Shown one piece after another: positions 1-34,352 of a stretch of 34,352 nucleotides of DNA. Below the pieces are notes generated by a model, which was given only the letters and a program-made list of their open reading frames with translations, ran no database searches and had not been told where the DNA came from. The DNA lies in NCBI GenBank assembly GCA_016935615.1, contig JAFGQO010000127.1, forward strand, positions 1-34,352, read 5' to 3'. Each line of letters starts with the position of its first letter. Position 1 is the stretch's first letter. The position numbers and the translations under genes are program-made. The DNA is from Bacteroidales bacterium. Lineage in GTDB: Bacteria > Bacteroidota > Bacteroidia > Bacteroidales > UBA10428.

Positions 1-56
1 CATATATCTCATAATTTTAATACTATCAGTAATACGGATTTAATCTATACAAATCT

Positions 57-551
57 TTACTTCCTTCTCTTTAAGGTGACAAATGAATAATCAACACCGG
101 CCTGTTTGTCATCAACAATATCTTTTCTTTCAATAACATACCAGTTTGACTCGTCATAAACCGGGAAAAACGCATCCGCATTATATCCTCTGTGCACCCT
201 AGTCAGATACATTCTGTGTGTAAAAGGCAAAAACTGCTCATAGACAGTCGCTCCTCCAAGAATAAAGACCTCACTTTCCGATTTTACCAATTCCAATGCC
301 TCATCCACAGAATGTACAATCCCGACATTCGGAAAATATAAGCTCGTATCTCTGGTAAGCACTATATTGCGCCGATTTGACAAAGGCTTATTGTTGATGG
401 AATGAAAGGTTTTCCTGCCCATAATGACCATATGCCCGGAAGTGATTCTCTTGAATCTTTTCATATCCCCGGGAATGTGCCACAACAACTGATTGCCTTT
501 CCCCAGTTCATTATTCTTTCCTATGGCTGCTATGATAGAAATGTTTTTCAT
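57..551 (-). CDS. folA: Dihydrofolate reductase
   Basis: Reduces dihydrofolate to tetrahydrofolate with NADPH in the cytoplasm, regenerating the cofactor that thymidylate synthase oxidises. The 164-residue protein has the usual DHFR length. The N-terminus carries the IIAAIGKNNELGKGNQLLWH substrate/NADPH loop, the catalytic acidic residue in WHIPGDMKRFK (D29) and the VIMGRKTF NADPH-binding motif near residue 42. FILGGATVYEQF near residue 96 is the second conserved glycine motif. The ATG start lies 3 nt after the thyA stop codon, so the two genes are read as one transcript in the order thyA-folA. Nothing looks broken. Confidence is high from family motifs alone. Confidence 0.97.
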   Translation of the reverse strand: MKNISIIAAIGKNNELGKGNQLLWHIPGDMKRFKRITSGHMVIMGRKTFHSINNKPLSNRRNIVLTRDTSLYFPNVGIVHSVDEALELVKSESEVFILGGATVYEQFLPFTHRMYLTRVHRGYNADAFFPVYDESNWYVIERKDIVDDKQAGVDYSFVTLKRRK

Positions 552-554
552 AGA

Positions 555-1349
555 TCAGACAGATATTATACCCTTTAAATGGGGATGGGGATCATAATTT
601 TCAAGCGTAAAATCTTCGTATCTGAAATCGGTAATGTTTTTAATTTCTTTATTCAATCGCATATCCGGGAGTTTTTTTGGCTCCCTTGATATCTGAATTT
701 TTACCTGTTCAAGATGATTCAGATAAATATGGGCATCTCCGAGGGTATGAATAAATTCATAGGGTTTTAATCCCGTTACCTGGGCGATCATCATTAAAAG
801 CAAGGAATAGGATGCGATATTAAAAGGCACGCCCAGAAAAATATCCGCACTGCGTTGATACAACTGGCATGATAACCGATCATTGGAAACATAAAACTGA
901 AACATAACATGACAGGGAGGCAAAGCCATTTTTCCAAGATCTCCGACATTCCATGCACTTACAATATGCCTGCGGGAAGTCGGATCCTTCTTTATGGATT
1001 CGATAACACTACCGATCTGATCAACAGTATCTCCTTCGTTAGCTGTCCAGGAACGCCATTGATGGCCATAAACAGGCCCAAGTTCTCCTTTCTCGTCAGC
1101 CCATTCATTCCAGATCCTCACTCCTTTTTCCTGGAGGTAATGAACGTTGGTATCTCCACTCAGAAACCAAAGCAACTCATGAATAATGGATTTCAGATGC
1201 AATTTTTTTGTGGTTAGGAGCGGAAATCCTTCCTGAAGATTAAATCTCATCTGGTATCCAAAGACTCCGATTGTCCCGGTCCCTGTTCTGTCTTGTCTTT
1301 TTTCACCTTCGGCGAGTACATGTTTTAAAAGATTCAGATATTGCTTCAT
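555..1349 (-). CDS. thyA: Thymidylate synthase
   Basis: Converts dUMP to dTMP using methylene-tetrahydrofolate and releases dihydrofolate for the adjacent FolA. The open frame runs upstream to 1412, but the internal ATG at 1349 is chosen. From it the protein is 264 residues, the same as E. coli ThyA, and the nucleophile in LPPCHVMF falls at Cys146, the E. coli number. Other family marks are the [11 protein letters not shown] phosphate loop near residue 21, [11 protein letters not shown] near residue 124 and [18 protein letters not shown]. The longer N-terminus overlaps a plausible promoter and lacks family similarity. It is the first gene of a thyA-folA operon. Confidence 0.97.
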
Positions 1350-1369
1350 AGAATTGTTCTTCCTCACTG

Positions 1370-1377
1370 CAAAAATA
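1370..1377 (-). promoter_or_regulatory. Candidate -7 element of thyA-folA promoter
   Basis: On the minus strand the bases read TATTTTTG, an exact match to the Bacteroidota -7 consensus TAnnTTTG, about 20 nt upstream of the chosen thyA ATG. No TTTG sits at the expected 19-21 nt further upstream, so the match is only half a promoter. If used, it would give a very short leader and would exclude the longer thyA start. Confidence 0.35.
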
Positions 1378-1547
1378 GAATTCTGAAATATTGTATCTAT
1401 ATATTTTAACAAAGATTTAATAAAATGATTTGAACAATTTTTTATTTGTCATGAATTTTAATTTACAATATCCGCAGATTGTAATATTGTATCAATATTT
1501 TTAAGAACTGCCGGAAAGATTTATTTTTACAAAAATTAGATCCTGCA

Positions 1548-2654
1548 ATGAACACAACATTTCGCTATATCCTCATCGGATTGGGCATAATACTGGCCAT
1601 CCTTACAATCTGGTATTTTATTCATATTGTAGCCTATATACTCATATCAGCAGTTATCGCACTAATAGGAAGACCTGTTGTTGAGGCACTTGGTAAACTT
1701 AGAATTCACAAATTCCGGTTGCCCAAATGGTCAAGGGCACTTACTACCTTGCTTTTAATATGGATAGTCTTCTTTGCTTTTTTCAGGATTGTAATCCCCC
1801 TGGTAATATATGAAGTTAATGATTTATCCACCATTGACACGCAAAAGGTGCTTATTTCACTGGAAGAGCCTATTGCCAAAATTGAAAGTATAATCGAAAA
1901 ATACCAGGTAGACGGACAGGAAAAATTTACCGTTCATGAATTCCTCTCACAAAAAGCTCTTGCAATATTCAATGTTTCATTTATTTCCGGTTTTTTCAGT
2001 TCTTTTGCCGGTATCCTGGGAAATATTTTCATTGCAATTTTTGCTATCTCTTTTATTTCATTCTTTTTCCTGAAAGATGAACGCCTGTTTGCCGAAGCCT
2101 TGCTTTCTCTGGTTCCCGATAAACATGTTGAGGCATTCAAACATGCCATGAACTCAACACGCCAACTGTTGATGCGCTATTTTATCGGGATTTTAGGTCA
2201 GATAACCGGGATATTTACTCTTGTTACAATTGGCCTGACCATAATAGGTCTTGATTTTGGCCTGAGTTTGCTGATCGGTCTTATCGCTGCCGTTCTGAAT
2301 GTTATCCCCTATATCGGACCTATAATCGGCAGCTCAATCGGTGTGTTGATTGGCATTGCCACTCACCTCGAGTTAAATTTCAATTCGGAGTTGTTACCTC
2401 TTATCGGACTTATGGTGTTGGTATTTGTTATTGTTCAGCTAACTGACAATCTTGTTTTTCAACCCCTTATATTTTCAAACAGCGTGAATGCACATCCGCT
2501 GGAAATTTTTCTTGTCATTTTGATCGCCGGATCGCTTGCGGGAATTGCAGGAATGATATTGGCAATTCCTACATATACTGTTATCCGTGTATTTGCGAAA
2601 GAATTCTTCAATAATTTCAAAGTTGTTAAAAAATTGACAAAAAATATTCGTTAG
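1548..2654 (+). CDS. AI-2E family (PerM/YdiK-type) membrane transporter
   Basis: A 368-residue polytopic inner-membrane protein of the AI-2E family transporter group (UPF0118/PerM). Members have been tied to autoinducer-2 export, Na+/H+ antiport and other small-molecule fluxes, so the substrate cannot be assigned. Two hydrophobic helices lie within residues 5-45, a third near 60-85, then a soluble region, then a run of helices from about 145 to the end. The family-typical segment near residues 235-270 has glycine/proline-rich helices (NVIPYIGPIIG). The C-terminus is short and basic. It diverges from thyA-folA across a 198-nt spacer and is followed 30 nt later by a PKD-domain secreted protein, with which it may be cotranscribed. 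Confidence 0.88.
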   Translation: MNTTFRYILIGLGIILAILTIWYFIHIVAYILISAVIALIGRPVVEALGKLRIHKFRLPKWSRALTTLLLIWIVFFAFFRIVIPLVIYEVNDLSTIDTQKVLISLEEPIAKIESIIEKYQVDGQEKFTVHEFLSQKALAIFNVSFISGFFSSFAGILGNIFIAIFAISFISFFFLKDERLFAEALLSLVPDKHVEAFKHAMNSTRQLLMRYFIGILGQITGIFTLVTIGLTIIGLDFGLSLLIGLIAAVLNVIPYIGPIIGSSIGVLIGIATHLELNFNSELLPLIGLMVLVFVIVQLTDNLVFQPLIFSNSVNAHPLEIFLVILIAGSLAGIAGMILAIPTYTVIRVFAKEFFNNFKVVKKLTKNIR

Positions 2655-2684
2655 TAAGTGAGCAAGAATCATAATTTTACATGA

Positions 2685-3584
2685 ATGATGGCTCCTATGA
2701 GACGATGGTGGATAGGATATATTTTACTTATCCAACTATTTTTGCTGGAATCGGTTCAGGCTCAGACTGATTTTACAGCCAGTGAAACAATGGGATGTAC
2801 TCCCTTTACTGTGAGTTTTGCCATTGATCTTTCTACTGTTGATACGGATACAATTTCAACTGTTGAATGGCATTTTGGTATCGGCCTGGCTATTACTGCC
2901 AATGCTACTGATACGGTAGAATTTGAATATACTACAGAAGGGAATTATACAGTTACTTTGGTGATCAATGATTTTCGCTCGGATGCCATTATCAAAACAG
3001 ATTACATTACTGTGCACCGAACAATCAACTCAGCTTTTCGGGTTGAAGAATATGCCCCCAACCATAATTTCAGGTTTATTCCTCTGGATCCGATAACAGA
3101 CACATTTGCCACTTACTTTTACAACTGGAGATACAACGAATTGACGGGTGACGACCTAAGAATAAATGATTATGTTGTAACTATTGATAATCAGTCTATT
3201 GCAATAGACAGCGTTACGCTTGATACGGGAATTTATGAAGTAACACTATGGATCGATGACGTATATGGCTGCTTTTCAAGATCCACTCAAATTATCGAGG
3301 TATATGACGCTGTAGTACTTCCGAATGTATTTGTCACCGGTCTCGGAGAGTATTATACCATCGATCCGCAAAATCTTAACATTGTTTTGCGCTTCCAGGT
3401 ATTTAACAGGTACGGACTACTTGTATACGAGCAGGAAGCCCCTGTAATATATTGGGACGGAAACACAAATTCAGGCAAGGAATTAATTATCGGTGTATAT
3501 TATTTTGTACTGGAAGCAATTCAAGGTGACTCAACAGATCGTTACAACCAAAATGGATTTATCCATCTCTACAGGGCTGACTAA
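2685..3584 (+). CDS. Secreted PKD-domain protein with T9SS type B (gliding-associated) C-terminal domain
   Basis: Predicted exported surface protein of 299 residues. An N-terminal signal peptide (basic MRRWW, hydrophobic IGYILLIQLFLL, cut after SVQA/Q) is followed by a PKD-like beta-sandwich near residues 30-110 (EWHFG ... GNYTVTLVINDF) and a second PKD-like segment near 120-205. The final 90 residues contain LPNVFV, FNRYGLLVYEQ, YWDGNTNSGK, GVYYFVLE and GFIHLYRAD, the order seen in the gliding-motility-associated C-terminal (type B) domain of T9SS cargo. It is probably carried across the outer membrane by PorSS/T9SS and shed or surface-held. The binding target is unknown. It follows the AI-2E permease by 30 nt. 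Confidence 0.82.
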   Translation: MMAPMRRWWIGYILLIQLFLLESVQAQTDFTASETMGCTPFTVSFAIDLSTVDTDTISTVEWHFGIGLAITANATDTVEFEYTTEGNYTVTLVINDFRSDAIIKTDYITVHRTINSAFRVEEYAPNHNFRFIPLDPITDTFATYFYNWRYNELTGDDLRINDYVVTIDNQSIAIDSVTLDTGIYEVTLWIDDVYGCFSRSTQIIEVYDAVVLPNVFVTGLGEYYTIDPQNLNIVLRFQVFNRYGLLVYEQEAPVIYWDGNTNSGKELIIGVYYFVLEAIQGDSTDRYNQNGFIHLYRAD

Positions 3585-4157
3585 ATCATTTCCAAATTAT
3601 TCTGAATTTATGATCACGTATTGGTACTGCTGAGATTTAACTTTGTGAATCAATTGCGGAATTTATACTGATCTTCACCAACATCCTATTATTGTTTATA
3701 AATAGCAAGTTACAAGTAAATGATGAAGGCAATATAAAAATTCGTATCACAAAAAACGCTTATTCCTCATGGAAAAAAATTTCATACAATTCACTATGAT
3801 TATGGAGTAATTCCTGAACATGGTTCATCATTCTTCCTGCTGAAGAGTGGAAAATAATTCTATATATCGGGAAAGAACTTCAGGAAGTTGATCAATGATT
3901 ATCATTTGAGAAATTAACAGAAGCTTAATTTAGCACGATTAATATTTTTATTTAAAACTCAAAATAGAAAATACACTATGCGGTAATAAACCAATCAAAG
4001 ATACTATTCATAACTTACATTTCAAATTTAGCGTATAATACTTACCTTTAAAAACAGAATTGCCCGAATGGAATATGTTTTGACCTAATTCTTGTATCTT
4101 TTAATTCATCATGCTGAGGTTTAATTGTTCTGCCTGAGTTTATAAAAGATTAACTTG
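3585..4157. other. Gene-poor spacer, with a possible decayed reading frame
   Basis: This A+T-rich spacer lies between the PKD protein and the radical SAM operon. No intact ORF of note, tRNA or repeat is visible. From about 3747 to 3845 one plus-strand frame reads without a stop as IHYDYGVIPEHGSSFF-like protein sequence before TAA, and continues in frame to a further stop near 3925. This could be the eroded remains of a small gene, but the family is not recognised. The operon promoter must lie here; no clean TAnnTTTG plus -33 TTTG pair was found. Confidence 0.3.
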
Positions 4158-5288
4158 ATGAGATACAATGAACATTTAATTCATAATTGTTATCATTTAC
4201 CCTGGGAAAGAAATGATAATCCTAACGGATGGATTGAACCTACCACATATTGTCAGCTGAAATGCCCTGGTTGTTATCGCGGAGTCGATCGATCAGATCA
4301 TATCCCAAAACATCGCAGCATTGTCGAGATGAAGAGTCATGTTGAATGGCTGATAAAAAACCGGAATATCCATACGTTGTCGATTGCAGGAGGTGACCCT
4401 CTTGTTTATCCGCACCTGGTTGAGTTGGTTAATTTCGCGAATCAAAAAGGACTTAGAACACTGATTTATACAAATGGCATTGATCTTGATGAGGATTATC
4501 TTATACGTCTTAAAACATCCGGAGCAACACAAATCATTATTCATGTTGACAAATTCCAGAACAGGAAAAACTGTACAACCGAAATTCAGGTCAATGAAGT
4601 AAGGTCTCAGTACTGCGAACTATTTCGGAAAATAGGAGGAATAAACCTGGGATTTATTCAACCTCTATGCAGAGAAAATCTATCAGACTTATCAATCAAT
4701 ATCCGATTTTTTATAAAGTATCGCGACATTGTCAATATTGTTGTTTATACCCTATATCGTGAAATTGGCTGGAATAAATCAGATCATCCGGAAATCCATG
4801 CAAACTTAAACATGAACGAAGTTATTGAAAAATTAATGGTTTCAGGTGTTTTTATGCCGGCAGCATATTTACCCGGTGTTGTGAAAAAGGATGAACCAGC
4901 CTGGTTGTTTTCCTATTCAATCGGATCAGGTTCAAAAATACATGGTTTTTTAGATAAAAAAGTTTGTACTCATTTGCATACGAGATATTTCAATCGTCAT
5001 AATCGTTATATGTTTATATCCCGCAGCAATCGGATTAAGTTATCAGGACTTATTCAATTAATCCGCTTCCGGTCAATCAGGAAAATATTATTAAAACTTA
5101 TTACCAGTGAAAATTTGTTTAAGAGTAAGTTATTCTTTCAAACAACACTTATAATCAGAGGTCCTGTGAAAGAAGCAGAGGGGTGGGATTTATGCCAGGG
5201 TTGTCCTGATGCCATTTTATACAATGGAAAACTTCAGCCTTCCTGTATATTGAACGTATTGTCTGTAGATCAAAAACAGCAATATTAA
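4158..5288 (+). CDS. Radical SAM enzyme with partial SPASM/twitch-like tail
   Basis: Radical SAM family protein of 376 residues. The [4Fe-4S]-binding CxxxCxxC motif is TYCQLKCPGCYRG (C32, C36, C39). It is followed by the glycine-rich SAM-binding strand LSIAGGDPLVYP near residue 75 and a TLIYTNGI strand. The last 40 residues hold a cysteine group, CQGCPDAILYNGKLQPSC, which could ligate an auxiliary cluster. The ATG at 4158 is used; the frame also opens one codon earlier with TTG. It leads a plus-strand operon: the BtaA-like gene starts 7 nt after its stop. The substrate is unknown. SPASM-type relatives modify peptides, sugars or lipids, and the neighbours here argue for a lipid or small-molecule product (inference). 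Confidence 0.85.
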   Translation: MRYNEHLIHNCYHLPWERNDNPNGWIEPTTYCQLKCPGCYRGVDRSDHIPKHRSIVEMKSHVEWLIKNRNIHTLSIAGGDPLVYPHLVELVNFANQKGLRTLIYTNGIDLDEDYLIRLKTSGATQIIIHVDKFQNRKNCTTEIQVNEVRSQYCELFRKIGGINLGFIQPLCRENLSDLSINIRFFIKYRDIVNIVVYTLYREIGWNKSDHPEIHANLNMNEVIEKLMVSGVFMPAAYLPGVVKKDEPAWLFSYSIGSGSKIHGFLDKKVCTHLHTRYFNRHNRYMFISRSNRIKLSGLIQLIRFRSIRKILLKLITSENLFKSKLFFQTTLIIRGPVKEAEGWDLCQGCPDAILYNGKLQPSCILNVLSVDQKQQY

Positions 5289-5295
5289 TATTTTT

Positions 5296-6381
5296 ATGTC
5301 CGTAAAAATCAAATACCCTATCCGATACAGTCAATGCTGGGAAGATATCGAATTGTTGCTCGAAGCACTGGATATCAAACTAAAGGACACAGTATTATCA
5401 ATTGCCTCCGGAGGATGCAATACCCTTTCTGTTTTATCCAGAACACATGCAAAAGTATTTGTGATCGATCAAAATCCATATCAACTTTATTTGTTCGAAT
5501 TAAAATATGTAGCCTTAGTACATCTCAGTGAGGCTGAAGCAAAGAATTTCTTTGGAATTGAACATTTTACAAGCCGAATGGACCTCTACAAAAGAATCAG
5601 AGATCATCTTGGCATGCAAACTCGTGAGTTCTGGAACAGTCACCCTCAATTGATCCAAAAAGGTATCATACATTCAGGAAAATTTGAACATTACCTTCGC
5701 CTGTTCCGCAGGATAGTCTTACCATTGGTGCATAGATCTGATACGATAAATTACCTTCTCAACATAACGGACAAAGTTGAACAGGTTAATTTCTATAAAA
5801 ACATCTGGAATAATATCAGATGGAGATTTTTATTCAAAGTTTTTTTTGGAAAAACAGTTATGCGCAAATATGGCCGAAGTAAAAAAATGTTCCGCTACAA
5901 CACAAGAGTCAATATCGGAACAATCTATTATTTAAGAACCGAAAAAGCCCTGATGAAAGGAAACCTTTCAAAAAACAGATACCTCGAATACATACTTACT
6001 GGCAAATACAAAAAGAATAAGCCGTATTACTTTGGCAGTAAAGCTCTTTCAGGCATACGAAAAGCCAATTTGCCTATGTTATCCTGCAAGAATCTGTATG
6101 AATTTCTTACTGAACAACCTGATAATTCGATTGATAAATTCAATCTTAGCGATGTCTTTGAGGCAATGTCACTTAGCATTTGTGAACTGGTTTTTAAGCA
6201 GATCCTGAGAGTAGGCCGTAAGAATGCCAGGATAATTTTCTGGAATAACCTTGTACACCGTGATGTGCCGCAAAAATTAAAACCATATTATAAGCCCGAA
6301 ACGGAATTAGCAGATAAACTTTCACAAAGAGACAATCTGTTTTTTTATGCCAACTTCAAAATATATACCCTTGTCAAATGA
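5296..6381 (+). CDS. DUF3419 / BtaA-like SAM 3-amino-3-carboxypropyl transferase
   Basis: A 361-residue protein of the DUF3419 (BtaA-like) family. Characterised BtaA moves the 3-amino-3-carboxypropyl group of SAM onto diacylglycerol, giving diacylglyceryl-homoserine, the precursor of betaine lipids. The diagnostic start RYSQCWEDIELLLEAL (residues 10-25), the SAM-binding fold strand LSIASGGCNTLSVL (34-47), the acidic VIDQNPYQ strand (56-63) and IIHSGKFEHYLRLFRRIVLP (about 124-143) are all present. No BtaB-like N-methyltransferase lies nearby, so a trimethylated betaine lipid is not indicated. The stop overlaps the next ATG by 4 nt (ATGA), a translational-coupling arrangement. The family call is firm; the acceptor lipid is inference. 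Confidence 0.85.
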   Translation: MSVKIKYPIRYSQCWEDIELLLEALDIKLKDTVLSIASGGCNTLSVLSRTHAKVFVIDQNPYQLYLFELKYVALVHLSEAEAKNFFGIEHFTSRMDLYKRIRDHLGMQTREFWNSHPQLIQKGIIHSGKFEHYLRLFRRIVLPLVHRSDTINYLLNITDKVEQVNFYKNIWNNIRWRFLFKVFFGKTVMRKYGRSKKMFRYNTRVNIGTIYYLRTEKALMKGNLSKNRYLEYILTGKYKKNKPYYFGSKALSGIRKANLPMLSCKNLYEFLTEQPDNSIDKFNLSDVFEAMSLSICELVFKQILRVGRKNARIIFWNNLVHRDVPQKLKPYYKPETELADKLSQRDNLFFYANFKIYTLVK

Positions 6382-7256
6382 ATATTTTCCTGAAATTATA
6401 CAACTACCAGAAAACAAAATTCCCAGTCATAATATTGTTTTTTACGACCCTTTCTTCAGTGGCCAGCTCAGCAGCAGTATTAAATTATCAGGTTAAAATA
6501 ACTCAGGTTATTCTGGCATTTTTTGCCATTATATTCTTACTGTTTCATATTAGAGTACTTGATGATTCAAGAGATTTTGAGAACGATGCCATTTGTACTC
6601 CGGATTCTCCATTGCATAACGGAACAATCTCACTCAGACAATTAATATTCCCTGATATACTTGGATTGGTCTTTGTTCTGTTAACTTCCTTATATTCCGG
6701 ATGTGCCGCTGTTATTCTCATGATAGCTGTTTTAACTTTCAGCTTTTTTACCTGGAAAGATTTTTTTATAAGGAAAAATCTGTTGAAGAATAAAATTGTG
6801 TATCACCTGATAAATTCACCACTGATGATAATGCTGCAATTGTACATTTTTACTCTTTACACAGGTGAGCTGTATTTAAACAAAACCATGTGGATATTGG
6901 TTCTTTTTGTTTACAATAATATCTTTATTCTTGAGCTGATTCGGAAAATTTCACCCGATCCGGAAGAAAAGAATTACGAGAATACCTATAGTGCAAGCAT
7001 GGGATTTAAAAAATCAGTACTCTTCAGTTACTTACTTGCTATATTAAGTTTTGTTATCTTTTTAATTCTTATTTACCGGATAACCGGAGAAATTATCTTA
7101 TACGCCCTATATGCTCTTCCCTTGCTTGTTTTACTTAGCTATGGCTATATTAAGTTCATAATTTCCAGGAGTTCGCGAACCGGAAAGATCTATCTGCTTG
7201 CCATCCTTCTTGAGTATATTTTCTTAAATGGATTAATTTGCATTGCAGCAATATGA
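6378..7256 (+). CDS. UbiA-family prenyltransferase
   Basis: A 292-residue integral membrane protein with about eight hydrophobic helices. The first aspartate-rich motif reads LDDSRDFENDAICTPDSPL (61-79) followed by HNGTIS, matching the UbiA NDxxDxxxD ... P.RPL..G.IS pattern. The second reads ELIRK (186-190) then EEKNYENTYSASMG (196-209), resembling the EIGRK ... DTYSALWG version found in some UbiA relatives. UbiA enzymes transfer a prenyl chain from its diphosphate to an aromatic or glycerol-type acceptor using Mg2+. The acceptor and chain length cannot be read from sequence. Four-nt overlaps join it to the BtaA-like gene before it and the PEP-dependent enzyme after it, implying a shared pathway. 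Confidence 0.78.
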   Translation: MNIFLKLYNYQKTKFPVIILFFTTLSSVASSAAVLNYQVKITQVILAFFAIIFLLFHIRVLDDSRDFENDAICTPDSPLHNGTISLRQLIFPDILGLVFVLLTSLYSGCAAVILMIAVLTFSFFTWKDFFIRKNLLKNKIVYHLINSPLMIMLQLYIFTLYTGELYLNKTMWILVLFVYNNIFILELIRKISPDPEEKNYENTYSASMGFKKSVLFSYLLAILSFVIFLILIYRITGEIILYALYALPLLVLLSYGYIKFIISRSSRTGKIYLLAILLEYIFLNGLICIAAI

Positions 7257-9562
7257 AAACCACAGAGAGTCTAAACACAGGTGCAAAAGCTCGAAACCTT
7301 AAAATTCTTGAAAATAGAAAATTTCCTGTTCCTTTCTTCCAGGTATTCAGCAGCGATCCTATTCGCAAAGATAGGTTTTATGCACATCTGGATGAAAAAT
7401 TAAAGACAATTCCGCTTTTCGCGGTGCGCTCATCAGCAAACATAGAAGATGGAAAAGAGAAGTCTTTTGCGGGACAATTCTTTTCAGATATAGCCGAACC
7501 TTATAATAAACTATTTAATGCTTTCCTCAAGGTCAGAAAATCCTACAGAAATATTCCCGGTGGAATTATTATCCAGGAATTCATTAATTCTGATAAGGCA
7601 GGAGTTATTTTCTCAGATAACGGATCTCAGAATACAGTAATCAATGCAAATTTTGGATTGTGCAAAACTGTTGTTGAAGGACATGCCTGTGATGAATATA
7701 TTGTTTCACGGAATGGTTCAATTGTTTCAACAAGGATTGAAGAAGAGAAGAAACCTCTCAGATTCAGTCTGCATGGTTTAAAACAAGACAATGTATATAC
7801 CGGAAAACAGGTTCTTTCAAAAAAGGAAATAAAAAAACTCACACGACTGGCAATCAAGATTGAACAAATTATGGGTGCTCCCCAGGATATTGAATGGTGC
7901 ATCAAAAATGGGAAAGTCTATATTTTGCAGACACGACCAATTACACGAAAACTGCAAACAAAATTCCAAACAGAAGTTTATGATAGTGCAAATATTGCTG
8001 AAAGTTACTCAGGAATAGTCAAACCACTAACATTTACATTTGCCAGACAAATTTATAAAACTGTGTATTTTAATCTTTTACGAGCTTCGGGTGTTTCAAA
8101 ACGAAAACTAATTTGTCACGAAGATATATTCGAGAACATGCTACGTATATTTTACGGACGTATGTATTATAACATGAACAACTGGTATCTTATGATGGCT
8201 TTTATTCCTGGTTATAATAGGAACAAACGTAATCTTGAGAGTATGATTTCGAGTAATATCACAGGAGAAATTAAGCATGAAATAGCACCCGATATATTGT
8301 TGAAAATATCCTATCCTTTTATCTTCCTGGTAAAATATCTTTTTATGCCTTTATCAATGCGTTGGTTTAAAATGAATGTTGAAAAAAAACTGTGTGATTA
8401 CCTCAGGTTACATTTCAAAGATCTCAACTGGCAGGAATGTATGACGATTTACAACAATCTTAGCAAAAACCTACTTGAAAAGTGGCATATCCCGGTTGAA
8501 AATGATTTTCTGGTTATGACCTTCTGGGGGATATTAAAAAAGAAAATGAAGGATGAAGAATTAAAGGACTACATTCATTTCGATAATATCAGTGCCAGAC
8601 AAGTTGAATCTATCGCCACCATCTCGGCTATTTTTAATAAGGTCCCTGAATTGCAAAGGTCAATTCAGAAATTGGATGTGCAAACCTTTGATAGTATTCT
8701 GGCAGATAATGCTTCGTTTAATGAATTATTGACCGTGTATTTTAAACATTATGGCGGAAGATTTGCCAATGAGCTTAAACTGGAATCTCCTGATCTGGAA
8801 GAAGACAAATTAAAATTGTTACAGATGTTGCGACTGTATAAGAATTACAAGCGGCATAAATCAGAGAGGGCAAAAAAGCGCCCTCGTAATCTCACTATGA
8901 TATACATCCTCAACAGATTTAAAAAATATGCTGCTCAAAGAGAAGAAATGAGATTATTGCGATCCAATTGTTTTTCTCTTGTTAGAAAAATATTTTATAG
9001 GGCTGGTGAGATTCTTTATGATCAAAATATTATTGAAAACGTGGAAGACATTTTCTATTTTGATATACATGATATTATTCGTGCCAAAGATCCTGAGAAT
9101 TTAATCCCTGTTGTATCTCAAATAAATGCCCGGAAAAAGGATTATGCCAATTATAATAGCATTCATCCTTTACCCTATTTTAAATTAACAAATGATGAGG
9201 ATATTCCACTTCAAAAGGCGGATAATAAATCTCAGGCTGTACTTTTTGGAACTCCATGCACAGCGGGACTTTGTGAAGGAAAAGTGCGTGTGTTTTATGA
9301 ATATCAACTGCCTGAGAAAATCGATTTTAGCATATTGGTTACCTCACATACCGATCCTGGATGGACTCCACTGATTGGATTGAGCAAAGGACTCATTATT
9401 GAGCATGGAGGTATACTATCTCATGCCGCTATTGTATCAAGAGAACTGGGTATTCCAACTGTGATCGGTGTGCATGAAGCAACAAAAATATTGAGGACTG
9501 GAATGATAACCAGAGTAAATGGCAATACAGGTCAGATACAAATAATTCAAACAAATTTATGA
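7253..9562 (+). CDS. PEP-synthase/Rph-like phosphotransferase (ATP-grasp plus swivelling His domain)
   Basis: A 769-residue enzyme with the PEP/pyruvate-binding ATP-grasp domain first (VRSSANIEDGKEKSFAGQF at 58-76; IEWCIKNGKVYILQTRPI ending it near residue 230). A long helical middle region with a hydrophobic stretch follows, then the PEP-utilising mobile domain at the C-terminus (EHGGILSHAAIVSRELGIP, phospho-carrier His near 724). The PEP/pyruvate TIM barrel of true PpsA/PPDK is absent. This layout is that of rifampin phosphotransferase, which uses ATP to phosphorylate a bulky hydrophobic acceptor through the His domain. The ATG at 7253 overlaps the UbiA stop as ATGA; a TTG five codons earlier is less likely. 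Here it may phosphorylate a lipid or prenylated intermediate (inference). Confidence 0.85.
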   Translation: MKTTESLNTGAKARNLKILENRKFPVPFFQVFSSDPIRKDRFYAHLDEKLKTIPLFAVRSSANIEDGKEKSFAGQFFSDIAEPYNKLFNAFLKVRKSYRNIPGGIIIQEFINSDKAGVIFSDNGSQNTVINANFGLCKTVVEGHACDEYIVSRNGSIVSTRIEEEKKPLRFSLHGLKQDNVYTGKQVLSKKEIKKLTRLAIKIEQIMGAPQDIEWCIKNGKVYILQTRPITRKLQTKFQTEVYDSANIAESYSGIVKPLTFTFARQIYKTVYFNLLRASGVSKRKLICHEDIFENMLRIFYGRMYYNMNNWYLMMAFIPGYNRNKRNLESMISSNITGEIKHEIAPDILLKISYPFIFLVKYLFMPLSMRWFKMNVEKKLCDYLRLHFKDLNWQECMTIYNNLSKNLLEKWHIPVENDFLVMTFWGILKKKMKDEELKDYIHFDNISARQVESIATISAIFNKVPELQRSIQKLDVQTFDSILADNASFNELLTVYFKHYGGRFANELKLESPDLEEDKLKLLQMLRLYKNYKRHKSERAKKRPRNLTMIYILNRFKKYAAQREEMRLLRSNCFSLVRKIFYRAGEILYDQNIIENVEDIFYFDIHDIIRAKDPENLIPVVSQINARKKDYANYNSIHPLPYFKLTNDEDIPLQKADNKSQAVLFGTPCTAGLCEGKVRVFYEYQLPEKIDFSILVTSHTDPGWTPLIGLSKGLIIEHGGILSHAAIVSRELGIPTVIGVHEATKILRTGMITRVNGNTGQIQIIQTNL

Positions 9563-10560
9563 CACTGACTATTTCCGCAAACAAACCATTATCAGACTTG
9601 TATTGGGACTTTCTTAAGAAAACATACACTGTCAATCCTGCATTTTCATATTATTTTCATGACCTGCAAAGAGGAGCACATTATTGTTACGAATCTGATA
9701 ATATAGATATATCCTGTATTGAAATTGTTACAACGAACAAACAATTTCAGGGACACATAGCAATAATTCAACATAATGATCTGTCTGATGAAACTGCATT
9801 TTTCGGATTTTTTGAATGCATTAATGATCCTCTGGTTTTTGAGGTTTTATGGAAGAATCTTGTTGAATTGGCAAAATCAAAGGGCATTAAAAGAATCATG
9901 GGTCCGATAAATGGAACTATTTGGCATTCATACAGAATTATTAGTTATTCAGACAACGAATCTTTTTTCCCTGCTGAACCTTTAAGTCAACCTTACTACT
10001 ATGATCTGTTCAGAAAGAAAAATCCATCCCGGACAATTCTGTATCATTCGGCTTATCGCAAATATTTTGACAACATTGTTCGTCATACAAAAAAATCCTA
10101 TGAAACACTAATTGAAAAGGGTATTGAAATTGGTCCGATAACGAACCTGAATTCAGATATACATGCATCCCTTTTCAGACTTTCAGAAAAAACCTTTAGG
10201 CAAAGCTGGGGCTATGTAGCTCTAAATCAAAACGAATTTTGTTTGTTGTATTCATCATCTAAAATCAGCAATTACATAGCCTCGGTTTATGGAGCATATA
10301 ACGGTATCGACTTAATAGGATTTTGCACAAATATGCGCTATGGAGATGAACTCATTATGAAAACAATAGCTGTGGATCAAAATTTTCAGCAAATGGGAAT
10401 TGGAAATGCCCTTGTATACAAAATTCATTCAGATGCTTTATTTCAGGGAATAAAAACCATTAAATATGCATTAGTACGTAAAGACAATAAAATAAAATAC
10501 TTCCCAAAGGATGATATACATGTATTTCGTGAATATGCAGCTTTTGAATTCGAGAGCTAA
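9559..10560 (+). CDS. GNAT-family N-acyl/acetyltransferase
   Basis: A 333-residue protein with a two-part GNAT look. The C-terminal acetyl-CoA site is IAVDQNFQQMGIGNALVY near residues 268-285, the Q-x-x-G-x-G/A pyrophosphate loop of motif A, followed by an amphipathic helix. The N-terminal half contains a GPINGTIWHSYR segment near residue 115, like a motif seen in longer GNAT proteins of unknown substrate. Related folds include OlsB-like lipid N-acyltransferases, so acylation of the amino group left by the BtaA-like enzyme is possible but unproven. Its ATG overlaps the previous stop by 4 nt and it is the last plus-strand gene of the operon. It ends 5 nt from the convergent kinase-like gene. 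Confidence 0.75.
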   Translation: MTLTISANKPLSDLYWDFLKKTYTVNPAFSYYFHDLQRGAHYCYESDNIDISCIEIVTTNKQFQGHIAIIQHNDLSDETAFFGFFECINDPLVFEVLWKNLVELAKSKGIKRIMGPINGTIWHSYRIISYSDNESFFPAEPLSQPYYYDLFRKKNPSRTILYHSAYRKYFDNIVRHTKKSYETLIEKGIEIGPITNLNSDIHASLFRLSEKTFRQSWGYVALNQNEFCLLYSSSKISNYIASVYGAYNGIDLIGFCTNMRYGDELIMKTIAVDQNFQQMGIGNALVYKIHSDALFQGIKTIKYALVRKDNKIKYFPKDDIHVFREYAAFEFES

Positions 10561-10565
10561 GATAT

Positions 10566-11231
10566 TTAGATTTTAAAAATATAAACCATCAGTATAACAA
10601 CCATCGGAACAGTGATATTATCAAATCCCCTTCTGCTGACAGTCTCAATAAAAGTAGCTGTTAAACTGATAATCATGATCTTAATGAATACATGAAAATC
10701 CATTCCATAATCTATCTTTACAATAAAATATGCAATAAGACCCGAAGAAATGAAAAAAGCTAAAGAACCTCCAAGTGTTTTACTTTCTTCACAGTCAGAA
10801 TACTTCAATATAGGGTAAAAATTACCTGCAACAGCGGCTATGGGATCACTTATAAAAACCATTAGCAGAGGCAGGTAAAAAAAGATGGTTTCTCCGTCAA
10901 TCAGGTAAGAGCCAAAGGAAACCAAAATAGCCAGTGGATATAAAATGCTGCCAACAGACTTTCTGCGTATATTATTCACCGAATTTAAAAACTGGTATTT
11001 TTTACTTAGAAACAAAAGTAAGGTGAAAATCAAAACAAGTATTAGAACAGGTCGAATGGAATGAAAAAAAAGAGGAAAGCTTATGGTAATCAAACCACAG
11101 GCAATGTGTACAAACTTTCGTGTATATTCAGCATCAGGTTTTAGCTTATAATATACTATCTCTGATATACAAAATATCACACAATACGAAAGATCGTAGA
11201 GAACTATTTTTATTAATTCTTCGATAGTCAA
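10566..11231 (-). CDS. Phytol/dolichol-kinase-like membrane protein (VTE5/SEC59 family)
   Basis: A 221-residue polytopic membrane protein with the conserved marks of the CTP-dependent polyprenol/phytol kinase group: YTRKFVHIACG (36-46), RRKSVGSILYPLAI (89-102), FISDPIAAVAG (126-136), KTLGGSLAFF (151-160) and ETVSRRGFDNITVP (196-209). Members phosphorylate the hydroxyl of a lipid alcohol (phytol, farnesol, dolichol), feeding prenyl diphosphate pools. The frame begins with TTG at 11231, there being no in-frame ATG before residue 124, and GAGGA lies 14 nt upstream. Only 5 nt separate its stop from the GNAT stop. Pairing a lipid-alcohol kinase with a UbiA prenyltransferase recalls tocopherol-type salvage (inference). 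Confidence 0.78.
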   Translation of the reverse strand: MTIEELIKIVLYDLSYCVIFCISEIVYYKLKPDAEYTRKFVHIACGLITISFPLFFHSIRPVLILVLIFTLLLFLSKKYQFLNSVNNIRRKSVGSILYPLAILVSFGSYLIDGETIFFYLPLLMVFISDPIAAVAGNFYPILKYSDCEESKTLGGSLAFFISSGLIAYFIVKIDYGMDFHVFIKIMIISLTATFIETVSRRGFDNITVPMVVILMVYIFKI

Positions 11232-11329
11232 TAGATTTCAATTCCTCGAAAAATAAGATTTTTTTTAATAAGCTTTTCGTATAAAGGTAAAAATCACAAC
11301 CTTAATTCCGGCTAAATAAAAAATTATTA

Positions 11330-11337
11330 TACTTTTG
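11330..11337 (+). promoter_or_regulatory. Candidate -7 promoter element of the EF-G2 gene
   Basis: TACTTTTG matches TAnnTTTG exactly and is followed by CATC. Transcription would start near 11342 and leave a leader of about 64 nt before the ATG at 11406. The -33 TTTG box is not clear. A 5-bp inverted repeat (AAGGT at 11284-11288 with ACCTT at 11299-11303) sits just upstream and could be an activator site. Confidence 0.45.
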
Positions 11338-11405
11338 CATCCTGCCGGTAATATCCTCTTATAAAAAGGCATAAAAAAATAATACTAATAACTCTAAAAT
11401 AAAAG

Positions 11406-13553
11406 ATGAAAGCATACACAACCGAACAAATTAAAAACATTGTACTTGTTGGCAATTCAGGATCCGGAAAAACAACGCTTGCCGAGGCCATGCTTTTTGA
11501 AGGTAAAGTAATTGACCGCCGGGGAGAGATTGATCATAAAAACACAGCTTCTGATTACAGGGAAATTGAGCATGAAAACGAAAACTCAGTTTTTTCTTCT
11601 CTCCTGTATACTGAATACAATGATTCAAAAATAAACATCCTCGATGTTCCTGGTCTTGATGATTTTGTTGGTGGCTTATCAACATCAATTGCAGCTGCTG
11701 ATACAGCTGTGATGGTGCTTAATGGACAGAATGGAGTGGAAGTCGGAGCAGAAATCCATAACAGGTACCTGGCAAAAGTCGGTAAACCTATGTTGATAGC
11801 AGTAAATCAGCTGGATCATGAAAAAGTAAATTTTGAAAAAACGGTTGAATTGGCAAAAGAACGTTTCGGAAATGCCGTGACCATTGTTCAATATCCTGTA
11901 AATGCAGGAATCGGGTTTAATTCGGTCATTGATGTTCTGACCATGAAAATGTATAAATTCGGTGAAGACGGGAAAATGGATACTTTGGATATTCCCGAGA
12001 GTGAAGCCGACCGTGCGGCAGAATATCAGAATGAACTCGTTGAAAAAGCTGCTGAGAATGATGAAAAATTGATGGAACTTTTCTTTGAACATGACGGATT
12101 AACTGAAGAAGAGATGAGATCAGGCATAACTGCCGGACTCTTAAGTCGGGGAATGTTTCCCGTATTTTGTATATCCGCTAAAAAAAATATGGGAGTTGGC
12201 CGTTTGCTGCAATTTATTAGCAATACAGCTCCCAGCCCCAATCAATTGCCTGCCCCTAAAGATAAAAAAGGGAACGAGGTAAAATGTGATTCCTCAGGTC
12301 CTGCTGCATTGTTTGTTTTCAAGACAAGTGTCGAACAACACATCGGTGAAGTAATCTTCTTCAAAGTAATGTCCGGTACAATAAAAGAAGGCATGGACCT
12401 TACCAATACGACCACGCAAAACAAGGAAAGATTATCACAGATTTTTGCCAGCGCAGGGAAAAACAGAACCAAAGCAACTTCACTCAACGCCGGAGATCTT
12501 GGTGTAACAGTTAAATTAAAAGGCACAAAATTCAATCATACGTTAAGTGATAAAGGAATTGCATTTGAAAAAGTGTCATTGCCCGAACCAAAATTTCGTA
12601 CGGCAATCAAACCGGTTAGTGAAGGAGACGAAGAAAAATTGGGCGAAGCATTGAGCCGCATGCACCAGGAGGATCCAACCATTGTTATTGAGTATTCGAA
12701 AGAATTAAAACAGATCATAATTCATGGTCAGGGTGAATATCACCTGAACATCCTGAAATGGCATCTTGACAATCAGTTTAAGATCGAAACGGAATACATA
12801 GCACCAAAAATTCCTTATCGCGAAACGATAACAAAAGCGGCACAAGCAGATTACCGTCATAAGAAACAATCCGGCGGAGCCGGTCAGTTCGGGGAAGTTC
12901 ACATGATCATCGAACCTTATACAGAAGGAGCCAAACCAAAGGATAATTTCAAAATTGACGGTAAAGAAATCAAAGTTTCTGTTCGCGGAGAAGATGAACA
13001 TAACCTTTCATGGGGTGGTAAACTGATGTATTACAATTGCATTGTCGGTGGATCAATTGATGCAAGATTTATGCCCGCTATTCTGAAAGGACTTATGGAA
13101 AAAATGGAAGAAGGTCCTCTCACCGGTTCATACGCCCGTGATATCTGCGTGTATGTTTATGACGGGAAAATGCATCCTGTTGATTCAAATGAAATCTCAT
13201 TTAAACTTGCAGGAAGAAATGCTTTCAGTCTTGCCTTTAAAAAAGCTGCTCCAAAAATTCTAGAACCTATTTTCGATGTTGAAGTCCTTGTCCCATCTGA
13301 CCGCATGGGTGATGTGATGAGTGATTTACAGGGAAGAAGAGCAATTGTTCAGGGAATGTCAAGCGAAGGAGGCTTTGAAAAGATCTCTGCCAAAGTTCCT
13401 CTTGCGGAAATGAACAAATATTCAACTTCTCTTAGCTCTCTCACCGGTGGAAGAGCAATGTACTCAATGAAATTCAGCGAATATTCTGCCGTACCGGGAG
13501 ATATTCAGGAAAACCTTCTGAAAGCTTACGAAGCAGAACAAAAAGAAGAATAA
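11406..13553 (+). CDS. fusA2: Elongation factor G paralog (EF-G2 type)
   Basis: A translational GTPase of 715 residues with the EF-G domain order: G domain (1-270), domain II (about 300-390), III (400-475), IV with the GGAGQFGEVHM strand near 495, and V with EVLVPSDRMGDVMSDLQGRR near 630. The P-loop GNSGSGKTT (16-24) is intact but differs from AHIDAGKTT, and G4 is NQLD (134-137). The G3 motif reads DVPGLDDF, so the catalytic histidine of DTPGH is Leu84. This matches the second EF-G of Bacteroides (EF-G2), reported to support slow translocation without GTP hydrolysis during carbon limitation. It is therefore an alternative, not the main, EF-G. It stands alone and is convergent with the PKD protein gene. 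Confidence 0.92.
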   Translation: MKAYTTEQIKNIVLVGNSGSGKTTLAEAMLFEGKVIDRRGEIDHKNTASDYREIEHENENSVFSSLLYTEYNDSKINILDVPGLDDFVGGLSTSIAAADTAVMVLNGQNGVEVGAEIHNRYLAKVGKPMLIAVNQLDHEKVNFEKTVELAKERFGNAVTIVQYPVNAGIGFNSVIDVLTMKMYKFGEDGKMDTLDIPESEADRAAEYQNELVEKAAENDEKLMELFFEHDGLTEEEMRSGITAGLLSRGMFPVFCISAKKNMGVGRLLQFISNTAPSPNQLPAPKDKKGNEVKCDSSGPAALFVFKTSVEQHIGEVIFFKVMSGTIKEGMDLTNTTTQNKERLSQIFASAGKNRTKATSLNAGDLGVTVKLKGTKFNHTLSDKGIAFEKVSLPEPKFRTAIKPVSEGDEEKLGEALSRMHQEDPTIVIEYSKELKQIIIHGQGEYHLNILKWHLDNQFKIETEYIAPKIPYRETITKAAQADYRHKKQSGGAGQFGEVHMIIEPYTEGAKPKDNFKIDGKEIKVSVRGEDEHNLSWGGKLMYYNCIVGGSIDARFMPAILKGLMEKMEEGPLTGSYARDICVYVYDGKMHPVDSNEISFKLAGRNAFSLAFKKAAPKILEPIFDVEVLVPSDRMGDVMSDLQGRRAIVQGMSSEGGFEKISAKVPLAEMNKYSTSLSSLTGGRAMYSMKFSEYSAVPGDIQENLLKAYEAEQKEE

Positions 13554-13575
13554 TCCATTGTATTCATAATGTAAA

Positions 13576-13597
13576 AGAGACTGTCTGAAAAGTCTTT
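13576..13597. terminator. Candidate bidirectional terminator hairpin
   Basis: AGACT (13578-13582) and AGTCT (13591-13595) form a stem, extended by one A-T and one G-T pair, around an 8-nt loop. It lies between the convergent ends of the EF-G2 gene and the PKD protein gene. A TTT follows on the plus side and CTTTT on the minus side. The stem is short, so this is a modest call. Confidence 0.35.
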
Positions 13598-13670
13598 GTG
13601 CGGCTTTGTGTATTCTTTATATGTAGTTGTATTTACTTTTTTGAAAGCCTCTTTTCTATTTTTTCCCAAT

Positions 13671-15077
13671 TTACTCTGTATTATAGACATGCAGGAATCC
13701 TCTTTTGTATTCAGGTAATACACCTTCATGGGGAACATTGGGATCCGGCTCATATTCAGGCAATTCAAACATTTCTTTGATAACATAATAATATACTCCC
13801 GTAGACACATATTTGCCGGTACCTTTGTATTTTCCGTTCCATCCTTCCCAGTCCCTGACATTTCCCTGGTACTGATAAACCCTTTTGCCATAACGATTGT
13901 AAATTGAAATATCAAAATGTGTAATGGATATATCGCCAATAAACCTGAAGTATTCTATATCTCCGTTCGGTGGAGAAAAAACATTGGGCCATTCATCCGT
14001 ATTGACTGCCGGTTTTTCCACAACGACCTCAACAGATTGCAAAAGCTCATCGTATCCGGGAAATGTGTCTATACATACATCTATATTAAGCGGCAATTGT
14101 TTATAGATCACAATTTTGGGAGAATAAGTTCCCGGCAATTGATAGGTATGAGTTATCGTATCCTGGTCTGTCTTTTCACTTGTTTCATCTCCAAAAAGCC
14201 ATACTACCTCATCGGCATTGTCCGATTCATTCTCAAATAAAAACAGTGCCGGAGCGGATACATTGTCATAGTCATAGATCTCATAGTACCTTTGTTCCCT
14301 GTCAGGGTAATAATTTTCATTATCCAACCGGATATGAGTCGGATCTGAAAAGAATGCATGGGGTTGCTCAGATTCATGCAAGGCAGAATCCTTTCGTGTC
14401 AATCCGGAATTATCTTCAACTTCTATCACATACCATGTATCTTCCCAATAGGGCTTTTCAACCGCTACACTAAGATTTGAATTGTCCAGTTTCCAGAAAA
14501 TGTTACTTGCCGGATCATCATCAGGATTAGGATACCAGTCATTGATGCTCACCAGATATTCCGAATTATATCTTATCTGATTATGATTCTCAGGATGATA
14601 ATAATACATCTCCGAACTGTCAATTTCAGCATTAATTTGCGAAATAAAACCACAACGGATATCACCATCCTGGATTTTCTTCTCCTCATCAGTGCTGGTA
14701 ATCCGGACATTGAAATCATTCACCAACACCCAGAATCTGCTTGTATCAGTATCGTCAATTGTAAGCCTGAAACCCATTGATCCGGTAATGTTTACACGTG
14801 ATACCGTGTCCCTTTCCGATTTATAAAATTCATATGTATTTGTTGCCGTTTCATAGTATTCCCAGTCGAAATCTACACTGTCTCCACCGGGAGAAACCGC
14901 TTCAGCATAGGGATCCGGATTGCCACTATTGAAAATAAATATGGAATCGGCACTACCGTCAATAGTGTATTCAGTTGTATCAGCAGAATTTGCCGAGCCC
15001 CGATTTATCTGTGCATTTCCCAGTGAAAAGGCGTATGAAAGTATTACAATGTTAACAAAATGATACAAAATTCGCAT
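13671..15077 (-). CDS. Secreted PKD-domain protein with T9SS type B C-terminal domain
   Basis: A 468-residue exported protein. The signal peptide (RILYHFVNIVILSYAFSLG, cut after GNA/Q) is followed by an acidic, Asp/Thr/Tyr-rich beta region (residues 30-280) of unknown family. A PKD repeat near 285-350 contains VVWLFGDETSEK and HTYQLPGTYSPKI. The last 90 residues show WPNVFSPPNGD, FDISIYNRYGKRVYQYQG, WNGKYKG, STGVYYYVI and KRGFLHVYNTE, a clear gliding-associated (type B) T9SS domain. It should be moved to the cell surface or released. An overlapping 137-residue frame at 13526-13939 is a shadow. The first 230 residues could hold the ligand-binding part, but nothing there is recognised. Confidence 0.85.
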   Translation of the reverse strand: MRILYHFVNIVILSYAFSLGNAQINRGSANSADTTEYTIDGSADSIFIFNSGNPDPYAEAVSPGGDSVDFDWEYYETATNTYEFYKSERDTVSRVNITGSMGFRLTIDDTDTSRFWVLVNDFNVRITSTDEEKKIQDGDIRCGFISQINAEIDSSEMYYYHPENHNQIRYNSEYLVSINDWYPNPDDDPASNIFWKLDNSNLSVAVEKPYWEDTWYVIEVEDNSGLTRKDSALHESEQPHAFFSDPTHIRLDNENYYPDREQRYYEIYDYDNVSAPALFLFENESDNADEVVWLFGDETSEKTDQDTITHTYQLPGTYSPKIVIYKQLPLNIDVCIDTFPGYDELLQSVEVVVEKPAVNTDEWPNVFSPPNGDIEYFRFIGDISITHFDISIYNRYGKRVYQYQGNVRDWEGWNGKYKGTGKYVSTGVYYYVIKEMFELPEYEPDPNVPHEGVLPEYKRGFLHVYNTE

Positions 15078-15269
15078 GTGTGCCTTTTTATTTTGAAATA
15101 ACTAAAAAAATGACAGTTTAGTATTTTCAAGAATGCAATGATATAAAATTAACTGAAGCTATCAAAGCCTGATCTATTAGCAAAGACAATTATTTCAGTG
15201 TGACACCTTTTTTTGCTTTAACAAAATGATTTTTTATTCCTGAAGAATGGTCGCGCGAACAGTAAAATG

Positions 15270-15308
15270 TTCAATTAAATTGAAAAAAAATGTTTATCGA
15301 TCTTTTTG
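15270..15308 (+). promoter_or_regulatory. Candidate helicase promoter overlapped by a palindrome
   Basis: A perfect 7-bp inverted repeat with a one-base centre, TTCAATT-A-AATTGAA, spans 15270-15284. The TTG inside it (15280-15282) is 18 nt before TCTTTTTG at 15301-15308, a one-mismatch -7 element. A start near 15312 would give a leader of about 40 nt to the helicase. The palindrome would cover the -33 region, as a repressor site would. Confidence 0.35.
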
Positions 15309-15353
15309 CCTTCATCACAAATCCTAACTTTAAGCCTTCAAAATTTTTGAGAT

Positions 15354-17663
15354 TTGAGCAAAATATTTAACGAGTTAAATGATGCACAGGCCGAGGCTGT
15401 AAAGAATTTTTCAGGGCCTTCACTGGTAATCGCCGGAGCAGGTGCGGGAAAAACACGTGTTCTGACCTATCGTATTGCTCACTTATTGGAAAAAGGAGTG
15501 GATCCTTCATCAATACTGGCATTGACATTCACCAATAAAGCTGCCAGGGAAATGAAGGAAAGAATTGATCTTTTGCTGGGTGAAGATATAACCAGGTACC
15601 TTTGGATGGGAACTTTTCATTCTATGTTTGCACGCATTCTCAGGAAAGAAAGTGAAAAACTCGGATATCCTTCTTCCTTTACCATTTACGATACCGATGA
15701 TTCCAGGAGTTTATTAAGATCAATTATCAGGGAACTTCAGCTTGATGATAAAATTTACAAACCCGGTGAAGTATTGGGCAGAATTTCCTCTGCAAAAAAC
15801 AATCTTATTACACACCAGATATATTACAATACCGCAAAATACAGGGAACGGGATAAAATTACACGTCGACCGATGATGGCCGATATTTTTAAACTTTATG
15901 CTTCCAGATGTAAAAAAGCCGGAGCTATGGATTTTGATGACCTGCTTTTATATACAAACATCCTGTTCAGAGATTTCTCAGACATACTGCGCAAATACCA
16001 GGAGAAATTTCACTTTATACTTGTTGATGAATATCAGGACACCAACTATTCTCAATACTTGATTGTGAACCGGCTTGGCGAATTGCACAAGAATGTATGT
16101 GTTGTTGGCGACGATGCGCAAAGTATCTATTCTTTCCGTGGTGCAAAAATTGAGAATATCCTGAATTTTAAAAATGATTATCCTGATTACAAACTTTTTA
16201 AGCTAGAACAGAATTACAGATCAACTCAAAACATCGTCAATGCTGCCAACAGTATTATCCATAAAAACCAGGGACAGATCCACAAAACAGTTTATTCGAA
16301 AAAGGAAGAGGGTGAGAGAATAAAAGTCATCAAGGCGCTTACCGATATTGAAGAAGGGTTTATCGTTTCAAATTCCATTTTCGACACGGCTTTAACCGAC
16401 AGGGTCAGCTATAACGATTTTGCGATTCTGTACCGAACCAATGCACAGTCCAGAATATTCGAGGAAGCAATGAGAAAAAGAAATATTCCATACAAAGTAT
16501 ATGGAAGTATTTCATTTTATCAGCGTAAGGAAATTAAAGATATGATCGCATATTTGCGAATTCTTGTGAATCCAAATGATGACGAAGCTGTCAAGCGAAT
16601 TATTAACTATCCTGCCCGTGGTATTGGAAAGACAACCGTTGGCAAACTGGAAGAATTTGCCAATAAAAAGGAAATCAGCATGTTCCATGTCCTGGAGAAT
16701 ACTGAGAATCTGACTATGCTCTTTCATCGGGGAACTCTTAGCAAGTTGCTATCATTTGCCGGTTTCGTAAAAGCAAATCAGCAGAAGGCACAAACAAACG
16801 ATGCTTATGAAGTGGCACTTCATTTAGCAACATCAACAGGAATCCTTAAGGAGCTTTACAACGGGAATACTCCCGAAGAAAGAAGCAAATATGAAAACCT
16901 TGAAGAACTGTTAAACGGTATCCGCGATTTTGTTGATGGTTCAAAAGAGGAAGGGCTTTCTGCAAATCTTGATCGCTACCTGGAAGATATTGCCTTACTG
17001 ACTGATTTCGATAATGAGAAAAACGAAGACAGGAACAGGGTAAGTATAATGACCATGCACTCTGCGAAAGGACTGGAATTTAACTATGTATATATTGCAG
17101 GGGTGGAAGAAAAACTTTTCCCCTCACCTATGTCATTGGATACCTTACGCAACCTGGAAGAAGAAAGACGGCTGTTTTATGTTGCCGTAACAAGAGCCAA
17201 AAAAAGAGTAATCATCAGTTATGCCCGCTCAAGGTATAAATGGGGCGTACCAAATGATTGTCAACCCAGCCGGTTCTTAAAGGATATAGATGAACACTAT
17301 GTTGAGTGGCCGGAAAAAGAAAAGAAAATCCCTGATTTTGCTGAAGATTATCCCTGGATAAGAAAGGCCAGGTCTTCACAGGTTGATAATACGTTCAGTA
17401 CCCCAGGAAAAAAGCTGACCCGTTTGGATCGTAATATTGTAGCGAAAAATTCCGTTTGCCCAAAAACCAATGCTGGTTTTGAACCATCTGACCCTGTGAA
17501 AATCCAGCCAGGAATGCTTGTTGAGCATCAGCGATTTGGCAGAGGAAAAGTAGTGTATATCGAAGGTAATATGCCAAACAAAAAAGCCACTGTTTTTTTT
17601 CAGCAAATGAAACAGGAAAAGCAACTTCTTCTTAAATTTGCAAAACTCCGGATTGTTGAATAA
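15354..17663 (+). CDS. UvrD/PcrA-type superfamily 1A DNA helicase
   Basis: A 769-residue ATP-dependent 3'-5' DNA helicase for excision repair, mismatch repair or replication-fork clearance. Visible motifs, in order, are the Q motif LNDAQAEAV (8-16), Walker A IAGAGAGKTRVL (26-37), Ia LTFTNKAAREM, Walker B ILVDEYQDTN (near 222), III VGDDAQSIYSFRGA, IV QNYRSTQNI, V TMHSAKGLEFNYVYIAGVEE (near 564) and VI YVAVTRAKKRV. The C-terminal VEHQRFGRGKVVYIEG resembles the PcrA/UvrD Tudor-like RNA-polymerase-contacting tail. The frame opens with TTG at 15354 and no better ATG lies upstream. It is transcribed divergently from the PKD gene and followed by its own terminator-like hairpin. Confidence 0.93.
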   Translation: MSKIFNELNDAQAEAVKNFSGPSLVIAGAGAGKTRVLTYRIAHLLEKGVDPSSILALTFTNKAAREMKERIDLLLGEDITRYLWMGTFHSMFARILRKESEKLGYPSSFTIYDTDDSRSLLRSIIRELQLDDKIYKPGEVLGRISSAKNNLITHQIYYNTAKYRERDKITRRPMMADIFKLYASRCKKAGAMDFDDLLLYTNILFRDFSDILRKYQEKFHFILVDEYQDTNYSQYLIVNRLGELHKNVCVVGDDAQSIYSFRGAKIENILNFKNDYPDYKLFKLEQNYRSTQNIVNAANSIIHKNQGQIHKTVYSKKEEGERIKVIKALTDIEEGFIVSNSIFDTALTDRVSYNDFAILYRTNAQSRIFEEAMRKRNIPYKVYGSISFYQRKEIKDMIAYLRILVNPNDDEAVKRIINYPARGIGKTTVGKLEEFANKKEISMFHVLENTENLTMLFHRGTLSKLLSFAGFVKANQQKAQTNDAYEVALHLATSTGILKELYNGNTPEERSKYENLEELLNGIRDFVDGSKEEGLSANLDRYLEDIALLTDFDNEKNEDRNRVSIMTMHSAKGLEFNYVYIAGVEEKLFPSPMSLDTLRNLEEERRLFYVAVTRAKKRVIISYARSRYKWGVPNDCQPSRFLKDIDEHYVEWPEKEKKIPDFAEDYPWIRKARSSQVDNTFSTPGKKLTRLDRNIVAKNSVCPKTNAGFEPSDPVKIQPGMLVEHQRFGRGKVVYIEGNMPNKKATVFFQQMKQEKQLLLKFAKLRIVE

Positions 17664-17690
17664 TATCCGATAATTTATAAGGATTATTAT
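17661..17690 (+). terminator. Candidate terminator after the helicase gene
   Basis: The stop codon begins an imperfect hairpin: TAATATCC at 17661-17668 pairs with GGATTATTA at 17681-17689 with one bulged base, around a 12-nt A+T loop. A GGTTTTTG run follows at 17695. The A+T-rich stem makes this weak, but it sits correctly before the next promoter. Confidence 0.35.
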
Positions 17691-17722
17691 ATAAGGTTTT
17701 TGCTGGTAAGAATTCTTTAGTT

Positions 17723-17753
17723 TTTGGTTGCTTAAATATTTCTCTTAGTTTTG
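17723..17753 (+). promoter_or_regulatory. Bacteroidota-type promoter for the DUF4290-murA operon
   Basis: TTTG at 17723-17726 is followed after exactly 19 nt by TAGTTTTG at 17746-17753, matching the TTTG / TAnnTTTG promoter of this phylum. This is the best promoter in the window. Transcription would begin at about 17758, giving a leader of about 105 nt before the DUF4290 ATG. Confidence 0.6.
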
Positions 17754-17755
17754 TA

Positions 17756-17866
17756 ATGAATTCTCTTTACACGATTTATAAACTCTTCACTAAACCGAAC
17801 TACCAGACCTTGAAAGAAAAACCGTGTGTTGATATTGTAACTTCTGATGAAAAAATATACTTATGA
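17756..17866 (+). CDS. Possible 36-residue leader ORF
   Basis: An ATG at 17756 opens 36 codons starting MNSLYTIYKLFTKPNYQ and ending in a TGA that overlaps the DUF4290 start as ATGA. The 4-nt overlap is the coupling arrangement used elsewhere here. Against it, the ATG lies at or before the expected transcription start, there is no ribosome-binding site, and the sequence is not recognised. It is listed as doubtful. Confidence 0.2.
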   Translation: MNSLYTIYKLFTKPNYQTLKEKPCVDIVTSDEKIYL

Positions 17867-18453
17867 GTTTTGATTATAATACAAGCAGGAAACAACTTGT
17901 TCTGCCTGAATATGGCAGGAACATTCAAAAGATGGTGGATTACATAAAAACGGTTGAAGACCGTACAGAAAGAAACCGTTTGGCTGGTGCCATTATTTCC
18001 ATTATGGGAAATCTGAATCCTCACCTGAGAGACATTAACGACTTCAAGCACAAACTTTGGGATCACCTTGCTATTATTGCCGATTTCGAATTGGATATTG
18101 ATTATCCATATGAAATTCCAAAAGCTGAAATGTTCAAAACACGTCCCCGCCCTGTTGAATATGGAACGCATAGCATCAAATACCGCCACTACGGAAAATC
18201 CCTCGAACTTATGATTGATGCAGTATGTGATATGCAGGATGAAACTGAAAAAGAAAGATTGATAAATGTTGTTGCCAATCACATGAAAAAATCATATCTC
18301 ACCTGGAATCGCGATACTGTCAATGATGAAGTCATCTTAAACGATTTAAAAAAGCTATCCAAAGGCCGTATCAATACAGAAAATATTAAGCTGAATGAAA
18401 CCCGTGAGATCATTGGAAAGAAAAGGAGCAAACGAAATATCAGGAAAAAATAA
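17863..18453 (+). CDS. DUF4290 domain protein
   Basis: A 196-residue cytoplasmic protein of the DUF4290 family, which is restricted to Bacteroidota and has no assigned function. The family start MSFDYNTSRKQLVLPEYGRN is followed by a helical domain with RNRLAGAIISIMGNLNPHLRD (about 45-65), FKHKLWDHLAIIADFELDID, and YGTHSIKYRHYGKSLELMI near 102. The last 40 residues are lysine/arginine-rich (GKKRSKRNIRKK), suggesting contact with nucleic acid or an acidic partner. It is the first gene behind a good promoter and lies 12 nt before the murA ATG. The fixed company of murA suggests a cell-envelope or growth link (inference). Confidence 0.85.
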   Translation: MSFDYNTSRKQLVLPEYGRNIQKMVDYIKTVEDRTERNRLAGAIISIMGNLNPHLRDINDFKHKLWDHLAIIADFELDIDYPYEIPKAEMFKTRPRPVEYGTHSIKYRHYGKSLELMIDAVCDMQDETEKERLINVVANHMKKSYLTWNRDTVNDEVILNDLKKLSKGRINTENIKLNETREIIGKKRSKRNIRKK

Positions 18454-18465
18454 TTCTTGTCATCC

Positions 18466-19776
18466 ATGAGTTCGTTTCAAATTGATGGAGGTCATAAGTT
18501 AAAAGGAACCCTGATTCCACAGGGGGCAAAAAATGAAGCGCTTCAGGTTATTTGCGCAACCCTGCTCACAAATGAAGAAATTATCATTGACAATATACCG
18601 GATATCCTCGATATTAAAAATCTGATCCTTCTCCTGTCAAATCTTGGTGTTCAGATCAATCAGCTTTATTCTTCGAAATATAGCTTCAAAACGGAAAACA
18701 TCGATCTTGAATATTTGCTTACTGATGATTTTTCTAAAAAAAGTGCAACTCTCAGAGGTTCCGTAATGATAATAGGTCCTTTGCTGGCTCGTTTTGGCAA
18801 AGGATATATTCCAAAACCGGGTGGAGATAAAATAGGACGACGACGACTTGACACTCATTTCAATGGTTTTATTGATCTTGGAGCTGAATTTATCTACAAT
18901 CAGAAAAAAGACTACTATACTGTCAAAGCCAAAGAACTCAAAGGGGCATATATGCTATTGGAGGAGGCTTCTGTTACAGGTACTGCAAACCTGGTGATGA
19001 CAGCTGTTCTGGCAAAGGGCAAAACAACGATATACCATGCAGCCTGTGAACCATACATCCAGCAACTTTGTAAAATGCTTAACAACATGGGTGCTGACAT
19101 CTCAGGAATCGGTTCTAACCTGCTTTCCATTGAAGGTGTGGAAACTCTTCATGGATGTCATCATACCCTGTTGCCTGACATGATTGAAATTGGCAGTTTC
19201 ATAGGGCTGGCTGCTCTCACCGGTTCAGAAATTACCATTAAGGATGTTCAGTTTGAAACTCTTGGTATCATACCCAGATCTTTTCAGAGACTGGGTATAC
19301 ATTTTAAACTGCATGGTGATGACATTTTCATTCCATCGCAAGACCATTACGAAATTGAAACATTTATTGACGGCTCGATCATGACCATCGACGATGCTCC
19401 CTGGCCGGGACTCACTCCTGATCTGCTCAGCGTTATCCTTGTTGTTGCAACACAGGCAAAAGGAAGCATTTTGATCCACCAGAAAATGTTTGAAAGTCGT
19501 TTGTTCTTTGTTGATAAACTGATCGATATGGGTGCTCAAATCATACTCTGCGATCCTCATAGAGCCACGGTCATAGGTCTTGATCATCGTGTAAGATTGC
19601 GGGCAACTTCAATGACTTCACCCGATATCCGGGCAGGAGTTGCTCTTTTATTGGCTGCGCTTTCTGCTGAAGGAACAAGCCTGGTACAAAATATAGAACA
19701 GATCGACAGGGGGTATCAGAATATTGATGGAAGATTAAATGCAATAGGTGCAAAAATAACACGAATTGAGAATTGA
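18466..19776 (+). CDS. murA: UDP-N-acetylglucosamine 1-carboxyvinyltransferase
   Basis: Catalyses the first committed step of peptidoglycan synthesis, moving enolpyruvate from PEP to UDP-GlcNAc in the cytoplasm. The 436-residue EPSP-synthase-like fold has the K22-N23 active-site pair (QGAKNEAL), matching E. coli numbering, GPLLARFGKG at 104-113, and RRRLDTHFNGFIDLGAEF. The loop residue equal to E. coli Cys115 is Asp: PKPGGDKIG with D121. Family studies show that Asp enzymes stay active but are not alkylated by fosfomycin. A TTG three codons upstream extends the frame; the ATG at 18466 gives the standard N-terminus. It is cotranscribed with DUF4290 and probably the TlpA-like gene. Confidence 0.95.
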   Translation: MSSFQIDGGHKLKGTLIPQGAKNEALQVICATLLTNEEIIIDNIPDILDIKNLILLLSNLGVQINQLYSSKYSFKTENIDLEYLLTDDFSKKSATLRGSVMIIGPLLARFGKGYIPKPGGDKIGRRRLDTHFNGFIDLGAEFIYNQKKDYYTVKAKELKGAYMLLEEASVTGTANLVMTAVLAKGKTTIYHAACEPYIQQLCKMLNNMGADISGIGSNLLSIEGVETLHGCHHTLLPDMIEIGSFIGLAALTGSEITIKDVQFETLGIIPRSFQRLGIHFKLHGDDIFIPSQDHYEIETFIDGSIMTIDDAPWPGLTPDLLSVILVVATQAKGSILIHQKMFESRLFFVDKLIDMGAQIILCDPHRATVIGLDHRVRLRATSMTSPDIRAGVALLLAALSAEGTSLVQNIEQIDRGYQNIDGRLNAIGAKITRIEN

Positions 19777-19795
19777 AACTTAATTTGGCAGTGGT

Positions 19796-20338
19796 ATGTA
19801 CAGATATCTTTTCATGCTTCTGAGCATTGTTTTACTCATATCCTGCTCAGGCCCGGATAAAAAAGCAAAAAAAGCTGAATTAACGGTCGTTGAGGGACTC
19901 CGAATTGGAAATCGTGCTCCTGAATTGATCTATCCGGACCCGGATGGTGAATCGATCGCTTTGTCATCTCTTCGCGGGAAAATAGTACTCATTGATTTCT
20001 GGGCATCATGGTGTGCGCCATGTCGAATCGAAAATCCATATCTTGTAGCAACCTATAGAAAATATTGCAATAAAAAGTTTAAATCCGGCAAAGGATTTAC
20101 AATCTATAGCATTTCATGTGACAAAGAAAAACGGGCATGGACAAATGCCATTGAGAAAGACAAACTCATCTGGAAAAATCATGTAAGTGATTTAAAGGGA
20201 TGGGATGCAGAAGCAACATTAATTTATCATATAAGCTCAATACCTTCTAATATTTTGATCGATGGAAACGGAATTATTCTGGCATGGAACCTGCGGGGTG
20301 AGCAATTAGCACAAAAATTGGATATGCTTCTTGAATAA
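19796..20338 (+). CDS. TlpA/thioredoxin-like lipoprotein
   Basis: A 180-residue envelope thiol-disulfide protein. A type II signal peptide ends in the lipobox LLISC (Cys17), followed by SGPDKKAKK, so it should be lipid-anchored and face the periplasm. The redoxin domain has GNRAPELIYPDPDG, the strand KIVLIDFWASWCAPCRIENP with the active CxxC (CAPC), and a cis-Pro-type SSIPSNILID near residue 148. TlpA-like proteins reduce apocytochrome or other envelope cysteines; the partner is unknown. It starts 19 nt after murA and is the last gene before the grpE spacer. Confidence 0.88.
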   Translation: MYRYLFMLLSIVLLISCSGPDKKAKKAELTVVEGLRIGNRAPELIYPDPDGESIALSSLRGKIVLIDFWASWCAPCRIENPYLVATYRKYCNKKFKSGKGFTIYSISCDKEKRAWTNAIEKDKLIWKNHVSDLKGWDAEATLIYHISSIPSNILIDGNGIILAWNLRGEQLAQKLDMLLE

Positions 20339-20451
20339 TTGATATATACAACTTATACAATCTGTCAATTTGACTGCTAAACTTTATTGGCAGGCATTTT
20401 GAAAAGAATTGACAAAGAATTCAGAAGTTAATTTGAAAACGATTACAAAAC

Positions 20452-21048
20452 ATGAGCGAGAAATCAGTGAATGTCAGTGGTAACAGAGAAAAAGTAAAGA
20501 CCACGGAAAAGAAGAAATCTGCTGCAACACAAAAGGAAAAAAGCAGTTCCACAAAGAAGAAAGTTGAAAAGAAAGACATTAAGACAGAAGAAAAGCTAAA
20601 AAAAATTGACAATTTAACACAGGAAGTAAAGGAATGGCACGATAAATACTTGCGGTTATCGGCCGAATTCGACAACTACAGGAAACGCACGCTTAGAGAA
20701 AAGGCTGATCTGCTCCGGCTTGCCAATGAAGATCTGTTAAAAGATCTTTTAACCGTTGTTGATGATTTCGAGCGGGGTATTGTTACCATTGATAAATCGG
20801 AGGATCTTGAAGCATTAAAATCAGGTATTCATCTGATATACAACAAATTTATTGATTTCATCAAACAAAAGGGACTTACTGAAATTAAAGCTTTAAAAGA
20901 ACCGTTTGATATCGATTATCACGAAGCTGTAACAAAGATACCTGCTCCTTCAAAGGAACTTAAAGGAAAAGTAGTGGATGTACTGGAAAAAGGATATATT
21001 CTGAATGATAAGGTCGTTCGCTATGCCAAAGTAGTGGTTGGAGAATGA
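20452..21048 (+). CDS. grpE: Nucleotide exchange factor GrpE
   Basis: The DnaK nucleotide exchange factor, which releases ADP so that the chaperone can cycle. The 198-residue protein begins with a disordered Lys/Glu/Ser-rich stretch (1-50). A long coiled coil follows (KIDNLTQEVKEWHDKYLRLS), with the signature EFDNYRKRTLREKADL near residue 71. The beta-wing head ends in DIDYHEAVTKIPAP and VLEKGYILNDKVVRYAKVVV. It lies 20 nt before dnaJ, forming the usual co-chaperone pair. No CIRCE-type operator is visible in the 113-nt spacer upstream. dnaK is not in the window. Confidence 0.96.
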   Translation: MSEKSVNVSGNREKVKTTEKKKSAATQKEKSSSTKKKVEKKDIKTEEKLKKIDNLTQEVKEWHDKYLRLSAEFDNYRKRTLREKADLLRLANEDLLKDLLTVVDDFERGIVTIDKSEDLEALKSGIHLIYNKFIDFIKQKGLTEIKALKEPFDIDYHEAVTKIPAPSKELKGKVVDVLEKGYILNDKVVRYAKVVVGE

Positions 21049-21068
21049 TATTCTGAAAAAATTATTTC

Positions 21069-22226
21069 ATGGGAAAAAGAGATTATTACGAAGTATTGGA
21101 AGTATCGAAAAATGCTTCAGCTGATGAAATTAAAAAGGCATACCGAAAGCAGGCTTTGAAATATCATCCTGATAAGAATCCCGGAGACAAACAGGCTGAA
21201 GAAAAGTTTAAGGAAGCAGCAGAAGCCTATGAGATATTGCGCGATCCTCAGAAAAGGCAACGTTATGATCAGTTCGGACATGCAGGGGTAAGCGGATCGG
21301 CCGGAGGTGGTTTTTCCGGTGCCGGGATGACCATTGAAGATATTTTTAATCAGTTTGGCGATATTTTCGGAGATTTTGGTGGTTTTGGAGGTTTTGGTTT
21401 TGGCAGCAGTCGGGGAAGAAGTTCAAGAAGAGTGAATAAGGGAAGTAACCTCAGGGTTAAGGTTACTCTTACCCTGGAAGAAATTGCCAAAGGCGTTGAA
21501 AAAAAGATAAAAGTTAATAAATATGTAACCTGTACTGCTTGCCAGGGAACGGGGGCCCGCGGAAGTTCAGGCTTTTCAACATGTGATACATGCCATGGCT
21601 CAGGTCATGTCACAAGGATTACACATACCCTTTTGGGACAAATGCAGACATCGTCAACTTGTCCTGCGTGCAACGGCGAAGGTAAAATTATCAAAGACCG
21701 ATGTACCACCTGTCATGGAGAAGGAATTGTTAAAGATCAGGAAATCATCAAAATAAATATCCCTGCAGGTGTGGCTGAGGGAATGCAATTGAACGTATCA
21801 GGCAAAGGAAATGCAGCAAGACGAGGAGGTATCAATGGTGATCTTATTGTTCTGGTAGAAGAACAGAAACACCCTGAGTTGATTCGCGACGGCAACGATC
21901 TTTTGTATCATCTTTACCTGAGTTTCCCCGATGCTGCTGTTGGCACAACAACCGAAATACCTACAATTGAAGGTAAAGCAAAAATCAGAATTGAACCCGG
22001 TACTCAACCAGGAAAAATATTACGCTTGCGTGGAAAAGGAATTCCGGATATTAACGGATATGGTAAGGGAGATCTTCTTGTTAGCATCAATGTCTGGATC
22101 CCTGTAAATCTCACCAAAGACGAACAAAAGCTGATAGAAAAATTTCAGGAATCCCCAAATTTCAAGCCCGATCCCCGCAAAATTGAAAAAGGATTTTTTG
22201 AAAGAATCCGAAATTATTTTGAATAA
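21069..22226 (+). CDS. dnaJ: Chaperone protein DnaJ
   Basis: An Hsp40 co-chaperone that stimulates DnaK ATPase and delivers substrates. The 385-residue type I DnaJ has the J domain with HPD ([10 protein letters not shown], near residue 35), then a Gly/Phe-rich linker (about 75-120). The zinc-binding region follows with four CxxCxGxG repeats: [24 protein letters not shown] and CTTCHGEG. The C-terminal substrate-binding beta domains include [19 protein letters not shown] and [13 protein letters not shown]. All zinc cysteines are present, so it should be fully functional. It follows grpE by 20 nt and precedes an ABC exporter by 26 nt. Confidence 0.97.
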
Positions 22227-22252
22227 TAAATATAAGTACATACCTTTTTAGC

Positions 22253-23191
22253 ATGTCCATTTTCGAAGCCTTTCATATCACCAAAAGCTTTACGGGACAT
22301 AATGCCCTGAATAATGTTTCAATTCATGTTCCTGAAGGAAGTATCTATGGCTTACTGGGTCCTAACGGTGCCGGCAAAACAACTTTGATCAGGATCATCA
22401 ATAAAATAACAGCTCCGGATAGTGGTAAATTAATGTTCAGGGGTAAGGAATATACTCATAATGATTTGTTGTACATGGGTTATCTCCCTGAAGAACGCGG
22501 TCTGTATAAAAAGATGAAAGTCGGGGAACAGGCACTATACCTCTCTCAGCTTAAAGGTCTCACAAAAAGTGATGCCATGAAACGACTAAAACACTGGTTC
22601 ACGAAATTTGAAATGACCGACTGGTGGAATAAAAAAGTTGAGGAACTTTCAAAAGGTATGGCACAAAAAGTCCAGTTTATTATTACAGTTTTGCATGAGC
22701 CCAAATTGTTGATATTTGATGAACCATTTTCAGGATTTGATCCTGTAAATGCCAATATGCTCAAAAACGAAGTTCTTAAACTGAGAGAAAGAGGGACTAC
22801 AATCATTTTTTCGACACACGATATGGCCTCAGTTGAAGAGTTATGCGATAACATAACTTTGATCGACAGGTCAAAATCAATCCTTGAGGGCAGGGTATCG
22901 GATATCAGGGCAAATTACAAATCAAATATTTATGAACTTGAATTTGAAGGAGATCCTGATAAACTTGTGCAAAAACTGAATGGCAGTTACGAACTCAGGG
23001 AGTTAACACCCCTGGAAGAAGGAAAATCAAGAGCAACGATCCACCTTACTGATACCGGCCTGGGAAATGAATTTTTAAAACTGGCCATCAGCAGTGTGAA
23101 AATAAATTCGTTCAGGGAAGTGCTTCCCACTATGAATGAAGTTTTCATAAAAGCAGTGAGTGAAAATAAGAAACATACTCAGCATGAATAA
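22253..23191 (+). CDS. ABC transporter ATP-binding protein (NatA-like)
   Basis: The ATPase subunit of an ABC-2 type exporter, 312 residues, cytoplasmic and membrane-associated through its partner. Walker A is GPNGAGKTTLIR (near 36-47), the Q-loop region is GYLPEERGLYK, the signature is ELSKGMAQKVQ (a variant of LSGGQ), Walker B is LLIFDEPFSGFDP and the switch His is in FSTHDM. The C-terminal 90 residues form a DUF4162-like extension. The whole resembles NatA of the Na+ exporter NatAB. The substrate is not known. It overlaps the permease gene by 8 nt, so the two are one operon. Confidence 0.9.
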   Translation: MSIFEAFHITKSFTGHNALNNVSIHVPEGSIYGLLGPNGAGKTTLIRIINKITAPDSGKLMFRGKEYTHNDLLYMGYLPEERGLYKKMKVGEQALYLSQLKGLTKSDAMKRLKHWFTKFEMTDWWNKKVEELSKGMAQKVQFIITVLHEPKLLIFDEPFSGFDPVNANMLKNEVLKLRERGTTIIFSTHDMASVEELCDNITLIDRSKSILEGRVSDIRANYKSNIYELEFEGDPDKLVQKLNGSYELRELTPLEEGKSRATIHLTDTGLGNEFLKLAISSVKINSFREVLPTMNEVFIKAVSENKKHTQHE

Positions 23192-24551
23192 GATCTCACA
23201 TATCGTAAAACGCGAATATATTACAAGGGTCAGAAAGAGATCTTTTATCATAATGACCATTATTGGTCCTGTGCTTTTTGCCGCATTTATGATCCTTCCA
23301 TTCTGGTTAACTCAACTTGAAGACAGTGGCATGAAAACAATAGGTGTAACCGAATTCAGTGATGATCTTCGGCCTGTTTCATCCGAATCATCTGTATTTA
23401 AGGATGTTATCCCTGAGAATGAGAACCTGAAATTTGATTATCTGAACAATGTCGAATACGATGATATTGAAAACCTAATTGAGCATACCGACTATTACGG
23501 TATTTTGGTCATTCACCAGAATTTACTAAGCCGGAAAAACGGAGAAGTTGAACTTTTTGTAAAAAAACAACCCAGTCTAGGTATTGAATCCCACATTACG
23601 AAATCGCTTGAAAATTTTGTTTATGATAAAAATTTACTAAGTATCAATTTATCTCCTGAAGAAATTGATGCTCTCAAACCCAATATAAAACTGAAAACAA
23701 ACAAATACGACAAAGGTGAATTCAAAGAACAGAAATTGGTGGATGTTAAGCGCGGGATTGGATATGCTGCAGGATTTCTTATCTACTTTTTTATTTTTTT
23801 CTTTGGCGCACAGGTTATGCGTGGCGTTGTTGAAGAAAAGACAAACAGAATCATCGAAGTAATCATAACTTCTGTACGACCATTTCAGCTTATGATGGGA
23901 AAAATTTCAGGCATTGCCCTGGTTGCCCTGACTCAGTTTGTTGCTTGGGTAATTTTAACTGTTGGCATTTATCAATTTGTTCAAACCAGCTTTCTCAGCA
24001 ATCCTGTATCTCCTCAAACTCATGAAGTGGTAACTGACGATCTGATGAATGAAAACGTCGAAAATTCAGATAACATGACTTTTGCGGAAAATGGATTGGA
24101 AAATATTTTTGGCCTCATACATATTGGTGAGTACTCATATATCCTGGGCATTTTTCTCTTCTATTTTATATTCGGATATCTTTTGTATGGTGCAATGTTT
24201 GCTGCCATCGGATCAGCAGTTGACAGCGAAACAGATACGCAGCAGTTCATGCTTCCTGTTACCATACCGCTGATCCTGAGTCTGTTTGTTTTAATAAATG
24301 CCATTACAAATCCGGAAGGACAGTTGGTTTTCTGGTTCTCACTCATTCCTTTTACATCTCCTGTTGTTATGATGGCGAGGATCCCTTTTAATCCTCCGGT
24401 CAGTGAAGTTATCCTGTCCATGTCAATCCTGGTATTGACATTTTTGATAATCACCTGGCTGGCAGGGAAAATTTACCGGATCGGTATTCTAATGTATGGG
24501 AAAAAGGTCACATACAGAGAATTACTAAAATGGTTAAAATATAAAGACTGA
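23184..24551 (+). CDS. ABC-2 type permease (NatB-like)
   Basis: The membrane subunit of the exporter formed with the preceding ATPase. The 455-residue protein has an N-terminal helix (IIMTIIGPVLFAAFMILPFW), a large external domain of about 170 residues, then five or six helices between residue 190 and the end. The conserved RGVVEEKTNRIIEVIITSVRP segment follows the second helix, the coupling region typical of the NatB/ABC2_membrane_3 group. The ATG at 23184 lies inside the upstream gene's end; a GTG eight codons earlier is less likely. The cytoplasmic start KREYITRVRKRSF is typical for the family. Confidence 0.88.
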   Translation: MNKISHIVKREYITRVRKRSFIIMTIIGPVLFAAFMILPFWLTQLEDSGMKTIGVTEFSDDLRPVSSESSVFKDVIPENENLKFDYLNNVEYDDIENLIEHTDYYGILVIHQNLLSRKNGEVELFVKKQPSLGIESHITKSLENFVYDKNLLSINLSPEEIDALKPNIKLKTNKYDKGEFKEQKLVDVKRGIGYAAGFLIYFFIFFFGAQVMRGVVEEKTNRIIEVIITSVRPFQLMMGKISGIALVALTQFVAWVILTVGIYQFVQTSFLSNPVSPQTHEVVTDDLMNENVENSDNMTFAENGLENIFGLIHIGEYSYILGIFLFYFIFGYLLYGAMFAAIGSAVDSETDTQQFMLPVTIPLILSLFVLINAITNPEGQLVFWFSLIPFTSPVVMMARIPFNPPVSEVILSMSILVLTFLIITWLAGKIYRIGILMYGKKVTYRELLKWLKYKD

Positions 24552-24652
24552 TAAACATCACCTCATTCCAAAGCAGAATTTCCGGAAAAGGTATAATTTA
24601 TCTTTAGCAGATTCGTATTTTTACTTATTCATACGATTCATTAACATGTTAT

Positions 24653-25618
24653 ATGGCTTTACGTGTCGCAGTTCTGGATCTGGGTACCAATACCTTTAAT
24701 CTTGTTGTTGCTGAACAAAACGGCCTGGATTCATTTCAGATCCTTCACAGCAGTAAATTGCCCGTAAAGTTAGGAGAGGGCGGCATTAACCGCGGACAAA
24801 TTATTCCGGCCGCATTCCACCGGGGAATTGATGCTGTAAACACTCACTACCGGACAATCAAAAAATTGAACGCGGAAAAAATTGTTGCCTTTGGAACATC
24901 TGCTTTACGATCGGCAAAAAAAGGACACCTTTTTATTTCAACAGTAAAACGGAATACCGGTATCGATATAGAAATTATTTCCGGTGATCAGGAGGCAGAA
25001 CTCATCTATTATGGTGTCAGACAAACCTATGCCATGACAGATGATAAATACCTGATCCTGGATATCGGTGGAGGGAGCAACGAATTGATCGTCGCCAACA
25101 AAACAAAGATCTTCTGGAAACACAGTTACGATCTGGGAATAGCCCGTTTACTGGAAAAATTCAGGCCTTCTGATCCTATAACATCTGATGAAATTGAATC
25201 CATTAAAATATATCTTGCCGGCGAAACAAAAGACCTGCTTAAAACCTGCCGAAAATACAATGTCAGAACCTTACTGGGTGCATCGGGATCATTTGAAACA
25301 TTTGTTGCTATGATAAAAGCAGACCACGGGGATTTTGAAACCGAGCCCGCGTTATTCCCTGAATCGATACAAATAGAATCACGCGACTTTAATTTGCTTT
25401 ATGAAAAGTTGATCAATTCAACAATCGAAGAGCGTAAACAAATGAAAGGACTGGAACCCATGCGCATTGAAATGATTGTTTTAGCCTGTCTTTTTGTTAA
25501 ATTTATCCTTGAAAAACTACAAATAAATACTATGTTCCAGTCAAATTTTTCTTTAAAAGAAGGTGTTATTTATCAAATGATTAAAAACATAGATCATGGC
25601 CAGAGTTTTAGTAATTGA
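24653..25618 (+). CDS. Ppx/GppA family phosphatase
   Basis: A 321-residue member of the exopolyphosphatase/pppGpp phosphohydrolase family (ASKHA fold). Motifs are VAVLDLGTNTFNLVVAE (phosphate-1, residues 5-21), FGTSALRSAKKG, the DQEAELIYYGVR segment with the catalytic Glu, ILDIGGGSNELIV (phosphate-2, near 141) and LLGASGSFETF. The short length equals the two N-terminal domains only, without the C-terminal HD-like domain of E. coli Ppx. It degrades polyphosphate or converts pppGpp to ppGpp; sequence cannot decide which. Its end overlaps the response-regulator gene by 23 nt, indicating coupled expression. Confidence 0.88.
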   Translation: MALRVAVLDLGTNTFNLVVAEQNGLDSFQILHSSKLPVKLGEGGINRGQIIPAAFHRGIDAVNTHYRTIKKLNAEKIVAFGTSALRSAKKGHLFISTVKRNTGIDIEIISGDQEAELIYYGVRQTYAMTDDKYLILDIGGGSNELIVANKTKIFWKHSYDLGIARLLEKFRPSDPITSDEIESIKIYLAGETKDLLKTCRKYNVRTLLGASGSFETFVAMIKADHGDFETEPALFPESIQIESRDFNLLYEKLINSTIEERKQMKGLEPMRIEMIVLACLFVKFILEKLQINTMFQSNFSLKEGVIYQMIKNIDHGQSFSN

Positions 25619-26762
25619 CGACGAGAAGAGCATAAGAAATACATTAAAGGATATTCTTGAATATGAAAAACATCAGGTGGACCTGGCAGAAGCAGGACCG
25701 GTGGGATTGGAATTGTTCAATCAGAACAGCTATGATATTGTATTATGTGATATCAAGATGCCGGATATGGATGGACTGGAAGTCCTTTCCAACATGATTG
25801 ATATTAATCCGGAAATCCCTGTAATCATGATCTCTGGTCACGGAAATATTGATACTGCGGTTGATGCTATCAAAAAAGGAGCTTACGATTTTATTGAAAA
25901 ACCTCTTGACCTGAATCGTTTGCTGGTTACTATAAAAAATGCACTTGAGAGAAGTGATCTTGTCGTTGAAACAAAACAATTGAAGAAAAAAATAAACAAA
26001 CAATACCAGATTGTCGGAGACTCAAAAGCAATCAGAAAAGTAAAAGATATGATCGATAAAGTTGCCGCTACGGATGCCCGTGTTCTGATTACCGGGGCAA
26101 ACGGAACAGGCAAAGAGCTGGTGGCCCGTGACCTGCATATTAAAAGTGAAAGAGCTAACGGACCCTTTGTAGAAGTAAATTGTGCAGCTATTCCTTCCGA
26201 ACTTATCGAAAGTGAGTTGTTTGGCCATGAAAAGGGAGCTTTTACCTCTGCACACAAACAGAGAATTGGAAAATTTGAGCAGGCCCAGGGAGGCACAATT
26301 TTTTTGGATGAAATTGGTGATATGAGTCTTGCCGCACAGGCAAAAGTGTTGAGAGCACTCCAGGAAAACAAAATTTCAAGGGTTGGCAGCGATAAGGATA
26401 TCAACGTAGATGTAAGAGTAATTACCGCCACAAATAAAGATTTAAAAACTGAAATTGAGAACAAAACCTTCCGGGAAGACCTTTATCATCGCCTGAGTGT
26501 TATTCTGATCCGGGTTCCTTCCCTGAATGAACGATTGGAAGATATCCCCATGCTGGCCGAACATTTCAATGAGATCGTATGTGCAGAATACGGACAATCA
26601 AAAAAAACAATAACAAAAGAAGCTATCGAAGAATTGAAGAAGATAACCTGGACAGGCAACATCCGCGAATTCAGAAATGTGCTCGAACGGCTGATCATTT
26701 TATGTGACAAGGAAATTACGGGAGCTGATATAAAATCTTATGCTGCCCCAATTTCAAAGTAG
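25596..26762 (+). CDS. NtrC-type response regulator lacking a DNA-binding domain
   Basis: A 388-residue regulator. The receiver domain (1-120) has the acidic pocket D8-D9 and phosphoacceptor D52 in LCDIKMPDMDG, plus the switch Lys in IEKPLD. A sigma-54 activator AAA+ domain follows (about 140-375) with Walker A TGANGTGKELVARDLH, the loop HEKGAFTSAHK in place of GAFTGA, Walker B GGTIFLDEIGD and sensor II WTGNIREFRNVLERL. The protein ends within about 25 residues of sensor II, so the Fis-type helix-turn-helix is missing. FlgR and CtcC also lack it and act from solution. It may activate sigma-54 promoters without a fixed enhancer. No histidine kinase is adjacent. Confidence 0.9.
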   Translation: MARVLVIDDEKSIRNTLKDILEYEKHQVDLAEAGPVGLELFNQNSYDIVLCDIKMPDMDGLEVLSNMIDINPEIPVIMISGHGNIDTAVDAIKKGAYDFIEKPLDLNRLLVTIKNALERSDLVVETKQLKKKINKQYQIVGDSKAIRKVKDMIDKVAATDARVLITGANGTGKELVARDLHIKSERANGPFVEVNCAAIPSELIESELFGHEKGAFTSAHKQRIGKFEQAQGGTIFLDEIGDMSLAAQAKVLRALQENKISRVGSDKDINVDVRVITATNKDLKTEIENKTFREDLYHRLSVILIRVPSLNERLEDIPMLAEHFNEIVCAEYGQSKKTITKEAIEELKKITWTGNIREFRNVLERLIILCDKEITGADIKSYAAPISK

Positions 26763-27119
26763 ATTAACTGTAAATAAGTTTGAGAAAAAAGTCAATGATT
26801 TTGAATATAAATTCCATTAGACTATGCATAAAAACCATTAGGTACCTTCATCTAAACACAGAATTTATTTAGACCAATTTCAAATTAAGAACATCTATTG
26901 ACATCTCTTGATTTATGTTTTAATATTATATATTGAAGTTCATGTTTTGTTAAAGGAAAGGGATAAAATTCTGATGGTATTTAACCATCTGAAGCCAATA
27001 TATGAATTGATTTTCTGATTCCCATGGTTACTCTATAAAGGAGAGATTAATGTTTTACCCCAGGGTATTTTTATTACTAATACAAAATTGATATTGTTTA
27101 ACCATAATAATTAAACTCT
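26763..27119. other. A+T-rich spacer before the surface-protein cluster
   Basis: There is no gene in this 357-nt spacer. A perfect 6-bp inverted repeat, GATGGT at 26973-26978 with ACCATC at 26984-26989 around a 5-nt loop, is the only clear structure. It has no U-tract, so it reads more as an operator or an mRNA stem than a terminator. No convincing TAnnTTTG/TTTG pair was seen. Confidence 0.5.
26973..26989. promoter_or_regulatory. Inverted repeat upstream of the GH16 gene
   Basis: GATGGT-ATTTA-ACCATC is a perfect 17-nt dyad lying 130 nt before the GH16 start. It could bind a dimeric regulator or form a leader stem. Function is not shown by the sequence. Confidence 0.3.
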
Positions 27120-28187
27120 ATGAAAATAAAAATTTACATTTACTTATTAGCAATTTTAACTTCATCCGGACTTTGCATAAAATCTTATGCACAAGTATCC
27201 CCTAATCTTGATGCTAATTGGGAACAAGTCACCTCAAAAAGTGATGAGTTTAACAATACAACATTAGACAACTCAAAATGGGATGCTCTTGACCCTTGGA
27301 ACGGAATAGGGTATAATTGGGGAGGTGGTCAATACTTTAGACCCGCAAATGTTTCTGTTGATGGAAATTACCTACAATTAAAAGTTGAGGACATTTTATC
27401 GAGCGATAAATATTATTCTGGAGGAGTACAATCTGTTGACCACGATTATTCATATGGATATTTTGAAATACTTGCCAAATTGCCAGGATTCTATAATAAT
27501 GGTGTGCCATGTGGTGAAGGATTTTGGCCAGCATATTGGACATATTATGTTGAAGAAGATGCAAATGGTTGCCGAACAGTGCATGATGAGATAGATATTC
27601 TAGAACCATCTGGTAGTCAATATGCCGATGCAAAGTCCAATGTAGCTGGTTGGCATGATGAACATCCTGACTGTAATATTGACCATATAAAAGTAAGCGG
27701 GGATATATGGTATACTCATAGTCAACCTCTATTTGATGATTATCATAAGTATGGATTGGAATGGTTGCCTGATAGAATAATATTCTACTTTGATGACCAG
27801 CCATTTTATGTTGAGTTTAATCATCCTAAGATGGTTATGGAACCACAATTTGTTGTCATAGATCAGCAAATTGATGGAGGTCTTCCTGTTCCCTACTTGA
27901 ATCCAAATACTCCGTTGCCTCAATACATGTCTATTGATTATTTCAGGTATTACCAATTAATAGATAATTATTGTGGGACAGATGCCAGTATTCAAAATAA
28001 TTCCCAACTTAATAGTTTTATATATGGTGTAAGAAGAAATATTAATATAGGTACTGGTTCAAGTTCAATCTCTTTAACGAGTGGAGATACTAAAACGTTC
28101 AGAGCCTCAAATGAAATAATTATAAATGGTGATTTTACAGTACCAATAGGGAGCGCAATAAACTTGATTCCTACCCCATGTAACTAA
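27120..28187 (+). CDS. Secreted glycoside hydrolase family 16 protein
   Basis: A beta-glycanase of GH16 type, 355 residues, exported by a signal peptide (YIYLLAILTSSGLCIKSYA/Q). The beta-jelly-roll catalytic domain covers about 35-275, with KSDEFNNTTLDNSKWD near the start, GYFEILAKLPG (113-123) and the clan-B active site DEIDILE: nucleophile E157, D159 and acid/base E162. Two cysteines (131, 151) beside the cleft may form a disulfide. The last 60 residues form a beta-rich tail ending FRASNEIIINGDFTVPIG, similar to surface-protein tails common in this phylum. The substrate (laminarin, lichenan, agar, carrageenan or other) cannot be read. It is 28 nt from the S74 protein. Confidence 0.85.
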   Translation: MKIKIYIYLLAILTSSGLCIKSYAQVSPNLDANWEQVTSKSDEFNNTTLDNSKWDALDPWNGIGYNWGGGQYFRPANVSVDGNYLQLKVEDILSSDKYYSGGVQSVDHDYSYGYFEILAKLPGFYNNGVPCGEGFWPAYWTYYVEEDANGCRTVHDEIDILEPSGSQYADAKSNVAGWHDEHPDCNIDHIKVSGDIWYTHSQPLFDDYHKYGLEWLPDRIIFYFDDQPFYVEFNHPKMVMEPQFVVIDQQIDGGLPVPYLNPNTPLPQYMSIDYFRYYQLIDNYCGTDASIQNNSQLNSFIYGVRRNINIGTGSSSISLTSGDTKTFRASNEIIINGDFTVPIGSAINLIPTPCN

Positions 28188-28215
28188 TTTATTAACTTAT
28201 TAAATATTATAAAAT

Positions 28216-29232
28216 ATGAAAACAATTTTAAATACAACAACAGTTTTATGTATATTATTATCACTAAATTTAAATACAAATGCACAGTTAAAAGTAAAAT
28301 CCGATGGTAGCGTGAAAATTGGTTCGGCGTCACCTAGTCCAAGCGGTGGAAAATTGGAAATTACTGGTATTAATGAAACCTTAGAAGCAAGAGTATTTAC
28401 TGGATCAGCAAATATTGCACGAGTTTGGACAGTAAATTCAATATATGCATATGCTTTTGGGATAAAATCAGATGGAGTCGGAGTTATTTATAAAAATTTA
28501 AATAGTCCATCCGGTATTATTCAGTTTAATCAATATTCAACTGTTGGAATAGGTTATAATCTTGAAGCAACTACATATCCTTATAGACTTTATGTTAGCG
28601 GTAGTGCATTAACATATTATGGCTCATGGGTAAATTCAGATGTTCGTTTAAAAAATAATATATCAATGGTTGATAATGCTTTATCAAAGGTATTAAGACT
28701 TCAAGGGAAAAAATATTATTATACCAATGAACCAATTATTGACACTCAAAAAACTCCACCATTGCATTATGGATTAATTAGTCAAGAAGTAATAGAAATA
28801 ATTCCCGAGTTAGTCAGAGAAAATAATGACTCATTAAAAACACAGGCTATTAATTATGATGGATTTATTCCATTTCTGATTGAAGCAATAAAAGAACAAC
28901 AGCAACAAATTACTGAGATGCAAGAGAAAATTCAATCACTGGAATCATTTACGTCTTTAAATGAGATCGAATCTCAATCCAGTGAACTATACAATTTCCC
29001 AAATCCGGTTCAGGATGTAACTCAATTCAATTTAAGTATTCCTGATGGTGCCAGACAAGCCTCATTAAATATCTTCGATTCACAGGGTAAACTTATTAAA
29101 AGAATAAAAATTAAGGAAAGAGGTAATACCGAGATTATATTTAATGCTTCAAAACTTGCAACTGGTATTTACATTTGCAGTTTAATTGCTGACAACAAGT
29201 TAGTTGAATCGAGTAAAATGATTGTGAAATAA
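28216..29232 (+). CDS. S74-type intramolecular chaperone protein with T9SS type A sorting domain
   Basis: A 338-residue secreted protein. After the signal peptide (cut after NTNA/Q) residues 24-130 form a repetitive, fibre-like beta region (VKSDGSVKIGS ...). At 141-146, SDVRLK opens a peptidase S74/endosialidase-type chaperone domain, where the Ser-Lys dyad can cut off the C-terminus after fibre trimerisation. YGLISQEVIEIIPELV and the coiled coil EQQQQITEMQEKIQSLES complete it. The final 80 residues (FPNPVQD, NIFDSQGKLIKR, TGIYICSL) are a T9SS type A sorting domain. In a phage tail spike the chaperone is released; here it carries the secretion tag, so cleavage would free the fibre from the tag. 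Confidence 0.85.
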   Translation: MKTILNTTTVLCILLSLNLNTNAQLKVKSDGSVKIGSASPSPSGGKLEITGINETLEARVFTGSANIARVWTVNSIYAYAFGIKSDGVGVIYKNLNSPSGIIQFNQYSTVGIGYNLEATTYPYRLYVSGSALTYYGSWVNSDVRLKNNISMVDNALSKVLRLQGKKYYYTNEPIIDTQKTPPLHYGLISQEVIEIIPELVRENNDSLKTQAINYDGFIPFLIEAIKEQQQQITEMQEKIQSLESFTSLNEIESQSSELYNFPNPVQDVTQFNLSIPDGARQASLNIFDSQGKLIKRIKIKERGNTEIIFNASKLATGIYICSLIADNKLVESSKMIVK

Positions 29233-29390
29233 ATAATTAAAAAAGATACACTCATGTTTTGGATACTATTTTGTTAAAAGAAGAAATTGCATCACATGGG
29301 TGTGGCCTTTTCCATTATTCATGGATTGCTATTTAGTTATAACATATTTATTTCAATACCTTGAATTAATAAATTTATAATTTTTACTTC

Positions 29391-30644
29391 ATGAAGCTAA
29401 TTTCAATTATATATACGCTTTTGTTCATATATATATCAGATGGATATTCTCAATACTCTATTGGAGGTTATAATGTCTATTTCGGTGATTTACATAATCA
29501 CACTGGCGTATCGGACGGTGAAGGAACCCCACAACAGGCATACTATTATGCAAGATACACTGCAGATCTGGATTTCTTCGGTTTATCAGATCACTCCGAC
29601 GTATCTGGTTCAATAAACCCTATTGAGTGGCTTGACATAATAGTTCAAGCGAATTATTACAACCTGGATGGCGTTTTTACTGCTTTTTATGGTTTTGAGT
29701 GGACCAACAACACATACGGACATATTAATGTGTTTAATACAGATAACATTTGTAAAGCTGAAGATCCTCTAACAAATACCTTTTTAGAATTTGTTGGCTG
29801 GCTTTCTGAATATCCTAATAGTATTGCATTTTTTAATCATCCCGGATATTGGCAAGCAGATCCACAACTTGAATTTGGCAATTTTGCCACTACTCCATCC
29901 AATCAATTTGTAGGAATTGAATTGTGGAATGCTGCTAATTCTTTCAATCACTATGATAATGAACCGGGATATTATTCAGGTGATAATGGAAAAAGTTATT
30001 ACGATGAAGCCAACAGCAGAGGCTGGAAAATCGGGGCCTCAGGTGGAGGCGATGAACATCATGCCGAATGGGGAACCCGGTTTCCCTCCAGGATGGCAAT
30101 ACTTGCAAATAACTTAACTCGCGACGATTTATTAGCCGCAATGAAGGCCCGCCGGTTTTATTCCACATTAGATAAAAATCTTTGTTTATCTTTTAAAATT
30201 AATGGTAAGGAAATGGGATCTTCAGTTATTGAAGGATACAATACTGTGCAAATTCAAGCAAAGGATGGGGAAGATTTCGAATCGGTAATAATATACAATC
30301 AGGATCATGAAATTATTGATGATCCTGAATGGTATAATTTAAATACGGATGAGGTAAACATATCAACGAATATTAATATGAGTTACGGCGATTATTTCTA
30401 CGTAAGAATCAAACAAGAGGATGGCGATGAAGCAATCTCATCCCCCATTTGGGTATCGATATGCGCCACAACAACATTAATTCAAAACAGGGTAATTACA
30501 ATGGATGAAACTATTAACGGATGCGCTGTCAAATTATATAATGTAACGATTCAAAATAATGCCGATGTAATAATTAATGCAAATGACAATACAATTCTGG
30601 AGGATTTTGAAATTAAAGCTGGCTCAACTCTCGAGATAGAATAG
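29391..30644 (+). CDS. Secreted PHP/CehA-McbA-like metallohydrolase
   Basis: A 417-residue exported protein with a signal peptide (SIIYTLLFIYISDGYS/Q). The metal-dependent PHP-type core has FGDLHNHTGVSDG (H35, H37), FFGLSDHSD (D67, H68), FFNHPGYW near 147 and GGGDEHHAEWG near 216, supplying the expected metal ligands. CehA/McbA-like relatives hydrolyse phosphoesters or carbamates. The substrate is unknown, but export suggests phosphorylated glycans, lipids or nucleic acid outside the cell. The last 60 residues form a beta-rich tail (NNADVIINANDN, EIKAGSTLEIE) like that of the GH16 neighbour, in place of a T9SS type A domain. It belongs to the same surface cluster. Confidence 0.75.
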   Translation: MKLISIIYTLLFIYISDGYSQYSIGGYNVYFGDLHNHTGVSDGEGTPQQAYYYARYTADLDFFGLSDHSDVSGSINPIEWLDIIVQANYYNLDGVFTAFYGFEWTNNTYGHINVFNTDNICKAEDPLTNTFLEFVGWLSEYPNSIAFFNHPGYWQADPQLEFGNFATTPSNQFVGIELWNAANSFNHYDNEPGYYSGDNGKSYYDEANSRGWKIGASGGGDEHHAEWGTRFPSRMAILANNLTRDDLLAAMKARRFYSTLDKNLCLSFKINGKEMGSSVIEGYNTVQIQAKDGEDFESVIIYNQDHEIIDDPEWYNLNTDEVNISTNINMSYGDYFYVRIKQEDGDEAISSPIWVSICATTTLIQNRVITMDETINGCAVKLYNVTIQNNADVIINANDNTILEDFEIKAGSTLEIE

Positions 30645-30704
30645 AAGAAACATAAGTTCTAAATATCTTATTCTGAAACTTATATCACTTAAATAAAAAC
30701 TAAC

Positions 30705-30770
30705 ATGAAAAAATAAAACCTATGCACATTGACCGTCCTAGTAACAACAATTGTAGCAGTTCACAGTTAA
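30705..30770 (+). pseudogene. Possible remnant of an exported-protein gene start
   Basis: ATGAAAAAATAA is followed in frame by codons reading NLCTLTVLVTTIVAVHS and then TAA. Without the early stop this would be a standard lipid-inserting signal peptide (MKK plus a hydrophobic core). The downstream frame is closed. It may be a decayed surface-protein gene, or chance. Confidence 0.25.
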
Positions 30771-31023
30771 ACAATTGAGTCTCTGAATGCATAAGCAATA
30801 AACAAATTGAGAGCAAAATCATTCAGTTGTTCCATTCAATTTGCTACAATTTCTTATATCCATATTAATGAAGATTATGGAGTAGAAAGATGTAAAGGAC
30901 AAAAGCGTTTCATCTGCCCGTTAATTCAGGGATTATACAACCTATGAAACGCAAACTGCAGGTATTTGCTGGTGATGTAATTGTACGATTTGTAAGTTAA
31001 GAAAACAAACTGGTGCGACTATA

Positions 31024-31110
31024 GACCAGTGACTAGAAACTGGCAACTTATTCCAAATCCGAAATCCGCATTCCGACATCCGAAATCCTCAATCCGCATT
31101 CCGGAGTCCC
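31024..31110. repeat. Degenerate heptanucleotide tandem repeat
   Basis: From 31055 the sequence divides into 7-base units AAATCCG, AAATCCG, CATTCCG, ACATCCG, AAATCCT, CAATCCG, CATTCCG, GAGTCCC. From 31024 a second heptamer type precedes it: GACCAGT, GACTAGA, AACTGGC, AACTTAT. Seven-base periodic arrays with drifting units occur between genes in Bacteroidota and cyanobacteria. The array ends 2 nt before the methyltransferase stop codon. Confidence 0.7.
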
Positions 31111-31112
31111 CC

Positions 31113-31862
31113 CTATCTCTTAACGATCCTGATGGTCATAAACATCGACAGCTCTTGTGACAGAGACAACAGGACTCTGTCCAGCAAAGTGAAAAATCCG
31201 AAACTCCACCCGGGAAATGGTGCCTTGTATGCTACACCACCGCTTAGTAAATATCTCAAAGGAGTATGGTATGTAATGCTTTCGATTTTCAGATCAGGAA
31301 ACCGGTCTGCAAATAAGGATACATCCCTCCTGAAAACTATCCAGGGTAAGGCACCGTTCGCTCCGCTCATGGGACCTGTGCCCGGAATTGTCCATTCGCC
31401 ATTTTCATCAAACGGTTCATGATGAAAATTCTTATATATAAACCGACCCCAGGCAGAATTTGCCGGTTCGATCATGACGATCTTCCCTCCTTTCTTCAAC
31501 ACCCTATCCGATTCTTTTAAAAACTGATTGGCATCAGGTATGTGATGAAACGTGTCCAATAAGAATAATACGCTTACTTCCGAGTCCTGAAAAGGCATTT
31601 GCAGTGCCGAAAATGTCAGATCGGTATGAGGCAATGGAATAATATCACTCGTGATAACGGAGGGAACAATGTTCTTCAGAAATCCGCCTCCAGAACCCAG
31701 TTCGACTACCTTTCCATCCGGAACAGATCTTATTTCCTGCACCAGCGTACGATACCATTCAACATAAATTTTTTTCAAAAATGGTTTGTTCAGGATGATC
31801 TCCCTGTGAAACAAGGTTCTTTCAGATGAATCAAGATCATATTTGGTTTTGTATTTTAACAT
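31113..31862 (-). CDS. Class I SAM-dependent methyltransferase
   Basis: A 249-residue methyltransferase with a Methyltransf_11-type core. Motif I is VVELGSGGGFLKN (near 53-65), the acidic strand is VITSDIIPLPHTD, motif IV is VSVLFLLDTFHHIPDA and the helix before motif VI is ESDRVLKKGGKIVMIEPA. The C-terminal 100 residues are aromatic-rich (WGRFIYKNFHHEPF) and end in a hydrophobic segment, hinting at a lipid-linked or membrane-bound acceptor. The acceptor is not known. A transposase separates it from the methyltransferase-glycosyltransferase fusion, and the two may have been neighbours in one glycan or lipid locus (inference). Confidence 0.85.
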   Translation of the reverse strand: MLKYKTKYDLDSSERTLFHREIILNKPFLKKIYVEWYRTLVQEIRSVPDGKVVELGSGGGFLKNIVPSVITSDIIPLPHTDLTFSALQMPFQDSEVSVLFLLDTFHHIPDANQFLKESDRVLKKGGKIVMIEPANSAWGRFIYKNFHHEPFDENGEWTIPGTGPMSGANGALPWIVFRRDVSLFADRFPDLKIESITYHTPLRYLLSGGVAYKAPFPGWSFGFFTLLDRVLLSLSQELSMFMTIRIVKR

Positions 31863-31893
31863 TTCTGCCGTATATCAGGTTTATTAATTAAGC

Positions 31894-31975
31894 CAGGCTG
31901 AAAGTCTGAAAGATCAAAACAGGGGGCATAGCCCTCTGATACTGGATACTTTACTGAATTCACTCTGAAAGAGTG
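31894..31975. repeat. Three triloop hairpins downstream of the transposase
   Basis: Stems at 31894-31908 (one G-T pair), 31921-31937 (one G-T pair) and 31961-31975 (perfect) have loops GAA, ATA and GAA. They resemble REP/BIME-type hairpins used as Y1 transposase recognition sites. Confidence 0.65.
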
Positions 31976-31983
31976 AGATATAA

Positions 31984-32439
31984 CTATCTCCAGAAAAAGT
32001 CAGCATTATATTCAATAATATCATATTGTTTTATAAAATCTTCTACTTCTTCTATGTAAGATTTATGTAGATGATGTCCTTTCTGATTTTCAATGTATTT
32101 TATTACTGTACTAACTTTTGAACCACTTACGGAAAAAGCCCCATAACCTGTTTGCCATGCAAATTTATTATGTCCTTCTTTGATCTCCTTCATCCATTTT
32201 GAGGATTGCTTTTTAATTTCTTCAACTACTCTGGCGAGAGAGTAATTCTTTGAGAGGCGAAATAATATATGGATATGGTCAGGAACAGAGTTAATTAGTA
32301 TTGCAGGACTTTTATATGTTTTTAAAGTACCGGCAATATAAGAATGTAATTGCATCCTGCACGCGTTTTGAATGAACGGAAAACGGTCCTTTGTCCCGAA
32401 GGTAAGATGAACATACAGTTGTGAAAGAGATTGTCCCAT
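31984..32439 (-). CDS. IS200/RAYT-like Y1 HUH transposase
   Basis: A 151-residue single-strand transposase of the Y1_Tnp fold. It cuts and joins DNA through a tyrosine after recognising hairpins. The metal-binding HUH motif is DHIHILF near residues 54-60, and the nucleophile is the Tyr in STVIKYIENQKGHH near 115. The N-terminus YVHLTFGTKDRFPF and the WQTGYGAFSVS segment are those of the small IS200-like proteins common in Bacteroidota. No TnpB/IscB partner is present. The flanking triloop hairpins make a REP-associated (RAYT-like) role possible; the 151-residue length also fits IS200 TnpA. Both key motifs are intact, so it may be active. Confidence 0.88.
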   Translation of the reverse strand: MGQSLSQLYVHLTFGTKDRFPFIQNACRMQLHSYIAGTLKTYKSPAILINSVPDHIHILFRLSKNYSLARVVEEIKKQSSKWMKEIKEGHNKFAWQTGYGAFSVSGSKVSTVIKYIENQKGHHLHKSYIEEVEDFIKQYDIIEYNADFFWR

Positions 32440-32869
32440 GGTGATTTCTTTATCCCAGGCTTTCAGCCTGAATTAGTATACTATTTATTAATACCGGGGC
32501 GTTGCCCCGGCTTTCGGTATTTCAGCCTTTCAGGCTGACTCTCAATCCGAATACACTATGAATATCAGGAAAAATATTCCCTTAAAAGTACACAAATATT
32601 CAAAAATCTTTTCATTCACACTTTGCGATCTTAGCGCATCCTTTCCGCGAACGCTGACAGCCGTCGGCCAAAGCCTATGGCGTCGAACGAAGCTACTCTG
32701 CGGAGGCGCTGGGAACTCTGCAGTTTATCCTGCTCTGAATACATCCTCTTACGGCACCACTCATATACACAGGTTTTCATATGCAGAATAAATAAGTTTT
32801 TTTTCAATTCCAAAAATGCAAAACTGCTAAAGAACAAACCAATTCGTTACATGATCAATAAGGAAATCG
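32440..32869. other. Spacer with REP hairpins and a G+C-richer patch
   Basis: There is no convincing gene. The first 100 nt hold the three upstream hairpins. From about 32636 to 32740 base composition turns G+C-richer than the surroundings and is rich in short inverted pieces such as CGTCGGCC against GGCGTCG. ORFs on either strand here (32558-32791 plus; 32631-32837 minus) lack family features. The patch looks like a dispersed repeat or decayed insert. Confidence 0.5.
32456..32537. repeat. Three triloop hairpins upstream of the transposase
   Basis: Perfect stems occur at 32456-32470 (CAGGCT/AGCCTG), 32494-32510 (CCGGGGC/GCCCCGG) and 32523-32537 (CAGCCT/AGGCTG), with loops TTC, GTT and TTC. 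The outer stem is the order-swapped version of the inner one. They mirror the downstream set. Confidence 0.75.
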
Positions 32870-34348
32870 ATGAAAGTTACAGAACTAAAAAAAAAGACAT
32901 TATTTTTAACGCCGAAATCACAAACAGATCACGAAACAATGACAGGTCAGGAGATTTATCATACCTATTTTGAGAAACTAGCAGCAAAAAGAACAAAATG
33001 GAAAAAAAGAAACCGGTTCTATCACAAGATCCTGGAAAAACACTTTCAATTCATAATTCCTGAAGGATCAAAAGTACTGGAACTGGGATGCGGAACAGGT
33101 GAGTTGCTGAATGCCGTGAAACCATCCGTAGGAGTTGGTGTCGATTTTTCGGGAAATATGCTGAAAATCGCCAGGGATAAATTTCCTCATTTGCAGTTCA
33201 TACATGCCGATGTTACAAATTTCTCCTGCAAAGCGAAATTCGATTATATCATTATTTCCGATCTTCTATCATCCCTCTGGGATATTCAGGCAACATTTAA
33301 AAATATCACAGGACTCTGCCACTCAAGAACGAAGCTTGTGATTTCGAATTACAATTATATGTGGGAGCCTTTACTTCGTTTTTTCTCTGCAATCTGTCTG
33401 AAGGCAAAACAGCCTCTTCAAAACTGGCTGACTATCGGAGATATTAAAAATTTGCTGGAACTGGAAGGTTACGAAATGGTACGGGTAGATAGAAAATTAT
33501 TGTTGCCCAAGTACATCCCTTTCTTTAACTGCATCTACAATAAATTTCTGGCCAACCTGCCGGGTATCAACAGGTTAAACCTGGTACAACTGATCACTGC
33601 ACGCCCGGTCAATAAAAATACAAAGCAATACTCGGTATCGGTTGTTGTACCTGCAAGAAATGAAATGGGGAACATAGAAAATGCGATAAAACGCACACCG
33701 GAATTCAGCACACACCAGGAATTTATTTTTATCGAAGGGCATTCGAAAGACGATACATACAAAGAAATGCTGCGGGTAAAAAATGCTTTCCCTGGAAAAG
33801 ACATTAAGGTGATGAAGCAATCGGGCAAAGGCAAGGGCAATGCAGTGCGTGAAGCTTTTGAAGTGGCTAAAGGAGACATTCTGATGATCCTGGATGCCGA
33901 TCTTACTACCCCGCCCGAAGATATGATCAAATTTTACGAAGCTCTGGCACAAAATCACGGCGAGTTTATCAATGGCTGCCGGTTGGTGTACCCTATGGAA
34001 AAGCAGGCCATGCGTTTTTTGAATTACCTGGGAAATAAGTTCTTTAGCTGGTTTTTTACCTATCTTCTGGGGCAGCGATTAAAAGATACGTTGTGTGGCA
34101 CTAAGGTGCTTTTCCGTAAAGATTATGAGCGTATTGCAGCAAATCGCAACTATTTTGGCGATTTCGACCCCTTTGGCGATTTCGAAATGCTGTTTGGGGC
34201 AGCAAAATTAAATCTTAAAATTGTTGAAGTCATTGTACGCTACCGCGACCGTGAATACGGCTCAACCCAGATCAGCCGGTTCAGACATGGATGGTTGCTG
34301 ATACGAATGAGCCTGTTTGCTGCCAGGAAAATGAAGTTTATTGTATAA
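32870..34348 (+). CDS. Fused methyltransferase - family 2 glycosyltransferase
   Basis: A single 492-residue frame joins two enzymes. Residues about 60-190 form a class I SAM methyltransferase (VLELGCGTGELLNAV, VGVDFSGNML, FDYIIISDLLSS). From about 255 a GT-A family 2 glycosyltransferase follows: VSVVVPARNEMGNIENAIKR, the GKGKGNAVREAF helix, the metal-binding DxD in MILDADLTTPPEDM, and a C-terminal half with CGTKVLFRK and DFEMLFGAAK. A short amphipathic segment (FFSWFFTYLLG) may touch the membrane. DPM/GtrB-like relatives glycosylate polyprenyl phosphate, and a methylated, lipid-linked sugar is a fair guess. The stop is 4 nt before the window edge, so the gene is complete. The role is inferred from domains only. 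Confidence 0.85.
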   Translation: MKVTELKKKTLFLTPKSQTDHETMTGQEIYHTYFEKLAAKRTKWKKRNRFYHKILEKHFQFIIPEGSKVLELGCGTGELLNAVKPSVGVGVDFSGNMLKIARDKFPHLQFIHADVTNFSCKAKFDYIIISDLLSSLWDIQATFKNITGLCHSRTKLVISNYNYMWEPLLRFFSAICLKAKQPLQNWLTIGDIKNLLELEGYEMVRVDRKLLLPKYIPFFNCIYNKFLANLPGINRLNLVQLITARPVNKNTKQYSVSVVVPARNEMGNIENAIKRTPEFSTHQEFIFIEGHSKDDTYKEMLRVKNAFPGKDIKVMKQSGKGKGNAVREAFEVAKGDILMILDADLTTPPEDMIKFYEALAQNHGEFINGCRLVYPMEKQAMRFLNYLGNKFFSWFFTYLLGQRLKDTLCGTKVLFRKDYERIAANRNYFGDFDPFGDFEMLFGAAKLNLKIVEVIVRYRDREYGSTQISRFRHGWLLIRMSLFAARKMKFIV

Positions 34349-34352
34349 ATTA

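Follow-up and report, generated by a model that had tools for sequence, protein, structure and literature searches.

We propose that a locus from a Bacteroidales genome is a REPtron-like system that is centered on a Y1 transposase from subclass 1.2 of TnpA-Y1. The gene is flanked by two inverted sets of three hairpins (triplets), and we think it likely that these triplets are recognised by the transposase and are dispersed as non-autonomous units, with the gene itself remaining static. From comparing sequences, we see the architecture of the locus, the restriction of the triplets to one clade of transposases, the dispersal of the triplets, and the resemblance of the dispersed copies to the transposase flanks in their own genomes.

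Two inverted hairpin triplets frame a transposase gene

We analyzed a stretch of 34,352 nucleotides (the window), and in its sequence, six triloop hairpins surround one intact open reading frame (ORF), all of them at the positions in Table 1. The original prediction described a transposase between two mutually inverted sets of three hairpins, with a GAA/TTC-loop hairpin, a G+C-rich hairpin, and another GAA/TTC-loop hairpin on each flank. This description is accurate. From the outside to the inside of each flank, the order is H1 (with a GAA loop), H2 (G+C-rich, with a stem of 7-8 bp), and H3 (with a GAA loop). The loop-to-loop spacings are 28 nt and 39 nt on both flanks.

Table 1. Features of the locus, with positions in the window.
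Feature	Position	Strand	Details
H1, downstream triplet	31894-31908	+	CAGGCT-GAA-AGTCTG; one G.T pair
H2, downstream triplet	31920-31938	+	CAGGGGGC-ATA-GCCCTCTG
H3, downstream triplet	31960-31976	+	TCACTCT-GAA-AGAGTGA
Downstream triplet as a unit	31891-31978	+	Model R1, 71.8 bits; in inverse orientation to the upstream triplet
Y1 (HUH) transposase, 151 aa	31984-32439	-	Pfam PF01797 (Y1_Tnp), E = 5.8e-26
H3, upstream triplet	32456-32470	-	CAGGCT-GAA-AGCCTG; plus strand, CAGGCT-TTC-AGCCTG
H2, upstream triplet	32494-32510	-	CCGGGGC-AAC-GCCCCGG; plus strand, CCGGGGC-GTT-GCCCCGG
H1, upstream triplet	32522-32538	-	TCAGCCT-GAA-AGGCTGA; plus strand, TCAGCCT-TTC-AGGCTGA
Upstream triplet as a unit	32453-32540	-	Model R1, 83 bits

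When we scanned the window for triplets with this geometry, we found exactly two, and both of them flank the transposase. The same scan found zero triplets in 60 dinucleotide-shuffled windows, and a stricter scan found one weak triplet among 30 shuffles. Compared to dinucleotide shuffles, the folding energy of the right flank has z of about -7, and the folding of the left flank is weaker (z = -1.2 on the minus strand and -2.5 on the plus strand). We did not find any terminator-like site in the region. The neighbours of the element are a methyltransferase gene (31113-31862) and a gene for a fused methyltransferase/glycosyltransferase-2 (32870-34348).

The transposase and its class

By its HUH, WQ, and Y---Q--HH motifs, the window protein belongs to subclass 1.2 of TnpA-Y1. 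It contains DHIH, WQ, and YIENQKGHH, with H54/H56, W94-Q95, a catalytic-type Y114, Q118, and H121-H122 (numbered by the aligned protein, without the first Met). Across 29 sequences, H54, H56, Y114, and Q118 are invariant, and the signature of the subclass (DH[IV]H, WQ, and Y---Q--HH) is invariant or nearly so. The protein scores 59.2 bits against the NCBIfam model for IS200/IS605 (over the cut-off of 55) and 30.7 bits against REP_Tyr_transpos (under the cut-off of 80). Given the latter score and the Y---Q motif, we describe the locus as working like a REPtron, although its protein falls outside TnpAREP (class 2) and its unit is the tri-hairpin. The closest solved structures, as found by a sequence search, are the TnpA proteins of IS608 and ISDra2. 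The predicted fold (pLDDT 87) has its best E-value match to IS608 TnpA; the TnpAREP structure 4er8 has the lowest rmsd among the significant fold matches, which is only suggestive.

Quentin et al. 2018 (PMC6006769) described the members of subclass 1.2 as proteins of about 150 aa with low copy number, found in Bacteroidetes, without REPs, and "generally" without the end structures of IS200. The window's own genome contains two Y1 genes that are diverged from each other (33% identity), so there is one copy of this gene, and each relative's genome usually has 1-5 diverged copies. Near-identical copies of the whole element, which would mark an IS200/IS605 element, were not found in the window's own genome. 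A search of viral contigs found no relative.

The triplet is a trait of one transposase clade

We compared about 110 loci from relatives, in which hairpins were scanned for by hand and with a covariance model of the triplet (R1), and we placed 107 of the proteins in a tree. In one clade (support 99/93), triplets flank 29 of the 29 members; in its sister clade, they flank 3 of 71, with five weak model matches scored as triplet-positive. The triplet clade has members from Bacteroidota, Balneolota, and Verrucomicrobiota. The spacing from H1 to H2 in the relatives is 27-30 nt (nearly always 28), and from H2 to H3 it is mostly 38-43 nt. Because the seeds for alignment A1 were picked as hairpins, we left the covariation counts on this alignment out of the evidence.

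The sister clade has inverted sets of its own, in which short hairpins are separated by an unpaired GGTAG that reads toward the gene. Among the loci outside the triplet clade, there is an inward GGTAG within 250 nt upstream at 45/76 and downstream at 43/76. (Examples from the sister clade are L087, L068, and L101.) Given the triplets at every member of one clade and the GGTAG sets at other loci, the published lack of REPs or IS200 ends for subclass 1.2 seems too broad. With its fixed geometry of three hairpins, the triplet is a candidate DNA partner for a widespread transposase subclass that was published as being without recognition hairpins.

Gene-free triplets in relatives and in the window's own genome

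The original prediction was that triplets would be dispersed as non-autonomous units. This is supported in the relatives: R1 triplets are present in 30 of 60 of them, with a maximum of 72 per genome, and they far outnumber the transposase genes. Triplets were found in 28 of the 44 genomes with the transposase gene versus 2 of the 16 without it (p = 0.0009). We also examined a second set of 198 genomes from across the phylum, of which only the window's own was used for building R1. Twenty of these genomes are triplet-positive, and 18 of the 20 carry the transposase, versus 95 of 198 overall (p = 7e-5); the other two have no transposase gene at the threshold that we used. Excluding the matches in the window's own genome, 22 of the 103 R1 matches in these 198 genomes are less than 700 nt from a transposase gene.

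Most dispersed triplet sequence is intergenic: ORFs cover 23% of the triplet bases, versus 82% for the surrounding loci. For 34 of 55 dispersed copies, the best match is to the transposase flanks of the same genome, where 2.9 would be expected; we consider this comparison to be descriptive only, because the copies are not independent. In one genome (G038), two transposases carry triplets, one with hairpins of the GCCCT type and the other of the GCTCT type, and the dispersed triplets form two corresponding families, so a clean test of specificity is possible. Another genome (G057) has long tandem arrays of H1-H2 units, with a spacing of about 54-67 nt (L183 and L182).

The window's own genome is a more modest case, with few copies, none of them exact. 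The hairpin CAGGCT-TTC-AGCCTG was expected to be multi-copy, but the exact sequence (CAGGCTNNNAGCCTG) occurs in just one place in this genome, so the literal count fails for this sequence. Besides the two window triplets, R1 identified a divergent pair of triplets on contig C147 and a solo triplet on contig C66. We did not find any transposase remnants near the gene-free triplets that we examined in this genome. Any dispersal in the window's own genome is seen in the C147 pair and the C66 triplet, but not in copies of this element's own hairpins. The C147 pair is closest to the triplets of another genome (G017), and given the 7% estimated contamination of the assembly, both C147 and C66 may have come from another genome. 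There are also weaker H1-H2 doublets within a repeat of about 400 nt on contigs C23, C119, C121, C133, and C91 (L189-L193), and three of the five copies are at contig ends. One of these loci (L190, on C91) has an ORF whose first residues, MAKILGLDLGTNSIGWAVVENK, resemble the beginning of a Cas9.

Probable mobility of the triplets and conserved positions of the gene

Solo triplets in G016 could be compared to congeners at three sites, and all three sites are empty there: two are empty in both G021 and G017, and the third is empty in the one congener compared. The boundaries of these insertions are not base-exact, and the triplets may have been lost from the congeners at the three sites instead of being gained in G016. 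The transposase gene is syntenic in four comparisons at the level of genus or family (Dyadobacter species, Cytophaga species, two Marinifilaceae, and Salegentibacter/Gillisia).

Dispersed copies can also be old and static, as ten dispersed loci are common to two Dyadobacter species (G060 and G062). All ten of the alignable loci are occupied in both species, so we dropped this pair as a test of insertion polymorphism. In G180 and G172, the regions around the triplet matches do not align.

In G051 (L176, L177, and L181) and G046 (L145, L150, and L156), the hairpins lie inside a MITE-like element whose ends are TCAATGTCGTTTAGTTAA, and the only strong Y1 match in G051 belongs to another clade. We withdrew both genomes as evidence that the Y1 enzyme mobilises triplets, because these terminal repeats look foreign and another transposase may move the elements with these ends. 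The MITE-like element is present in two families of the order.

In relatives, part of the triplet matches the Rfam family Acido-Lenti-1

In relatives, the H2-H1 part of the triplet, read on the reverse strand, corresponds to the 46-nt model of RF01687 (Acido-Lenti-1). At L010 and L012, the two flanks each exceed the gathering score of 37 bits, as does one flank of L016, and L019, L034, L047, and L049 match below that score. The window's own triplets (L004) have no match to RF01687 at E = 0.05, and neither do any of 14 loci from the sister clade. RF01687 was found in 20 of the 60 relatives, all 20 of which carry the transposase family, and in 0 of the 16 relatives without it. We also searched six named genomes. 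Matches to RF01687 adjoin transposases in Verrucomicrobiota and Planctomycetota as well (L402 and L403). One genome from the Planctomycetaceae has 110 matches, and the one copy that we inspected from this genome (L401) is a complete inverted double triplet without the gene. The original prediction of a REPtron-like system of Bacteroidota is supported as to the architecture but too narrow in its taxonomy: triplets also flank transposases in Balneolota and Verrucomicrobiota, and matches to RF01687 adjoin them in Verrucomicrobiota and Planctomycetota.

The discoverers of RF01687 described it from Acidobacteria and Lentisphaerae and rated it as a probable RNA, and the available part of their description mentions neither H3 nor a transposase. 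A 2026 paper suggested that copies of Acido-Lenti-1, for example those near proteases in Tannerella, regulate protease genes. We did not find a published link between RF01687 and a transposase in the literature that we searched. As the triplet set is scattered without the gene in many genomes, and part of it corresponds to RF01687, we suggest that Acido-Lenti-1 is probably transposase-linked DNA and not a free-standing RNA gene; this comparison covers sequences from Bacteroidota, Verrucomicrobiota, and Planctomycetota. This would offer an explanation for a family that has been unexplained since 2010 and is still invoked for gene regulation.

Alternative explanations

The locus might be an ordinary insertion sequence of the IS200/IS605 type, with the whole H1-H2-H3-tnpA-H3-H2-H1 block transposing. 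The NCBIfam name for the protein fits this, and when elements from different genomes are compared, their similarity often stops at the outer hairpins: for G000 (the window's own genome) and G003 it begins from H1 on one side, and for G017 and G010 it runs from H1 to H1, with both sides bounded. However, the gene's copies are usually few and diverged within each genome, its synteny holds between species in all four of the groups listed above, and gene-free triplets far outnumber it. Also, the left and right ends of IS200/IS605 elements differ from each other and are not inverted repeats, and these elements move as a unit. We consider this explanation to be unlikely. It seems less likely still that the Y1 gene is a bystander and that the dispersed units belong to an unrelated (DDE-type) transposase, as MITEs in which hairpins were captured. 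The elements in G051 and G046 would fit, but their TCAATGTCGTTTAGTTAA ends were not found around the triplets of the other genomes examined, except for one copy in G039 (L313), and neither the matching of copies within genomes nor the clade restriction would be expected.

If the hairpins were a structured non-coding RNA (RF01687) that lies beside transposases by chance, this would agree with L010 and L012, where each of the two flanks matches above the gathering score, and with the discoverers' rating of the family. But we would not expect such an RNA to have up to 110 copies per genome, to occur as an inverted pair (the one inspected copy), or to have its loop sequence inverted between the two flanks; and its stems vary among genomes yet match the local transposase, and its presence varies between congeners. 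We find a chance association very improbable. Finally, the intergenic location of the hairpins would suit bidirectional terminators or mRNA-stabilising hairpins, but the absence of a terminator-like site from the region, the fixed three-hairpin geometry, and the association with one transposase clade leave almost no weight for a role of only this kind.

Proposed mechanism and relation to known systems

In the REPtron-like system that we favor, the transposase very likely recognises the single-stranded hairpins of the flanking triplets. Each unit would consist of H1 (with a GAA-type loop), 28 nt, H2 (with an 8-bp stem, often after NTAG or NAA), about 39 nt, and H3 (with a GAA-type loop). Through HUH/tyrosine chemistry, the enzyme would cut and rejoin single-stranded DNA near the triplets, probably that of the lagging strand. 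Triplets or inverted pairs of triplets would in this way be dispersed as non-autonomous units, without movement of the gene. We infer the recognition, the cleavage site, and the single-stranded intermediate from the protein family, and we presume that it is this protein, and not another, that mobilises the triplets. The sequences also show that congeners differ in the presence or absence of triplets, that the gene keeps its place in several pairs of species, and that H2-H1 corresponds to RF01687 in relatives.

The protein resembles the published subclass 1.2 (Quentin et al. 2018, PMC6006769) in its length of about 150 aa, its low copy number, and its DH[IV]H, WQ, and YI-NQ-HH motifs. Unlike the published subclass, most of the members that we examined have inverted sets of hairpins, and the triplets are dispersed. 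The locus resembles REPtrons (TnpAREP/RAYT with REP/BIME/REPIN, from E. coli, Pseudomonas, and Stenotrophomonas) in having a low-copy and non-jumping HUH/Y1 gene, inverted hairpins, cognate intergenic copies (although the case from the window's own genome is weak), and perhaps, in part of the cases, a GTAG-like motif 5' of the hairpin. It differs from REPtrons in that the protein is from class 1 (Y---Q) and not class 2 (Y---NP) and scores under the cut-off of the RAYT model, and in that there are three hairpins at fixed spacing and no strict GTAG. With IS200/IS605 elements such as IS608 and ISDra2, which include the closest solved structures by sequence, it shares the protein family and the HUH and Tyr-x3-Gln motifs. 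The likeness to RF01687 is that its model corresponds to H2-H1 beside transposases in Bacteroidota, Verrucomicrobiota, and Planctomycetota.

A broader proposal, to which we give an even chance, is that subclass 1.2 represents a separate REPtron-like domestication from IS200 (class 1). In this proposal, the three hairpins would together form one composite recognition unit in single-stranded DNA, with an inverted dimer as the mobilised form, and Acido-Lenti-1 would be the same DNA unit, and no independent RNA gene, in these three phyla. If this is right, then class 2 is not the only source of REPtron-like domestication, and IS200-like enzymes of class 1 gave rise to it too.

A GTAG-like motif before the second hairpin in some triplets

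The position in the triplet clade that matches the GGTAG of the sister clade is just 5' of H2, and it is often NTAG or NTAA. Among 38 triplets, the motif before H2 is GTAG in 2 and NTAG in 6, and it is mostly NTAA, NCAA, or NAAG. WQ is also a motif of several subclasses that have canonical GTAG-bearing REPs, and the conserved GTAG-contact residues that are listed for those subclasses include W94 and Q95, so a guide-like role for the NTAG 5' of H2 is plausible. In a member of the triplet clade from Verrucomicrobiota (L049), there is a GTAG just 5' of H2.
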